Assembly (NCBI GenBank): GCA_019187405.1 | Contig: JABAQZ010000024.1 | Coordinates: forward strand, 1-56,953 | Length of the DNA stretch: 56,953 bases | Direction: 5' to 3' | Source: Ignavibacteria bacterium | Lineage (GTDB): Bacteria; Bacteroidota; Ignavibacteria; Tepidaquicellales; Tepidaquicellaceae | Shown: positions 1 through 56,953 of the stretch, one piece after another | How the letters are laid out: the number at the start of each line of letters is the position of its first letter | How positions within the stretch are numbered: position 1 is the stretch's first letter | The notes under the pieces: model-generated | Told to the model about the DNA's origin: nothing | Seen by the model: the letters and a program-made list of their open reading frames with translations, nothing else | Database searches by the model: none | Position numbers and translations under genes: made by a program

Positions 1-1891
1 AATTCTGAAACAACTGATGAGTTGTTGGTAAATTATTTGCTGTTGTATTTATAAATGACAATCCGCCGTTTGTTGTCTTTATTATCTGTCCTCCCTGTCC
101 AGTTGCAAATCCAGTGTTCGGATTTATGAAAAAAACTGTATTCAAAAACTCACTTGCTATCACCTGCTGATGAATCCAGTTCATTCCTCCATTTGTCGTC
201 TTGGCTATTTTTCCCGAATTCCCGCACATTACTCCATAATTGCTGTCCCAAAAAAACATTGATATTATATCACTTCCCATTTGATTATTTATGCTAAACC
301 AGCTGAATCCGGTGTTGGTCGATTTTCTAATCTTATCATTTGATGCAACTGCTATTATGTTCAATGAATCTATAAACCATACCGATTTCATTGCAATACT
401 CCCCTGCAGAAAAACATTCCAGTTATTTCCGGAATTCGTTGTTACAAGTGTAAAGTTTTGTGATATTGCTGCTCCGTAATCAGTATTTAAGAAATTTATA
501 TCTTCTACTGGTTGTCCGCTGCCTTCTGTTAATGTAAATATTCTAAACCAGTTTGTTCCTGCTGTTGTAGTTTTATACATTGAGCCTCCGCCTATACTAA
601 TAAAACCGCTATTCTCATCTGGAAAGTGAAGTCCATATATGTTTGTATCAAGTATCGGTACAGATAAACTAAACCATTCATTTCCTGAATTTGTAGTCTT
701 TTTCAAAAATGCCGTATCGCCGCATATATAACCCGTTGTTTCATTTGTAAAAAATACTTTATTCAGCCCCACTGTTGTTCCGAGTTCTATTCTATTCCAG
801 TTCAATCCGGAATCTGTGGTCTTTAGCAGTAATCCTTTCTCTCCGACTATGTAACCTGTATTTATCGTTGTGAAATATATGTCGTTGTATGTTTTTATAT
901 TCCCTGTCTGTCTTTCCCAAAGTTCTCCTGTGTTTGTTGTTCTTACAATAAGACCTCCTCCTCCTACTGTATAATATGTACTCGTATCGACTTTGTTGAT
1001 ATCCCAGAATATATTTATATCTCTCGGTATTGGCATAAATGTCGTGTCAAAAAACCAATTTACTCCGCCATTCGTTGTCTTACCTATTTCTCCATATTGA
1101 GTTGAAATAAAACCCGTTCTTACGTCTTTGAATATCATCGATCTTTCAATATCGCTTATATCAAATATACCAATGTTAAATATCTCCCATATTAAACCTG
1201 AATTAGTGCTTCTGCAAACCGAACTGTTATTTGACCATAAAGCATATATTAAACTGTCATTAACATAACATACATTCTGAAACACATCAAAAAAACTTCC
1301 AAGCTGATGCGTACTCCAGCTTAATCCGCCATTGGTTGTTGTAAATACAGCATTAAAACCACCGGACATACCTAAGTCGGCATTTAAAAAATCTATCGAA
1401 TATAATGTAAATGCCATTCCGTTTTGAATCATTGTCCAGCTATTACCACTGTTAGTTGTCTTTAGAACTATCCCCTGAAAACCACAAATATATCCTGTAT
1501 TTGAATTTGGAAAACTTATTTCATTTAATATATTAATTGTTCCGCTTGAAATACTTACCCAGTTCAATCCTCCATTTGTTGTCTTTGCTATATATCCGCT
1601 GTCACCAACAACAATGCAAGTATTTAAATTAATGCATTCGATGTCAGTTAAATTCAAAGATGTTATCTGCCCCAGCAACACCCAGTTCAATCCGCCGTTG
1701 GTAGTCTTGGTGACCGTTCCGGCTTTGCCGCAGGTATATCCTGTATTTCTGTCCCAGAAGTCAACCGAGTTAAGCGTTGCGCCAGTCGGCAGTGGTTGCA
1801 GCCAGAACCAGTTTGATTGTGCATATACTCCGATGACCGGAAGGAAAATGAAAATAGACAGAATGTAAATTTGTATTTTTATGTTTCTCAT
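1..1891 (-). CDS. Secreted Ycf48/BNR-like multi-repeat beta-propeller protein (C-terminus beyond window)
   Basis: The reading frame opens at an ATG at 1891 on the minus strand and stays open to the left window edge (about 630 codons seen), so the C-terminus is missing. The first ~25 residues form a signal peptide ending VYAQS, indicating export. The mature part has about 14 copies of a motif close to KTTNGGxxW, alternating with NTGYICG-like segments. This is the pattern of the Ycf48/HCF136 and BNR or sialidase-type propeller repeats. No catalytic residues are visible. Such proteins in the FCB group usually end in a T9SS sorting domain, which here would lie outside the window. The role is unknown; a cell-surface or secreted binding protein is inference. 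Confidence 0.85.
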   Translation of the reverse strand, partial: MRNIKIQIYILSIFIFLPVIGVYAQSNWFWLQPLPTGATLNSVDFWDRNTGYTCGKAGTVTKTTNGGLNWVLLGQITSLNLTDIECINLNTCIVVGDSGYIAKTTNGGLNWVSISSGTINILNEISFPNSNTGYICGFQGIVLKTTNSGNSWTMIQNGMAFTLYSIDFLNADLGMSGGFNAVFTTTNGGLSWSTHQLGSFFDVFQNVCYVNDSLIYALWSNNSSVCRSTNSGLIWEIFNIGIFDISDIERSMIFKDVRTGFISTQYGEIGKTTNGGVNWFFDTTFMPIPRDINIFWDINKVDTSTYYTVGGGGLIVRTTNTGELWERQTGNIKTYNDIYFTTINTGYIVGEKGLLLKTTDSGLNWNRIELGTTVGLNKVFFTNETTGYICGDTAFLKKTTNSGNEWFSLSVPILDTNIYGLHFPDENSGFISIGGGSMYKTTTAGTNWFRIFTLTEGSGQPVEDINFLNTDYGAAISQNFTLVTTNSGNNWNVFLQGSIAMKSVWFIDSLNIIAVASNDKIRKSTNTGFSWFSINNQMGSDIISMFFWDSNYGVMCGNSGKIAKTTNGGMNWIHQQVIASEFLNTVFFINPNTGFATGQGGQIIKTTNGGLSFINTTANNLPTTHQLFQN

Positions 1892-2090
1892 AAAAATTAT
1901 TTTGAGAAAATATATACTAAGTTAATCTTTTAAAAAATTATTAAAGATATTCATTGTCAACAATAGCTCCATTCATACAGATTTTTGAGTGAACTTAAAA
2001 TCAATTTGTATTCAAGCTAAAGATAAAGATTAGAATTGTCAAATGGTAAAAAATGCGATTTGTGAAAAAATGGATTTTGTTGTTTTGAGC

Positions 2091-2196
2091 GGTGTGGGAG
2101 AAACCGTTTAAACGGTTTCTGAGAAGCGTTACGGGAGATGTCGCATCTCTGGGCGAAGGGGGTAGAAACCGTTTAAACGGTTTCTACTCCCACACC
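2091..2196. repeat. Compound palindromic repeat element (two copies of an 18-bp palindrome)
   Basis: Two copies of the perfect palindrome AAACCGTTTAAACGGTTT lie at 2101-2118 and 2166-2183. They are flanked by outer inverted arms GGTGTGGGAG (from 2091) and CTCCCACACC (ending 2196). The whole unit is therefore an inverted repeat of about 106 bp around a roughly 45-bp centre. The same 18-bp palindrome recurs at 41654-41671 inside a coding sequence. This resembles a small dispersed REP or MITE-like element. Confidence 0.75.
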
Positions 2197-2206
2197 CTAC
2201 AAACTC

Positions 2207-2359
2207 TCACTTCACCAACAAACACTTCTTCTTATCCTTTTACACTCCATCAGCATACAATCTATAAAAATACACTCCGCTCGGAAGCCTGCTTCCGTCA
2301 AAATATCTTTCATTAATTTCCGTCAAACTGTATTCACATACTTTCTCTGAAATTATTAA
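2207..2359 (-). pseudogene. Remnant of a T9SS sorting-domain C-terminus
   Basis: Reading the minus strand gives a fragment with FDGSRLPSGVYFYRLYADG, the typical last strands of a type A sorting domain. It is followed by an in-frame stop at 2240-2242, and the same frame continues with KDKKKCLLVK and a stop at 2207-2209, matching the usual basic end of these domains. Upstream the frame closes within about 40 codons, so no N-terminal part remains. It is best read as the decayed end of a secreted-protein gene, just upstream (minus sense) of the palindromic element. Confidence 0.6.
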
Positions 2360-2482
2360 TTAGTGGAATATTTTTATTTCTCAAATCCCATCTATTCAAA
2401 TTCTCATCATATTCTTTTAAAGGATTAATCGGACGCTTACGACTCTGAATCAAATTATATAAGGATAATAAATTTTTGTAAT

Positions 2483-3976
2483 TCACTTTTTGCTTCCAGA
2501 TTGTCCTTTAAACTCTGATAATTTACTTAACAGCCATTGCTTTTTGTTTGATTTTGAAAACTTAACCTCTTTGCTTAATCTCTCTGATTCAAATAAGTCG
2601 GGCTTCTGTTTTAATTTAAAAAGCCTATAAAGAAAATTTCCAAATAAGGTTTGTCCATCTTTCCATTTTTGCGTAATGGATTTATTTCTGCTAATAAAAT
2701 GTTTGAATGAATCATAAAAAGAAAGAAAAGATTCATAATCATTGAGTTCATAGTAATTCATCATCTGCAGATTTTTCAAATAATATTTCATTGTAAATAA
2801 ATCATAATCAACCAGAAGAATCTGCTCTAACGATTTTTCAAATTCTTTTTTTGCAAAATATAAATGTGCATTCGAAAATTTTTCAAGATTGTCTCTTGCT
2901 TCAGAATGAACTTTTGCTATAAATTTTTTGGTAAAGTTTTCTATAAAGTCCGCATCTCCGGCAATGCATGCAGTCTGGACTATTGAAATAAAGGGAACTG
3001 TACCTAAAAATCCGTCTTCGTTTAGAATTACATTGTCTCTAATTTGCATTTTATAAATATCGAGAAGTTCACTGTTCTTATTAAGTTCAACATCATTTAA
3101 ATTGGATAAACATTCGCAAAGGCATGCATACAAAATGTATTTGTCGGATTTGGAGAAAGACCCTGACTCCACTTCAAGAGTTTTCTTAAATTCCCAATAC
3201 TTTTTAAAAGAATCTTTGTCAATGCTTGATAAATACGATTTGTAGTAAGCATTCAGAACTCTGTAAAGTGTGAGTGATTTAGTTTTCATCAATTCGAGTA
3301 GCTCTTCAATCATATTGTGTGAATCGGCTTTTTCGAGAAACGAACTGAGCGGGTTGGTCTTTCTTTCAGGATTATGATCCGAATAAAACGAGTGAGAATT
3401 ATTATTTGCTTTAATTAGAAGAACAATGAAATTCGAAATCAGAAAATTGAAATGTGAATCAAGTTCCTCATTCATTTTTGGGTGAACATCATATTCGGCA
3501 CTGAATCCGAATTTCAGCAAATATAATCTCGACATAAAATCGAAATAATTCTCCGCGGGAATTTTCTTACTTTTGTAAGAATCATTAACCGATCTCTCTA
3601 TGACGTTAAAATTTGTTTTGAATAACTTAACGAGTTCTCTTTCATTGAGCACATCGAGAAAATTATATCCCGTCTGCAGTTCATCTTTCAAATAATATTC
3701 TACCTTTAGAAAATTTTCTGCAAGCTTCGTCAAATCGAATACCAAATTCTTAAAAATCCCATAGTTGTAATTTTTATATGGATACAATTCCTTCCAGACT
3801 TTTTCGCGTTCTAATTTCGGACTGATGAATTCCGGCGCAAATTTTTTGATGTGTTTATAAAGTGCGGTTACATACGATTTCCTGTTGAAAAATGACGAAC
3901 TAACGAAGTCGTCAAATCTTTTTAACTCTTCGGTAGTAAATGTTTTTAATATCTGAATTAATGACGAGCTGTGCAT
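2483..3976 (-). CDS. Conserved hypothetical protein, 497 aa, helical
   Basis: I do not recognise a function. The 497-aa product is rich in Lys, Leu, Phe and Ser with predicted helical character and no signal peptide or membrane segment, so it is probably cytoplasmic. The N-terminus (EELKRFDDFVSSSFFN) is a pattern I associate with hypothetical proteins of Bacteroidetes and Ignavibacteria. The start at 3976 is supported by AAAGGA a few bases upstream. It is transcribed alone, divergent from the large secreted protein at 4278, and has no obvious operon partner. No catalytic motif or metal site is visible. Confidence 0.7.
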   Translation of the reverse strand: MHSSSLIQILKTFTTEELKRFDDFVSSSFFNRKSYVTALYKHIKKFAPEFISPKLEREKVWKELYPYKNYNYGIFKNLVFDLTKLAENFLKVEYYLKDELQTGYNFLDVLNERELVKLFKTNFNVIERSVNDSYKSKKIPAENYFDFMSRLYLLKFGFSAEYDVHPKMNEELDSHFNFLISNFIVLLIKANNNSHSFYSDHNPERKTNPLSSFLEKADSHNMIEELLELMKTKSLTLYRVLNAYYKSYLSSIDKDSFKKYWEFKKTLEVESGSFSKSDKYILYACLCECLSNLNDVELNKNSELLDIYKMQIRDNVILNEDGFLGTVPFISIVQTACIAGDADFIENFTKKFIAKVHSEARDNLEKFSNAHLYFAKKEFEKSLEQILLVDYDLFTMKYYLKNLQMMNYYELNDYESFLSFYDSFKHFISRNKSITQKWKDGQTLFGNFLYRLFKLKQKPDLFESERLSKEVKFSKSNKKQWLLSKLSEFKGQSGSKK

Positions 3977-4277
3977 AATTTCGTCCTTTCAATATGAAAA
4001 ACTAACTCAGGAGTGAAACTGTATTTTGTAAAAAAATAATGCAATTATGCCTTATTTGATAGTGCTTAATTATTATAAAATTGAATTTTCAGTATGAAGA
4101 CTTGTAAAAAATTTCTTTGCACTTTAAATAACTTCGGGTTTATTTTTGCCTAAGTTCTTTAACAAAATAATAACCTTGTGTCACGGTTGCAAACGTTTCA
4201 CTACTAAAGGCATACGCGTATGCCGGTTATTATTTTGGCTTTTAAAAAAGGTTTTGAGAATTTTAAAAAACATAAAA
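3977..4277. promoter_or_regulatory. Divergent intergenic region with a 16-bp palindrome
   Basis: About 300 bp separate two divergent genes. The region is AT-rich apart from a perfect 16-bp palindrome GGCATACGCGTATGCC at 4209-4224, about 55 bp before the start chosen for the downstream gene. The frame of that gene extends back through here from a TTG, but the extension is basic and lacks signal-peptide character, so I treat the region as non-coding. The palindrome could be an operator or a dispersed repeat; neither can be decided here. Confidence 0.4.
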
Positions 4278-7200
4278 ATGAAAAAGTTAATTCATAAACT
4301 CAAACTATTATCGCTTATAATTTTTTCCGCTGCAATGGCTGACACCGCAGACAGCAAAAGCGAAAGTTCAAATATCAAAAATTCGGCTATGTTATTTGAC
4401 ACACTTTGTTATTACGATACCTGCGCTGTTATAGCAGATTCCGGAAGAACCGTTGTAATAAATTCTGATCTGGTTACAACATATATTCGTGTTTACAACG
4501 GATGCACTCTAGTTATTAACTCCGGCGTAACCGTAACTCTAATAGGTGATGTACATCCTGAAAATGAACTCATACTTTTCAGCGGAGGAACAATCACAGG
4601 TCAGGGTTTGCTAAAAACTCACGGTAATCCGGACCCTGTTCATGATGTGATTATGGAAATTCGTGAAAACTCTGTGTTTGATGTTGAAGTTAAGTCAAGT
4701 TCCGGAAGAGCTGTTTTTCTAAATGGGTACAACGAAAATTTTATTTCAGCGAAAAAGAATATTACTATCGATGCAGGAGCACAAATGCTTTACTCCGGAA
4801 GCAGCGGGAATAGCCGGCTGACTTTGTACGGAAATATTTTAAACAACGGAAAACTATGGTCATCATCGGGACTGATTAATTTCAAAGGTCAAACCATAAC
4901 TAATAACGACTCTGTCTATGCCGATATCGAAATAGATACAAACTGCACTATAAACGGAGCCGGAGCATGGCTATGTACTTATCTTTATGTAATGCCATAC
5001 AGGACTTTATATTTGGACAACAATATCAATCTAAGTGTCCGAAATTTTATTTTACAACCAAATGCTGATGTCAATTTGAATACATACTCTTTGACTCTCA
5101 GGGATTATGCTTTTTATAATTATACCGACGTTTTGATGTATGATTCGACTCTCATAAGCAATGGACAGATTTTTACTAACGGAACAGGAGTCAGGTTGAA
5201 TATGGATACTACTGCAAGCTTAAGAGTGCCGCTAATTGCCGATAGCGGAAATATTTTAATCATGACTCTCTTTGGGAGCAGAACAATATTTGACACGACT
5301 ATTACGATAAATGTTAATGCTTCATTCAACAGCAGTAACGAAGTTATATTCAAAGATGATGTTTTCAATAACGGATATCTTAATTTGAACTTTTGCAAGT
5401 TCAGAGGAAGTAGTCTTGTTAATAACGGAACTGTTTGTAGCGGGATATTTGACTTTGATTCCGATTGTAATTTCAGCGGAAGCGGGTATTGGACTTGCTC
5501 TTCTTATACTTATTTGAAATCTAATCGAACCATGACCTTGCAAAGCAACGTAAACATTAGAAACAATACATTTGAAATCGAACCAAATGCAGTTTTGAAT
5601 TTAAATGGATATAATTTCAATCTCGACCATCTCGACTCAACAAGCGGAAACTTTATTGTTGACAGTGCGGCAACAATTACGGGTGATGGCGAAGTTGTTG
5701 CAAAAGGTTACCCGCAAATATTCCGCGTAGATATTTTTAATCACTATCATTCTAACTTTAACTCAAAGCTAAGAGTTGAATCCGGAATTTTGTATATGAG
5801 TAGTTCTATAGCTTCGGAAAATAATAAAACAATTATCAATAAATCTGTTAGAATTGACTCGGGTGCAATATTATCGACGACCAGTTACAGCGATACGCTG
5901 ATTGCAAAAGACAGCATAATTAACAAAGGCACAATGTACGGCTCATTTAAATTATCCGGGAATACTTTTATCAATAACGGAATCGTTACATCGGCAAGCA
6001 TATACTTCGGTTCGAATTTTTCAAGCGGTGTTCCGCAGACTTTGCAGGGAACAGGAAGTTTTGCCGAACCAAGTAATTGTATTATAACAAACGGAGCGAG
6101 TGTTTCATTGATTTCGAATCATCAATTATTCAATCTTCAGATTGACAGTGGAGGAACATTCGATATTTCAAATCAAACTTTGAAAATCTCCGGACTTGGA
6201 ACAGTATCAATTGTAAATAACGGAACATTTATCACAAACGGAAGCACCGTAGAATTTAATAATCAAAATAACGCCCAATATTTTCCTGTTGCAAACATTA
6301 ATTATAATAATGTAATAGTAAACAATCCGCAAGGAGTGTTAATGTCAGGCAATGTTACATTACCTGCTCTTCTGACTTTATCAATCGGCGATATCGAACT
6401 GAATAATTTTGTAATTACTTTGACTCCGTCGGCAACTTTAGTCGAGACTCCCGGCAATACAGTAAAAGGAAATGGTTACATTACAACGACAAGAAATATT
6501 AACTCTCCTTCTGGTTTAAATGTCGGAGGTCTTGGAGCGGTAATTACAACTTCTTCAAATCTCGGTATGACGGAAATCCGCAGAGGGCATTTGGTTCAAT
6601 ACGGACTCGCTGGAAAAAACAGCATTGCAAGATATTTCGATATTGAACCAACGAACAATTCTAATTTAAATGCAACTCTAAGTTTCAAATATGATGAAAG
6701 TGAACTGGATACTTTAAACGAATCAGAGCTTGGGTTATATAAGTCAACTAACGGCGGATTAAATTATAGTTTCATAGGCGGAGCAAGCGATACAGCCAAT
6801 AATCAAATTACATTAACGGGAATAAATGATTTTTCAAGATGGTCTGCGAGCGAATATTCCTTTCCGATGCCGGCAAGCATTACTCTTATCATCGAAGGAT
6901 TGCTTGATGAAATCACTTTTCTTTTAAACTCAGTTGACACAGTTACTATTTTATTGGCTAATTCAACTCCGCCTTATAACATAATAGATTCTTCAAGAAG
7001 CACAATTGATTCAATTAACTACACCGGTGAATTTTTGTTCAGCAATGCGCCGTCGGGAGTTTATTACATTATAGTAAAACATAGAAACGGAATCGAGACT
7101 TGGAGTAAATCCGGAGGAGAAATTTATAATATAGGGAAAAATTTGATTTATGATTTTACTATTGCTCAGACACAGGCATACGGAGACAATCAAATTTCTA

Positions 7201-7409
7201 AGGCAGGAAGGTGGTGCATTTACAGCGGAGATGTCAATCAGGACGGAATAATCGAAGGAGAAGATTTACTGTTAATTGATAATGATGCCGCCGGTTTTCT
7301 TATAGGTTATTCGGTATCTGATTTGAATGGAGACGGCATTGTTGACGGCACTGATATGTTAATTGCCGGAAATAATTCAGATAATTTTATATATGTTATC
7401 AAACCGTAA
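4278..7409 (+). CDS. Large secreted repeat protein with C-terminal dockerin-like EF-hand pair
   Basis: The ATG at 4278 gives a 1043-aa protein with a good signal peptide (MKKLIHKLKLLSLIIFSAA, cleavage near AMA/D). An in-frame TTG further upstream adds 44 non-signal residues and was not used. The body consists of beta-rich segments with many NNG and NNGT turns, typical of a beta-helix or adhesin-like surface protein. The last ~70 residues hold two calcium-loop motifs, DVNQDGIIEGED and DLNGDGIVDGTD, as in type I dockerins. The last ~165 residues match the end of the protein at 35305-37371. There is no T9SS NPFNP tag. A terminator follows at 7466. The function is probably surface or extracellular, by inference. 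Confidence 0.8.
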   Translation: MKKLIHKLKLLSLIIFSAAMADTADSKSESSNIKNSAMLFDTLCYYDTCAVIADSGRTVVINSDLVTTYIRVYNGCTLVINSGVTVTLIGDVHPENELILFSGGTITGQGLLKTHGNPDPVHDVIMEIRENSVFDVEVKSSSGRAVFLNGYNENFISAKKNITIDAGAQMLYSGSSGNSRLTLYGNILNNGKLWSSSGLINFKGQTITNNDSVYADIEIDTNCTINGAGAWLCTYLYVMPYRTLYLDNNINLSVRNFILQPNADVNLNTYSLTLRDYAFYNYTDVLMYDSTLISNGQIFTNGTGVRLNMDTTASLRVPLIADSGNILIMTLFGSRTIFDTTITINVNASFNSSNEVIFKDDVFNNGYLNLNFCKFRGSSLVNNGTVCSGIFDFDSDCNFSGSGYWTCSSYTYLKSNRTMTLQSNVNIRNNTFEIEPNAVLNLNGYNFNLDHLDSTSGNFIVDSAATITGDGEVVAKGYPQIFRVDIFNHYHSNFNSKLRVESGILYMSSSIASENNKTIINKSVRIDSGAILSTTSYSDTLIAKDSIINKGTMYGSFKLSGNTFINNGIVTSASIYFGSNFSSGVPQTLQGTGSFAEPSNCIITNGASVSLISNHQLFNLQIDSGGTFDISNQTLKISGLGTVSIVNNGTFITNGSTVEFNNQNNAQYFPVANINYNNVIVNNPQGVLMSGNVTLPALLTLSIGDIELNNFVITLTPSATLVETPGNTVKGNGYITTTRNINSPSGLNVGGLGAVITTSSNLGMTEIRRGHLVQYGLAGKNSIARYFDIEPTNNSNLNATLSFKYDESELDTLNESELGLYKSTNGGLNYSFIGGASDTANNQITLTGINDFSRWSASEYSFPMPASITLIIEGLLDEITFLLNSVDTVTILLANSTPPYNIIDSSRSTIDSINYTGEFLFSNAPSGVYYIIVKHRNGIETWSKSGGEIYNIGKNLIYDFTIAQTQAYGDNQISKAGRWCIYSGDVNQDGIIEGEDLLLIDNDAAGFLIGYSVSDLNGDGIVDGTDMLIAGNNSDNFIYVIKP

Positions 7410-7465
7410 ATTCGCGGGATATCAAATGTAGTTCATTTACTTAAAAATATTTATTAATAATTAAC

Positions 7466-7497
7466 ATCCGCAGGATTTCTCCTGCGGATTTTTTTTA
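7466..7497 (+). terminator. Rho-independent terminator
   Basis: A perfect 10-bp stem ATCCGCAGGA / TCCTGCGGAT with a 4-nt loop is followed by a T run. It lies 57 bp after the dockerin-like gene. Confidence 0.85.
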
Positions 7498-7650
7498 TTA
7501 TCAAAAGATTACTTCTGAAGACAATTGAAATAATCAAAACAACAATTATTTTGATTACAAATAAGAATCCACTCAATGTTTAATTTATAAGTTGAATAAA
7601 ATTACTAATAATTAGAATTTATATGAATTATATTTGTTCATAAAATTCGG

Positions 7651-9414
7651 ATGAAATCTCTCTTACCTTTAATTCCTTATTTCGGCAGATACAGGAAAAA
7701 ACTTTTTCTCGGATTTTTTTTCATTCTTATTTCCATTGGAGCTAATAGTCTGTATCCGCTTGTAATTGGCGCTGCGATTGACGATCTGACTTCGGGTGTT
7801 TACAGACACAGTATGCTTATATATGCTTTAAGCGGAATAAGCCTTATAGTTTTCAGCGGAATTTTTTTATTTTTAATCAGACAACACATCATTGTTGTTT
7901 CAAGGGAAATCGAAAATGACATCCGGCATGATTTCTTTGCGCATCTACAGCTGCTGCCGAGAAGTTTTTACAATACCAGATCGACCGGAGACATTATGGC
8001 TCACGCAACAAATGATATTGGAAATGTACGTAACTTTGTCGGTCCCGGCATCATGTATTCAATGCAGACGGTTACAAGAACGGTTTTTACGCTAACCATT
8101 TTATTTTCCATCAACTGGTCTGTTACTCTTCTTGCACTAGCGCCTCTCCCATTGATAACATTTATCGTATATAATGTCGGGAAATTGACATTTAACCGAT
8201 CAAAGAAAGTTTATGAAATTTTCTCTGACATCACTACCAGAGCGCAGGAAGCGCTTTCCGGTATAAGAGTTATTAAATCTTACGTCAGAGAAGAATATGA
8301 AATAAAAGAGTTTGACAAACTGTCACAAGACTATCTTAAGAAAAATCTCAGCCTTGCAAAAGTTCAGTCATTCTCATTTCCCATGATGTTTCTTCTCACA
8401 AGCTTATCCATTATCATAGTAATTTATTTCGGCGGTCTTCAGGTTTTTGACGGCAAAATGACTCTTGGAAATATTTCATCCTTCGTCGTTTATCTCGGTC
8501 AGCTAACATGGCCAATGATTGCTTTCGGCTGGATTATCAATCTCATTCAGCGAGCTGCTCCTTCCATGCAAAGATTAAATGACATTATTAACACTAAACC
8601 CGAAATTGCTGATAATGATGAGACTGATTTCAGCATTAAACCGGATAACATTAAAGGCGATATTGAATTTAGAAATGTGTCATTCAGATATCCTTATTCC
8701 GCAAATTACATTTTGAAAAACATTAATCTGCACATAAGAAAAGGAACTTCACTTGGGATTATAGGTCATACAGGTTCAGGCAAAAGCACATTGATAAATC
8801 TCATTCCAAGAATTTGGGATGCAACCGGTGGAAATATTTATATTGATGGATATGAAATCAAAAAAATCCCTCTTGGAGTATTGCGAGGTGCGATCGGAAT
8901 TGTTCCTCAAGAATCTTTTTTATTCTCCAATACAATTGAAAAAAATATTTCATATTCAGAAGACAATATTAATGGTGATGAAGTTGTTTCAAGTTCAAAA
9001 ATTGCCGGATTATATAAAGACCTGATTAATTTTCCAGATGGTTTCGGGACTATTCTCGGTGAAAGAGGTATAACATTATCCGGCGGTCAAAAGCAGAGGA
9101 CGTCAATCGCAAGGGCTGTTTACAAAAAACCGGAAATTCTTATTCTCGATGATTCACTTTCTGCAGTTGATACAAAAACTGAGGAAGAAATTCTGGAAGA
9201 GCTTAAATCCGTCATGAAAAACAGAACAAGCATTATCATTTCTCACAGAATATCGACGATTAAAAATGCAAACAATATTATTGTCATAAGCGGCGCAGTA
9301 ATTAAGGAAGAAGGAACACATAATGAGCTTGTTGCTCTTGATGGCATATATGCCGATATTTACCGAAAGCAGCTTCTCGAAGAAGAAATCAAAGATTATA
9401 AGTTTAGAAATTAA
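7651..9414 (+). CDS. ABC exporter half-transporter, subunit with degenerate Walker B
   Basis: A 587-aa type I ABC exporter half: about six membrane helices in residues 15-310, then a nucleotide-binding domain. Walker A is GHTGSGKST (~372), the Q-loop VPQESFLF, the signature LSGGQKQ (~476) and the H-loop SHRIS (~532). The Walker B end is ILILDDS (~500), with Asp where the catalytic Glu should be. This is the hallmark of the degenerate-site subunit in heterodimeric exporters of the TM287/288, YheI/YheH and LmrCD type. It lies 3 bp before the second half-transporter and so forms an operon and presumably a heterodimer. The substrate is unknown (multidrug or lipid in relatives). Confidence 0.93.
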   Translation: MKSLLPLIPYFGRYRKKLFLGFFFILISIGANSLYPLVIGAAIDDLTSGVYRHSMLIYALSGISLIVFSGIFLFLIRQHIIVVSREIENDIRHDFFAHLQLLPRSFYNTRSTGDIMAHATNDIGNVRNFVGPGIMYSMQTVTRTVFTLTILFSINWSVTLLALAPLPLITFIVYNVGKLTFNRSKKVYEIFSDITTRAQEALSGIRVIKSYVREEYEIKEFDKLSQDYLKKNLSLAKVQSFSFPMMFLLTSLSIIIVIYFGGLQVFDGKMTLGNISSFVVYLGQLTWPMIAFGWIINLIQRAAPSMQRLNDIINTKPEIADNDETDFSIKPDNIKGDIEFRNVSFRYPYSANYILKNINLHIRKGTSLGIIGHTGSGKSTLINLIPRIWDATGGNIYIDGYEIKKIPLGVLRGAIGIVPQESFLFSNTIEKNISYSEDNINGDEVVSSSKIAGLYKDLINFPDGFGTILGERGITLSGGQKQRTSIARAVYKKPEILILDDSLSAVDTKTEEEILEELKSVMKNRTSIIISHRISTIKNANNIIVISGAVIKEEGTHNELVALDGIYADIYRKQLLEEEIKDYKFRN

Positions 9415-9417
9415 TTA

Positions 9418-11214
9418 ATGGCAGAAACAAAAAACATAAAGTCTGATGAAGATGCTCTTGGTAAAGCGCTTGACAAAAAAATTTTCAAGCGGCTACTTAC
9501 TTATTTCAAACCTTATACAAAATATATTGTCATTGCAACTATTCTAACTATTACTATATCCGCTCTTGCTGCACTAAGACCGAGGCTTACACCTATTGCA
9601 ATAGATGATAAGATTATGAATAAGGATCTGCACGGACTGCAGTTCATAATTTTGATAATGCTCGGAACACTCGTACTTCAGGGAATCATTCAATATATAA
9701 TGACATATCTTACTAGCTGGATCGGACAAAAAATTATTTTCGATTTAAGGAAAAAGATTTTTGATCACATACTCACGCTCGATTTAAAATTTTTTGACAG
9801 GAATCCTATAGGCAGAATTGTTACACGCGTAACAAGCGATGTGGAAGTACTGTTTGAAGTCTTTTCATCGGGACTTGTTACTGCTTTCGGAGATATTTTT
9901 CTATTAATTTGGATACTATATTTTATGTTTTCGCTTGATGCAGAGCTCTCGCTTGTTACTCTATCTATACTTCCGGTATTGATTTATGCCACTTCAATAT
10001 TCAGAAAAAAAGTCAGAGATTCATACAGAAGAATTAGGATACTTGTAGCAAAACTTAATTCATTCATTCAGGAGCATATAACCGGAATCACTATTGTACA
10101 GTATTTTGTAAAGGAAAAAAGAACTATTGAACAGTTCGAAAAAATAAACCGCGATCATACCGAGCAAAACAAGAAGAGCATATTCTACTATGCAGTATTT
10201 TTTCCGTTCGTTGAGCTTCTGGGCGCTGTTTCTGCCGGCTTGATAATTTGGTATGGCGGCGGTCAGGTTATACAGAATATTGTATCCATTGGAGTAATTA
10301 TTTCCTTTGTTCAATTTACTGAAATGTTTTTCAGACCGATACGGGATCTTTCAGAAAAATATAATATACTTCAGACTGCGATGGCTTCAAGTGAAAGAAT
10401 TTTTGCATTACTGGATGAAAAATCCGATATGACTATCGATAATGAAGTTTTAAAAAAGGAGAAAATCTCCGGCGATATTGAATTCAGAAATGTGAGTTTT
10501 GCTTATAATGATGGAGATTATGTTCTAAGAAATGTCTCATTTAAAATTAATGCAGGCGAGAAAGTTGCATTTGTCGGCGCTACTGGAGCTGGAAAAACTA
10601 CCATTATTAGTCTTCTTGCAAGATTTTATGAAGTCAAAGAGGGACAGATATTGGTTGATGGAATTGACATTAAGAAATATGACACGAAGCAGTTAAGAAG
10701 AAACATTGCCATAGTGTTGCAGGATGTTTTTCTATTTTCAGGCAATATTAGAAAAAACATAACTCTTGGCAGTGAAAAGATTAGTGATAACGTATTAAAT
10801 GAAGCTGTAATAAATACCGGATTAAGTCCATTTATTGAGTCATTACCGGAAAAGTTAAATCATCCTGTATATGAAAGAGGAGCATCACTTTCAACCGGGC
10901 AGAAGCAGTTGATATCGTTTGCGCGTGCGCTGGCATTTAATCCGAGAATACTGGTTCTCGATGAAGCAACATCAAGCGTGGATACAAATACGGAGATACT
11001 CATTCAGAATGCCATAAAGAAACTCATTGAAGGAAGAACTTCAATAATCATCGCACACAGATTATCTACCATTCAGAATTGTGACAAGATTATCGTCATG
11101 CATAAAGGAGAAATCAGGGAAATGGGAACACATCAGGAACTGCTTGACAAAAATGAATTGTATTTTAAGCTGTATCAGCTACAATATAAAGAGCAGAGCA
11201 AAACTGAGGGTTAA
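9418..11214 (+). CDS. ABC exporter half-transporter, catalytic partner subunit
   Basis: A 598-aa exporter half with about six membrane helices in residues ~35-330 and a complete ATPase domain. Walker A is GATGAGKTT (~387), the Q-loop VLQDVFLF, Walker B ILVLDEA with the catalytic Glu at ~516, and the H-loop AHRLS (~547). Its signature is LSTGQ rather than LSGGQ (~491). In a heterodimer this altered signature would face the Walker A/B of the upstream subunit, which also has an altered Walker B. The two changes therefore fall in one degenerate site, and the other site stays canonical. This supports pairing with the gene 3 bp upstream. Substrate unknown. Confidence 0.93.
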   Translation: MAETKNIKSDEDALGKALDKKIFKRLLTYFKPYTKYIVIATILTITISALAALRPRLTPIAIDDKIMNKDLHGLQFIILIMLGTLVLQGIIQYIMTYLTSWIGQKIIFDLRKKIFDHILTLDLKFFDRNPIGRIVTRVTSDVEVLFEVFSSGLVTAFGDIFLLIWILYFMFSLDAELSLVTLSILPVLIYATSIFRKKVRDSYRRIRILVAKLNSFIQEHITGITIVQYFVKEKRTIEQFEKINRDHTEQNKKSIFYYAVFFPFVELLGAVSAGLIIWYGGGQVIQNIVSIGVIISFVQFTEMFFRPIRDLSEKYNILQTAMASSERIFALLDEKSDMTIDNEVLKKEKISGDIEFRNVSFAYNDGDYVLRNVSFKINAGEKVAFVGATGAGKTTIISLLARFYEVKEGQILVDGIDIKKYDTKQLRRNIAIVLQDVFLFSGNIRKNITLGSEKISDNVLNEAVINTGLSPFIESLPEKLNHPVYERGASLSTGQKQLISFARALAFNPRILVLDEATSSVDTNTEILIQNAIKKLIEGRTSIIIAHRLSTIQNCDKIIVMHKGEIREMGTHQELLDKNELYFKLYQLQYKEQSKTEG

Positions 11215-11507
11215 CTTCTGTTGTTTAGACTACAGAAGTCTTAGACTAGATTTCTGATCTTTCCTAAAAAATAGCTCAAGTTTAAAGTTTTTTATAATTA
11301 TGCTGAATTTGCTCATATCTTAGATTGCATATTTTACTGTGTATTCAAATCTAAAATATTCATTCGGAAGCTCATTTTCCAATATTTTAGCTTTAGTAAT
11401 CTTTTTTGATGTTAAACAAAATTTCACTCCGATGATTTTTTATTCTCTTTTAAAAAGTTTTTATCTTAAGTAAATTAAAGTTTATTTTCTAAAACAAAAT
11501 CTGTTTA

Positions 11508-12491
11508 ATGAAATTAATAAAGTTTATTCTTTTTTGTGCTCTGATAATTAATTACGCCAATGCACAGAATAAAAAAATTGCATTCTGCTCAAACAACGGC
11601 ACAAATGGCTTTTTACAAGTATTCAGCATGAAAGAAGACGGTACCGGCAAAACACAGTTAACAAATCTGAATGAAAACTGCATGAGACCAAAGTGGTCTC
11701 CTGATGGAAAACAAATTACTTTTTATACTGACAGAGGATACGTTTATTTGATTCGCGATTCCGAAAAGCCAAACTTGAATCATACTTTTCTTGTCTGGGG
11801 AGGATATTATCCTTCATTTAATATTGATGGTACGGAAATTATTTTCAATTCCGAATTTGAAGATATTCTATCCGTATTTTCAATAGATACTGCTTCTTTC
11901 GGGGCAGAGCCTCAACTCTGGACCGATGGATCTTATTCAAACATGCAGATTTTATCTCAAGACGGAAAGAAGATGGTATTTTCGGCTTTCAATGAAGGAA
12001 CAAAAAGCATCATGATTATGGATCTGGAGGACACAACTGAAAATTACATAACGAAAATCAGTTTAAACGATGAAGCAAACCTCGAGCCCGATATCTCATC
12101 CGATAACAGCAAAATCGTTTATGCAAGTTTTGATAATAATCTTAAAGGAACAATTAGAATTCTTGAAAACGGAAAAGAAAAAGCTCTCACAAAAGGTTTG
12201 GGCAGTTCAAATGTTCCAAGATTTTCTCCCGACGGAAAGAAAATTGCTTTTGTAGTTATCGGAGATAAAGCTGTTTCTCTTTATGTAATGAATGCAGACG
12301 GAAGCGCTCAGAGAAATCTGAATGCAGACGGAGGCAATATAGGAACATTTCTGTGGATTGATAATAATAGGATAGCTTATGACGCAGGTTCTGAAACAAG
12401 TACTGTGATTGGCATTATAAACACTGAAACCGGAGATAATGAAATTATAGCCGAAGGCGGATTCAATCTTCATCCGGCGGTTCAGAAGTAA
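11508..12491 (+). CDS. Secreted TolB-like (PD40) beta-propeller protein
   Basis: A 327-aa protein with a signal peptide (cleavage near ANAQ). It has several WD40-like PD40 repeats of the TolB type, seen as PKWSPDGKQITF, DISSDNSKIVYA and PRFSPDGKKIAFV. It lacks the N-terminal domain of true TolB and has no TolA or Pal gene nearby, so it is a TolB-like propeller and not a confirmed Tol component. It is probably periplasmic or surface exposed. It lies 30 bp before metF but is functionally unrelated on its face. About 290 bp without a gene precede it. Confidence 0.8.
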   Translation: MKLIKFILFCALIINYANAQNKKIAFCSNNGTNGFLQVFSMKEDGTGKTQLTNLNENCMRPKWSPDGKQITFYTDRGYVYLIRDSEKPNLNHTFLVWGGYYPSFNIDGTEIIFNSEFEDILSVFSIDTASFGAEPQLWTDGSYSNMQILSQDGKKMVFSAFNEGTKSIMIMDLEDTTENYITKISLNDEANLEPDISSDNSKIVYASFDNNLKGTIRILENGKEKALTKGLGSSNVPRFSPDGKKIAFVVIGDKAVSLYVMNADGSAQRNLNADGGNIGTFLWIDNNRIAYDAGSETSTVIGIINTETGDNEIIAEGGFNLHPAVQK

Positions 12492-12521
12492 TTAATTAGG
12501 ATAGAAGACTTTTATATTTAA

Positions 12522-13472
12522 ATGAAAGTAATCGAATATTTCGAAAAAGCAAAAAACCCGTTCATAACATTTGAGATACTTCCTCTTCAACGGGGAGGAG
12601 ATATAAGAAAGCTGTTTAGTATTGTAGATGTATTGATGAATTATAAACCACCTTTTATTGACGTAACGTCTCATTCAGCACAAATACAATATTTAGAAAC
12701 TTCCGGTGGAATAAGAAAAAAGGTAAAAAGAAAACGTCCCGGTACGATCGGAATAAGCGTTGCGATTAAAAACAAATATAACGTCGATACAGTACCGCAT
12801 CTTCTTTGTCAGGGATTTACAAAAGAAGAAACTGAAGATGCACTGATAGAACTTAATTATCTTGGGATTGAAAACGTACTTGCTATAAGAGGTGATGATC
12901 TCGGATTCGAAAAGCCAATTCCCGAAGGCAAAACTTCCAACATATATGCTCTCGATCTTGTTCGTCAGATATCAGACATGAATAAGGGAAAATACCTTGA
13001 AGAAGATCTTCTCGATGCATCTCCGACAAATTTCTGCATTGGTATTAGCGGTTATCCGGAGAAGCATTTTGAAGCTCCCAACTTAAACAGCGATTTAAAA
13101 TATGCAAAAGAAAAACTCATTGCCGGCGCACATTACATAGTAACTCAAATGTTTTTTGACAATAAACACTATTTCAGTTATTTAAAAAAATGCAGAGATG
13201 CAGGGATAAGCGTCCCAATTATACCCGGATTAAAAATTATCACAAAGAAAGATCACCTTTCAAGTATTCCAAAGAATTTCTTTGTGGATATTCCAGATGA
13301 ATTGTCAGAAGAAGTGCTTGCGGCAAAATCTGAACATGTCCTTGACATCGGTGTGGAATGGGCAGTAAAGCAGTGCGAAGAACTTTTAAATTCCGGCGTG
13401 CCTTCGCTTCATTTTTATATAATGCAATATGTAAAACCAATAGAAAATTTAATGAAAAAACTTAAACTGTAA
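12522..13472 (+). CDS. metF: Methylenetetrahydrofolate reductase MetF
   Basis: A 316-aa TIM-barrel flavoprotein that reduces 5,10-methylene-THF to 5-methyl-THF for methionine synthesis. Visible motifs: FITFEILP near the N-terminus, where Glu18 matches the family proton donor; RPGTIGISVAI; and ENVLAIRGDDLG, the flavin and folate-binding segment. The form with the PPFIDVTSHSAQ segment is the one I know from Bacteroidetes. The length is normal. No Shine-Dalgarno sequence is evident. A strong terminator follows at 13586. Confidence 0.93.
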   Translation: MKVIEYFEKAKNPFITFEILPLQRGGDIRKLFSIVDVLMNYKPPFIDVTSHSAQIQYLETSGGIRKKVKRKRPGTIGISVAIKNKYNVDTVPHLLCQGFTKEETEDALIELNYLGIENVLAIRGDDLGFEKPIPEGKTSNIYALDLVRQISDMNKGKYLEEDLLDASPTNFCIGISGYPEKHFEAPNLNSDLKYAKEKLIAGAHYIVTQMFFDNKHYFSYLKKCRDAGISVPIIPGLKIITKKDHLSSIPKNFFVDIPDELSEEVLAAKSEHVLDIGVEWAVKQCEELLNSGVPSLHFYIMQYVKPIENLMKKLKL

Positions 13473-13585
13473 CCTCTTATATCTTGATTTTACTTCATAA
13501 CGTTTTTATTTTAAACAAATGAAATTTTATTACCGGTATAAAAAACGAAAAATAATTATTCACTGCTTAAGTAGGTTTACTTAGA

Positions 13586-13619
13586 AAAAGTGTATCAAGT
13601 AGAGATACACTTTTTTTTT
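13586..13619 (+). terminator. Rho-independent terminator after metF
   Basis: An 11-bp stem AAAAGTGTATC / GATACACTTTT with a 7-nt loop is followed by a run of nine T. It lies 114 bp after metF. A GTG inside the stem is in frame with the next gene, but this structure argues against that start. Confidence 0.88.
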
Positions 13620-13640
13620 GCCCTTAAAGCAGACAATCAA

Positions 13641-14258
13641 ATGCAATACGATAAAATTTTCCGGAAAAAAGAAATACAAAGAACTGAAAATTTTTATTTA
13701 TTTTCGGAAAGAAAAAAAATTGTGGTCTTTGTTCCCCGCGAACATCTGAATTTACTGCTTAAAAAAATGTCATTATCAGGTGCGGGAATCATTGGAAATT
13801 ACACCGAATGTTCTTTTAGAGTTGAAGGTACAGGAACATTTAGACCGGATAAAAAAGCAAAACCCTATTCAGGCAAGATAAATAAATTATCTGAAGAAAC
13901 TGAATTCAGATTTGAAATGGAGTGCAGTACAAATGACCTTAACGGAATATTAGATTCGCTGATTCGTTTTCACCCTTATGAAGAACCTGCTTATGAAGTT
14001 TATGATTTCATAAAACGTAATAAAACATCCTGTGGATTAATTGTCATACTTAAAAAGGAAATAAAAGCCGGTGAATTAATAAAAAGATTAAGTAAGAAAA
14101 AACTTGATGATGCCATGCTTGCAGACCGCACAATTAAAAGACCAGCTTTAATTTCAAAGGATATAAACAGAGATGTAATAATGTCTGCTAAGAATTCGGG
14201 TTGTGACTGCCTGATCAAAAATAGAAGAAATAATTTTACAATACACATAATAAAATAA
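13641..14258 (+). CDS. Truncated NIF3/DUF34-family protein retaining the PII-like domain
   Basis: From the ATG at 13641 the product is 205 aa. Residues ~25-130 carry the PII/CutA-like insert domain of YqfO-type NIF3 proteins: KIVVFVPREH, GAGIIGNYTECSF, EGTGTFRP and FHPYEEPAYEVYD. Full NIF3 proteins (about 360 aa) have a metal-binding half on each side. Here the N-terminal half is absent, and the C-terminal stretch (IKAGELIKRL, then SGCDCLIKN) resembles the second half but lacks its metal ligands. It is followed 8 bp later by the zinc-ribbon coiled-coil gene that often sits beside NIF3. The gene could be decayed, or be a specialised PII-like protein. Confidence 0.75.
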   Translation: MQYDKIFRKKEIQRTENFYLFSERKKIVVFVPREHLNLLLKKMSLSGAGIIGNYTECSFRVEGTGTFRPDKKAKPYSGKINKLSEETEFRFEMECSTNDLNGILDSLIRFHPYEEPAYEVYDFIKRNKTSCGLIVILKKEIKAGELIKRLSKKKLDDAMLADRTIKRPALISKDINRDVIMSAKNSGCDCLIKNRRNNFTIHIIK

Positions 14259-14266
14259 ATGAAATT

Positions 14267-15229
14267 ATGACAGTCGAAGAAATAAATACAGGAGAAAAAG
14301 GGAAAGAATCTGATAATACGGAAGAAAACCTTAATAATGATATGATAACTTCGGATATTAAAAAAATGGAAAACATCAGTTCGGAAGATTTAACCGATGG
14401 AAATGAAAACAATGAATCTGATGCTGCATTAACCGGTACTGACGAGACAGGTGATACAAAACAAAAGTTCCTTGAATATTTTGAAAAACCGGCAGAATCT
14501 ATGATTCCCAAAATGACTTCAACTCTGAAAATATTCCTTGAGCTGAAAAATGTGGATGAAGAACTTGCAGATATAGCCGAAGCAAAAGGAAATCTTCCCG
14601 AAGCGATTAATTCTCTTGAGCAAAAAATTAAATCATACACAGAAGAACTTGCAGTTGCAAAGGAAACTACCAGTATTTTTGACAAAGAATCCAGTAAGTT
14701 AAAAGCAGATAATGATTCCTATGAAGAAAAAATTAACAAGTATGACGAACAAAAATATAATGTCAAATCAAACAAGGAATATGATGAGATTGTAAAATCT
14801 ATTGACTCAATGTTTGATGAAGTCAGCAAAAATGAAAAACTGATAAAAGATATTACTGCAAAATCGGAAGAGCTCAATTCCAGAATTTCGGTACTTGAAG
14901 CAAAAGCAAAAGAGCTAACGGACGAACTTGAAGAGAAAAAAAGTACACTTAAGGAACTTGATGAGGAATATAAAATCGAAGAGACGGCATTAACCGAAAA
15001 AAGAAGAGAACTTTCTGAAGGTCTCGACGAGCAAAATCTAAATCTGTATAATAAAGTTAACAGCAAGCACAAAGGCGAAGCCACTGCAATCGTCAGAAAG
15101 GGCAACTGCTCGGGATGTTTTAACTCCATACCTCCGCAGAGAGTGATTGAAATTAAAACAGCAGAGAAAATTTTCACCTGTCAGTCCTGCGGCAGGATTC
15201 TGATTTCGGAAGAGCTGGCAAACTCCTGA
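14267..15229 (+). CDS. Coiled-coil protein with C4-type zinc ribbon (COG1579-like)
   Basis: 320 aa. The first ~80 residues are acidic and low-complexity, residues ~90-260 form long coiled coils rich in Glu and Lys, and the end is a zinc ribbon with CSGC (281-284) and CQSC (305-308). This matches the widespread COG1579 family (CT398-like), of unclear cytoplasmic function. Family members often lie next to NIF3, as here. The acidic N-terminal extension is longer than I would expect. The gene probably belongs to one operon with the NIF3-like gene before it and the RNase H-like gene 11 bp after it. Confidence 0.85.
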   Translation: MTVEEINTGEKGKESDNTEENLNNDMITSDIKKMENISSEDLTDGNENNESDAALTGTDETGDTKQKFLEYFEKPAESMIPKMTSTLKIFLELKNVDEELADIAEAKGNLPEAINSLEQKIKSYTEELAVAKETTSIFDKESSKLKADNDSYEEKINKYDEQKYNVKSNKEYDEIVKSIDSMFDEVSKNEKLIKDITAKSEELNSRISVLEAKAKELTDELEEKKSTLKELDEEYKIEETALTEKRRELSEGLDEQNLNLYNKVNSKHKGEATAIVRKGNCSGCFNSIPPQRVIEIKTAEKIFTCQSCGRILISEELANS

Positions 15230-15240
15230 TTAATTCTTCC

Positions 15241-15684
15241 TTGAAAAATATAGTAAACATTTTTACCGACGGAGCTTCACGCGGTAATCCCGGATTGTCA
15301 GCAGCTGGAATTGTAATCAAAGATGCTAACAACAATATTCTGAATGTTTCCGGAAAATTTCTCGGTATACATACCAATAATTATGCCGAATATACTGCGC
15401 TTATTGAAAGCTTAGAAATTCTGGAGAGTTCGGGATTACAACCTGAAAAAATAAATTTTTTTCTGGACAGCGAACTTGTTGTTAAGCAGATCAGCGGGAA
15501 GTATAAGATAAAAAATAAAGATCTGATAAAACTATCTTTGAATTTTATGAAAAAAATTTCTTCGCTGAAAATCCCGTTTGAAATTAATTACATTCCGCGA
15601 AAAGAAAACGTAATTGCCGATAAGCTGGCAAATGAAGCCATAGATAAATATTTATTGGAATCGAAAAAGCTTTCTTCGGGTTAA
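15241..15684 (+). CDS. RNase HI-like protein
   Basis: 147 aa, TTG start. The RNase H fold is shown by FTDGASRGNPG at the N-terminus, NNYAEYTAL, LDSELVVKQ and ENVIADKLAN. The four acidic catalytic residues would be Asp10, Glu50, Asp76 and Asp127, so activity on RNA:DNA hybrids is plausible. It resembles the short RnhA-like or YpeP-type group more than E. coli RnhA, because it lacks the basic handle region. It follows the zinc-ribbon gene by 11 bp and ends 26 bp before the RNase P RNA. Confidence 0.87.
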   Translation: MKNIVNIFTDGASRGNPGLSAAGIVIKDANNNILNVSGKFLGIHTNNYAEYTALIESLEILESSGLQPEKINFFLDSELVVKQISGKYKIKNKDLIKLSLNFMKKISSLKIPFEINYIPRKENVIADKLANEAIDKYLLESKKLSSG

Positions 15685-15710
15685 TTAAATTGTTCTTTAA
15701 TATAAATTTT

Positions 15711-16085
15711 GTTTCGCTGCGGACAATCGCGCTGTCCCGTTTATCGGGATGTGAGGAAAGTCCGGACTCCATAAAAGGGCAGGGATGCCGGGAGAAATTC
15801 CCGGGTTTTATGAATGCAAATTCAAAATACAGAAAGTGTCACAGAAAACATACCGCCCGGTAAAACGGGTAAGGTTGAAAAGGCAGGGTAAGAGCCTACC
15901 ATTCAAAGAGCAATCTTTGAGATTGACATACCTCATCCGGAGCAAGACCATGTATAGGGAATAAAGTTCTGCCCTCTTGTTAATTCCCGGGGTAGGTTGC
16001 GAAAAGTCTTACAGCAATGTAAGTCTAAGATAAATGATTGTCATTCCGTCTGACGGAATACAGAATCCGGCTTATGCAGCGAAAC
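15711..16085 (+). ncRNA. rnpB: RNase P RNA, bacterial class A
   Basis: The terminal helix P1 pairs GTTTCGCTGC (15711-15720) with GCAGCGAAAC (16076-16085). Inside are the conserved blocks GAGGAAAGTCCGGACTCC, CAGAAAACATACCGCC, GGTAAGAGCCTACC and AATCCGGCTTA. The length (about 375 nt) and order fit the ribozyme that matures tRNA 5' ends. The 3' portion carries an extended hairpin (ATTCCGT CTG ACGGAAT, 16042-16058). It is convergent with nadA, whose stop lies 5 bp beyond the end. Confidence 0.95.
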
Positions 16086-16090
16086 AGATT

Positions 16091-17077
16091 TTATTTACTC
16101 ATCTCGAGCATTCTTTTCAGAGGGATATATGATTTTTTTATAAGTTCTTCATCAAGTAAAATTTCCGGTGATCTGCCGCTCATGCATAAATAAAGTTTCT
16201 CTAGTGTATTAAGCTTCATATAAGGACACTCATTACAGCTGCAGCTTGATTCAGGCGGAGCAGGAATAAATTTTTTCCCCGGATTTTTAAGTTTCATCTG
16301 ATGTATGATCCCGGGTTCGGTGGCAACGATGAATTCCTCATTTGAAGAATCGGTAACGAATTTCAATAGTCCGCTGGTCGAACCTATAAAATCAGCGTTG
16401 TTAAGTACTACTTCTTCGCATTCCGGATGAGCAATAATCAATGCGCCGGGATTTTCGAATTTAAGCTTTGTGATTTTCCTTTCGCTGAATGTTTCATGTA
16501 CTATACACGCTCCCTGCCACAACACCATATCCCGTCCCGATTTTTTTATGATATATTTACCCAGATTTTTATCAGGAGCAAAAATAATTTTCTGACTTTC
16601 CGGAATCTGATTAACTATCTTTACTGCATTTGATGAAGTACAGATTATATCGGAAATTGCTTTTACTTCCGCACTGCAGTTAATGTAACTAATTAATATG
16701 TGCCCGGGATATTTCTGTTTGAATTTTAAAAGAAGATCTGCGGGACATCCTTCGGCAAGCGAGCAACCTGCATTTAAATCAGGAATGAGAACCTGCTTGG
16801 CAGGATTAAGTATTTTTGCTGTTTCAGCCATAAAGTGAACGCCGGCAAAAACTATTACGTCAGCTTTTGTCTCTGCAGCCTGCTGTGAAAGCTGAAGGCT
16901 GTCTCCAATATAATCAGCCAAATCCTGAATCTCTGATTCCTGATAATAATGTGCAAGAATTACGGCATTTAATTTCTTCTTTAATGTTCTAATTTCATAT
17001 TCAAGATCTATATCTGATAAATTCCGGATTTCTGCACTGTTGCCGGGATTAGATTTTTGTGAGATTAAAGTTTCCAT
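16091..17077 (-). CDS. nadA: Quinolinate synthase NadA
   Basis: 328 aa. Condenses iminoaspartate with dihydroxyacetone phosphate to quinolinate in NAD synthesis, using a [4Fe-4S] cluster. Visible motifs: [64 protein letters not shown] and [16 protein letters not shown]. Probable cluster ligands are Cys105, Cys191 and Cys284. The length is normal. It stands alone on this strand; nadB and nadC are not in the window. Confidence 0.96.
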
Positions 17078-17156
17078 TTAATTACAAATTAATAAATTTA
17101 TCCTATATAAGATAAACAATTTTAGATTGATAAAATTTTAATCAAGTTAATTAATC

Positions 17157-18338
17157 TTGAAAATTTTTACCCGTTCGATAATTATTGTTTCGTTAGTCAG
17201 CTTTCTTACGGATATTTCAAGCGAAATGCTTTATCCAATAATGCCTCTTTATCTGAAAAGCATTGGATTCACGGTTGTTTTTATCGGATTACTTGAAGGT
17301 TTTGCAGAAGCAATTGCCGGACTAAGCAAGGGATATTTCGGAAAGTTATCCGATAACAGCGGCAGGCGCGCTATGTTTATTCAATCCGGTTATCTGCTCA
17401 GCGCTTTATCCAAACCGATGCTTGCCTTTTTGATTAATCCGATTTGGATATTCTTATCGAGAACAATGGACAGATTTGGGAAAGGCATCAGAACATCGGC
17501 AAGAGATGCGCTGCTTGCAGATGAATCTTCTCCCGAAACACGCGGTAAGGTTTTCGGATTTCACAGAGGCATGGATACGCTCGGGGCCGTCATCGGTCCG
17601 GTAGCTGCGCTAATTTATCTTCATTTCAATCCTGGAAATTATTCTGCTCTGTTTATTATTGCTTTCTTTCCGGCAATTGCGGGAGTTGCAATGACTTTAT
17701 TGCTTAGTGATAAAAAAAAATCCGAAGTCTCGCCAATTCAAAAAACTAATTTATTTTCGTTTCTTGAATATAGGAAAACAGCTTCAGCCGATTATAAAAA
17801 GGCAGTAACAGGATTTCTAATTTTCACTTTATTCAACAGCTCCGACGTTTTTTTACTACTTATGGTAAAGCAAACAGGATACGCCGACAATGACGTAATC
17901 ATGCTTTATATCTTTTACAATCTTGTTTATGCATTAAGCTCATTGCCTATGGGAACTTTGGCGGATAAACTGGGAATGAAAAAAATATATATAACAGGTT
18001 TACTGATCTTTAGTGCAGTTTATGCAAGTTTTGTATTCAAACCCGGTTTGGTTTTTCTATATGCAGTTTTCTTTGCATACGGAATTTATGCCGCTTCGAC
18101 AGAAGGAATTTCAAAAGCATGGATAACAAATATTTCTGAAAAAAAAGATACTGCAACGGCAATCGGTTTTTATACAGGTCTCAACAGTATATTTGCAATT
18201 GCATCAAGCTTAATAGCCGGATTAATCTGGTATAATTTCAGTCCCGAAGCAATGTTTACGTTTTCATCGGCAGGCGTTTTGGCTGTGGTTTGTTACTTTT
18301 TATTTTTTATAAAAAGGAAAGTTCAGTCGTCGAGATAA
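17157..18338 (+). CDS. MFS transporter
   Basis: 393 aa with about 12 hydrophobic segments. The N-terminus SLVSFLTDISSEMLYPIMPL and the inter-helix motifs GKLSDNSGRR and GTLADKLGMKK (after helices 2 and 8) are typical of the major facilitator superfamily. It starts at a TTG that gives a complete first helix; the next ATG would truncate it. The substrate cannot be told from the sequence; relatives are annotated as drug or organic-anion exporters. The 3' end overlaps the convergent glycosyltransferase gene by 16 bp. Confidence 0.87.
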   Translation: MKIFTRSIIIVSLVSFLTDISSEMLYPIMPLYLKSIGFTVVFIGLLEGFAEAIAGLSKGYFGKLSDNSGRRAMFIQSGYLLSALSKPMLAFLINPIWIFLSRTMDRFGKGIRTSARDALLADESSPETRGKVFGFHRGMDTLGAVIGPVAALIYLHFNPGNYSALFIIAFFPAIAGVAMTLLLSDKKKSEVSPIQKTNLFSFLEYRKTASADYKKAVTGFLIFTLFNSSDVFLLLMVKQTGYADNDVIMLYIFYNLVYALSSLPMGTLADKLGMKKIYITGLLIFSAVYASFVFKPGLVFLYAVFFAYGIYAASTEGISKAWITNISEKKDTATAIGFYTGLNSIFAIASSLIAGLIWYNFSPEAMFTFSSAGVLAVVCYFLFFIKRKVQSSR

Positions 18339-19294
18339 TTATATTTAAGCGAATAATCTCTCCACTCCTGATTTAAAGCTAATTTAAAATCCGCAATCAT
18401 TCTTTGCATATAATAATGCGCATAAACCCTGTAATATCTCCAGATGTCGTCCTTAGTAAACATTTTTGCAATTGATGAAAAGTACTGATTCAGAAAATTT
18501 GGAAAGTGAGAAGTGAAAATATTCTTTATAAGAAGTTTTCTTGATAGCTCTCTTTTTCTGAAATTTGTGAAGCTGTCGCAGTTAGCCTGATTACTGAATC
18601 TTGAATTGAGATATTTCTGTGTCATCCTTGACTTGTGAATCACATGATACGTTACTGCATCATCCGTATATGCAAAATTATAACCTTTGTTGAGTATCTT
18701 AATATTAAGTCCGGTCTCGCCGTTTCCTATCAGCTTATCTTTTATTATATCAGGATTGAATCCGCCGCAATCAATAAGCACATCCCGTCTGATTGCCTGA
18801 TGACAACTGTAAATTCCGATGTCATAAGCGGCAATAATCAGCTTTTCGGATTTTTCAATTAAACTCAATGCTCCGTTTTTGAAATATTTGAGCAGCCATT
18901 CCGGAGGTTCAAACTCCCATTTGGGAAGCACTTTACCGCCGACGACAGCAATGTTATAATTTAGATCAAATATTTTTTCAATATTAACGAGCATATTCTT
19001 CTCAGCGATCATATCATCATCCGTAAAATAAAGTATCTCACTCTCCGATTGCTTTGAAGCAGTATTCCTTGCAAAATGTGCTCCTTGTCTTGGCTCAAAA
19101 ATATATCTTATAGGTATATCTGATATTTCAATGTATTTTTGAACAAGCTCTTTAGTATTATCTCCGGAGTTGTTATCGGCAATTATTATTTCAAATTTAT
19201 CTCTGGGGTAGGTCTGATTTATGCAGCTTTCAATAGTCTGTCCCAGTAATCCTGCTCTGTTGAAAGTCGGAATTACAATTGAAACCGATCTCAT
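18323..19294 (-). CDS. Family 2 glycosyltransferase
   Basis: 323 aa GT-A fold transferase. VSIVIPTFNRAGLL at the N-terminus and IIADNNSGDNT form the nucleotide-sugar site, and FTDDDM (residues ~92-94) is the DXD metal motif. The last ~80 residues are basic and helical. It likely adds a sugar in surface polysaccharide or glycan synthesis; donor and acceptor are unknown. It is oriented like the capsule-type gene at 19409, with 114 bp between them. Confidence 0.9.
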   Translation of the reverse strand: MRSVSIVIPTFNRAGLLGQTIESCINQTYPRDKFEIIIADNNSGDNTKELVQKYIEISDIPIRYIFEPRQGAHFARNTASKQSESEILYFTDDDMIAEKNMLVNIEKIFDLNYNIAVVGGKVLPKWEFEPPEWLLKYFKNGALSLIEKSEKLIIAAYDIGIYSCHQAIRRDVLIDCGGFNPDIIKDKLIGNGETGLNIKILNKGYNFAYTDDAVTYHVIHKSRMTQKYLNSRFSNQANCDSFTNFRKRELSRKLLIKNIFTSHFPNFLNQYFSSIAKMFTKDDIWRYYRVYAHYYMQRMIADFKLALNQEWRDYSLKYNYLDD

Positions 19295-19408
19295 ATATCC
19301 TTTCCTGTATGTTTGACTTTAATTTAATAAATCTAAATGAAGTAATAATTATAAAAATTTAATCACTTATTTTTCTTTTTAATATCAGTCGATTTTATGC
19401 AACTGCTT

Positions 19409-21076
19409 TTACAATGGAAGATTTCTCTGCTCCGTGTCGGTAATCATATCAACCATTTCTTCATTCATAATTACATCTTTTCCATTTATTATGCCGCTGC
19501 ATATTTCATCTATAATAATATCATTTCCCGGAAGCAGACAAGTCATTTTATCAGGATCGAGATCACCGAAATGTCCGTGTGATTTATTAATTACATTAAT
19601 CGGAATCTGTCTTTGAATGAAAAAAGAATATGCATATCGCCTTGCAAGTTCGATCTGATGTTCATTTAACATTCCCATCTTTCCCGTATTTCTTAGCAAA
19701 GAATAATACTCTTCCCTGTTTTTTGCATCATAAGTAAAACCCTTTCCCGCAAAATATGCCTCGCCTGCAGTTATGATGTTCTTTCCGAAAAGAGGAAGTT
19801 CCGCTCCTGTCGTTCCGAACAATGTAATACCGGTATCAATGAGCTTGTATAGTCCAAACGAATTAATTTCCGAATCCGACCAGAGAATTTTTATATGAGA
19901 AGGAATATCGCGGTAATTATCTCTGATATAGCTGTCAAGAGTGTAAAGACTTCCCGAAGCTTTTTCACCCGGATGAACTCTGACAATCCAATTTACATCT
20001 TTGACTTCAAAAATTGTTTTCATCGTTTCGTCAAACCACTGATTTGCATTGTCAAATATCATAGTAGATAAGTCAAATGAAAGATCCCATGCTACATGAC
20101 AAAATATGCAGGCAATTTTATTTGAGTTTTCAATTCCAAGTTTTTTCTTAAGCGATTCGGGAGACTCCGGCGCTGATACATTCAGAAAATCCGTTTTCAA
20201 AGCTTTGTTAAATCTTTCATAAATATATTTGTCAAGAATTTTATTCTCTTTTTCAGTCAGAGGTGTACCGCCACGCTTCTTCCATTCCTCTTCCGTAATA
20301 CCGCGAAGCTCAAGCTTATTCGGCTTCTTCGGAACGGTAAAATAATGCAGTAGAATTTTATAACCACTCGACCAGCAAAGCGCTTTGATTTTTATTAAAT
20401 ACGCAAGCAGTATTACGGGCGAGTAATCAACATAAACGCCGTGAGAGCAAAATACGCTGTGAGGCTTGAACTGTTCAATTACTCTTTCGGCAATATATGT
20501 GTTAACAAGCCCTGCATAAAAATATTTTCTGTAAACATATTCATATTCTTTCTTAAGATCTTTTGCTTCGATGACATATCCTTTCATGTATCTTACAAAT
20601 GAGCTCCATGCCAAAATTCCCACACCTACACCCAAATATTTATAATCATATATCTTGCTTATATCAATGTTTTCGGATAATGCCGATAATTCTTTCTTCA
20701 CTTTCTCGGTTATAAATTCTCCTGCAGTTGAATAATTTACGCTGTACATACTTGCGGCGCTCCGCATTCCAAAAAGACATTTAGGACATTTCTTGTCCCA
20801 TTGTTTTGGATCTTCATTATGTTCATATCCTCTTTGAATGCAAGCTTCCGGAACCCCGTCGCAGACAATAAAATGCGTCCTGTATCCCCTGAAATTCAGC
20901 GCTGCGGATATTATTGCATTCTTTTTTAAAATATCGCTGAATCCGCCGAATTCCCATATCAGTATTATAGGCGAGTCGCTGACAGCTTTGGAATGCTTTA
21001 ATAAAAATTTATATAGTCTGTACTTTAATGTCTTTCTGGTTTTAAAATACCTGAGAGCTCTGCTGAAAATTGTCAT
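19409..21076 (-). CDS. Capsule polysaccharide biosynthesis-like glycosyltransferase
   Basis: 555 aa. The C-terminal half has WIVRVHPGEK, then a segment ending TLFGTTGAELPLFGK and the block GEAYFAGKGFTYD. I recognise this as the Capsule_synth/KpsS-LipB-like (GT-B) pattern, where the His of RVHPGE and the GT.GAE loop lie in the nucleotide-sugar site. The N-terminal half has an unusual CPKC pair (~95-98) that could bind metal. No signal peptide is seen, so it is probably cytoplasmic. The neighbouring GT2 and nucleotidyltransferase genes support a role in surface polysaccharide. The exact reaction is not known. Confidence 0.72.
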   Translation of the reverse strand: MTIFSRALRYFKTRKTLKYRLYKFLLKHSKAVSDSPIILIWEFGGFSDILKKNAIISAALNFRGYRTHFIVCDGVPEACIQRGYEHNEDPKQWDKKCPKCLFGMRSAASMYSVNYSTAGEFITEKVKKELSALSENIDISKIYDYKYLGVGVGILAWSSFVRYMKGYVIEAKDLKKEYEYVYRKYFYAGLVNTYIAERVIEQFKPHSVFCSHGVYVDYSPVILLAYLIKIKALCWSSGYKILLHYFTVPKKPNKLELRGITEEEWKKRGGTPLTEKENKILDKYIYERFNKALKTDFLNVSAPESPESLKKKLGIENSNKIACIFCHVAWDLSFDLSTMIFDNANQWFDETMKTIFEVKDVNWIVRVHPGEKASGSLYTLDSYIRDNYRDIPSHIKILWSDSEINSFGLYKLIDTGITLFGTTGAELPLFGKNIITAGEAYFAGKGFTYDAKNREEYYSLLRNTGKMGMLNEHQIELARRYAYSFFIQRQIPINVINKSHGHFGDLDPDKMTCLLPGNDIIIDEICSGIINGKDVIMNEEMVDMITDTEQRNLPL

Positions 21077-21181
21077 TATATATTCAGATGATCTTTTTGA
21101 TTTGAAGTCAAATCAAAATATGAAATCTAATTGCTTATATAAATTAATTTATTTTGTTGTAAATATTAATTATCATAAATC

Positions 21182-21853
21182 ATGAAAGGTATCATTTTAT
21201 CGGCAGGTTACGGAACGAGGCTCCTGCCGCTGACAGAAACAAAACCAAAAGCTCTCGTAGAATATAAAAATGCTCCGATGATTCATCATCAGATTTTAAG
21301 ACTTCAGAAAGCAGGCGTTGATGAAATTCTGATCAATGTTCATCATCATGCAAAACTGATGCATGATTATTTTAAAATTAATTCAGGGAAATACAAGGCT
21401 GACATAATTCTGAAAGAAGAAAAAGATATTCTCGGAACAGGCGGCGGTATCCTGAACTTTCACAGCAATCTGAAAAATGAGAAATGCTTCTTTGTCATAA
21501 ATGTTGATATTGAAACTGATTTTAAAATAGAGAAGCTGTATGAAGTATTCGAAAATAAAAATCCTCTTGCCGTTTTGGCAGTTCAGAAAAGACATTCCGC
21601 CAGAAAACTTGAATTCACAAAAGATATGAAGCTTACCAGAAGGCAGTCTGAAAATTCGGTCACTGAAAATCTTTTTGCATTCAACGGAATGCATCTGATC
21701 TCGGGTTCGGTATTCCGTTATGGGTTTGAAAATAAGCTCACGGATATTTTTGATGTATATTTTGAATTGATGAAACTTTACGGAGATGAAGTTTACGGTT
21801 GTGATACGGGAGCAGTGGTGTTTAAAGATCTGGGGAAAAAGGAAAATCTCTGA
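21182..21853 (+). CDS. Sugar-phosphate nucleotidyltransferase (MurU/RmlA-like)
   Basis: 223 aa, a Rossmann-like nucleotidyltransferase. The signature MKGIILSAGYGTRLLPLT with TKPKALVEY binds the NTP, and VINVDIETD carries the metal-binding Asp. The short length without a C-terminal beta-helix fits the MurU and mannose-1-phosphate guanylyltransferase-like group; GTGGGILNF is also typical. The sugar is uncertain: MurNAc-1-P, mannose-1-P or another. It is divergent from the capsule-type gene with about 105 bp between. It ends 3 bp before the convergent NifU-like gene. Confidence 0.85.
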   Translation: MKGIILSAGYGTRLLPLTETKPKALVEYKNAPMIHHQILRLQKAGVDEILINVHHHAKLMHDYFKINSGKYKADIILKEEKDILGTGGGILNFHSNLKNEKCFFVINVDIETDFKIEKLYEVFENKNPLAVLAVQKRHSARKLEFTKDMKLTRRQSENSVTENLFAFNGMHLISGSVFRYGFENKLTDIFDVYFELMKLYGDEVYGCDTGAVVFKDLGKKENL

Positions 21854-21856
21854 AGC

Positions 21857-22093
21857 TTATTTAACTGCCTCGATACGTTTGACTTCAGGAATTTCTTTCA
21901 TCAATGCCCTTTCAATTCCCGCTCTCAATGTCATCATGCTCAATGGACAGCCGCTGCAGGAACCCAGCAGTCTTACTTTTACAATACCATTTTCAAGTAT
22001 TCCGCAAAACTCCACGTCTCCTCCATCCATCTGAAGGAATGGTCTTACTTTTTCAAGAACTGCTTCGACATTTTCTTTATCAAGTGCTGACAT
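21857..22093 (-). CDS. NifU C-terminal domain (Nfu-type) Fe-S carrier
   Basis: 78 aa, a stand-alone Nfu domain: FLQMDGGDVEF and then GSCSGCPLS with the Cys46-x-x-Cys49 pair that holds a cluster at a dimer interface. It donates Fe-S clusters to target proteins. It lies downstream of the Mrp-type ATPase gene with a lipoprotein gene between them, so the three probably form one operon with two Fe-S trafficking members. Confidence 0.92.
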   Translation of the reverse strand: MSALDKENVEAVLEKVRPFLQMDGGDVEFCGILENGIVKVRLLGSCSGCPLSMMTLRAGIERALMKEIPEVKRIEAVK

Positions 22094-22108
22094 TACTCAC
22101 TGCATTTA

Positions 22109-22537
22109 TTATTGTTCGACCTTCTTCATGTTTTCTTCAAGAGTCCTTGTATAATCAAGTTTCCATACACCGTTTTCCCTGATTGAATATAATTCCGAAG
22201 TCTTATTGTCCTTAGTTTTTATGATTACCTTTGCGCTGTCGCCTTCTTTGGCTTCATCGATTACGTCAAATTCCATTCCCATAATTCCAAGCGAATTAAT
22301 GTCGGATACGCTTTTCTCAAAATATTCCTTGCCGCTCAAATTCCTGTTCTTTGCAAGTTCATTATACATTTTCTGCGAGCCGGAAGATAAAAAATTCCAT
22401 GCCTTACCTGGATTCTGCTCTTTCAGAGCAAGCACAAAATCTTTCACGGAGTTTGCCGGCGAATCAGAACCTCCTGTCGGGCTGCATCCTGAATAAATAA
22501 TTATCAATGCCGCAAATAAAGCAAGAAAGTTTTTCAT
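22109..22537 (-). CDS. Putative lipoprotein, DUF4878-like
   Basis: 142 aa with a lipoprotein signal peptide (IIIYSGC, lipid-bearing Cys near residue 18). The mature part resembles small NTF2-like or DUF4878 domains: VKDFVLALKEQNPGKAWNFL, then SAKVIIKTKDNKTSELY and GVWKLDYT. It is probably anchored in the envelope; the function is unknown. It lies between the Mrp-like gene (16 bp) and the Nfu gene (16 bp). Confidence 0.72.
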   Translation of the reverse strand: MKNFLALFAALIIIYSGCSPTGGSDSPANSVKDFVLALKEQNPGKAWNFLSSGSQKMYNELAKNRNLSGKEYFEKSVSDINSLGIMGMEFDVIDEAKEGDSAKVIIKTKDNKTSELYSIRENGVWKLDYTRTLEENMKKVEQ

Positions 22538-22552
22538 TTTGGAAAGTAAATT

Positions 22553-23653
22553 TTAAATTTCAATAATGACATCAGATTCGGATTTACTGCTCACATTTTT
22601 CAGGTTAACTTCTTTTATTGTATCGGCTGCAATATTTCTAAAAATTTGAGATACATAATCATCAGGCATGTTTTCTGTTACCGGAATTCCTTCATCACCG
22701 CATTTTCTTATTATACCGGTTAAGGGAATTTCTCCGAGAAGTTTTACTCCGTATTCACTGCTCATTTTCATTCCCCCGCCCTGACCAAAGATATAATCCT
22801 TTTTACCGTCAGCATTTACATAATAACTCATATTTTCAATTATTCCCATAGTTGGCACTTTTACTCTGTCAAACATAATCAAACCTTTCCGCGCATCTGC
22901 AAGCGAGATATCCTGCGGTGTTGTTACTATTATCGCTCCCGTTAATGGAATAGTCTGACTTAAAGTCAGCTGTATATCACCCGTTCCGGGCGGCATGTCA
23001 AACAGCAGAAAGTCAAGCTCGCCCCAGACTACATCTTCCATGAATTGCTTCAGCGCGCTTGAAGCCATGGGACCTCTCCATACTACTGCAGTTTCCTGCT
23101 CGAGTAAAAATCCTATTGACATTAACTTCACTCCGAATTTTTCCACAGGAAGAAGTTTGTTCTTGTCGCCTTCTTGTACAAGTCCGGGTTTCTGATTTAC
23201 GCCGAACATTATTGGAATTGAAGGTCCGTAAATATCAGCATCTATCAGTCCTGTCTTTGCGCCTGCTTTTGCAAGTGCAATTGCAAGATTAACAGCCACT
23301 GTTGATTTGCCAACACCGCCTTTACCGGAAGCAATTGCAATTGTATTTTTTACGCCGCTTAGAGTATGTTTTTTTCCGGAGCTTTTTTGCTGCGTAATTC
23401 CAATGACAAATTTTACGTTTACTTCATGCAGTTCAGGGAAATCTTTTTTCAAAATATTCGCCACATGATCTTTTGCAGCGGAAACAATTTCACTGCTCAA
23501 GTCGGAAATTCCAAGCGTAACCGTAAGTTTTTTCCCATTCAGGGAAATATTTTTCAGAAAGCCGAGAGTAACATAATCTTTTTTTAAGACCGGCTCGACG
23601 GCTTTTGAAAGAGAATTTTTTAACTTTTCTTCGTTCATATAATTGTGTTTCAA
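22553..23653 (-). CDS. Mrp/ApbC-type Fe-S cluster carrier ATPase
   Basis: 366 aa (an internal ATG at residue 6 gives an alternative start). Residues ~7-85 are a MIP18/DUF59 domain. The P-loop ATPase follows with GKGGVGKST at 110-118, DADIYGPSIP, DMPPGTGD and TTPQDISLADA. It carries or inserts Fe-S clusters. The CxxC pair that in E. coli ApbC follows the NMS segment is absent here: the sequence reads NMSYYVNADGKKDYIFGQGG. Loss of that pair is, as I recall, common in Bacteroidetes homologues. The gene is co-oriented with the lipoprotein and Nfu genes. Confidence 0.92.
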   Translation of the reverse strand: MKHNYMNEEKLKNSLSKAVEPVLKKDYVTLGFLKNISLNGKKLTVTLGISDLSSEIVSAAKDHVANILKKDFPELHEVNVKFVIGITQQKSSGKKHTLSGVKNTIAIASGKGGVGKSTVAVNLAIALAKAGAKTGLIDADIYGPSIPIMFGVNQKPGLVQEGDKNKLLPVEKFGVKLMSIGFLLEQETAVVWRGPMASSALKQFMEDVVWGELDFLLFDMPPGTGDIQLTLSQTIPLTGAIIVTTPQDISLADARKGLIMFDRVKVPTMGIIENMSYYVNADGKKDYIFGQGGGMKMSSEYGVKLLGEIPLTGIIRKCGDEGIPVTENMPDDYVSQIFRNIAADTIKEVNLKNVSSKSESDVIIEI

Positions 23654-23757
23654 ATTACTAAATATTAAAGTATGGGTAAATGAAAATTTATTTAATTTTT
23701 TACATTATTAACAATCAATAATTTTCTTAAATTAACATCCGAATCAATAATTCAAAA

Positions 23758-24363
23758 TTGTATTTTTCAAAAACCGCTAAAACATCACTTTTCATACTGG
23801 TAGTAAGCGCAATTGTATGGCTTGGCGCAATAAACGTAAGATTTTTCATCGGCAATCAGCTGCTGAATTATGATGAGTTTAATTTCAGAACAAGCATCCC
23901 TCCGGATGAAGAAAATCAGATTTTCAAGATGATTTCGGATTCATCGCTTATGATAATGATTTTCTATGTAATAGTTTTAGTATCTGCAATTGTGTTCATG
24001 AAAACCTGTAAAATTAATCTTAGAGAAAATCCATGGCTGTTGATGAGCGCTGTATTATTTTTTGCATTTGTACCGGTGGAAATTTATACGTCTTATATAG
24101 ATCTGAAGTTTGTTCTTTTATTCGATAAAAGACCGGCAAATCATGATAAGCTCCTTGAGCTTTTTGGTGAAAGAATAGGATTCCTGAGAGGAGTGCCATG
24201 GATAGCGGTTATGAGCTATTACACAATAATATGGCTTGCGGTTTACAAGCCTTTGAAAAAAACTTCCGATCAGCTTGATGAGGAAAAGAAAAAAGTACAG
24301 GATACACACGGTTATAAATATATTTTACATGAAGACGATGATATGATTATCAGAGAATCCTAA
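23758..24363 (+). CDS. Membrane protein of unknown function
   Basis: 201 aa, TTG start. About four hydrophobic segments (near residues 10-30, 62-85, 92-112 and 148-168) and a charged cytoplasmic tail. The loop RTSIPPDEENQIFKMI lies between the first two. I recognise no family. It is followed 24 bp later by a small gene in the same direction and may start an operon running to 26243. Confidence 0.65.
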   Translation: MYFSKTAKTSLFILVVSAIVWLGAINVRFFIGNQLLNYDEFNFRTSIPPDEENQIFKMISDSSLMIMIFYVIVLVSAIVFMKTCKINLRENPWLLMSAVLFFAFVPVEIYTSYIDLKFVLLFDKRPANHDKLLELFGERIGFLRGVPWIAVMSYYTIIWLAVYKPLKKTSDQLDEEKKKVQDTHGYKYILHEDDDMIIRES

Positions 24364-24387
24364 ATTTCAAATAAGAAAAAGAAGAAT

Positions 24388-24696
24388 TTGTCAAAAATTA
24401 TTAAGAAAGCGGCAAAACCAGTTACTGATTCACGAAAAGAGGAAGTTATTAAAGACCTGTCCGAAATAATGGAAAAGGCAGGTTTCAGAGTAAGAATCGA
24501 GAAAGGGACATTCAAAGGTGGATTCTGTCTTTTGAGAGAAGAAAGAATAATTCTGATAAATAAAAATCTTGAGCAGGATAAAAAAATAAGAATCCTTATT
24601 AAGAACTTACCTTTGGAAGTGACGGAAAAAATTTATATCAAACCCGGAATAAGAGAACTTATTGAAAAAGAAACAAGCAGCAGAAAGTTATTGTGA
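24388..24696 (+). CDS. Small conserved hypothetical protein
   Basis: 102 aa, TTG start. The central pattern GFRVRIEKGTFKGGFCLLRE, then IILINKNLEQDKKIRIL, resembles a small conserved protein found in several phyla beside metabolic genes. I know no function for it. There is no signal peptide or membrane segment. It is 3 bp from the MBL-fold gene and likely co-transcribed with it. Confidence 0.65.
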   Translation: MSKIIKKAAKPVTDSRKEEVIKDLSEIMEKAGFRVRIEKGTFKGGFCLLREERIILINKNLEQDKKIRILIKNLPLEVTEKIYIKPGIRELIEKETSSRKLL

Positions 24697-24699
24697 TCT

Positions 24700-25476
24700 A
24701 TGTTTAAGTCAATGAAAGTTATAATTTTAGGATCAGGCACTTCACAAGGAATACCCGTAATCGGCTGTAATTGCGAAACCTGTGTTTCAAAAAATCCAAA
24801 GGACAAACGACTCAGAACTTCCGCATATATAGAAACCGGAAACAAAAAAATTCTGATTGACACTTCCATAGATTTCAGACAGCAGATGCTGAAAAACAAT
24901 CTTTCAGACATTGACACTGTCCTATATACACATCATCATGTAGATCATATTAACGGTATGGATGATCTGCGCATGATAACCCAGAAATATGATAAAGTGA
25001 TTGACCTTTATGGCAACAAGCTCACAATGGATGAGATGAAAATCTCTTTCAGATATGTTTTTACCGAAGAGCTTGTAAAATACAAATCCGTTCCTCTTGT
25101 AAAATTTAACAACCTAGAAAATAAAGAATTTTTTATTGACAAAATAAAAATCATTCCGGTAGAATGTCTTCATGGTGATTTAAAAATATTCGGTTATAGA
25201 GTAGGAGACTTTGCATATCTTACCGACGTAAGTTTTATCAGTGAAGAAGAAATGAAGAAACTTTCGGGGCTGAAAGTTCTGGTACTGAATGCATTAAGAA
25301 TCAGGCCGCATCCGACTCATTTCAACCTTCAGCAGGCAATTGAAGTTGCCAAAAAGCTTAAACCAAATAAGACATTCTTTACACATCTTACGCATGATAT
25401 ACTTCATGAAAAAATAAATGCTACACTTCCAAAAGGCATCGAGCTTGCTTATGACGGATTGGAATTTAAATTATGA
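24700..25476 (+). CDS. PhnP-like metallo-beta-lactamase-fold hydrolase
   Basis: 258 aa. The N-terminus ILGSGTSQGIPVIGCNC and the pair CNCETC identify the PhnP/YycJ-like group of MBL-fold proteins. The metal motif is THHHVDHINGMDDLR, followed by a later HGDLKIFGYR and TDVSF. It probably acts as a phosphodiesterase on a small cyclic substrate. The start at 24700 or the ATG at 24712 are both possible. It overlaps the next gene by 4 bp (ATGA). Confidence 0.87.
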   Translation: MFKSMKVIILGSGTSQGIPVIGCNCETCVSKNPKDKRLRTSAYIETGNKKILIDTSIDFRQQMLKNNLSDIDTVLYTHHHVDHINGMDDLRMITQKYDKVIDLYGNKLTMDEMKISFRYVFTEELVKYKSVPLVKFNNLENKEFFIDKIKIIPVECLHGDLKIFGYRVGDFAYLTDVSFISEEEMKKLSGLKVLVLNALRIRPHPTHFNLQQAIEVAKKLKPNKTFFTHLTHDILHEKINATLPKGIELAYDGLEFKL

Positions 25477-26243
25477 ACATGAAAAATACTTTATTAAAAG
25501 CTGCCGCAGAATCGGGAAAAATACTGAAGCACAATTTCGGCAGGGAGTTTGAGATTTCGTTTAAAGAAGTTGACTCAAATCTTGTTACAGAAGTAGACAA
25601 GCTATCGGAAAACAAAATCATTGAAATAATCAAAAACGATTTTCCAGGACACTGCATAATTTCCGAAGAAGCAGGCGAGATTTATCAGGAATCCGAGTAT
25701 AAGTGGATTATTGATCCCATAGACGGAACGGTAAATTATGCTCACTCAATCCCACTTTCTTCGGTATCAATTGCACTGGAAAAATCAGGAGATTTAATAT
25801 TGGGAGTTGTATTGAATCCATTTTCGGATGAGTTGTTTTTTTCGGAGAAAAATTCCGGAGCATTTTTAAATGATAAAAAAATTTCGGTATCAGCATGTGA
25901 CAGAATAGAAAAATCTCTGCTGGTAACAGGATTTCCATATAACTCTGGAAAATTTCTCCCGAACCCCTTGGATTTATTTGGCAAGTTTTTAAAACGCGAC
26001 ATACCAATCAGAAGGCTCGGTTCGGCTGCGCTTGATCTTTGCTGGACTGCATGCGGAAGATTCGAAGGTTTTTGGGAATACAACCTTAATGCATGGGATG
26101 TTGCAGCTGGAGTTTTGATACTTCGTGAAGCAGGAGGCAAAGTTACAAATTTAAAAGGAGAAAAATTCAATATTTACGGAAAGGAAATATTAGCCACTAA
26201 TTCACACATACATGATGCAATGCTCAGCATCATTAATTCATAA
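25473..26243 (+). CDS. Inositol monophosphatase family protein
   Basis: 256 aa. Metal site: EE at residues 65-66, DPIDGT at 81-86 and WDVAAG near residue 209; all motifs of the Mg2+-dependent FIG superfamily are present. It could be SuhB-like inositol monophosphatase or a relative acting on another phosphate ester. It starts inside the stop of the MBL-fold gene, so translation is probably coupled. It is convergent with the DUF1573 gene; a hairpin lies between them. Confidence 0.92.
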   Translation: MNMKNTLLKAAAESGKILKHNFGREFEISFKEVDSNLVTEVDKLSENKIIEIIKNDFPGHCIISEEAGEIYQESEYKWIIDPIDGTVNYAHSIPLSSVSIALEKSGDLILGVVLNPFSDELFFSEKNSGAFLNDKKISVSACDRIEKSLLVTGFPYNSGKFLPNPLDLFGKFLKRDIPIRRLGSAALDLCWTACGRFEGFWEYNLNAWDVAAGVLILREAGGKVTNLKGEKFNIYGKEILATNSHIHDAMLSIINS

Positions 26244-26253
26244 AATCCGGACA

Positions 26254-26285
26254 TAAAAAAAGCGGGAAACGAATTGCTTCCCGCT
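26254..26285 (-). terminator. Terminator, mainly for the minus-strand operon
   Basis: Stem AGCGGGAA / TTCCCGCT (26261-26268 with 26278-26285). On the minus strand it is followed by seven T (the A run at 26254-26260). It lies just past the DUF1573 gene. Confidence 0.85.
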
Positions 26286-26304
26286 AAGAAAATCTTATGT
26301 TTTC

Positions 26305-26751
26305 TTACTGCATGTTTTCGTCTATTTCACAGGTAATCTTAAGATCTTTTTGAGGCATGTCCGGGTCATTTGTAAATACCATAATGTGTTTTTCCTGACG
26401 TCCCGTTCTGCCTTGCGTATTAAAAGTAACCTTAATTTCACCGCTTTCTCCTTTTGAAAATTCATTTTGACCGCCTGTAGTTGCGCCGGTACATCCGCAT
26501 GACGGCTGAACTTTTTCAATTATCAAAGGAGATTTGCCTTTATTTGTAAATTTAAAACTGTACTCAAGCTGTGGTCCCTGAGGCACTTTGCCGAAATCAT
26601 GTACTTCCTCTTCGAACACGATTTTTGCAGTGCTAACCGATGCGGAAATTTTGGAATTGTTGAATAAGAAAAACATTACCGCTGATATCACTGCAAGTCC
26701 GAAAACAAAGTAAATAAATTTAGCAGTTTTTGTCTGAATGAAATTACTCAT
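26305..26751 (-). CDS. DUF1573 domain protein, membrane anchored
   Basis: 148 aa. One N-terminal membrane anchor (residues ~12-30), then an immunoglobulin-like DUF1573 domain: VHDFGKVPQGP, SCGCTGATT and VTFNTQGRTGRQEK. The Cys pair in CGC is typical of the family. It lies on the outer face of the inner membrane. It overlaps the MauE-like gene by 4 bp. The grouping with a MauE/DoxX-like protein and a rhodanese suggests an envelope redox or sulfur role; this is inference. Confidence 0.87.
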   Translation of the reverse strand: MSNFIQTKTAKFIYFVFGLAVISAVMFFLFNNSKISASVSTAKIVFEEEVHDFGKVPQGPQLEYSFKFTNKGKSPLIIEKVQPSCGCTGATTGGQNEFSKGESGEIKVTFNTQGRTGRQEKHIMVFTNDPDMPQKDLKITCEIDENMQ

Positions 26752-27200
26752 ATACTTTTCTCCTGAATATTTAATTTATTTGAATATTTAAAAATCAATA
26801 CTGTTGCAATTAAAAGAAGAATATCTTCTATAATCCTTTGTAAAATATCACTTTTTTGTCCGACTGATTCAAGTGAAAAACAACCGCAGCTGATATCGAG
26901 ACCTCTGATATATGCCTGGCTTAGAAATATAATGAACATAATAAGGAGTATGGATATTATTACAGAGCTTCCGCGCTTGAATATGCCTATAATCAAAAAA
27001 ACTCCCGAAACAAGTTCCAATGACGGAATTATTATAGCGGATATATTAATTAATGAATCAAAATAAGGAATTTTGTAATTATAAATTGCTCGGGAAAATT
27101 CTTCCTGATTGAAAATCTTGCTTACGGATGCGGCAATGAATAAACCACCAACAATAAGTCTTAAAGCAATTATAAAGTATTTGTTTTCTATAATTTTCAT
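26748..27200 (-). CDS. MauE/DoxX-like membrane protein
   Basis: 150 aa with four membrane helices. RLIVGGLFIAASVSKIFN at the start and GLDISCGCF in the third loop are typical of MauE/DoxX proteins, which act in envelope thiol or redox processes in characterised cases. The CGC motif could be redox active. It is downstream of the rhodanese gene (11 bp) and overlaps the DUF1573 gene. Confidence 0.83.
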   Translation of the reverse strand: MKIIENKYFIIALRLIVGGLFIAASVSKIFNQEEFSRAIYNYKIPYFDSLINISAIIIPSLELVSGVFLIIGIFKRGSSVIISILLIMFIIFLSQAYIRGLDISCGCFSLESVGQKSDILQRIIEDILLLIATVLIFKYSNKLNIQEKSI

Positions 27201-27211
27201 GAATTTGTTAT

Positions 27212-27751
27212 TTATTCAACCGGATACCCTTTTTGTTTCCATTCTTTAAAACCTCCGAGGAAAATTTTTACATCATTATAGCCTGCACGAGCCATTTCAT
27301 AAGCGTTGTCAATGCTTATTTCACAAGAGTCGCTGCTGCAGTATGAAACGATAACCTGCTCTTTATTAATGTCTTTCATTAGCACTTGTTTTTCTTCCTT
27401 AGTCATGTCTTTGAATGTTTTATAATCAATATTTATAGCGCCTTTTATTCTGCCTTCATTGAATTCCGAAGGATTTCTACCGTCAACAAATACAACTCCT
27501 TCGTCAAACAGCTGTTTGGCAGCTTCAATAGGTATATTAACCGGACGGTAAAATCCATCTTTATCCAGCTTTCCTCTTTGTTTTTTTAAATCAACATTTT
27601 TTACTTTGGAAGTATCAATTTCAAATCTCTGACTGTCGTCTCTTACAAGAGGAATGCTTTTCGGACTGATGAAATTCAGAAAAAAACCCAGTACAATGCT
27701 TATGAAAAGTATAATGATTATTTCCCTAATTAATTTCTTTTTCAATTTCAT
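27212..27751 (-). CDS. Membrane-anchored rhodanese-like protein
   Basis: 179 aa. A membrane anchor at residues ~8-27 is followed by a rhodanese domain: FVDGRNPSEFNEGRIKGAIN, then the active-site loop SYCSSDSC, and FLGGFKEWKQKGYPV at the end. The catalytic Cys is the first of the loop; the second Cys is unusual and could form a disulfide. It is exported but tethered and faces the periplasm. It starts 3 bp after ruvB, so it is co-transcribed with it. Confidence 0.88.
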   Translation of the reverse strand: MKLKKKLIREIIIILFISIVLGFFLNFISPKSIPLVRDDSQRFEIDTSKVKNVDLKKQRGKLDKDGFYRPVNIPIEAAKQLFDEGVVFVDGRNPSEFNEGRIKGAINIDYKTFKDMTKEEKQVLMKDINKEQVIVSYCSSDSCEISIDNAYEMARAGYNDVKIFLGGFKEWKQKGYPVE

Positions 27752-27754
27752 TAA

Positions 27755-28807
27755 TTAACTTTGTTCGAATAAATTGCTTTGCATTTTTTTATTTTTACCA
27801 AGTGAAATACCTAGGTGCTTGCAGGCAAGAGCCGTAGCTTCTCTGCCTTTGGGAGTGCGTTTAATGAAACCTTCAATCATAAGAAAAGGTTCATATACGT
27901 CTTCTATAGTACCCGGATCCTCTCCTATTGATGCAGAGATAGTTGACAAACCTACTGGACCTCCGCCGTATTTTAGGATAATGGTTTCGAGAATTTTTTT
28001 ATCAATTTTATCAAGTCCGAATTCATCCACATCAAGAGATGTCAAAGCATAATCTGCAATATCTTTGTCAATTTTGGATTTACCTTTTACAACTGCAAAA
28101 TCCCTTGTTCTTCTCAACAATCTGTTTGCAATTCGCGGAGTTGCTCTGCTTCTTCTTGCAATTTCTCTTGCACCGTCATCCGAAATACCGATTTTTAAAA
28201 TTCCGGAAGTTCTTTTGACAATGTCCACAAGATTTTCCGTATTATAGTAATCGAGATGACAGTTTATTCCAAACCTGTCGAGCATTGGTGAAGATAACAA
28301 ACCTTGTCTGGTAGTAGCGCCGATGAGCGTAAACTTTTCAAGCTTTATCGGAATGCTTCTCGCTGCCGGACCTTGATCGATCATAATATCGAGTTTGTAT
28401 TCCTCCATTGCGGAATAAAGAAACTCCTCAACTACTTTGGGAATTCTGTGAATTTCATCTATAAAAAGAATTTCGTTTTTCTTTAACTTAGTCAGCATCC
28501 CAGCCAGGTCACCCGGTTTTTCAATTACAGGTCCTGATGTCGAAATGATGTTCGTCCCAAGTTCATTGGAAATAATATTAGCAAGCGTTGTTTTTCCGAG
28601 TCCGGGCGGACCGGTAAACAAAACATGATCAAGCGATTCATTAAGTTTTTTAGAACTCTCGATAAATACTTTGAGATTGGATTTTACTTTTTCCTGACCG
28701 ACAAATTCTTCAAATCTTTTAGGTCTGATAAGAGAAATAAAATCATTTTCATACGATTCTTCCTGCGGTAATTTCGATGCCGAGTTTATTTTGACAATAC
28801 TTTTCAT
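27755..28807 (-). CDS. ruvB: Holliday junction helicase RuvB
   Basis: 350 aa. Standard RuvB: IRPKRFEEFVGQEKVK, Walker A GPPGLGKTT (66-74), Walker B ILFIDEIHR (113-121), sensor GATTRQGLLSSPMLDRFG and the C-terminal winged helix with EPFLMIEGFIKRTPKGR. It is the motor for branch migration with RuvA, which is not in this window. It heads an operon with the rhodanese, MauE-like and DUF1573 genes. Confidence 0.97.
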   Translation of the reverse strand: MKSIVKINSASKLPQEESYENDFISLIRPKRFEEFVGQEKVKSNLKVFIESSKKLNESLDHVLFTGPPGLGKTTLANIISNELGTNIISTSGPVIEKPGDLAGMLTKLKKNEILFIDEIHRIPKVVEEFLYSAMEEYKLDIMIDQGPAARSIPIKLEKFTLIGATTRQGLLSSPMLDRFGINCHLDYYNTENLVDIVKRTSGILKIGISDDGAREIARRSRATPRIANRLLRRTRDFAVVKGKSKIDKDIADYALTSLDVDEFGLDKIDKKILETIILKYGGGPVGLSTISASIGEDPGTIEDVYEPFLMIEGFIKRTPKGREATALACKHLGISLGKNKKMQSNLFEQS

Positions 28808-28865
28808 TGGATAAAAATAATGTTAATTTTGCATACAAACAATTTTAATAAGTATAATAAATTAC

Positions 28866-29351
28866 ATGACAAAGGATTATCCGATGGTAAAGCAAATAGA
28901 CTTTGTGATTGCAGTCAGCAGGATAAGAATTATCGGCATTGCCATTATCACAGGTCTCATTGTCATATTTTTATTCGGATTGTTTGTTTCCGGAAACAAT
29001 AAGAAAGAAAATTTTGAAATTATAAATCTTTCATCACTGATATTGCTGATTATACTTACCGCTCTTGCATTTATTGTCCGCAACATGATACTTAAGAAAG
29101 TTGATCTGTCAAACATACTTACAACATTTTTCAATGCATACATCATTCCTTTTGTTATATTGGATTTCGGAGCTTTATTCTGCATTTCAACAAACCTGTT
29201 TGTGAACGAAAACATATTATATGCATCAGCGGGGATCATAATTTCAGTTGCCGGGATGATTTTAATGCTGCCAAGAGAAGATCAATTTGAAGATATAAAA
29301 AATAAATCTCTCACAAAAGATACAGCCAGCGGAGAAGCAGATATAAACTGA
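28866..29351 (+). CDS. Small membrane protein of unknown function
   Basis: 161 aa with about four hydrophobic segments (near residues 17-42, 50-70, 85-108 and 113-135) and a charged tail. No family recognised. It is divergent from ruvB with 58 bp between. Its last 41 bp overlap the end of the convergent Nudix gene. Confidence 0.62.
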   Translation: MTKDYPMVKQIDFVIAVSRIRIIGIAIITGLIVIFLFGLFVSGNNKKENFEIINLSSLILLIILTALAFIVRNMILKKVDLSNILTTFFNAYIIPFVILDFGALFCISTNLFVNENILYASAGIIISVAGMILMLPREDQFEDIKNKSLTKDTASGEADIN

Positions 29352-29856
29352 AGCCGTCCTTTATTTCGCAGTTTCTTATCATTTTTTCAATTTCATTTCT
29401 ATTAAACCATGAAGTTTCCATAATTTCGTTTGCGTCAATTTCATCTGTAATTTTTCTTACGTTTCGGGCATGGAAACAGTAAAAGATCTGATTGCTTGAA
29501 CCAACGGACGGATAATAATTTCCAAGATATTTAAGATCGGAATGTCCGACTTCACATCCTGCTTCTTCTTTTAATTCTTCAATGATGCATTCATCGGGTT
29601 TAACTCCCGGAGGTATAGTGCCTGCAGGAACTTCCCAGCTAAGATAATTATTAATGTATCTATAATTTTTAACCAGAATAATTTCGCCTTTGTCGTTTTC
29701 GGCAGCAACACCTGCTCCGTTTCTATGAAAGCCTATTGCTTCAAATTCAATCTTGGATTTATCCGGCAGTTCGATTTCATCCAAATTTATGTCAATCCAT
29801 TTTCCTGCAAATCCTTTTTTTGTTCCCGTCACTTTCCAGAATTTTTCTTCAGTCAT
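29311..29856 (-). CDS. Nudix hydrolase, ADP-ribose pyrophosphatase-like
   Basis: 181 aa. The Nudix region is PAGTIPPGVKPDECIIEELKEEAG with the metal-binding EExxEE core intact. The usual leading Glu and the Arg of REUxEE are replaced. The N-terminal beta-rich part (VAAENDKGEIILVKNYRY) and the PAG just before the box resemble ADP-ribose or GDP-mannose pyrophosphatases. The substrate is not certain. It is separated from the DUF4920 gene by a terminator. Confidence 0.85.
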   Translation of the reverse strand: MTEEKFWKVTGTKKGFAGKWIDINLDEIELPDKSKIEFEAIGFHRNGAGVAAENDKGEIILVKNYRYINNYLSWEVPAGTIPPGVKPDECIIEELKEEAGCEVGHSDLKYLGNYYPSVGSSNQIFYCFHARNVRKITDEIDANEIMETSWFNRNEIEKMIRNCEIKDGFSLYLLLRWLYLL

Positions 29857-29870
29857 GATTTTAATTTGTT

Positions 29871-29900
29871 AAAAAAAAAGCCCGTTTAATTTAAACGAGC
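29871..29900 (-). terminator. Terminator for the DUF4920 gene
   Basis: A stem of about 9 bp with one mismatch (29880-29888 paired with 29892-29900), followed on the minus strand by nine T. It lies 26 bp past the DUF4920 stop. Confidence 0.8.
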
Positions 29901-29925
29901 TTAAAAATTTAATAAACTTAACGAA

Positions 29926-30519
29926 TTATTTTGAAGACTCTGTAGCTGCGGCTTCGAGAATTTTTACTCCGTTTGCATCAATCTCAAAACCTTTCTGAGT
30001 TCCTTTAATTTCATCAGAATTTTTCGGATTGCTTGATTCTTCGTTGTAATGTTTTGCATCGTCTTCAGAAATTTCCGTGATGTTGAATGTTCCCACAACT
30101 ACAGCATTTCTGCCAGCAATATCTTTGGGAAGAAAAAACTCATGCAGAGTTTTTACTCTGACTGTATTTGTGCCGTCAGTCATTGTCATCCAGCATCCCA
30201 TTTTCTGACAGACTTCGCTTACGTCGCCTTTGACAACGACTACTTTACCGTTATGCTGCTCGGCATTTTTCATAAGGTCATCAAAAGTAATGACACTCAT
30301 TGATTGGTCATAATCTTTGCCGTATAAAATACCGTCACTCATTTTAATACCTTCATGAGAGTCTTTTTTTACGTCGGTTTTTACATCTGTCTGATCACCC
30401 GGTTTTGTATCATCCTGCGAATATGAAACTGAGGCAGCAAGCAAAAATAAAAATGAAAAAATGATTATTTTTAAAAAAGATTTTGTCATTTGGATTATTC
30501 CTTTCTTGTTTTTGTACAA
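29926..30519 (-). CDS. Exported DUF4920-domain protein
   Basis: 197 aa. Signal peptide of ~35 residues (hydrophobic core FSFLFLLAASVSYSQ; an internal ATG at residue 11 is an alternative start). The domain has GKVVVVKGDVSEVCQKMGCWMTM, with two Cys in a CxxxxC pattern, then VRVKTLHEFFLP and VVGTF. I know it as DUF4920, a small OB-like domain that may bind metal. It lies 41 bp after icd on the same strand, and may be transcribed with it. Confidence 0.78.
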   Translation of the reverse strand: MYKNKKGIIQMTKSFLKIIIFSFLFLLAASVSYSQDDTKPGDQTDVKTDVKKDSHEGIKMSDGILYGKDYDQSMSVITFDDLMKNAEQHNGKVVVVKGDVSEVCQKMGCWMTMTDGTNTVRVKTLHEFFLPKDIAGRNAVVVGTFNITEISEDDAKHYNEESSNPKNSDEIKGTQKGFEIDANGVKILEAAATESSK

Positions 30520-30560
30520 ATTTAATAAATTAAGAAACTAAGTTAAATTGATAAAAAATT

Positions 30561-31886
30561 TTAAAAATGTTTAACTATTTCTTTGCCGAATTCCGAGCAT
30601 TTTATTTCGGTTGCATTCAGCATCTGCTCGGCAAAGTCAAAAGTAACACGCTTGTTTTTAATTGCATCAAGTATTCCTTTTTCAATAAATTGAGCCGCTT
30701 CAGTCCAGCCGATATATTCAAGGAGCATTTTCCCAGATAAAATCATCGATGAAGGGTTTACTTTATCGAGTCCTGCAAAAGAAGGAGCAGTTCCGTGCGT
30801 GGCTTCAAAAACCGCATTGCCAGTTACATAGTTAATGTTACCGCCAGGTGCAATTCCTATTCCGCCAACCTGCGCGGCAATCAGGTCAGATATATAATCA
30901 CCGTTAAGGTTTGTTGTGGCGATGACATCAAAATCCTCGGCATTTGTAACTACTTTTTGAAGTGCGTTGTCGGCAATAACATCTTTAATTATAATCTTTC
31001 CGTTTTTTATTGCAGTTTTCATTTCATTGTCAGCCGATTCTCTGCCTAAAGTTTCTGCAGTTTTCTCCCACTGAAGCATTGAGTAAATCTTATCACCGTA
31101 GAATTTCTGCGCAATTTCGTAGCACCAGTCTCTGAAGGATCCCGAAGTATATTTCATGATGTTTCCTTTATGAACTATAGTTACTGACTTCCTTTTATAT
31201 TCGATGGCATAATTCATTGCAGCGATCATGAGTCTTTCTGTTCCTGTTTTTGAAATTACCTTTAGTCCAATTCCGACTTCTGTCTTTGCAGCAGGAGGTA
31301 ATTTAGCTGAATTAAGGAATTCATTTGTTTTTTCTAATGTACCGAATCTGATTTTATCAAACTTTTCTTTGAAATTATTTTTCAGAATATCCATAAACTT
31401 ACTGTTTTCCTCAGTGCCAGCTTTGAATTCAATACCCGCATAAATGTCTTCAGTGTTTTCTCTGAAAATAACCATATCAACTTTATCGGGTCTTCTTACA
31501 GGCGTATCAATTCCGCCATAATACTTTACTGGACGCAGACAAACATAAAGATCGAGTCTTTGCCGCAAAGCTACATTAATTGAACGAATGCCTTTACCTA
31601 TGGGAGTAGTAAGCGGACCTTTAATGCCGACTTTATATTTTTCAAAAGAGCTGACTGTCTCATTGGGAAGCCAGTCGCCTGTCTTTTTAAATGCTTTTTC
31701 ACCAGCTAATATTTCATACCAGCTGATTTTCCTTTTACCTGAATATGCTTTTTCAACTGCTGAATCCAGAACATACCTGCTGGTTTTCCAAATTTCCGGA
31801 CCGATTCCGTCTCCTTCAATAAACGGAATTACCGGATTATCCGGGACAATCAGACTACCTTTATTTATTTCAATTACACTTTCCAT
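30561..31886 (-). CDS. icd: Isocitrate dehydrogenase (NADP-type)
   Basis: 441 aa. Oxidises isocitrate to 2-oxoglutarate in the TCA cycle. Visible motifs: [26 protein letters not shown] with the Ser that binds isocitrate, [41 protein letters not shown] and ATHGTAP. It is the homodimeric E. coli-type enzyme. Cofactor preference (NADP) is inferred from the family; I did not resolve the specificity residues. Confidence 0.95.
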
Positions 31887-32012
31887 TATAAAAAAATTTA
31901 TTCATCAATTTACTCATTATAACAATCCGGATAAATGGATTAAGCAATATACAAAAGAAGTTTTTTTATAAATTTTTCTTTCTTAAATTGAATCAAAATT
32001 ACTATTTAAATT

Positions 32013-32672
32013 GTGAAATTTACCGAATCAACAATATTGTTTTCCAAAAACAGGATAGAAGCTCTTTGCGACGGGATATTTGCAATAACGATGACCTTAA
32101 TAATTCTCGAATTAAAAACTCCCGAAAACATCCCGCATAATCTTGCAGGAGAAGAGCTATCGGCTGCTTTACTGAAACTAATTCCGCAGGCAGAGGCTTA
32201 TGCCATCAGCTTTATCATACTGGCAATTTTCTGGCTTAGACATCTTATTCATTTTAAATTTCTTGAATCGGTAAACAGGCAGGTGCTTGGAATAAACATT
32301 GTATTTCTATTGTTCATTGGATTTATCCCCTTCTCAGTTGGAATTGTAATGCGTTATTACGGGCAAATAATTCCAACCCTGATTTACATTTCCAATCTGC
32401 TCATAATATCTTTAATACTTCACTTTCACTGGCATTACATCTCCGAGAAAAGCAATTTGCTGAAAATTAGCGACAGTGAAAATGAGTATGTAAAAAAATT
32501 CAAATTCTTATCAATAATTCCGACATTGATATTCCTTTCGGCGCTTATAGTTTCATTTATTAACGTAAGAGTTGCATTTTACATTATTTATCTTGATCCG
32601 ATATTTTATTTCGTATATAGAAGAATATACATCTACCATATCAAACACAAAAATGATCTGTCTCAGAAATGA
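32013..32672 (+). CDS. TMEM175/DUF1211-like membrane protein
   Basis: 219 aa, GTG start, about six helices. The first helix region RIEALCDGIFAITMTL matches the bacterial TMEM175 potassium-channel family, whose signature is RxxxFSD followed by G and A/I. Here the FSD is LCD (residues 18-20), keeping Arg14 and Asp20. The later IFWLRHL region resembles the family's second conserved segment. It probably forms a cation channel, but with a changed motif. Neighbours give no clue. Confidence 0.78.
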   Translation: MKFTESTILFSKNRIEALCDGIFAITMTLIILELKTPENIPHNLAGEELSAALLKLIPQAEAYAISFIILAIFWLRHLIHFKFLESVNRQVLGINIVFLLFIGFIPFSVGIVMRYYGQIIPTLIYISNLLIISLILHFHWHYISEKSNLLKISDSENEYVKKFKFLSIIPTLIFLSALIVSFINVRVAFYIIYLDPIFYFVYRRIYIYHIKHKNDLSQK

Positions 32673-32828
32673 CATATAGTAAAGCGTTTTAAAGTTTTTT
32701 AATTTTAATTGCCGTTTGTTTATCAATCAAAAATTGAATATCTTTTTACCTGCTTAATAAATACTTTTAGAAAAAATTTATCGTTCATTTTCTTATTTGA
32801 AACAAAAATTTTAATTTCTTTATCTAAA

Positions 32829-35252
32829 ATGAAAACGAAAATAAAAAAATCCCTTTTTTTAATAATAATATTGATAACCGTATTAATTATTATTGGATAT
32901 TATTCGGATAACTCTGCGGAGATAAGCAATAATCCGGAAACATATAGTCTGGTAAAAGTTTATGTAAACTCCGGAGATGATATTAAGCAGCTTGTTAATA
33001 ATGATATTTGCATAGATCATTACCAGGGCAAGCCGGGACAGGGAATAGAGATAATGATTAATCAGAACGAACTTAACCGGTTGAAATCACTCGCGTTGGG
33101 TTTTGAAGTTTTAATTTCTGACATGAATGCTTTTTATGCTGGAAGAAAAGCGCCTACGCAGATTGAAATGCTTGAGAGTAACAGAATACTTTCCGAAAGC
33201 AACATCAGCGGTTTTTCATACGGAAGCATGGGAGGATATTACACATATAATGAAATAGTACAGAAGCTTGATTCGATGAGAATACAATTTCCAAATCTTA
33301 TTACTGCAAAGCAAAGTTTAGGTACAACAACTGAATCAAGACACATATACATGGCAAAGATTTCCGATAATCCCGATATGAACGAATCAACTTCCGAACC
33401 TGCAATATATTTTGATGCGCTGCATCATGCAAGAGAGCCGCAGTCAATGGCATGTACGATGTATTTCATGTACTGGCTTCTCGAAAATTACGGGATAAAT
33501 CCGGAAGCCACTTATCTGGTAAACAACCGTGAAATATTTTTTGTACCTGTAGTCAATGTTGACGGATATGTTTACAATCAGACAACCAATCCTAACGGAG
33601 GCGGAGGTTGGAGGAAAAACAGAAGAAACAACGGTTCCTGCTACGGAGTTGACCTAAACAGAAATTACAATTACGGATGGGGAAACAACTCCGGTTCAAG
33701 CAACGACCCATGTTCGGAAACATACAGAGGACCTTCGGCGGCATCTGAGCCCGAGACACAAGCAATAAAGAATCTTGTGCAGTCAATATTACCAAAAATC
33801 GGATTTTCAAATCATTCCGTTGCAGGAAGATATCTTAATCCTTACGGTTATACCGATACTTCCATTGCTTATGACATTTATTCCGAGTTTAGTTCAGATT
33901 TTGCTTCTTCAAATAATTACACTTACGGAACTGTAAATGAAATGCTTCAGTATTATTCAAGCGGAACAACGAGAGATTTTTTTCATTCAATCGGGACTTA
34001 TTGCTGGACGCCAGAAGTCAGCGGCAGCGGATTTTGGCCGGCACAGTCGGAGATAATTCCGATTGCAAATGAAACATTACCAGGATATAAATATCTTTCA
34101 TGGGTTGGAGGAGCATTTGCGGATTTTAAGAATTATAAAATACTCGGTAAAGGTTATGTACAGAAGAATGATACTTTATCATTGCAGGTAACGCTTAAAA
34201 ACAGAGGTTTGTCAAAGTATGCAAGAAATGTTACCATAGATGTAACATCGATGAATCCTAATGTAACTCCGCTTGTTAGTTCGGTAAATTATGACAGCAT
34301 AATGCAGAGGTCATCAAAGTCAAACGCATCAAATCCTGTAAAGTTTATTCTAAATTCTTCCGTAAATTACATGGATCAGATAAATCTGATATTATCAGTT
34401 AAGCAGGAAGGAGTAGAGACATCAAAGGATACAATTAGAATCAATGCAGGGAAGACCTTCGTATTATTTTCAGACAATGCAGAGTCAGGAACGTCGAGAT
34501 GGGTGAAAGCGGGAACGGGACTAATGTGGGATTCTACTTTCATTGATCCTGTTGATGGAAGCAAAAATTTTTCCGATTCGAGATATGGAAATTCCAAAAA
34601 CAGTTCGAATAACACATTTACATTAATTGATACTATTGATCTTACAAATACTTCCAATCCGAGAATAGAGTTTACAGCAAAGTGGGCACAGGAGGAAACA
34701 TATGATTATGTCAGAATTCAGGTAAGTTCGAACTATGGTACTACTTGGACAAGCCAGACAGGGAGATATACTCGTGTAATTTCAAGCCAGCCTTCATATT
34801 CGGATATTAAGCACTGGGTTAATGAGCAGATCAATCTTAATTCATATATCGGTCAGAAAATAAGGATAAGGTTTAATCTTGTTACAGATGCAGGAGTTCC
34901 GGGGGACGGATTTTATTTTGATAATTTCAAAGTAGTTGATTACAAAGACATACCTACATCTGTTACAGCTACAAGCGGTATAATTCCATCAGCATTCAGT
35001 CTTTATCAAAATTACCCGAATCCTTTTAATCCTGAAACCAAAATTAATTTTGATATTCCTTCATCATCTCGGGTTATACTTTCCGTATATGATAATGCCG
35101 GTAGGCTTATAAAGCACATCATTAATCAGCAAATGAATTCCGGAAGTTATTCAGTTGATTTCACTGCGAACGAACTTTCAAGCGGTGTATATTTTTACAA
35201 ACTTGAAGCAGGAAATTTCAGTGAAATTCGGAAAATGATATTAATAAGATAA
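32829..35252 (+). CDS. Secreted M14 zinc carboxypeptidase with T9SS sorting domain
   Basis: The ATG at 32829 gives 807 aa with a hydrophobic export signal (FLIIILITVLIIIGYY); an in-frame TTG 120 bp earlier adds a non-signal extension. The peptidase domain has YYTYNEIVQKLDSM, the zinc motif HHAREP, NVDGYVYN, GVDLNRNYNYGWG, FSNHSVAG and the catalytic Glu in TPEVSGSGFW. A beta-sandwich region follows (DGFYFDNFKVVD). The C-terminus is a complete type A sorting domain beginning NYPNPFNPETKINFDIP. It likely digests peptides at the cell surface. A bidirectional terminator follows. Confidence 0.93.
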   Translation: MKTKIKKSLFLIIILITVLIIIGYYSDNSAEISNNPETYSLVKVYVNSGDDIKQLVNNDICIDHYQGKPGQGIEIMINQNELNRLKSLALGFEVLISDMNAFYAGRKAPTQIEMLESNRILSESNISGFSYGSMGGYYTYNEIVQKLDSMRIQFPNLITAKQSLGTTTESRHIYMAKISDNPDMNESTSEPAIYFDALHHAREPQSMACTMYFMYWLLENYGINPEATYLVNNREIFFVPVVNVDGYVYNQTTNPNGGGGWRKNRRNNGSCYGVDLNRNYNYGWGNNSGSSNDPCSETYRGPSAASEPETQAIKNLVQSILPKIGFSNHSVAGRYLNPYGYTDTSIAYDIYSEFSSDFASSNNYTYGTVNEMLQYYSSGTTRDFFHSIGTYCWTPEVSGSGFWPAQSEIIPIANETLPGYKYLSWVGGAFADFKNYKILGKGYVQKNDTLSLQVTLKNRGLSKYARNVTIDVTSMNPNVTPLVSSVNYDSIMQRSSKSNASNPVKFILNSSVNYMDQINLILSVKQEGVETSKDTIRINAGKTFVLFSDNAESGTSRWVKAGTGLMWDSTFIDPVDGSKNFSDSRYGNSKNSSNNTFTLIDTIDLTNTSNPRIEFTAKWAQEETYDYVRIQVSSNYGTTWTSQTGRYTRVISSQPSYSDIKHWVNEQINLNSYIGQKIRIRFNLVTDAGVPGDGFYFDNFKVVDYKDIPTSVTATSGIIPSAFSLYQNYPNPFNPETKINFDIPSSSRVILSVYDNAGRLIKHIINQQMNSGSYSVDFTANELSSGVYFYKLEAGNFSEIRKMILIR

Positions 35253-35260
35253 GATCATAA

Positions 35261-35290
35261 AAAAAGCCGGTTAATTAAGCCGGCTTTTTT
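35261..35290. terminator. Bidirectional terminator between convergent genes
   Basis: Stem AAAAAGCCGG / CCGGCTTTTT with a 9-nt loop. It has T runs on both strands, so it serves the carboxypeptidase gene and the convergent dockerin-like gene. Confidence 0.87.
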
Positions 35291-35304
35291 GTTTTAAAAT
35301 CAAA

Positions 35305-37371
35305 TTACGGAAGTAATGCAGCAATAAAATTTGCAGCGTTATTATCTGCATACAATGCATCCGAGCCATCAACAATGCTGTCACAGTTTAAATCAGTTAC
35401 CACATAACCAGTTACGAAATTACTTGCATCATTGTCAATCAGTGCGCCATCAGAGCCGTCAACAATATTATCTTGCTGAACGTCACCTGTATAAAGTGAA
35501 TAATCACTTCCCACAAGCACTTGATTATTTCCATAGGCTTGAGAGGCGGAGGTGGTAAAGTCATAATTCAGTACACCTCCCGAAAACATTTCTCCGCCTG
35601 TTTTGCTCCAGGTTTGAATTGAGTTTCTATGTTTAACGGCGATATAGTAACTTGTTCCATCGACAGCTTTAGCAAAATTTATAGCTTGAGGAGTTCCGAG
35701 ACCTCCGAGTCCGGTGTTTGATTCAACAAGTTCATAAGGTGAAGTGGAATTATGCAGTTCTACAGTTATTGCATCCGTGGATGTACAAGCTTCAAAATTA
35801 ATTGCAAGATTTAAAGTTGACAAAGTAAAAGCGGTTCTCTCGTCAGCGCCTTTATACGGAAAATCACTATTTCTTGTATCACCGTCAATATCAGTAGTTA
35901 AAGATGCAATTGGTCTTGCGCTTAAATCTACATCACCGATTGAACTACCGTCGAGATGCAGGTCTGAATTTGAGACAAAAGAAACATTTTTAAATCTTAC
36001 ATTTTGTTCCTGCGGATAAGCCATGGATTTATAGACTGAAGCAGATTCCGTTCCGACCAAATTCCAAGTAGCTGGATACGAATTAAGACCATCGCTGCTG
36101 CCTGTTGCAAAATAACAATTATAATCAATGTCGAGAATTCCGTTTGTTGCATTAATGGCGCTTCCTGCGTGGATAACTCCTGATGTACCTCCGGTTCTGT
36201 TATTAATGCAGATATTGTTTCTTTGAGTATAAACGACTCCCGGAGCTGTTGATTGTTTTATAATTCCACAAGAAACGAGATTTCCTGCTGTGCCACCGGT
36301 ATGAGTACCACCGATAAGAACTGTATTATAGTTAATATTCATTACATGAGCTTCAGAAGTACCGATAGTAGAAATTCCATTAACAACATTTGCATTCTGA
36401 TAATTCGCAGTCAGGGCAACGAAATTGTTGTTAATATTGATAACTGAACCAGTACCCGGAGATCCTGAGATGTAAATTCCTCTTACAGCGAGTGAAGATG
36501 AAGTGGAATTTGCAGCCATGTTAACAACTTTGTTTCTTTCGACTCTCAGGGTTGAATAATCCGTTGTGGGAGCTAATATCAGCCCCGATACAATGGTATT
36601 ACCGCTGTGGCCGTTTCCGCTGATAGTACAATCTGTTACTGTTAAATCTATAGTACCGCTCAGCCACCATACACCTGCATATCCCCAGTTAGTAATGGTA
36701 CAGAATGAGATAACATTTCCTCTGTTTGGATTGGCTGATGTGCCAGCAGAAGCAATACCGGATCTATTACCATCGATATTGCAATATTCTATGAGGTTAT
36801 CGGAATTTCCCGTAACATTCGAGGAAGAAGTTCCAAAGATAATATTTCTCGGACCTGCTGTACCGACTGCCGCTCCTGAAATATTACAGTATCTAATTAT
36901 ACTATTTGCGGCGCCATTATTAAATTCGATTGTATTAGAGCCGGTACCTGTCGTGCTGGTATTACGGATAAGCAGATCTGCAGTTGATCCAGTACCGCCA
37001 GGTCTTCCGTCGATGATAATATAATCAGCATCATTTATTTCAATAATACCTGTAGTAGATCCGCCTGAAATAATTTCTCCCGAATTACCCGCATCAGGTC
37101 TGATTGTAATTGTATTAGCTGAGCTATGACCTGTTTTTAAACTGAGGTTTATGGGAAATACTTCACCCGACCCCGTGTAAGCTGCAAGAATCTCGATAAT
37201 GTATGACTGGGTAATTGTAGAAGGAATTGCATTATATGCTTCCTGCACGGTTGCATGGGAGCTTATAAACGTTCCGCCTCCGTCCTGAAGTTCGACGAAA
37301 TTTTGTGAATAAACGGTTGAAACTGAAACAGAAAAAATTGAAGTGAGGAGTAAAAGTTTTAATAATTTCAT
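35305..37371 (-). CDS. Secreted beta-helix protein with dockerin-like C-terminus
   Basis: 688 aa with a signal peptide (cleavage near VYSQ). Residues ~60-450 form a right-handed parallel beta-helix, with repeats such as NSIIRYCNISG, NLIEYCNIDGN and NVISFCTITNWG, as in polysaccharide lyases and adhesins. The end has a ~165-residue module shared with the protein at 4278-7409: YYIAVKHRNSIQTWSK, QAYGNNQ and two calcium-like loops, DVQQDNIVDGSD and DLNCDSIVDGSD. No catalytic residues could be assigned. It has no NPFNP tag, so the dockerin-like module may serve as the anchor. Confidence 0.83.
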   Translation of the reverse strand: MKLLKLLLLTSIFSVSVSTVYSQNFVELQDGGGTFISSHATVQEAYNAIPSTITQSYIIEILAAYTGSGEVFPINLSLKTGHSSANTITIRPDAGNSGEIISGGSTTGIIEINDADYIIIDGRPGGTGSTADLLIRNTSTTGTGSNTIEFNNGAANSIIRYCNISGAAVGTAGPRNIIFGTSSSNVTGNSDNLIEYCNIDGNRSGIASAGTSANPNRGNVISFCTITNWGYAGVWWLSGTIDLTVTDCTISGNGHSGNTIVSGLILAPTTDYSTLRVERNKVVNMAANSTSSSLAVRGIYISGSPGTGSVININNNFVALTANYQNANVVNGISTIGTSEAHVMNINYNTVLIGGTHTGGTAGNLVSCGIIKQSTAPGVVYTQRNNICINNRTGGTSGVIHAGSAINATNGILDIDYNCYFATGSSDGLNSYPATWNLVGTESASVYKSMAYPQEQNVRFKNVSFVSNSDLHLDGSSIGDVDLSARPIASLTTDIDGDTRNSDFPYKGADERTAFTLSTLNLAINFEACTSTDAITVELHNSTSPYELVESNTGLGGLGTPQAINFAKAVDGTSYYIAVKHRNSIQTWSKTGGEMFSGGVLNYDFTTSASQAYGNNQVLVGSDYSLYTGDVQQDNIVDGSDGALIDNDASNFVTGYVVTDLNCDSIVDGSDALYADNNAANFIAALLP

Positions 37372-37564
37372 GTTTAATAAATTTTTTTTATTAATGTGGT
37401 TAATTAAAAAATATTAAAAAAAACAATTTAGAGGAAGTAATATATTAGGGAGTAATATACTATTTAAGGAGTAATTTATTGTTTACAAAAAGTAGTTATT
37501 TATGAATTATTATTCAAGTTAAAGGAATGAAAAAAATTTCGTAAAATTAAAAAAGTGTTAATTG

Positions 37565-38455
37565 TTAATTCAGAGGTCTTTTTTTAATCATACCTCCAAT
37601 TGTATCTTTTATACTGTGTTGAACAATGAAAGCATTTTCATCGATTAAATTCACAATATAGTTTAGTTTAGAAACTTCAAGTCTTGTAATAACAGTAAAA
37701 ATAATATCCATGTCATATTCGATACCGCCTCTTTTTCCGAAGCCGCCTTTGCCTTTGTAAATAGTAACACCTCTGCCGAGTTTATTAATGATTGCTTTTC
37801 TAACACTGTCGCTTTTTTCGGAAATGATGGTTACTCCAGTATATTCTTCAATACCTTCGATAATGAAGTCGACAGTTCTTGATGCTGCAAGATAAGTCAG
37901 AACCGAATACAGAGCCGGCTCGGGACCAAGCAATATAGCAGCGGCAGAAAAAATAAAAATATTAATTATAAGAATAATATCGCCCACTGTTGCAGAAGTT
38001 TTTCTGCTGAGAAACAGTGAGAGAATTTCTGTACCGTCAATAACAGCTCCACCTCTTATAGCGAAACCGATACCCGCGCCGAGGCTTATTCCTCCGAAGA
38101 CAGAAATCAGCAATTTGTCATTTGTGATAACTGGATAATTAACAATCAGCAGACAAACTGCCAGACCGATAATTGCAAAGATGGATTTAAGCGCAAAGAT
38201 TCTTGATATCTGGAAATAGCCCATTGCCAGAAACGGAATATTTATTAAAAACAGAAATACCGAAATATGCACATTTGAAATAATTGACAGAAGAAGGGAA
38301 ATACCTGTAACTCCACCGTCAATGAAACCATTTGGTATAAGAAATCCTTTTAGACCCAGGCTAGCCGATAAAATTCCTAAAGTAATCAGAAAAATATCCT
38401 GCACGTTTTTTTTGAGCATTAATGCATACTTATGCCGCAGAATCTTTTTTCTCAT
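37565..38455 (-). CDS. YitT-family membrane protein (DUF161 + DUF2179)
   Basis: 296 aa. The first ~200 residues hold five or six helices with GFLIPNGFIDGGVTGISLL and GIGFAIRGGAVIDGTEIL, as in YitT proteins. Residues ~205-290 are the cytoplasmic DUF2179 domain, with YTGVTIISEK and GRGVTIYKGKGGF. The function of the family is not established. It is divergent from the DUF5916 gene (121 bp between), which is probably unrelated. Confidence 0.87.
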   Translation of the reverse strand: MRKKILRHKYALMLKKNVQDIFLITLGILSASLGLKGFLIPNGFIDGGVTGISLLLSIISNVHISVFLFLINIPFLAMGYFQISRIFALKSIFAIIGLAVCLLIVNYPVITNDKLLISVFGGISLGAGIGFAIRGGAVIDGTEILSLFLSRKTSATVGDIILIINIFIFSAAAILLGPEPALYSVLTYLAASRTVDFIIEGIEEYTGVTIISEKSDSVRKAIINKLGRGVTIYKGKGGFGKRGGIEYDMDIIFTVITRLEVSKLNYIVNLIDENAFIVQHSIKDTIGGMIKKRPLN

Positions 38456-38576
38456 AAAAAATTTTATAGATGCTTATAAAAAAATAATGAACTATTTTAG
38501 AAAAAATTTCTATTTGTTTCGTTTGTAACATTATGAAATTAGTTCCGTCAAAATATGAAATTAAATCAATTATTAA

Positions 38577-40901
38577 ATGTATAAAAGAAAAACATATGCA
38601 CTTATATTGTTTTTTCTTTTTTTGGCAATCAGGATCCAATCCCAGGTAAGCGTTGTTTCCGATACATCCGATGTTTCTTTTATTCCAAATGTAAAACCTG
38701 AATTAAACATTACAAAATTAACTCCAGGTAAAATTATCATAGACGGAAATCTCAATGAAGAAGTTTGGGAAAAGGCGCAGGTTGCAAGAAACTTCACTGA
38801 AATCGAACCCGGTGAAAACGTAAAGCCGGAAGTAGATACGGAAGTCAGAATTTTTTACGATGATGAAAATTTATATATAGGATATATATGCCACGAAACT
38901 GATATGTCAAGCATAAGAGCGTCATTATCCGACAGGGACAAAATGTATGGCGACGACTGGGTAGGACCTTTCATAGATACATATTCTGATTTAAAACAAG
39001 GGTTTGAAATGTATGTCAATCCAAAGGGAATACAGGGTGATTTGTTATGGACGCCGTCAAACGAAGATTCCAACTACGATATAATCTATGAATCTGAAGC
39101 TAAGATATATGGTGACAAGTGGACAGCGGAAATGAAAATCCCTTTTAAAAGTCTTAGATTTCCGGATAAAGAGGAGCAGGTTTGGAGAGTTCATCTTCTA
39201 AGAAACAGACCGAGAGGGGAAAGACAGCAGATTTACTGGGCTTCTGTTTCAAGAGATGATCCGAATTTTCTTGGTCAGTCAGGATTTTTTAAAGGGCTTA
39301 AGAATATTAAGAGGGGGAAGGACATTCAATTTCTACCGTACGTTCTCGGTACATACAGCAGTAATACAGAAAATATTTCCGATCCCAATTCAAAACTTAC
39401 GCCGGGAAATTTTGACGGAGAAATAGGAATAGGGATAAAGTACGGATTGAGTTCGACATTAACGCTTGACGGAACTTACAATCCTGATTTCAGCCAGGTA
39501 GAGGCAGATGTACCACAGATAAACGTCAATTCACCATTTGCATTATTTTATCCGGAGAAGCGTCCGTTTTTTCTGGAAGGGATAGATAATTTTTCGACTC
39601 CAATAAATGTATCATATACCAGATCAATCAACAATCCGATATTCGCCGCAAAGTTAACAGGCAAAGTGAACAAGATTAACATAGGTTTTCTTTCGGCATA
39701 CGACGAGAATACGCCATACATTGTTCCATTGACGGAAAGGAGTTTTTTTTTACAGAGCAATAAAAATTCCGTTTCCAACATTTTGAGAATGAAGTATGAC
39801 ATGGGAGGAGAGGATTATTTTGGATTTATTTTTTCCGACAGAGAGCAAGGAAAGGACAGTTCTGAGGCATTTAAATTTACGGGATATAACAGAAATTTCG
39901 GGTTTGACGGAAGGTTTAACATAGCATCAAATTATTATTTAAATTTTCAGCTTTTGGCTAACAACACAAAGGAAATAAGCGACACAAATTTTTATTATAA
40001 CACACTTAAGGATTACAGATTTGACAATAACAAACACACAGCTTTATATGATGGAGAATCATACAACGGCGTCAGCGCTTATGTTTCTTTTAACCGTGAT
40101 GCAAGAAACTGGAGTTTCTGGACTGAATATTTTTATCAATCGCCAAATGTAAGACGCGACAATGGTTTTATACAAAGAAACAATTTTCATTTATGGTTTA
40201 TGCAGCAGGAGTATGATTTTTATCCCGAGACAAAAATTTTCAGAAAGATCAATCCAAGACTAAACGGCGAATTAATGTATGATTCAAATGGAAAACTGAA
40301 AGAGCAATTTCTTGAAGCAATGCTTCAGGCAGATTGGACAAATGGATTAAGCACAACTGTAGGATATTTGATTGTAAATAATGAAGATTACTCGGGGATA
40401 TTTCACAGGAATGTTAACAGAATAAGTTTTAATCTTGAGGCAGATAATTTAAGCAAAATATTAACAGGAGGAATGTATTATGAATTTGGGAAATACATAG
40501 TAAGATTTGAGGATCCGACTTATGTAGGATACGGGCATAATTTTGAAATATGGGCAACTTTAAAACCGTTTGACAAATTAAGAAACGACATAACTTACAA
40601 TTATTCTGAGTTGTCAAAAAATGCAGGTGGAGAAAAACTCTATACGGGGTATGTATTGAGCGATAAGATATCATATCAATTCTCGAAGAATTTTTTTTTC
40701 AGGGTAATATTTCAATATGATCTTTTTAGCAGGTTATTAACAGTAGATCCATTATTCAGTTACAAATGGAATCCATACACAATATTATTTTTCGGTTCGT
40801 CACATGACATAAACGAGATTAGTGATACAAGAGGATTTTCTACATATAAAGAATCGAGCAGGCAGATATTTCTGAAGTTTCAATATTTGTATAGTATGTA
40901 A
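38577..40901 (+). CDS. DUF5916 outer-membrane protein with CBM9-like N-terminal domain
   Basis: 774 aa with a signal peptide (LILFFLFLAIRIQSQ). Residues ~50-215 form a CBM9-like beta-sandwich: IIIDGNLNEEVWEKAQ, VRIFYDDENLYIGY, then AEMKIPFKSLRF. The remaining ~550 residues are beta-rich with alternating hydrophobics, including DGTYNPDFSQVEADVPQIN and FYPEKRPFFLEG, the conserved DUF5916 blocks, and look like an outer-membrane barrel. The role is probably binding or uptake at the cell surface; the ligand is unknown. Common in the FCB group. Confidence 0.87.
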   Translation: MYKRKTYALILFFLFLAIRIQSQVSVVSDTSDVSFIPNVKPELNITKLTPGKIIIDGNLNEEVWEKAQVARNFTEIEPGENVKPEVDTEVRIFYDDENLYIGYICHETDMSSIRASLSDRDKMYGDDWVGPFIDTYSDLKQGFEMYVNPKGIQGDLLWTPSNEDSNYDIIYESEAKIYGDKWTAEMKIPFKSLRFPDKEEQVWRVHLLRNRPRGERQQIYWASVSRDDPNFLGQSGFFKGLKNIKRGKDIQFLPYVLGTYSSNTENISDPNSKLTPGNFDGEIGIGIKYGLSSTLTLDGTYNPDFSQVEADVPQINVNSPFALFYPEKRPFFLEGIDNFSTPINVSYTRSINNPIFAAKLTGKVNKINIGFLSAYDENTPYIVPLTERSFFLQSNKNSVSNILRMKYDMGGEDYFGFIFSDREQGKDSSEAFKFTGYNRNFGFDGRFNIASNYYLNFQLLANNTKEISDTNFYYNTLKDYRFDNNKHTALYDGESYNGVSAYVSFNRDARNWSFWTEYFYQSPNVRRDNGFIQRNNFHLWFMQQEYDFYPETKIFRKINPRLNGELMYDSNGKLKEQFLEAMLQADWTNGLSTTVGYLIVNNEDYSGIFHRNVNRISFNLEADNLSKILTGGMYYEFGKYIVRFEDPTYVGYGHNFEIWATLKPFDKLRNDITYNYSELSKNAGGEKLYTGYVLSDKISYQFSKNFFFRVIFQYDLFSRLLTVDPLFSYKWNPYTILFFGSSHDINEISDTRGFSTYKESSRQIFLKFQYLYSM

Positions 40902-40963
40902 GCGGAGAGGAAATGATTTGAGCAGAAGATTAGAGATAAAACGCAATTAAAATTGAGGGGTAT

Positions 40964-41006
40964 TTTCTCGCAGATGACGCAGAGCTTTCTCGCAGATGAC
41001 GCAGAG
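40964..41006. repeat. Tandem 21-bp direct repeat
   Basis: Two identical 21-bp units (40964-40984 and 40986-41006) are separated by one C. Each contains CTCGCAGATGACGCAGAG. They lie in the 229-bp gap after the DUF5916 gene, which otherwise is AT-rich. Confidence 0.8.
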
Positions 41007-41130
41007 ACTTACATAAAGTTAATTCAAAAAAAAATTTTAATGACTTTCAAAAAAATCCGCTGACTTAATTTGTTGAAATACTTTATTGAATATTAATAAA
41101 CATATTTTTAACTTATCAAAAAATTAAAGA

Positions 41131-41595
41131 ATGAAAAAACTATACAACCCATTTTTATTCAGGATAATACCTATTGTAATTTTAACTATCCTGACAGCAT
41201 ACGGAAGCAATTGCGACACTTCTTCCTCAAACGGCGGAAATACCGTTCCGCAGGAAATACTCGGGAACTGGAAATTAATCGAACAGACAGGAGCTTTGCA
41301 GGATATATGCCCGAATGAAACTGTACTTTTTGAATCATCGGGAAATGCAACACTGACCTGTCCCAATTCAAATTCAATCACGCGTACTTTTACCGTGAGC
41401 AACAATGTACTGACTTATACTCAATCGGGAGTTTCATACGGACTTCAGATACTCAACAGCGGAAATCTGTACCTTACCGGACAGAATGTATCCAGGAATC
41501 TTGAGTATCAAAAAATTACAGATTCAGTTATTATCATAAGTCCGGATTCTAAACCCGGGAGCAATAACTCATCGGAAGGAGGATTAGTAAAATGA
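41131..41595 (+). CDS. Small exported lipocalin-like or lipoprotein-like protein
   Basis: 154 aa. A signal peptide of ~28 residues ends in AYGSNC; the Cys could be lipidated, but Asn before it is unusual for a lipobox. The mature part has EILGNWKLIEQTG and ETVLFESSGNATLTC, resembling the lipocalin-like small proteins of Bacteroidetes. The stop overlaps the start of the metalloprotease gene by 4 bp (ATGA), so translation is coupled. It might be a partner or inhibitor of that protease, but this is inference. Confidence 0.68.
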   Translation: MKKLYNPFLFRIIPIVILTILTAYGSNCDTSSSNGGNTVPQEILGNWKLIEQTGALQDICPNETVLFESSGNATLTCPNSNSITRTFTVSNNVLTYTQSGVSYGLQILNSGNLYLTGQNVSRNLEYQKITDSVIIISPDSKPGSNNSSEGGLVK

Positions 41596-43328
41596 AAACA
41601 ATTTTACTTTTAGTAATCTCGGTAATAATATTTGCGGGTTTTATGACGGCGGGAAACCGTTTAAACGGTTTTTCCCACCTTGAGTCCGAAACAAATTTCA
41701 TTGTCCCAACAAGTCTTACATTTCCGTCGAAAACAAAATCCGTTCCGGAAACCATATCCGAATTAAAAACCAAAGCAAAGTTTACAAACATTGATTTATT
41801 CAAATTCAAAAATAAAATTAGCGGAGATGATGCATTTCGGTCATCGGCTGTCTCACCGATAAAACTTATTCTGCAAAATAAAACCAGATCACTTCTGCTT
41901 AAACAAAAACCGGAGAACATCACTTTCAGAATTCCGCTTTCGGATAAAAGTGTAATGGAACTCGAACTTACTAGAACATATCCTGTGAGTAGTGATTTTG
42001 AATTATTCGGTTTATCTGCCGAAGGTAAAGCCCCGCTGAATTATACCGAAGGTCTTCATTATCAAGGACTAATTAAAGGAGATGAAAACTCAATTGCTTC
42101 GGTAAGCATTTTCAATGAATTTGTAATGGGCATAATTTCTGATGAAAACGGAAATTATAATCTCGGTTCAATAAAAGACAACAGCGGCAATTATACGAAT
42201 GAATATGTTTTCTTTAATGATGCGGAGATGTCAGTAATCAATAATTATAAATGTGCGCTTGATGATAATGAGGAAAAATTTATTCTGCCTCTGCAGGAAT
42301 CCGTAAAGGATGAAATGCAATCATACGGTGATAATCCGGCTGTTCTTCCTGTAAAAATATATTTCGAAGCTGATTTTCAGATGTATACCGATAATCAGAG
42401 TAATTCTCAGAATGTATATAATTTTATCACGGGGTTTTTTAATTCTGTAAAAACAATTTATCAGAATGAAGGCATAACGATAAGTTTATACTCAGTCGGA
42501 GTTTGGACACAGGCAGATCCTTACAGAACTCTTAACGATTCATATTTAGTATTGAAAAAATTCGGCGGCTTCACTAAAGATAATTTTCAGGGAAACCTGT
42601 CACATCTGCTTTCCACAAGAAATGCCGGAATGGGCGGCATTGCATGGATCAGAGTATTATGTTCGACATTTAATCCAAACGACTCTTCGGGAAGATATGC
42701 ATTCAGCAACATTGACAACAATTATGTAAACTATCCCACATTTTCATGGACAGTACAGGTTGTAACACATGAAATGGGACATAATCTCGGTTCTCGTCAT
42801 ACACATGCATGTAACTGGCCTGTTAACGGTATCATTCAGTCAATAGATTCCTGTTACAATGCAGAGGGTAACTGCTTTACAACTTTAAGACCGAGAGTAG
42901 GAACCATTATGAGTTACTGTCATCTCTGGACAACCCAGCAGGGCGGCGGTATAAATCTTGCTTCAGGTTTTGGTCAGCTTCCCGGAGACACAATCAGATT
43001 AAGATATATTCAAGCGCCTTGCTTGAGAGGAGAATTAAATTCATCAGAAGCTCCATACACATTTGATTTGTCGCAGAATTTCCCGAATCCGTTTAATCCC
43101 TCAACAGTGATCCGGTTTTCTGTTCCGCATGAATCAATCGTCAGCATAAAGGTATTTGACGTCACCGGTAAAACAGTTGCCGTACTGGTAAACAACCGGA
43201 AATATTCACAGGGCTATTTTGATGTTACTTTTAATTCAGCAGAATTTAACTTAACAAGCGGAATATATTTTTATAAACTTGAGACAGCCGATTTTAAGGA
43301 AGTTAAGAGAATGGTCCTTATAAAATAA
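41592..43328 (+). CDS. Secreted reprolysin-like (M12B-type) metalloprotease with T9SS sorting domain
   Basis: 578 aa. The signal peptide (residues 1-20) is directly followed by GNRLNGFS, encoded by a palindromic repeat at 41654-41671. A ~230-residue prodomain-like region comes next. The catalytic motif is HEMGHNLGSRH (His393, Glu394, His397, His403), with the Met-turn GTIMSYCH. The final ~85 residues are a type A sorting domain beginning NFPNPFNPSTVIRFSVP, nearly identical in DNA to that of the module proteins downstream. It is secreted and probably cleaves proteins or peptides outside the cell. A terminator follows. Confidence 0.92.
   Translation: MKTILLLVISVIIFAGFMTAGNRLNGFSHLESETNFIVPTSLTFPSKTKSVPETISELKTKAKFTNIDLFKFKNKISGDDAFRSSAVSPIKLILQNKTRSLLLKQKPENITFRIPLSDKSVMELELTRTYPVSSDFELFGLSAEGKAPLNYTEGLHYQGLIKGDENSIASVSIFNEFVMGIISDENGNYNLGSIKDNSGNYTNEYVFFNDAEMSVINNYKCALDDNEEKFILPLQESVKDEMQSYGDNPAVLPVKIYFEADFQMYTDNQSNSQNVYNFITGFFNSVKTIYQNEGITISLYSVGVWTQADPYRTLNDSYLVLKKFGGFTKDNFQGNLSHLLSTRNAGMGGIAWIRVLCSTFNPNDSSGRYAFSNIDNNYVNYPTFSWTVQVVTHEMGHNLGSRHTHACNWPVNGIIQSIDSCYNAEGNCFTTLRPRVGTIMSYCHLWTTQQGGGINLASGFGQLPGDTIRLRYIQAPCLRGELNSSEAPYTFDLSQNFPNPFNPSTVIRFSVPHESIVSIKVFDVTGKTVAVLVNNRKYSQGYFDVTFNSAEFNLTSGIYFYKLETADFKEVKRMVLIK
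41654..41671. repeat. 18-bp palindrome inside the metalloprotease gene
   Basis: AAACCGTTTAAACGGTTT occurs here, identical to the two copies at 2101-2118 and 2166-2183. It is extended by GGG before and, after two more T, CCC. It is in frame and encodes residues 21-27 just after the signal peptide. Confidence 0.85.
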
Positions 43329-43502
43329 GATGAGATAATATCAATCTCCAAAAATCCCGCCGGGAGTTTTTCCGGCGGGATTTTTTTATGCAATATTTAT
43401 AAATCCGGATTTTGATGCAATACCGGAAATAATTTATGAATTCATTCTTCTCAAATAACATATTAACTTTGTATAAATTTGATTAATGAAAATTATTATC
43501 AA
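43329..43502 (+). repeat. Module leader A (first copy of three)
   Basis: This ~170-bp stretch, with terminator, spacer and start region, is nearly identical to those at 49,916-50,095 and 54,765-54,938. Two TAnnTTTG matches (TAACTTTG and TAAATTTG, about 43463-43481) could be the -7 element of a Bacteroidetes-type promoter, but I see no clear -33 TTG. No Shine-Dalgarno sequence precedes the start at 43503. Confidence 0.7.
43351..43388 (+). terminator. Terminator after the metalloprotease gene
   Basis: Stem TCCCGCCGG (43355-43363) / CCGGCGGGA (43372-43380), flanked by A and T runs and followed by TTTTTTT. Copies of it follow the leaders of modules B and C. Confidence 0.9.
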
Positions 43503-44993
43503 ATGAAGACACTTCTGAAAATAGTTTTTCCCATATTTATTATTATCGCATTTCAAGTGAATACGCATGCACAATCTGAATACTGGAGACAGATATTCGG
43601 CGGACCTTTTGTTGACATCGCGTATAACTGCATAGAATTAAGAGACGGCGGATATATGATGGCGGGATATAAAGAGATTCAGGTTCCCGGACAGATATGG
43701 CAGATTCCAAAATCTTATATTGTAAAGTTCGACAGAAAAGGGAATATTCTTTGGGAAAAGATTATAGGCGATTCTGTCACAGCAAGCAAATCTCTGACAT
43801 TAATTGAAGATCCATCGGGAAATATTTATTTACCTTATGCTTCCGGTTATGCTCATTTGGTTAAATTAAACTCAAACGGAGAAATCCTGTGGGACAGGGA
43901 TTTTTCAAAGTATGAGATTCTGTCATTAGCAGGTGTTTCATTTTCTACTGATTTTAAAAAAATCATTTTTATTGGATACAATGAAATTAATTCAGCTTAT
44001 ACTACATCTATTACAAAGTTAGATTCAAGCGGAAATCTGATTTGGAGTAAACCTTACTATGACAGTATTCCGATCTATAGTTATTATTCTTCTTCAAACA
44101 ATTCGTTTTTATTTACAAATGATTCTTACTACATATCCGGTTCAAAAGGGGTCAGAGGATTTATAATAAAAACAGATACAAGCGGAAGAGTACTATGGAA
44201 TAAGAGATACTTTGAAACTTATGGAATAGGAAGTATTGCAGAGAGTTCAGAAAACTCATTTCTTATTTCTGCATATTCAAATTCTTCGGTATTAAATCTT
44301 GTCTGCATGAAATTAGACAGCTCCGGCAGTATTATTTGGAAAAGGGATTATCTGAATGATACGCTTGCAAATAGAATTAGTGCCAATAAAATAGTGAAAA
44401 CCAAGAACAATATGTATGCTCTTGGTACAACTCCGGGGTATAATGTTGGAAGATTAATGATAATTGATTCTCTTGGAAATATTGTTAACAGTAAATTTTA
44501 TTATTATCCGGATAGTATAGGGATAAATCAATACAATATTAATATAACTTCCGACTCCGGGTATATTGTAGGAGGATTAATAAGATTTTATGATTTCGAG
44601 AATAAAAGCCATAGCTTCTCAAGTGATGAATTTATTCAACCTGATTATGGAGATAAAATTATAGATGTTTTAGTATTTAAAATTGATAAAGACGGAAACA
44701 CTGTCGGTATATTTAATAATACTATATCATCAGAAAATCCTGATATTAGTATTTTTCCGAATCCATTTAACAATAGTTTTAATATAAATTTTACAGTTTC
44801 AAATAATTCAAAAACAATAATAAAATTATTCGACATTCTGGGAAAAAATGTGAAGAATATTGAAAATGCTGCTTTGTTACCGGGAATCTATGATTATAAA
44901 GTAAATGCTTCGGAATTAAGTTCGGGCATTTATTTCATAAAGTTTTCAATAAACGATATAACATATTTCAAAAAAGTTGTACTGCTAAAATGA
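43503..44993 (+). CDS. Module A gene 1: secreted blade-repeat propeller protein with sorting domain
   Basis: From the ATG at 43503 (in-frame TTG 24 bp earlier not used) the product is 496 aa. The signal peptide ends VNTHAQS. The body holds repeated blades of the form KxDxxGNxxWxK followed by GGY or GYIV, seen as KFDRKGNILWEK, KLNSNGEILWDR, KLDSSGNLIWSK and KTDTSGRVLWNK, i.e. a beta-propeller. The C-terminus is a diverged type A sorting domain (IFPNPFNNSFNINFTVS, then SSGIYFIKF). It is homologous to the genes at 50096 and 54939 but clearly diverged from them after the signal peptide. Function unknown, surface or secreted. Confidence 0.83.
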   Translation: MKTLLKIVFPIFIIIAFQVNTHAQSEYWRQIFGGPFVDIAYNCIELRDGGYMMAGYKEIQVPGQIWQIPKSYIVKFDRKGNILWEKIIGDSVTASKSLTLIEDPSGNIYLPYASGYAHLVKLNSNGEILWDRDFSKYEILSLAGVSFSTDFKKIIFIGYNEINSAYTTSITKLDSSGNLIWSKPYYDSIPIYSYYSSSNNSFLFTNDSYYISGSKGVRGFIIKTDTSGRVLWNKRYFETYGIGSIAESSENSFLISAYSNSSVLNLVCMKLDSSGSIIWKRDYLNDTLANRISANKIVKTKNNMYALGTTPGYNVGRLMIIDSLGNIVNSKFYYYPDSIGINQYNINITSDSGYIVGGLIRFYDFENKSHSFSSDEFIQPDYGDKIIDVLVFKIDKDGNTVGIFNNTISSENPDISIFPNPFNNSFNINFTVSNNSKTIIKLFDILGKNVKNIENAALLPGIYDYKVNASELSSGIYFIKFSINDITYFKKVVLLK

Positions 44994-44999
44994 AGAAAG

Positions 45000-47900
45000 A
45001 TGAAAAAGATAATTTTAATATTTTTATTTATAATTACTACACTAAATATTTGCAATTCTCAGCCATTAATACAGTTTGCAGAAACCCTATTCAAAAATAA
45101 TACAAGCCACGAGATTTATATAAAGCTGTATCCTGCATCAGCAGTGTTTAGCGGGTTTTACAGTCCTCCTAATGAAAATTTTAGAAAGTATTCCTTAAAG
45201 AGAAGTAATCCAAATCAGTAACCCTTTTGGCAAGCTGGTCCTGATGGTGATAAATATATAACCGGCGGCACAAAATTAATCATGCCAAATGATTATGCCG
45301 TTATAGATTTCGACGATGGTCTTTATTACAGCATAGATTCTACAAGTGACAAGGTAATCGGAGGAATCAGTTACGGACTATGGAAATTCGAAATATTTAA
45401 TTCTGAAAACGGAATACCGGATACCGATACGCTTGAATATTTTTATCTTGATGAAAGAGATATGAATCATGGTGTAATATCAGGATTTTCACAGGTTGAT
45501 TTGTTTTTAACCTTGCTTCGAAGACAAAATGCTTCAGATGACAGCTTGGTTTTTAATTTTGTTTCAGGAGATACTGTTAATATTTATGATTACAGAATAG
45601 AAAATAAAACCATTAAATCATGGCATAAAGTAGGGATTTATTCCCCAATATACGGTCAAGATCCTGTCACTCCAGGCAGTCCGAATAAAGGTCTGTTCAA
45701 TTCACATCCCGATTTTACTGTTTATCCGATTTATTCAACCGAATACGGGGCAATAAAGCATGAAAATGCAGGAAGCATTAATCTGAATCTTAATATAGAT
45801 CATGATATTACTACGAGAGATACTTTACTGGAAAGTATTACAAACATCAGGATCGAAAGTAAGACATTGTTCAAAATAAACGACGGAAAAATCTTTCACA
45901 TGATTACTCCGTCTTATCCTTCGGGTGGTTATACTAATCTGATTATAGGAGAAGATTCTGCCAAGCTTCAACTTAGACCTAATTCGCAAATCATTGCAGA
46001 TCCTCCAAACAGAATTACACTCAAAAACGGCGGCTTTCTGCTGAAGAATCCCGGTTCAAGAATAACCATTAATCCAGGTGCTTATCTGTGTAACGAAGGC
46101 GGCTCGATCAGAGGAAGCGGTATTATTTATTATACCGGAGGCATTCATCAATCCATGTGCAATCAGCTGACTGACTATCTCCTTCAGGACAGCGTAAAAT
46201 TCATTCTCGATTCAAATGCAATTCTTCCGATTCCGAATAATACAACTTTGCATTTAAAAGGAAATACAACTTCACTTATCATGAAACCCGGATCAAAACT
46301 TCTCTTTGGTGAAAATTCGGGGATTGTATGTGATAGCGGCGGAAAAGTTATCGCAAACAATGCGACATTCGCTTCTATTGACTCAACGAAGAAATGGAAC
46401 GGGATTTCTCTTAGCGATTTATCTCAAGACACTATAAAGAACTGTATAATTAAAAATGCAATGTATGGAATTTCCATTTCGGATAAATATGATGCAGAAG
46501 ATACCGGCATAGATTATTCTGCTGAAATCTCCGGATGCACATTTGTTAATCAGACTAATTATGTACTCAACAGCGCAGTCTATATTGCCGGAAGCAATAA
46601 TGTGCTTATCATGAATAATTCCGTTTCATCGTCTGTTCTCGAAAAAGGATACACTCACGGCATTTATGCAGAGTATTGTCCGGAAGGTGTATTTAACTTA
46701 ATCGGCAATGATATCAGCGGAGCAGGAAACGGAATGACGCTCATCGGATGCTCTCCATTTGCAGCGCAGAATATTCTAACTGGGAATGAATACTCCGAAT
46801 GCGGGATGTTTCTCGATAATTCAAACGGAACATTCGAATATAATGAAATCAGCGATTTCTATTGTTCGTATTTTTCCTATTATTCTTCTCCTGATTTGCT
46901 GAAAAATGTTTTCGATAATTATCACGACGATAACCTGTGGCTTTCTTCGTCATCTGTTCCCGTAATGCATCCGCTTATAAACGCAGGATCAGTTTACTGG
47001 TATGCAGGCGATAATACGATTAATGGATCTCCATCTAATGCTTGCCTCGCCTATCTTTAAAGGCGGGCGGGAATAATCTTCGAAGAAGATGCATATCCGA
47101 TGTTGAATTACGGATACAATAAGTTTATGATGACAAATAACGATTATTATATCAGCGGAACAAATCCTTCGGGAGGAAACAGGGAATTTTATGTATTGCA
47201 GAACTACTGGGGAGGAACACCTGATTCGAATAAGTTTAATGTTGCTAATGCAGATGTGATTTATATTCCTTATGACAACAATTCATCTTCTGCAAGAGAA
47301 ACAAACTCTGACGATAAGTTTGACATCGGATTCGGACTTTATGATACGGTATTCTATTACGAGCCGGATAATCCGAATTCTGCTCAGGATCTTTACCTTG
47401 AAGCATATCAGAAAGAATATGCGGGAGAATATTCACAAGCGATTGATATTTACAAAGAGATAGTCGAAGAATACAAAGACAGTTCATATACATCTTCCTG
47501 CATGTCGAGAATATTCAGCTGCTTTGAAAAGAATAACTCAGCCCAAAGCGATTACAGTTCATTAGAAAATTATTACTGCAATATTTCAAACGACACATCA
47601 TATACAGAAATACAAAGAAACATCGCCGAAGAGTTTATGATAAAGTCGAAAGTAAAGCAAAACAATATTGAAGAAGCAATCAGCGATTACAATGCAATAT
47701 ACACACAGAACATAAGCACTCCGAAAGGAATACATGCACTGATAAACAAAGAAATACTTTCTGCCGGAGCAGGCGATAATATGTTAACCGGCTCGGTTTT
47801 TGAAAACATTGAATTAAGTCAGAATGCAATAAACACAATATTAAGCAAATTAGTCCGAAAGGATAAAAACATCTTCAGGGATTTAAGCATGAAACCAAAT

Positions 47901-48170
47901 GGTTATTCATTATCACAGAATTTCCCGAATCCGTTTAATCCGTCAACTGTAATCCGGTTTGCTTTACCGCATGAATCAATCGTCAGTATAAAAGTATTTG
48001 ATGTTACCGGTAAAACAGTTGCCGTACTGGTAAGCAACCGGAAATATTCACAAGGCTATTTTGATGTTACCTTTAATTCAGCTGGATATAATTTAACAAG
48101 CGGAATATATTTTTATAAGCTTGAGACTTCTGAATTTAAGGAAGTTAAAAGAATGGTTCTTATCAAATAG
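45000..48170 (+). pseudogene. Module A gene 2: secreted beta-helix protein, interrupted by two in-frame stops
   Basis: One continuous frame of 1057 codons from the ATG at 45000 (signal peptide MKKIILIFLFIITT) to 48170. It is broken by TAA at 45219-45221 and TAA at 47058-47060 without any frameshift. Compared with the intact paralogue at 51540-54764, the second stop lies inside a 30-nt hairpin-rich sequence (47037-47066) that replaces one codon. The domains read through are a diverged N-terminal part, a beta-helix with ISGCTFVNQTNYVLNS, a TPR-like helical segment (EYAGEYSQAIDIYKE) and a sorting domain (NFPNPFNPSTVIRFALP). It is most likely a pseudogene; readthrough is possible but unproven. 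Confidence 0.8.
47037..47066. repeat. 30-nt hairpin-rich insertion in module A gene 2
   Basis: Relative to the intact paralogue, 30 nt replace one codon (net 27 nt, frame kept). The sequence has CGCCT / AGGCG pairing around ATCTTTAA and a GC-rich GGCGGG end. It looks like a short palindromic repeat insertion and brings in the stop TAA at 47058. Confidence 0.6.
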
Positions 48171-48230
48171 TGACATTTGTCCCCTTAAAAAGAGTTAAAT
48201 TAGTCATACAAACTCAAACAGGAGGGGAAA

Positions 48231-49094
48231 GTGGAAAAAGGCAATATCAAAAGCGAAGAGCGTCAAAGGCACAAATCATCTGAGGGAGAGTTCATATTTG
48301 AATTAAGAAATAACTATGAACTCTCACCAAGGGTGAGTGAATCGATACTTGAATCAGCAAAGAGTTTCTTGATCCGGGACCATGCTCTTAAGGAAGGAGA
48401 AATAGAAGTATCAGTAATTTGTATTGAGGAGCTCAGCGGAAGGATGATTGAAAGCCTGAAGAAAGTTCGAGTTCGTTTAACAATAGATAGAGGTCTTGAA
48501 GACATTGAAGTGTTGAAAAAAACGGGAAGAGTGATCTTGCGCCGGGTCCGGGTTCAACGAATAACACAAGAAGCATTAGAGCAGAAAGGAGTCTTAAGTC
48601 AGGAAGATATCGGCAGATATTTGAATTGTGATGTACGGACAGTGAAGCGAGATATCCGAGAGATAAAGGAATCAGGAATTGAGGTAATAACCCGTGGAGT
48701 ACTTCGTAACATAGGTAGAGGTCAGACACATAAAACAAAGATAGTAGGTTTATATCTGGAAGGAAAAACATTCAGTGATATAAGATTAAAGACCCATCAT
48801 AGTTACGGAGCGATCAAAAGATACTTACAGGATTTTCAGAAGGTACTGATGAGTGTTCACAACGGAATAAGGGATATATTATCAATAAGTTTTGGAACCG
48901 GTCTAAGCGAAAGGTTGGTCAATGAATATATTGAATTGATTAGCCACAGTAGAAAAGATCGGCAGAAAAATGCAATGATGAAGGATATGATCAGACAGTG
49001 GAACAGAGCAGCAACGAGGATAAAAAAAAAGGAAGCAGCTGGAAACAGCGATTACATGCGGATTCTGGCTCCTATGACAGGAGGTATGAGATGA
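48231..49094 (+). CDS. DUF1670-like helix-turn-helix protein 1 of the element
   Basis: 287 aa, GTG start with a strong AGGAGG five bases upstream. Residues ~1-110 form an N-terminal domain (FIFELRNNYELSPRVSESIL, then RVRLTIDRGLEDIEVLKK). Then come three helix-turn-helix-like units: LSQEDIGRYLNCDVRTVKRD (~122-141), GKTFSDIRLKTHHSYGAIKR (~178-197) and a third around GLSERLVNEYIELI. The THKTKIVGLYLEG and TGLSERLVNEY patterns match DUF1670 (PF07900) as I remember it. No DDE, HUH, Ser or Tyr recombinase motif is visible. The stop overlaps the start of the second gene. Confidence 0.78.
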   Translation: MEKGNIKSEERQRHKSSEGEFIFELRNNYELSPRVSESILESAKSFLIRDHALKEGEIEVSVICIEELSGRMIESLKKVRVRLTIDRGLEDIEVLKKTGRVILRRVRVQRITQEALEQKGVLSQEDIGRYLNCDVRTVKRDIREIKESGIEVITRGVLRNIGRGQTHKTKIVGLYLEGKTFSDIRLKTHHSYGAIKRYLQDFQKVLMSVHNGIRDILSISFGTGLSERLVNEYIELISHSRKDRQKNAMMKDMIRQWNRAATRIKKKEAAGNSDYMRILAPMTGGMR

Positions 49095-49891
49095 GTTTAA
49101 ATCCAATAAGAGACAGATTTGAGAGTTTGAAGAAAAGGAATTTCCGTAGTTCATTAGTTCATTTGCTTGAGAACGATTACAAATTATTGGGTTCCAGAAA
49201 GATAATAGAATTACTATCGGAGGACATAGATGACCTTCACAATGAGTATTATCCACAGAGGGACCGAGTTGGCAATGGAGAGATAGTTTTTAGAACAACG
49301 AAAGATGATGGTCAACGCCAAAGCTATGGTAAACGAACAGAAGATTACGCAAGCACAACGGTAATCCTGCCGTTAGTAACGAATGAAGATATTGAGCGAA
49401 GAATATTTTATAAAAAGGGAGACAGAAATAGTAACTATAAGCATAGAGAAGCTCGTGACTTAGAGACCATGGTAAGATTACTCAAAAGCGCTAAGCAACA
49501 GGGTGGATTATTAAGTGGAGCAGAGTTGAGTATGCTGATGAACAGGACTTTAGGAACGATAGGAAAATATTTGAAGGCATATCAGGAAAAGACCGGAGAG
49601 ATACTTCCGCTGAAAGGATATGTGTTAGATCAAGGGAGTTTGCCGACGCACAAAGGAATAATAATCAGTTTATATGAGAATGGAGTAAGTCCGGCAGATA
49701 TAGTACTAAAGACTTCACATAGTCAGGATGCGGTAGACAGATATATAAAACATTATGAACAGGTAAAAAAACTTCTCAAAAAGGGATTAGATGAAAAAGC
49801 AATAGTATCAATTACCGGAAGAAGTTTGAATGTTATAAAGCAATACATTAAATTGTTTAATAATTTTAACAAGAAAAAAATCAAAAAATAG
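49091..49891 (+). CDS. DUF1670-like helix-turn-helix protein 2 of the element
   Basis: 266 aa from the ATG at 49091, which overlaps the upstream stop (ATGA) and has AGGAGG seven bases before it. An upstream GTG in frame would add 31 residues overlapping gene 1 and was not used. The N-terminal domain (residues 1-120, with SLVHLLENDYKLLGSRKI and an IFYKKGDRNS segment) differs from gene 1. The C-terminal half has the same three-unit order: LLSGAELSMLMNRTLGTIGK (~140-159), GVSPADIVLKTSHSQDAVDR (~198-217) and a third near SITGRSLNVIKQYIKLF. The two proteins are paralogues and probably act together. Confidence 0.76.
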   Translation: MSLNPIRDRFESLKKRNFRSSLVHLLENDYKLLGSRKIIELLSEDIDDLHNEYYPQRDRVGNGEIVFRTTKDDGQRQSYGKRTEDYASTTVILPLVTNEDIERRIFYKKGDRNSNYKHREARDLETMVRLLKSAKQQGGLLSGAELSMLMNRTLGTIGKYLKAYQEKTGEILPLKGYVLDQGSLPTHKGIIISLYENGVSPADIVLKTSHSQDAVDRYIKHYEQVKKLLKKGLDEKAIVSITGRSLNVIKQYIKLFNNFNKKKIKK

Positions 49892-49915
49892 TCAGGGGAC
49901 AAATGTCCCTATTGT

Positions 49916-50095
49916 AAATAAGATGAGATAGTATCAATTTCGAAAAATCCCGTCGGGAGTTTTTCCGGCGGGATTTTTTTATGCAATATTTATAAATCCG
50001 GATTATGATGCAATACCGGGAAAAATTAATGAATTCATTCTTCTCAAATAACATATTAACTTTGTATAAATTTGATTAATGAAAATTATTATCAA
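49916..50095 (+). repeat. Module leader B (second copy of three)
   Basis: Nearly identical to 43329-43502, with the terminator at 49943-49980 and the same TAACTTTG and TAAATTTG pair. It resumes the host sequence right after the inserted element. Confidence 0.7.
49943..49980 (+). terminator. Terminator of leader B
   Basis: Stem TCCCGTCGG / CCGGCGGGA (with one G-T pair), followed by seven T. In copy A it would have ended the beta-helix transcript before the element inserted; now it follows the element. Confidence 0.85.
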
Positions 50096-51475
50096 ATGAA
50101 GACACTTCTGAAAATATTTTTACTCGCCGGGATTTCAATTTCTAATAATGCAGATGCTCAAAAGCCGATAACATGGCAGAGGACTTACGGAGACGGTAAT
50201 ATTGACTATGGATATTCGATTGTCCAGACTCCGGACGAAGGGTATATTGCGGTTGGGAGAAAAAGGATAAATACTACATCATATATGTTTGCAATGAGGT
50301 TAAATAAATATGGGGATACAATATGGACTAGAACTTTCCATGGTTATCAGGCAAATCAAATAGAAAAAACTTCTGAGGGTAATTATATTATTTGCGGTTC
50401 TAATTTAATAAAGATTAATATACAGGGAGATACATTATGGACCAGTCTGCAAGGTTATGGTGCAAAACTAAAAGAAACACCTGATAAAGGGTTTATAATT
50501 TGTTTATCAGCCTATAACGGACCGTATCTTTTCTATCCAAAATTGAAAAAAGTAGATTCACTTGGTAATATTCAGTGGGAAAGAACTTTTACAGAAAACA
50601 TATATGATGGCAGATTTTCAGATATAACGGTTGATAGTGAAGGAAACTATTTATTGACAGGGAATTTTAGTGATACATCATATATTTGGGATTATATGTT
50701 TGTAATGAAAACAAATCAGTTTGGTAATATTATCTGGTTTAAAAAATATAAACCTTATATGTATACAAATTGCATATTAATAACTCAAGGTAACAAAATT
50801 ATTGTTGGAGGTGATTATAATAAATCATTTTTAATTAGCTTAACTTCTACAGGAAAATTAACATGGTTAAAATATTATGATGATTCTTCAGAATATGGAA
50901 CCTGTAAATCGGCAATTTTAACAAACGATGGAGGAATTGCCTTTACAGGAACATACTCCAATGGAAATTTTGATTACTATGTAAGATTAACGAAAGTTGA
51001 TTCACTAGGTAACGAACAATGGAAAAAAATTTATGGTTTTGATGATGCTGATTTCGGATATAATATTAGACAAACTTCTGACAGCGGATTTATTATAGCC
51101 GGAATTAGAGAAAATTATAACTTAGGTGACATTTTTTTAACAAAAACTGATAAAACAGGTTTTTCAAATCCCCATGTCTCTATATTGTATAATGTCGATT
51201 TTATTGCAAAAGATTACATATTAAATCAAAATTTTCCTAACCCATTTAATCCAGTAACCGATATTCGTTTCTCAATTAAAAAAAGTAATTTTATAAAAAT
51301 AAACTTGTATGATATAAATGGAAAAATTGTTAAAGAACTGGTAAATGATTTTAAAAATAGCGGAGATTATAAAATTAAGTTTATTGGTTATAATTTTTCC
51401 AGCGGAGTATATTTTTATTCTTTATTTGCAGATAATGAATTAATTGAAACAAAAAAAATGTTATTAATCAAATAA
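50096..51475 (+). CDS. Module B gene 1: secreted blade-repeat propeller protein with sorting domain
   Basis: 459 aa from the ATG at 50096. The signal peptide ends near ADAQK. Blades: RTYGDGNIDYGYSIVQ, GYIAVGRKR, RLNKYGDTIWTR, KVDSLGNIQWERT, KTNQFGNIIWFKK and KVDSLGNEQWKKIYG. The sorting domain is NFPNPFNPVTDIRFSI with a final KKMLLIK. The first ~65 residues are almost identical to module C gene 1, while the rest is diverged. Intact. It probably works with the next gene, 64 bp downstream. Confidence 0.85.
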   Translation: MKTLLKIFLLAGISISNNADAQKPITWQRTYGDGNIDYGYSIVQTPDEGYIAVGRKRINTTSYMFAMRLNKYGDTIWTRTFHGYQANQIEKTSEGNYIICGSNLIKINIQGDTLWTSLQGYGAKLKETPDKGFIICLSAYNGPYLFYPKLKKVDSLGNIQWERTFTENIYDGRFSDITVDSEGNYLLTGNFSDTSYIWDYMFVMKTNQFGNIIWFKKYKPYMYTNCILITQGNKIIVGGDYNKSFLISLTSTGKLTWLKYYDDSSEYGTCKSAILTNDGGIAFTGTYSNGNFDYYVRLTKVDSLGNEQWKKIYGFDDADFGYNIRQTSDSGFIIAGIRENYNLGDIFLTKTDKTGFSNPHVSILYNVDFIAKDYILNQNFPNPFNPVTDIRFSIKKSNFIKINLYDINGKIVKELVNDFKNSGDYKIKFIGYNFSSGVYFYSLFADNELIETKKMLLIK

Positions 51476-51539
51476 CATAATATGATACTAACTAAAAATA
51501 AAATCAATTTTATTAAGTCGAGCTAATTTTAATTATTAA

Positions 51540-54500
51540 ATGATGAAAAATATAGTATTAATAATAATTTTGCTTGTTTTTTTTCTCAATCCATTTGCGA
51601 AAGGAACAGATCCTGCAGTTGAATTTTATTTTATTAATAAAATAGAAAATCTAGATCTATACGTAAGGTTTTATCCCATTGGATCAGTATTTAATGGTGA
51701 TGACCATTTTTATCTTCCTACTTTTTATAGTCTAATAGCAAGAGGAATTGATCCTATAAATCCTAATACCGGGTTTCCAAGAAAGGGATCAGAAGTAAAA
51801 CTAAAGTATATCATTGGATTAGATGGATATGCATTAAGTACTTTTAATCATCCTGATTCTGATTCACTTTATTTTCGGGTTGAACCAGGTACTGAGATTA
51901 GTTACAATAAATGGTTAACTTTGGGACATGATGCAACTGCGAATCCAACACAACAAGATGCACTTTTGGGGTATGGAAATTATATGTTTGAAATTTATAT
52001 TAATACAAATCTAGATAGTCCATTTGTTAAGATCTTACAATTACCAATTGATTGGCTTGATTTTAACTATCCTTATTCAGATTCTTCTGGAGGCTCGATA
52101 GATTTGAAATTGAGAATTTATTCATTAGATCCACTAAATATTACTTTTCAGTGGTTGAATCCTGTGGGTGATGAAATTTCGTTATTCGGGACAAATAGTC
52201 CTCCATATAACGGGGGCATTCAAGTCTACAAACAATATCATAGATTCGATACAAATCTTGGTGAATGGATCGGATACAATCTTAACAATGAATATCCCCC
52301 TTCATTAGGAAATTCTGTTTCAGATATAAATTTCTTAACTTACCCCTTGGACGGAAGAAATCTTCCAAGCCCTTATAACATTCCCCAGCATCCTGATGCC
52401 GGATTAATTCGAGCAAATGTTTCAATTGATACTAATGTAAATACTCCAACAACTTTACTTCAAAATCCAACAAACATAACTATATCAAATAAAGCTATCG
52501 TAAAAGTAGAGTCAGCTGATACTTTAAATTTACATACTCCGACTTCACCGTCGAATAGTCACGTAAATTTAATCGTGACTGATTCTTCTTTCTTAGCTGT
52601 CAGACCTACTGCTAAAATTATTGTTCATTCACCAAACAGAATAACTTTAAAAAATACAGGCACAATTATAATCAATACAGGAGGAGAAATTAGAATTAAA
52701 CCAGGAGCATTGTTTTGCAATGAAGGAGGCAAGTTATTCGGAAGAGTAACTTTTGAAAATGGATTTCATCAGCCTCTCTGCTCCCAGCTCGCAGACTTTC
52801 TTCTCAGAGACAGCTCGAAATTCATTCTCGATTCAAACGCCACGCTGCCGATTCCGGATAACACAACCCTGCATCTTCAAGGAATTGAGTCAGCATTAAT
52901 TTTAAATCCCGGCTCGAAACTCCTCTTCGGCGAAAACTCGGGAATTATATGCGACAGCGGAGGAAAGCTCATAGCGAATAATGCGACATTCGCTTCTATT
53001 GATTCTACGAAGAAATGGAACGGAATTTCTTTGAGCGGATTGTCACAGGATACTATAAAGAATTGTGTCGTTAAGAATGCAATGTATGGAATTTCCATTT
53101 CGGATAAATATGATGCAGAAGATACCGGCATTGATTATTCTGCTGAAATCTCCGGATGCACATTTATCAATCAGACTAATTATGTACTCAACAGCGCAGT
53201 CTATATCGCAGGAAGCAATAACATACTGATTATGAATAATTCCATTTCATCTACAATTCTTGAAAAAGGATTTACACACGGCATCTATGCGGAATACTGT
53301 CCCGAAGGAGCTTTCAATATTATCGATAATAATATCAGCAACGCCGGATTCGGTATGACTTTGATAGGATGTTCACCTTTTGTTGCGCAGAATACAATTA
53401 CAGGAAATGAATTTTCAGATTGCGGAATGTTTCTCGATAATTCAAACGGAACATTCGAATATAATGTAATCAGTGATTTTTATTATTCATACTTTTCATA
53501 TTATTCCTCTCCTGATTTGCTGAAAAATATATTCGATAATTATTATGACGATAATATATGGCTTTCGAGTTCTTCTGTTCCGGTAATGCATCCGCTTATA
53601 AACGCAGGATCAGTTTACTGGTATGCAGGAGATAATACGATTAAAGGTTCACCTTCAGAGGCGGGAATAATCTTCGAAGAAGATGCATATCCGATGTTGA
53701 ATTACGGATACAATAAGTTTATGATGACAAATAACGATTATTATATCAGCGGAACAAATCCTTCGGGAGGAAACAGGGAATTTTATGTATTGCAGAACTA
53801 CTGGGGAGGAACACCTGATTCGAATAAGTTTAATGTTGCTAATGCAGATGTGATTTATATTCCTTATGACAACAATTCATCTTCTGCAAGAGAAACAAAC
53901 TCTGACGATAAGTTTGACATCGGATTCGGAATATATGATACGGTGTTCTATTACGAGCCGGATAATCCGAATTCAGCACAGGACCTTTATCTTGAAGCAT
54001 ATCAGAAAGAATATGCGGGAGAATATTCACAAGCGATTGATATTTACAAAGAGATAGTCGAAGAATACAAAGACAGTTCATATACATCTTCCTGCATGTC
54101 GAGAATATTCAGCTGCTTTGAAAAGAAAAACTCAGCCCAAAGCGATTACAGTTCATTAGAAAATTATTACAGCAATATTTCAAGCGACACCAGTTACACA
54201 GAAATACAAAGAAACATTGCCGAAGAGTTTATGATAAAGTCGAAAGTAAAGCAAAACAACATCGAAGAAGCAATCAGCGATTACAATGGGATATACAACC
54301 AAAACATTAACACACCAAAAGGAACACATGCACTGATAAACAAAGAAATACTTTCTGCCGGAGCAGGCGATAATATGTTAAACAACTCAGCATTTGAAAA
54401 AATAGAATTAAAGCTGAATGCATTGAATCATTTATTTGCAAATATCATTAAGAAGGAAAAGAATATTTTTTCAGATATGAAAATTAAACAGCAAGGTTAT

Positions 54501-54764
54501 TCATTGTCGCAGAATTTCCCGAATCCGTTTAATCCCTCAACAGTGATCCGGTTTTCTGTTCCGCATGAATCAATCGTCAGCATAAAGGTATTTGACGTCA
54601 CCGGCAAAACAGTTGCCGTACTGGTAAACAACCGGAAATATTCACAGGGCTATTTTGATGTTACTTTTAATTCAGCAGAATTTAACTTAACCAGCGGGAT
54701 ATATTTTTATAAACTTGAGGCAGCTGAGTTTAAGGAAGTTAAGAGAATGGTCCTTATAAAATAA
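51540..54764 (+). CDS. Module B gene 2: secreted beta-helix and TPR-like protein with sorting domain
   Basis: 1074 aa, intact. Signal peptide (IVLIIILLVFFLNPFAKG). Residues ~20-300 form a diverged domain shared with module C gene 2 (KYIIGLDGYALS, PIDWLDFNYPY). Then a region of GGEIRIKPGALFCNEGG leads into a parallel beta-helix (ISGCTFINQTNYVLNS, then NSISSTILEKGFTHGIYAEYC), a TPR-like helical segment (AYQKEYAGEYSQAIDIYKE) and a sorting domain (NFPNPFNPSTVIRFSVP...KRMVLIK). Its C-terminal two-thirds match module A gene 2 closely at the DNA level, and the first third does not. It is probably a surface-attached protein; ligand unknown. Confidence 0.87.
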   Translation: MMKNIVLIIILLVFFLNPFAKGTDPAVEFYFINKIENLDLYVRFYPIGSVFNGDDHFYLPTFYSLIARGIDPINPNTGFPRKGSEVKLKYIIGLDGYALSTFNHPDSDSLYFRVEPGTEISYNKWLTLGHDATANPTQQDALLGYGNYMFEIYINTNLDSPFVKILQLPIDWLDFNYPYSDSSGGSIDLKLRIYSLDPLNITFQWLNPVGDEISLFGTNSPPYNGGIQVYKQYHRFDTNLGEWIGYNLNNEYPPSLGNSVSDINFLTYPLDGRNLPSPYNIPQHPDAGLIRANVSIDTNVNTPTTLLQNPTNITISNKAIVKVESADTLNLHTPTSPSNSHVNLIVTDSSFLAVRPTAKIIVHSPNRITLKNTGTIIINTGGEIRIKPGALFCNEGGKLFGRVTFENGFHQPLCSQLADFLLRDSSKFILDSNATLPIPDNTTLHLQGIESALILNPGSKLLFGENSGIICDSGGKLIANNATFASIDSTKKWNGISLSGLSQDTIKNCVVKNAMYGISISDKYDAEDTGIDYSAEISGCTFINQTNYVLNSAVYIAGSNNILIMNNSISSTILEKGFTHGIYAEYCPEGAFNIIDNNISNAGFGMTLIGCSPFVAQNTITGNEFSDCGMFLDNSNGTFEYNVISDFYYSYFSYYSSPDLLKNIFDNYYDDNIWLSSSSVPVMHPLINAGSVYWYAGDNTIKGSPSEAGIIFEEDAYPMLNYGYNKFMMTNNDYYISGTNPSGGNREFYVLQNYWGGTPDSNKFNVANADVIYIPYDNNSSSARETNSDDKFDIGFGIYDTVFYYEPDNPNSAQDLYLEAYQKEYAGEYSQAIDIYKEIVEEYKDSSYTSSCMSRIFSCFEKKNSAQSDYSSLENYYSNISSDTSYTEIQRNIAEEFMIKSKVKQNNIEEAISDYNGIYNQNINTPKGTHALINKEILSAGAGDNMLNNSAFEKIELKLNALNHLFANIIKKEKNIFSDMKIKQQGYSLSQNFPNPFNPSTVIRFSVPHESIVSIKVFDVTGKTVAVLVNNRKYSQGYFDVTFNSAEFNLTSGIYFYKLEAAEFKEVKRMVLIK

Positions 54765-54938
54765 GATGAGATAATATCAATTTCGAAAAATCCCGTTGGG
54801 AGTTATTCCGGCGGGATTTTTTTGTGCAATATTTACAAATCCGGATTTTGATACAATACCGGAAATAATTTATGAATTCATTCTTCTCAAATAACATATT
54901 AACTTTGTATAAATTTGATTAATAAAAATTATTATCAA
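54765..54938 (+). repeat. Module leader C (third copy of three)
   Basis: Nearly identical to leaders A and B. The terminator is at 54786-54823 with stem TCCCGTTGG / CCGGCGGGA. One base change turns the ATG of a short leader frame into ATA. Confidence 0.7.
54786..54823 (+). terminator. Terminator of leader C
   Basis: Stem TCCCGTTGG (54791-54799) / CCGGCGGGA (54808-54816), followed by seven T. It lies 22 bp after module B gene 2. Confidence 0.85.
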
Positions 54939-56327
54939 ATGAAGACACTTCTGAAGATATTTTTACTCGCCGGGATTTTAATTTCAATTTCTAAAAATGC
55001 AAATGCACAGAAGCCGATCACGTGGCAGAGGACTTACGGAGACGGTAATATTGATTACGGATATTCAATAGTCCAGACTCCGGATGAAGGGTATATTGCG
55101 GTTGGGAGAAAAAGGATAAATACTTCTAATTTTATTTATGCCATGAGAATAAACAAATTTGGAGATACGATTTGGTCGAAAACTTATAATGGTGCTGTCG
55201 CTTATGATATTCAAATGTTAGATTACAATAATTATGTAATTTGCGGTTCAAGTTTCATTAAAATTGATATTAATGGAAATATAATTTGGAATCATTCTTT
55301 AAACTGGCCATACCCCAAGAAATTTTTAATTTCAAAAGAAAATGGATTCTATTTAATAACGTCGATTGATTCAATTTTTTCGGCATATCCTTTAATTCAA
55401 AAAATGGATTCTAAAGGGAATTTATTATGGAGCAGAATTTATAAAGAAGGTATAGCTGATGGATGGTTTACTGACATTAAATAGGACGCTAAGAAAAATC
55501 TATTATTAACTGGGATTTACTCTGATACAGTCCCGTTATCATACAGCTTGTTTGTTATGAAAACCGACTTAAATGGAAATATAATTTTCTTTAGGAAGTA
55601 TGATTCTTTGCAAACATCTAATTTAATATGTGAAAAAAATAATGAATTCATGCTTTGCGGCAATTCTTCAAATGACATTACTTATCAGGCTCGATGTAGT
55701 GAAATAGGTAATATAATTTGGAAAAAAAATTATGACAATGGATACCCTGAATATGGTTACAGTCATGATTTTATTAAGACTATTGATAATGGTTATGCAT
55801 CATTAGGAACATATCATAATGGTAATTTTAGTTATTTCTTTAGATTAATTAAAACTGATTCAGTAGGTAATGAACAATGGAGAAAATTATATGGTTTTAA
55901 TGATCATGACGAAGGATTTTCTTTAAACCAAACTATCGATTCCGGATTTATTTTAATAGGAATAAGAGACAACTTTAATTTAGGAGATATTTTTATTGTA
56001 AAAACAGACAAGATTGGATTTGCTTCTCCTCCAGTTAAAATAATAAACAATCCATACCAAAATATTTTATCGGGAAATTTTAATATTTATCCTAATCCCT
56101 TTAATTCTTTTGCAAAAATTGAATTTGATATTCCTAAGAAAAGTTTTGTTGACATAAATTTATATGACCTCAAAGGATCATTAGTTAAACATGTTATAGA
56201 TAAATTATTCCAAGCGGGAAGTTATTCTATTAATCTTAAAATGAGTAATATACCGTCAGGAATTTATTTTTGTAAAATACAGATATATAATGAATTCAAA
56301 ATTTTTAAATTAATAGTTTTAAAATAA
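54939..56327 (+). pseudogene. Module C gene 1: propeller protein interrupted by one in-frame stop
   Basis: One frame of 463 codons from the ATG at 54939 to 56327, broken by TAG at 55482-55484. The paralogue has sense codons here (DITVDSEGNY against DIK-stop-DAKKN), and the frame continues unshifted on both sides. The signal peptide ends ANAQ; blades include RTYGDGNIDYGYSIVQ, KMDSKGNLLWSRIY and KTDSVGNEQWRKLYG. The end is a diverged sorting domain (IYPNPFNSFAKIEFDIP, then SGIYFCKI). It is probably a recent pseudogene; readthrough cannot be excluded. Confidence 0.78.
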
Positions 56328-56353
56328 ACTTTTAATCGATTAATAATTTTTAT

Positions 56354-56953
56354 ATGCGTAAATCAATAATAGTATTAATATTATTAAATTTTTTAGTTTA
56401 CAATAAAGCATTTTCAAACAACCCTAATTGTGAATTCTATTTTAATAATCACATTTTAGATACTAATTTGTACATTAAATTTTATCCAATAAGTTCAATT
56501 TTTAACGGAGATTCACATGGAATATTACAAACAAAATACTCTTTACAAACATTCGAAACTCCTCCTAATAGGAAAAACGGACCTTCGGAATTTCCTTTGA
56601 AATATATCATCGGCTTAGATGGTTATGCATTAAACAACAGAAGTCCTTATACAGGTTATTTTCAAGTTGAACCGGACTTGACCGGTAACCAATATGATAA
56701 ATGGCTGTTATTAGGACATGATGCATCACAAAATTCTAATTTAGATGGAATATTTGGTTATGGTAAATATGTTTTTGAAATTTATGCAACTACAAATAAT
56801 GGATATACATTTGATACTGTATGTATAATTCCAATTGACTGGCTTGATTTCAATTATCCTTATATGCCGGGAACAGGAGGATCACAGGATTTATTTTTAC
56901 GAATTTATTCCATCTCTCCTTTATATATTACTTTTCAATGGAGCTCAACTGTT
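56354..56953 (+). CDS. Module C gene 2: secreted protein homologous to module B gene 2 (C-terminus beyond window)
   Basis: 200 codons from the ATG at 56354 to the window end, with no stop. The signal peptide is MRKSIIVLILLNFLVYNKAF. It matches the N-terminal domain of module B gene 2: LYIKFYPISSIFNGD, KYIIGLDGYALN, LGHDAS, then IPIDWLDFNYPY. The rest, probably beta-helix and sorting domain, would lie outside. Whether it carries stops cannot be seen. Confidence 0.85.
   Translation, partial: MRKSIIVLILLNFLVYNKAFSNNPNCEFYFNNHILDTNLYIKFYPISSIFNGDSHGILQTKYSLQTFETPPNRKNGPSEFPLKYIIGLDGYALNNRSPYTGYFQVEPDLTGNQYDKWLLLGHDASQNSNLDGIFGYGKYVFEIYATTNNGYTFDTVCIIPIDWLDFNYPYMPGTGGSQDLFLRIYSISPLYITFQWSSTV

Follow-up and report, generated by a model that had tools for sequence, protein, structure and literature searches.

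Short autonomous elements with inverted ends, a short target duplication and relics in the genome are known from the IS630/Tc1-mariner group, which employs a DDE transposase and duplicates TA. IS110 and the bridge-RNA elements possess a recombinase with DEDD and Tnp_20 domains together with a structured non-coding RNA, and use a 2-bp core within a long asymmetric target. IS200/IS605 elements, which use an HUH (Y1) enzyme and make no duplication, and the RAYT/REP systems are characterized by foldable palindromic ends and by REP-like solo palindromes scattered in genomes. Genomic islands at tRNA 3' ends, moved by tyrosine integrases, insert at the 3' end of a gene and restore it. For DUF1670 (PF07900), to our knowledge, no function had been assigned before; our literature search, with ISfinder and subscription literature outside its range, found no mention of DUF1670 or PF07900.

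The locus described here lies in a stretch of 56,953 nucleotides from an Ignavibacteria bacterium (the window). A preliminary description had proposed that two overlapping DUF1670-like genes enclosed by inverted repeats form a mobile element of a new type. The locus is short and carries inverted ends, and both multicopy relatives and empty sites were found. From sequence comparison it may be regarded as an insertion sequence in the broad sense, placed in no known family, with its movement presumably driven by its own genes.

Structure of the locus and insertion junctions

Both DUF1670-like genes recognized earlier were found to encode full-length PF07900 proteins (E 4e-45 and 6e-48; 154 and 164 bits versus a curated cut-off of 25). 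They are the only two genes of the element: no other open frame of more than 128 aa was detected inside it, and only 64 and 24 bases are non-coding. P1 and P2 are also the sole DUF1670 matches in the source genome, and no second full unit was found there. The inverted repeat had been described as 19 bp with one mismatch; the single mismatch was confirmed, while the measured length is 20 nt with 19 matching (48166-48185 / 49894-49913). No further copies of this repeat were found at up to 3 mismatches elsewhere in the 3.78-Mb genome. The originally proposed extent of 48165-49920 contains the element but had to be narrowed to the boundaries given in Table 1. The target gene ends with a TIGR04183 sorting domain of type A for the type IX secretion system (T9SS; E 6e-10), and its last codon is completed by the element: the ATAG of the A-end contributes the A that ends the Lys codon, followed by TAG as stop. 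As a separate observation, the host T9SS gene (45282-48170) contains at about 47042-47070 an extra stretch of approximately 28 bp with the inverted repeat CGCCT...AGGCG, which breaks the reading frame and is missing from the paralogue at 51540-54764.

Table 1. Features of the proposed mobile element and of its target sites in the window
Feature	Position	Strand	Description	Basis
Whole mobile element	48167..49915	+	1749 bp, ATAGTGACATTTGTCCCC ... GGGGACAAATGTCCCTATTGT	Filled/empty comparison and 23 complete relatives
Left copy of 2-bp duplication (AA)	48165..48166		Bases 1-2 of the host gene's last codon	23 relatives
Right copy of 2-bp duplication (AA)	49916..49917			23 relatives
A-end, palindromic	48167..48184	+	ATAGTGACATTTGTCCCC	
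B-end, palindromic inverted partner of A-end	49895..49915	+	GGGGACAAATGTCCCTATTGT, 3 bases longer outward	
Gene 1 (P1), DUF1670	48231..49094	+	287 aa; predicted HTH array with N-terminal alpha/beta domain	
Gene 2 (P2), DUF1670	49091..49891	+	266 aa; ATGA overlap with P1 stop	
Target gene, 3' open piece	47100..48170	+	T9SS type A sorting domain at C-terminus, end KRMVLIK-stop	
Original last codon and stop of target gene (AAA TAA)	49916..49921	+	Now located past the B-end	
Empty site, paralogous T9SS gene (AAATAA)	43323..43328	+		
Empty site, paralogous T9SS gene (AAATAA)	54759..54764	+		

A sibling module had been named as an empty-site reference, and two such references do exist in the window, in modules that end at 43328 and 54764. 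Both show the same downstream leader as the filled site, without the unit. The sequence at the empty sites is CTTATAAAATAAGATGAG; at the filled site it is CTTATCAA / ATAGTGAC...CCTATTGT / AAATAAGATGAG, where slashes mark the limits of the element. Complete elements (n = 23) share this architecture and measure 1.7-2.1 kb. The two bases flanking the element are identical on both sides in all of them (AA, n = 20; CG, n = 3), and as AA and CG are the only cores seen, this duplication is indistinguishable from a required shared 2-bp core. The third flanking base differs between the sides in 5 of the 23 elements (A versus G, G, G, C and T). On the A-side it is always the A supplied by the element, and the originals differ in loci L029, L140 and L046 (AAG), L039 (AAC) and L228 (CGT). 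In 22 of 22 readable cases the target's own codon, with a stop in frame, was found beyond the far end. These alignments place the insertion point between bases 2 and 3 of the final codon, behind the AA of a Lys or the CG of an Arg codon. The missing third base comes from the element, whose first bases are ATAG, ATAA or ATGA; they restore the codon as AA+A (Lys) or CG+A (Arg) and also provide a stop.

The sequence AAATA on both sides, on which the preliminary description had relied, was confirmed, whereas the 5-bp duplication deduced from it was not, only AA (2 bp) being duplicated. The left AAATA(G) consists of AA plus the ATAG of the element and the right AAATAA is the target's own codon and stop, so AAATA represents 2 bp plus repair. 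The duplication is thus constant, as had been expected, at 2 bp instead of 5 bp. A duplication of 5 bp was rejected on account of the deviating third bases of the relatives and of genome G314, which has AAATA at 5 of 5 left ends and AAGTA at 3 of 5 right ends. The alternative of an element starting with AAATAG and no duplication was dropped because of the 3 elements which have CG instead of AA at both flanks.

Target choice

Ends were located by their own sequence, with the flank not used as a condition, which yielded 63 distinct A-end junctions. A strict [KRQ][KRM][MLF]xxx[KR]-stop tail, of the KKMxLxK/R-stop type, was matched by 50 of them, and several of the remaining 13 are one residue off. 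Junction information peaks at ATG, at the second codon positions and at AA. In genome G450 the same DNA motif is occupied by several copies where no T9SS-tail reading frame is present, so recognition operates on DNA and not on protein. The targeted DNA motif, as deduced from the junctions, comprises about 20 bp, AARAARATGNTNNTNNTNAA. T9SS-domain matches amounted to at least 150 in each of four genomes checked. Where unrelated insertion sites had been anticipated, the sites found were the 3' ends of T9SS sorting-domain genes, whose products are exported. This targeting is absent from the preliminary description, as is the observation that each end is itself a palindrome which varies by subfamily.

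Relatives, copies and empty sites

DUF1670 matches were obtained in 10 of 296 genomes of the phylum and in 34 of 391 genomes of the class, a patchy distribution, and usually as a tandem pair. Among archaea, Methanosarcina acetivorans also gave a DUF1670 match. The nearest relatives in a contig search include Ignavibacteria, Bacteroidetes and Cloacimonadota, and none were found among viral contigs, plasmids and phages. A search for inverted ends beside DUF1670 genes, which had been proposed as a check, revealed the same kind of ends around pairs in many genomes. All complete loci consist of a DUF1670 pair between inverted ends, every end being palindromic. The group of the window has TGACAAATGTCCC and relatives as end palindromes; other subfamilies show GGACATTTGTCC, GGAAGATCTTCC and GAGGCCATATGACCTC, and a second, more distant group shows GTATCAAATGATAC or TCAAATGACC. 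The T9SS gene is contacted by the P1-side end in the group of the window and by the P2-side end in the second group; the polarity of the ends is therefore independent of gene orientation. A further DUF1670 group (L041, L042, L220 and L230) has GCCATATGGC-type ends. No T9SS gene end was seen adjoining the element at these four loci, and the flanks of L042 form an inverted repeat, ATTCTGCCCCT/AGGGGCAGAAT.

Two other features of the relatives were observed. In the leader between A-end and P1 a CCTCAG...CTGAGG pairing is kept (L029, L027, L033 and relatives), with moderate covariation of the hairpin in the relatives; the window copy is without it. If formed in read-through transcripts, such a hairpin could hide the ribosome site; as the window copy lacks it, it is not included in the description of the element. 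In genome G568 (C1:826162-834245, L232) three similar DUF1670 C-terminal fragments, with one stop codon each, lie about 3.9 kb apart and adjoin T9SS genes, the segment apparently being tandemly repeated.

The expectation of multiple copies did not hold for the source genome with its single full copy, but it did for G314, in which many near-identical ends occur at different loci. Of 11 end matches in G314, 10 were read and represent 5 A-ends and 5 B-ends, located near contig ends as expected of an assembler meeting a repeat. The A-ends show no mismatch over 114-115 bp of the element side; four B-ends show at most 1 mismatch over 132-133 bp, and the fifth is readable for 20 bp. The reading frames of these element edges correspond to the beginning of P1 and the final part of P2. 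Full copies were not assembled end to end, and no DUF1670 match was scored in the G314 assembly because only the edges of the element are assembled. Besides the paralogous empty sites in the window, an orthologous one was found: in the sister species G447 one of the G314 sites is empty and reads ATGGTACTAATGAAATAACAAAGCG, and the filled counterpart in G314 reads ...GTACTGGTGAA / ATAGTGAC and ...CACTATAGT / AAATAGCG. For G422 no orthologous empty site was found in its genus. Decayed, truncated and internally deleted copies were also observed at T9SS gene ends. At L027 (5830-5860), L271 and L278, ends or scars of different subfamilies lie side by side at one T9SS stop, as if the site had been reused.

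With ends common to many genomes, multicopy relatives, constant 2-bp flanks and empty sites, the earlier reading as a mobile element gained support. Mobility and targeting as such, leaving the mechanism aside, are well supported by these comparisons, and we regard them as very nearly certain.

Solo scars

A 23-bp solo scar, in which the outer halves of the A-end and of the B-end are joined and which has AA on each side, occupies 33 sites, spread over 18 of the 391 genomes, with 0 sites in the reversed control. The T9SS tail motif was matched directly by 29 of the 33 scars, and 32 of 33 have an in-frame stop after them. The source genome carries three tandem 23-bp scars with AA between them on contig C8 (72571-72647; L150, L272), behind a T9SS gene ending with RMILIK. 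As each end is a palindrome, both ends are also direct repeats. Recombination between the palindromic ends would delete the interior and leave the 23-bp scar; ordinary deletion between short repeats could also have produced it. The scars explain a class of palindromes at T9SS gene ends.

The DUF1670 proteins

An hhalign probability of 100% marks P1 and P2 as homologues. Their AlphaFold models (mean pLDDT 86 and 79, pTM 0.46 and 0.53) predict a helical N-terminal part that includes a two-stranded hairpin, followed by a winged helix and two more helix-turn-helix units. Beside these HTH modules the models show a small alpha/beta domain. As previously noted, no DDE, HUH, serine or tyrosine domain was recognized in either protein, and the IS110 domain was likewise absent from the matches. 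In a Pfam scan of 29+29 members meaningful matches were restricted to DUF1670 and helix-turn-helix families. DDE, HUH (Y1), DEDD and Tnp_20 domains gave no Pfam match in these 58 proteins, which is no proof of their absence. For serine resolvases, 3 of the 58 proteins showed weak HTH_7 (resolvase HTH) matches, and the catalytic domain gave no Pfam match in any of them. A spaced H...HS...Y pattern in DUF1670 resembles integrase box II without its arginine. Invariant residues include R104, R110, D91, H167, H190 and Y198 of P1 and R129, H187, H210 and Y218 of P2 (window numbering). A relation to tyrosine recombinases received no support from profile comparison: hhalign against 11 local integrases yielded probabilities of 0.4% and 1.1%, and there was no Pfam integrase match. 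Searching solved structures by sequence gave no convincing match, and Foldseek against PDB and viral models gave none at E <0.001. A second fold comparison (VIA) returned only HTH or winged-helix pieces with Z <7. When whole-protein models were compared, no structure match covered the N-terminal ~100 residues well.

Possible mechanism of movement

The full explanation which we favor, and consider quite probable, is an autonomous, site-specific, insertion-sequence-like element moved by P1 and P2. As these are the sole genes inside and both are kept, we infer that it is fairly likely DUF1670 itself which does the recombination. Co-translated and built as helix-turn-helix arrays, P1 and P2 would act together, bind the palindromic ends (one palindrome per subfamily) and the target, and perform a 2-bp-staggered cut-and-paste reaction or a site-specific recombination. 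The catalytic centre would be of an as yet unrecognised type, possibly within the conserved N-terminal ~100 residues. Recombination at the palindrome would create a junction with the perfect inner palindrome AGGGGACA..TGTCCCCT, and end-to-end joining would give ...CCTATTGT-AA-ATAGTGAC. Only tentatively, and with slightly more doubt than belief, we suggest that P1 and P2 form a new chemical class of recombinase unrelated to the DDE, HUH, tyrosine, serine and DEDD enzymes, with the T9SS codons as safe harbour and a self-repairing end.

Alternatively, the element may be mobile while a recombinase encoded elsewhere cuts and joins, and the DUF1670 pair only binds the ends, picks the target or regulates. 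The exclusive match of DUF1670 to helix-turn-helix families and predicted folds with no recognisable nuclease domain agree with such an outside enzyme. So do genomes such as G610, whose eight 23-bp scars are of another type than the ends of the single DUF1670 element recognised there. However, the two DUF1670 genes are the only ones in every complete element, no co-occurring recombinase was seen inside or beside the elements, and no link to the element was found for the host tyrosine recombinases in six genomes checked, which makes this explanation unlikely. Even less can be said for a single-stranded hairpin route like that of IS200/IS605. Each end can fold (e.g. GGGAC-AAAT-GTCCC), the outer lengths of the ends differ and flank specificity is found on one side, as palindromic ends acting as hairpins would suggest; nevertheless, 2 bp recur on both sides, and where CG stands for AA it does so at both, which together with the missing HUH match renders this route very improbable.

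Near the bottom of the scale stands RNA-guided recombination, although the 2-bp core and the long asymmetric target resemble IS110 (PMC11208160). No DEDD or Tnp_20 domain was matched, the non-coding bases are few, there was no Rfam match above gathering score, and the element's longest stretch identical to the target does not exceed what shuffled targets give. For the same lack of excess over shuffles, the idea that the element carries a guide for its target was rejected. Equally hard to believe is an immobile DUF1670 pair which is passed on vertically as an ordinary operon with a regulatory role and a link to T9SS genes. It would account for the constant adjacency to T9SS genes, but not for near-identical multicopy ends in one genome, codon repair, relics and scars, nor for a gene orientation relative to the ends which is opposite in the two main groups, and it is contradicted by the orthologous empty site.

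Comparison with known mobile elements

DUF1670 is now given a mobile-element context. The element illustrates harm avoidance by a transposon, which takes sorting-signal codons common to many genes as its address and mends the final codon as it inserts. As the recombinase, DUF1670 would be a recombination enzyme of a class not yet described, encoded by two small genes and with a target of roughly 20 bp. Should DUF1670 be proven catalytic, the element would be of a categorically new kind, beyond an insertion-sequence-like variant.

With IS630/Tc1-mariner the DUF1670 element has in common its short autonomous form, inverted ends, short duplication and genomic relics, but AA (20/23) or CG (3/23) is found in place of TA. 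It differs from classical DDE insertion sequences by the missing DDE match and the ~20-bp target at T9SS gene ends. The 2-bp core and the long asymmetric target are shared with IS110 and bridge-RNA elements, whereas there is no room for a comparable RNA, and the ends are clear inverted palindromes. Foldable palindromic ends and scattered solo palindromes recall IS200/IS605 and RAYT/REP; in contrast to IS200/IS605, a 2-bp repeat, possibly a shared core, accompanies 23 of 23 elements, no HUH domain was matched, and insertion takes place inside a codon which is then rebuilt. Like the islands at tRNA 3' ends, the DUF1670 element inserts at the 3' end of a gene and restores it, but it does so without support for an integrase, with a length of about 2 kb or less, and with a large protein-gene family in each genome as its target.

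What the first reader, a model, noticed from the sequence alone, without database searches (positions are those of the whole stretch)
48231..49891. The two element proteins are paralogues with the same triple-HTH C-terminus and different N-terminal domains
Both carry the order [HTH]-[THK..I..LY..G..DI.LKT.HS..A..RY]-[HTH near the end], but their first ~110 residues do not resemble each other. This suggests a DNA-bound heteromer with two distinct effector domains. Either N-terminal domain might hide an unrecognised catalytic fold.
Basis: partly seen in the sequence, partly recalled or inferred. Interest (0 to 1): 0.68.

Follow-up and report, generated by a model that had tools for sequence, protein, structure and literature searches.

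The report
Jumping element targeting secretion-signal gene ends
The two proteins are sister DNA-binding proteins carried by a small mobile DNA element that settles, to the exact base, at the tail end of genes for proteins secreted by one bacterial export system, restoring the gene's last codon and stop signal as it does so, and no known enzyme for this kind of DNA cutting is visible in it.

Summary
The two proteins (A 48231-49094, B 49091-49891) are paralogues, but over their whole length: both match Pfam DUF1670, and their N-terminal halves alone align profile to profile (prob 97.2, E 3.6e-11). The "different N-terminal domains" claim fails. Models show helix, beta-hairpin, then three HTH units in both; no catalytic fold was found. 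The more important result is the element carrying them (48167-49915, 1749 bp). It is mobile: terminal inverted repeats built on GACA-NN-TGTC palindromes, a 2-bp target duplication (AA; CG where the last codon is Arg), two empty paralogous sites in the same window, and identical copies behind different genes in related genomes. It inserts between bases 2 and 3 of the last codon of genes with a T9SS type A sorting domain (49 of 53 gene ends tested) and supplies an A plus TAG/TAA, so the secreted protein keeps its end. In 21 of 21 elements folded, the left repeat pairs with the ribosome-binding site of A. Best reading: an insertion-sequence-like, T9SS-gene-end-specific element whose DUF1670 pair recognises ends and target and probably performs recombination. 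Catalysis is inferred, not shown. No report of DUF1670 or this targeting turned up in the papers searched.

The parts
48167..49915 (+). Whole mobile element, 1749 bp
   Evidence: Both flanks align to two element-free paralogous sites in the window; inverted ends
48165..48166 (+). Left copy of the 2-bp target duplication (AA, first two bases of the host gene's last Lys codon)
   Evidence: CG/CG in two other elements fixes the length at 2 bp
49916..49917 (+). Right copy of the 2-bp target duplication (AA), followed by the native ATAAGATGAG
48167..48184 (+). Left terminal inverted repeat ATAGTGACATTTGTCCCC; its first four bases supply the last base of the host gene's Lys codon and its stop TAG
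49895..49915 (+). Right terminal inverted repeat GGGGACAAATGTCCCTATTGT
48174..48233 (+). Leader stem: inner left repeat (48174-48186) pairs with ribosome-binding site and start codon of A (48222-48233)
48231..49094 (+). Protein A, DUF1670, 287 aa (GTG start)
49091..49891 (+). Protein B, DUF1670, 266 aa (ATG start, ATGA overlap with the stop of A)
47922..48158 (+). T9SS type A sorting domain (TIGR04183) of the host gene (ORF 47100-48170) whose 3' end holds the element
54732..54785 (+). Empty paralogous site 1: same gene end and downstream DNA without the element
43294..43345 (+). Empty paralogous site 2

Best explanation
48167-49915 is an autonomous insertion-sequence-like element. SHOWN from sequence: it is multi-copy; its ends are inverted repeats around a GACA-NN-TGTC-type palindrome; it leaves a 2-bp duplication; and it sits with one-base precision inside the last codon of T9SS type A cargo genes. 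There it adds A plus TAG or TAA, so the cargo's terminal Lys and stop are restored, and the gene's own Lys/Arg codon plus stop is left behind its other end. INFERRED: A and B, two DUF1670 paralogues, form a complex that binds the palindromic ends and the gene-end sequence AAR AAR ATG NTN NTN NTN AA and joins them across a 2-bp core. I think it more likely than not that A/B themselves do the cutting and joining, since they are the only genes and no other recombinase is a constant companion. INFERRED regulation: when transcription of the cargo gene runs on into the element, the left repeat folds onto the ribosome-binding site of A and keeps A/B scarce; because the start of A is in effect a third copy of the end's half-site, A/B may also repress their own gene. 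Some copies collapse to a 25-bp footprint.
For: Empty sites: left flank 46164-48169 is 85.8% identical to 52785-54763, right flank 49916-50441 83.5% identical to 54759-55290; a second empty copy matches at 89.6% and 95.6%. Duplication: left/right dinucleotides CG/CG in both elements whose last codon is CGN and whose two ends are readable (L033, L042). Targeting without hand-picking: all 33 exact hits of AATANNGNCATTTGTC in six genomes are 22 T9SS gene ends, 2 nested in 25-bp units behind a T9SS end, and 9 other (right) element ends. Of 53 gene-side ends, 49 match TIGR04183 at E <= 0.01. Mobility: the same left end follows five different T9SS genes in G031, three in G019, four in G014; several genomes have contigs that break inside the element, with identical right ends and different flanks. 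Stop restoration: left junctions read AA|A-TAR although 11 of 30 native T9SS genes of this genome end in AAG and 28 of 30 in TAA, none in TAG; 32 of 35 right ends are followed by a Lys or Arg codon plus stop. Leader: 21 of 21 folded, z -2.4 to -9.7; own repeat x own RBS duplex -20.6 against -11.5 kcal/mol for mismatched pairs. Trans recombinase: no PF00239 match in 5 of 6 multi-copy genomes incl. this one, no Y1_Tnp in G014.
Against: No catalytic domain or conserved DDE, HUH, serine- or tyrosine-recombinase signature was found in A or B; invariant residues lie mostly in the HTH units. Models are weak (mean pLDDT 69 and 58). Not all sites fit: L044 abuts a non-T9SS sequence, L038 abuts what I take (recalled) for another IS, L035 and L030 have a different right-hand codon. 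An archaeal-phylum pair (L202) has inverted repeats but no T9SS gene. No transposition was observed; everything rests on comparative sequence, mostly from MAGs.
Confidence: 0.55

Rival explanations
1. A/B are only DNA-binding adaptors: they bring element ends and T9SS gene ends together, and a host recombinase supplied in trans (for example a Xer-type tyrosine recombinase or a DDE transposase) does the chemistry, much as Xer-dependent integrative elements borrow host enzymes (recalled).
For: Only HTH folds are found; no catalytic family matches.
Against: No trans factor is identified; serine recombinases are absent from 5 of 6 multi-copy genomes, Y1 transposases from 1 of 6. Xer and DDE enzymes were not searched.
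Confidence: 0.35
2. Y1/HUH single-strand transposition of the IS200/IS605 or REP/RAYT type: palindromic ends and gene-end footprints are REP-like.
For: Palindromes near both ends; 25-bp palindromic footprints at gene ends; Y1_Tnp genes in 5 of 6 genomes.
Against: G014 (97% complete) has at least four copies and no Y1_Tnp match; ends are true inverted repeats with a 2-bp duplication; no HUH in A or B (inspection).
Confidence: 0.04
3. Not mobile: a regulatory operon that belongs with T9SS cargo genes and is inherited vertically.
For: Constant position behind T9SS genes, same orientation in two subfamilies.
Against: Empty paralogous sites, 2-bp duplication, identical copies behind unrelated cargo genes, opposite orientation in the third subfamily.
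Confidence: 0.02
4. One reading: a heteromer with two unrelated N-terminal effector domains.
For: Pairwise BLAST sees no N-terminal similarity.
Against: N-terminal profiles align, prob 97.2; both cover the whole DUF1670 model.
Confidence: 0.01

Closest known systems
Pfam DUF1670 (PF07900)
   Same: A and B are both full-length members.
   Different: The model is described as of unknown function; here it is tied to a mobile element with defined ends and target.
Insertion sequences that hit REP palindromes (ISPa11, ISPpu9/10 and others; PMC1525189, abstract read)
   Same: Small elements with strong preference for one repeated extragenic sequence.
   Different: Here the target is coding: the last codon of T9SS sorting-domain genes; no transposase family is recognised.
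Tn7 at attTn7 (3' end of glmS) (recalled)
   Same: Works like it: safe insertion at a conserved gene 3' end, host gene product intact.
   Different: One site per genome there, many here; 2-bp instead of 5-bp duplication; A and B match none of the Tns proteins in Pfam.
IS110/IS1111 and IS607 (recalled)
   Same: Dinucleotide core shared by both junctions, site-specific.
   Different: No DEDD or serine recombinase match; little non-coding room in the window element; no Rfam match.
IS10/IS50/IS200 leader control (recalled)
   Same: Works like it: read-through transcripts sequester the transposase ribosome-binding site.
   Different: Here the terminal repeat itself is one arm of the stem.

Membership tests
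DUF1670 (PF07900) | Whole-protein score over Pfam cut-off (25 bits) | tested here: met
   A 154.2, B 163.6 bits
Insertion sequence (general) | Terminal inverted repeats | tested here: met
Insertion sequence (general) | Flanking target duplication | tested here: met
   AA or CG, 2 bp; L035 deviates
Insertion sequence (general) | Multi-copy at different sites with empty sites known | tested here: met
Insertion sequence (general) | Encodes a recognisable transposase | tested here: not met
   Only DUF1670 and HTH families
IS200/IS605, REP/RAYT | HUH-Y1 transposase (PF01797) in the element or available in the cell | tested here: not met
   Not in A/B; absent from multi-copy genome G014, though present in the other 5 of 6
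IS607 / serine recombinase | Serine recombinase (PF00239) | tested here: not met
   Not in A/B; 0 in 5 of 6 genomes
IS110/IS1111 | DEDD transposase and bridge RNA | tested here: inconclusive
   No Pfam match in A/B, no Rfam match; genomes not searched for it
Tyrosine recombinase | R-H/K-R-H-Y catalytic set | tested here: inconclusive
   H187-x22-H210-x7-Y218 of B resembles the spacing (recalled) but lies in an HTH and lacks the Arg of HxxR (inspection)
T9SS type A cargo (host gene) | TIGR04183 at the C-terminus | tested here: met
   Host gene 5.8e-10; 49 of 53 sites

The most novel reading that the evidence does not exclude
DUF1670 pairs are a new class of DNA recombinase: two paralogous proteins without any known catalytic fold that integrate an element across a 2-bp core into a degenerate target set by the codons of the T9SS sorting signal, with many permissible sites per genome and no damage to the host gene.
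Probability: 0.45. Interest if true: 0.9.

Novelty: new variant of a known kind. Interest (0 to 1): 0.78.

Why it matters
A Pfam family without function gets a role that can be tested at once: genes, ends, target and junction are all defined to the base. The target is unusual: a protein-sorting signal read as DNA, with more than a hundred sites in this genome (at least 150 sorting-domain genes), all usable without harm because the element restores the codon and stop. If A/B do the chemistry, this is a recombinase outside the known classes, and a possible tool for adding genes behind secreted-protein genes in Bacteroidota. It also explains assembly breaks and stray palindromes at T9SS gene ends.

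Tried and rejected
Right end as a mimic of the T9SS target: proposed by eye, then scored with a matrix of 52 target sites; in 12 elements the right end ranked 704th to 2179th of about 3400-3600 positions, no better than chance, so dropped. Tyrosine-recombinase reading of H-x22-H-x7-Y: kept only as a remark, as the residues sit in an HTH. Ungapped 13-nt complementarity of repeat and RBS: weak alone (mean 9.6 against 8.1; in 6 of 21 elements more than a third of windows elsewhere in the element are as good); duplex energies and folding carry the point, with L013 no better than mismatched pairs. In one search the count of repeat-RBS pairs itself was often reached by shuffles (in 10 of 21 elements by more than a tenth of them); the energies were not. 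Phage, plasmid and viral collections: no relatives. PADLOC and PHROGs: only weak HTH-region matches. Solved structures by sequence: one hit at E 0.038, not believed. ISA1214 (recalled) as a relative: one paper listing only, not pursued. Papers: DUF1670 none, PF07900 none, T9SS with insertion-sequence terms: listings only, nothing on this seen. Fold searches: no recombinase catalytic fold appears among the top rows, which does not exclude one. PMC5006887: passages read, they did not contain the read-through statement I wanted, so the IS10 comparison is marked recalled.

Full report
OBSERVATION. The two genes are real and overlap by ATGA. BLASTP confirms the shared part, A 110-236 with B 129-255, 30% identity, E 2e-14. 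The claimed lack of N-terminal resemblance does not hold. Both proteins match Pfam DUF1670 over the full profile. Profiles of the A and B families align over 230 columns with 99.2 probability. The N-terminal halves alone align at 97.2, E 3.6e-11, against at most 1.5 in 40 column-shuffled controls and 0.6 for the reversed profile. AlphaFold2 models, mean pLDDT 69 (A) and 58 (B), give the same order of elements: a helix, a beta-hairpin, two helices, then three HTH units. Foldseek gives no PDB match at E <= 0.001 for either; the best are mostly HTH proteins, among them the bipartite DNA-binding domain of Tc3 transposase for A. VIA-align rows for A are mainly winged-helix and HTH regions, best Z 6.7 over 58 residues.

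THE ELEMENT. An inverted repeat flanks the pair: ATAGTGACATTTGTCCCC at 48167 and GGGGACAAATGTCCCTATTGT ending at 49915. The window supplies its own empty sites. The host gene and the DNA after it exist again nearby without the element: 46164-48169 and 49916-50441 match 52785-54763 and 54759-55290 (85.8 and 83.5%), and 47910-48169 and 49916-50121 match 43068-43327 and 43323-43528 (89.6 and 95.6%). The empty sequence is ..CTTATAAAATAAGATGAG; filled it is ..CTTATCAA, element, AAATAAGATGAG.

RELATIVES. A scan of genome contigs gave 12 loci coding for relatives of B: ten cover most of B, nine of them at 66-83% identity and L020 at 51%, from bins named Bacteroidota, Ignavibacteria, Cloacimonadota and archaea. 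A search of 391 genomes of the class found matches in 38. Many matches begin at contig ends with the same element tail and different DNA after it: six contigs in G219 (two element types), four contig ends in G019, four in G031, two in this genome, two in G014. This is what an assembler leaves when a repeat has several near-identical copies.

TARGET. In one search the left end of the elements lay directly on the stop codon of genes ending KKM-V/I-L-x-K. To test this without choosing, I took every exact hit of AATANNGNCATTTGTC in six genomes: 33 hits, of which 22 follow a T9SS gene end, 2 are nested in 25-bp units behind such an end, and 9 are the other end of an element. No exact hit lies elsewhere. 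(Hits with one mismatch are mostly chance: the reversed-reading control gives similar totals.) Of 53 gene-side ends chosen (see rows dropped), 49 match TIGR04183; the table does not name the misses, but three of the peptides are fragments of 22-25 residues and one (L044) does not look like a sorting domain. This genome has at least 150 such genes, so a chance hit on the exact base and strand of one of them has a probability of a few in 100,000 per insertion (my arithmetic). Three subfamilies differ in their ends: GTGACA-NN-TGTCCCC (window type), AAGGACATTTGTCCTCC (L030-L033, L035; L034 diverged), and GTATCA-NN-TGATACC (L038, L040, L042, L044, L045, L048; L041 diverged). The third has the T9SS gene at its other end and in the opposite orientation where one is seen: the same gene-end site, entered the other way round.

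JUNCTION. The insertion point is between bases 2 and 3 of the last codon. Of 52 left junctions, 49 end in AA, two in CG, one in AG. In both CG cases with two readable ends (L033, L042) CG stands at the other side too, so the duplication is 2 bp. The element brings the A that completes the codon and TAG or TAA (TGA in L020). Native T9SS genes of this genome (30 examined of at least 150) end in AAA 18, AAG 11, AGG 1, with TAA 28, TGA 2 and no TAG. After the right end the native codon and stop remain: 30 of 35 right ends are followed by AAA/AAG plus stop and 2 more by an Arg codon plus stop; L030, L035 and L136 are not. AAG occurs in 9 of those 30 but in none of the 52 left junctions, as expected if the left A belongs to the element.

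FOOTPRINTS. 25-bp units that fuse the outer half of the left end to the outer half of the right end stand alone or in tandem behind T9SS genes: three in tandem in this genome (G000:C8:72573-72647), one each in G005 and G007, in 3 of 12 genomes searched; the reversed-reading control gave 0 in those three, 2 in G031 and 1 in G029. A deletion between the two palindromes, which are direct repeats because they are palindromic, would make them (inference).

LEADER CONTROL. In 21 of 21 elements folded, the inner half of the left repeat pairs with the ribosome-binding site and start of A; minimum energies are 2.4 to 9.7 standard deviations below dinucleotide shuffles. Repeat and RBS match within an element and less so between elements: mean duplex energy -20.6 kcal/mol against -11.5 for both kinds of mismatched pairing; own pairing is better than the mean of the others in all 21, though L013 only beyond the printed decimal. 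So the start of A carries a third, co-varying copy of the end's half-site. RNA-level sequestration and binding by A/B are both compatible with this.

MECHANISM. Nothing in A or B matches a nuclease, transposase or recombinase family with confidence. Residues invariant in 21 A and 23 B proteins sit mostly in the HTH units. Serine recombinases are missing from five of six multi-copy genomes, including this one; a Y1 transposase is missing from G014, which has at least four copies, but present in the other five. That leaves A/B as a new recombinase, or A/B as adaptors for a general host enzyme. I favour the first, about 0.55 to 0.35, because A and B are the only genes, are kept together, and B keeps 65-79% identity to the window's B in nine of ten aligned relatives while the ends drift.

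LIMITS. Most named relatives are MAGs; the copy counts are lower bounds from broken contigs. An archaeal-phylum pair, L202, has 38-nt inverted repeats with the same palindrome style but no T9SS gene at its side, and L203 shows no clear end repeats; PF07900 matches occur in 6 of 292 genomes of that phylum sample. So the family's target is not T9SS everywhere. The literature was searched in open-licence papers only.

Noticed in passing
window 47041-47071: The T9SS gene that hosts the element is broken: about 27 bp (CGCCTATCTTTAAAGGCGGGCGGG and neighbours) not present in the intact paralogue 51540-54764 splits it into ORFs 45282-47060 and 47100-48170; one copy in the window.
   Followed up: partly
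L011:4838-4854: A third-subfamily end (TAGTATCAAATGATACC) stands right after the window-type element, at the AA-ATAG made by its right junction: apparent nested insertion.
   Followed up: partly
L015, L020: Bins named archaeon and Thermoplasmatota carry the element behind T9SS genes: binning error or transfer; not decided.
   Followed up: no
L202 (G436:C108): DUF1670 pair in a genome of the archaeal phylum with 38-nt inverted repeats and no T9SS gene; the flanks outside the palindromes look like two halves of one hairpin.
   Followed up: partly
L162, after the stop codon: A native T9SS gene end is followed by CGGCAAATGTCGTATTACTAAAATAA, which looks like a decayed 25-bp footprint.
   Followed up: no
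L015:192-1050: Gene A is frameshifted in this copy while B is intact.
   Followed up: no
control genome Methanosarcina acetivorans: DUF1670 rings above cut-off in this archaeon, which I take to lack T9SS (recalled); its target is unknown.
   Followed up: no
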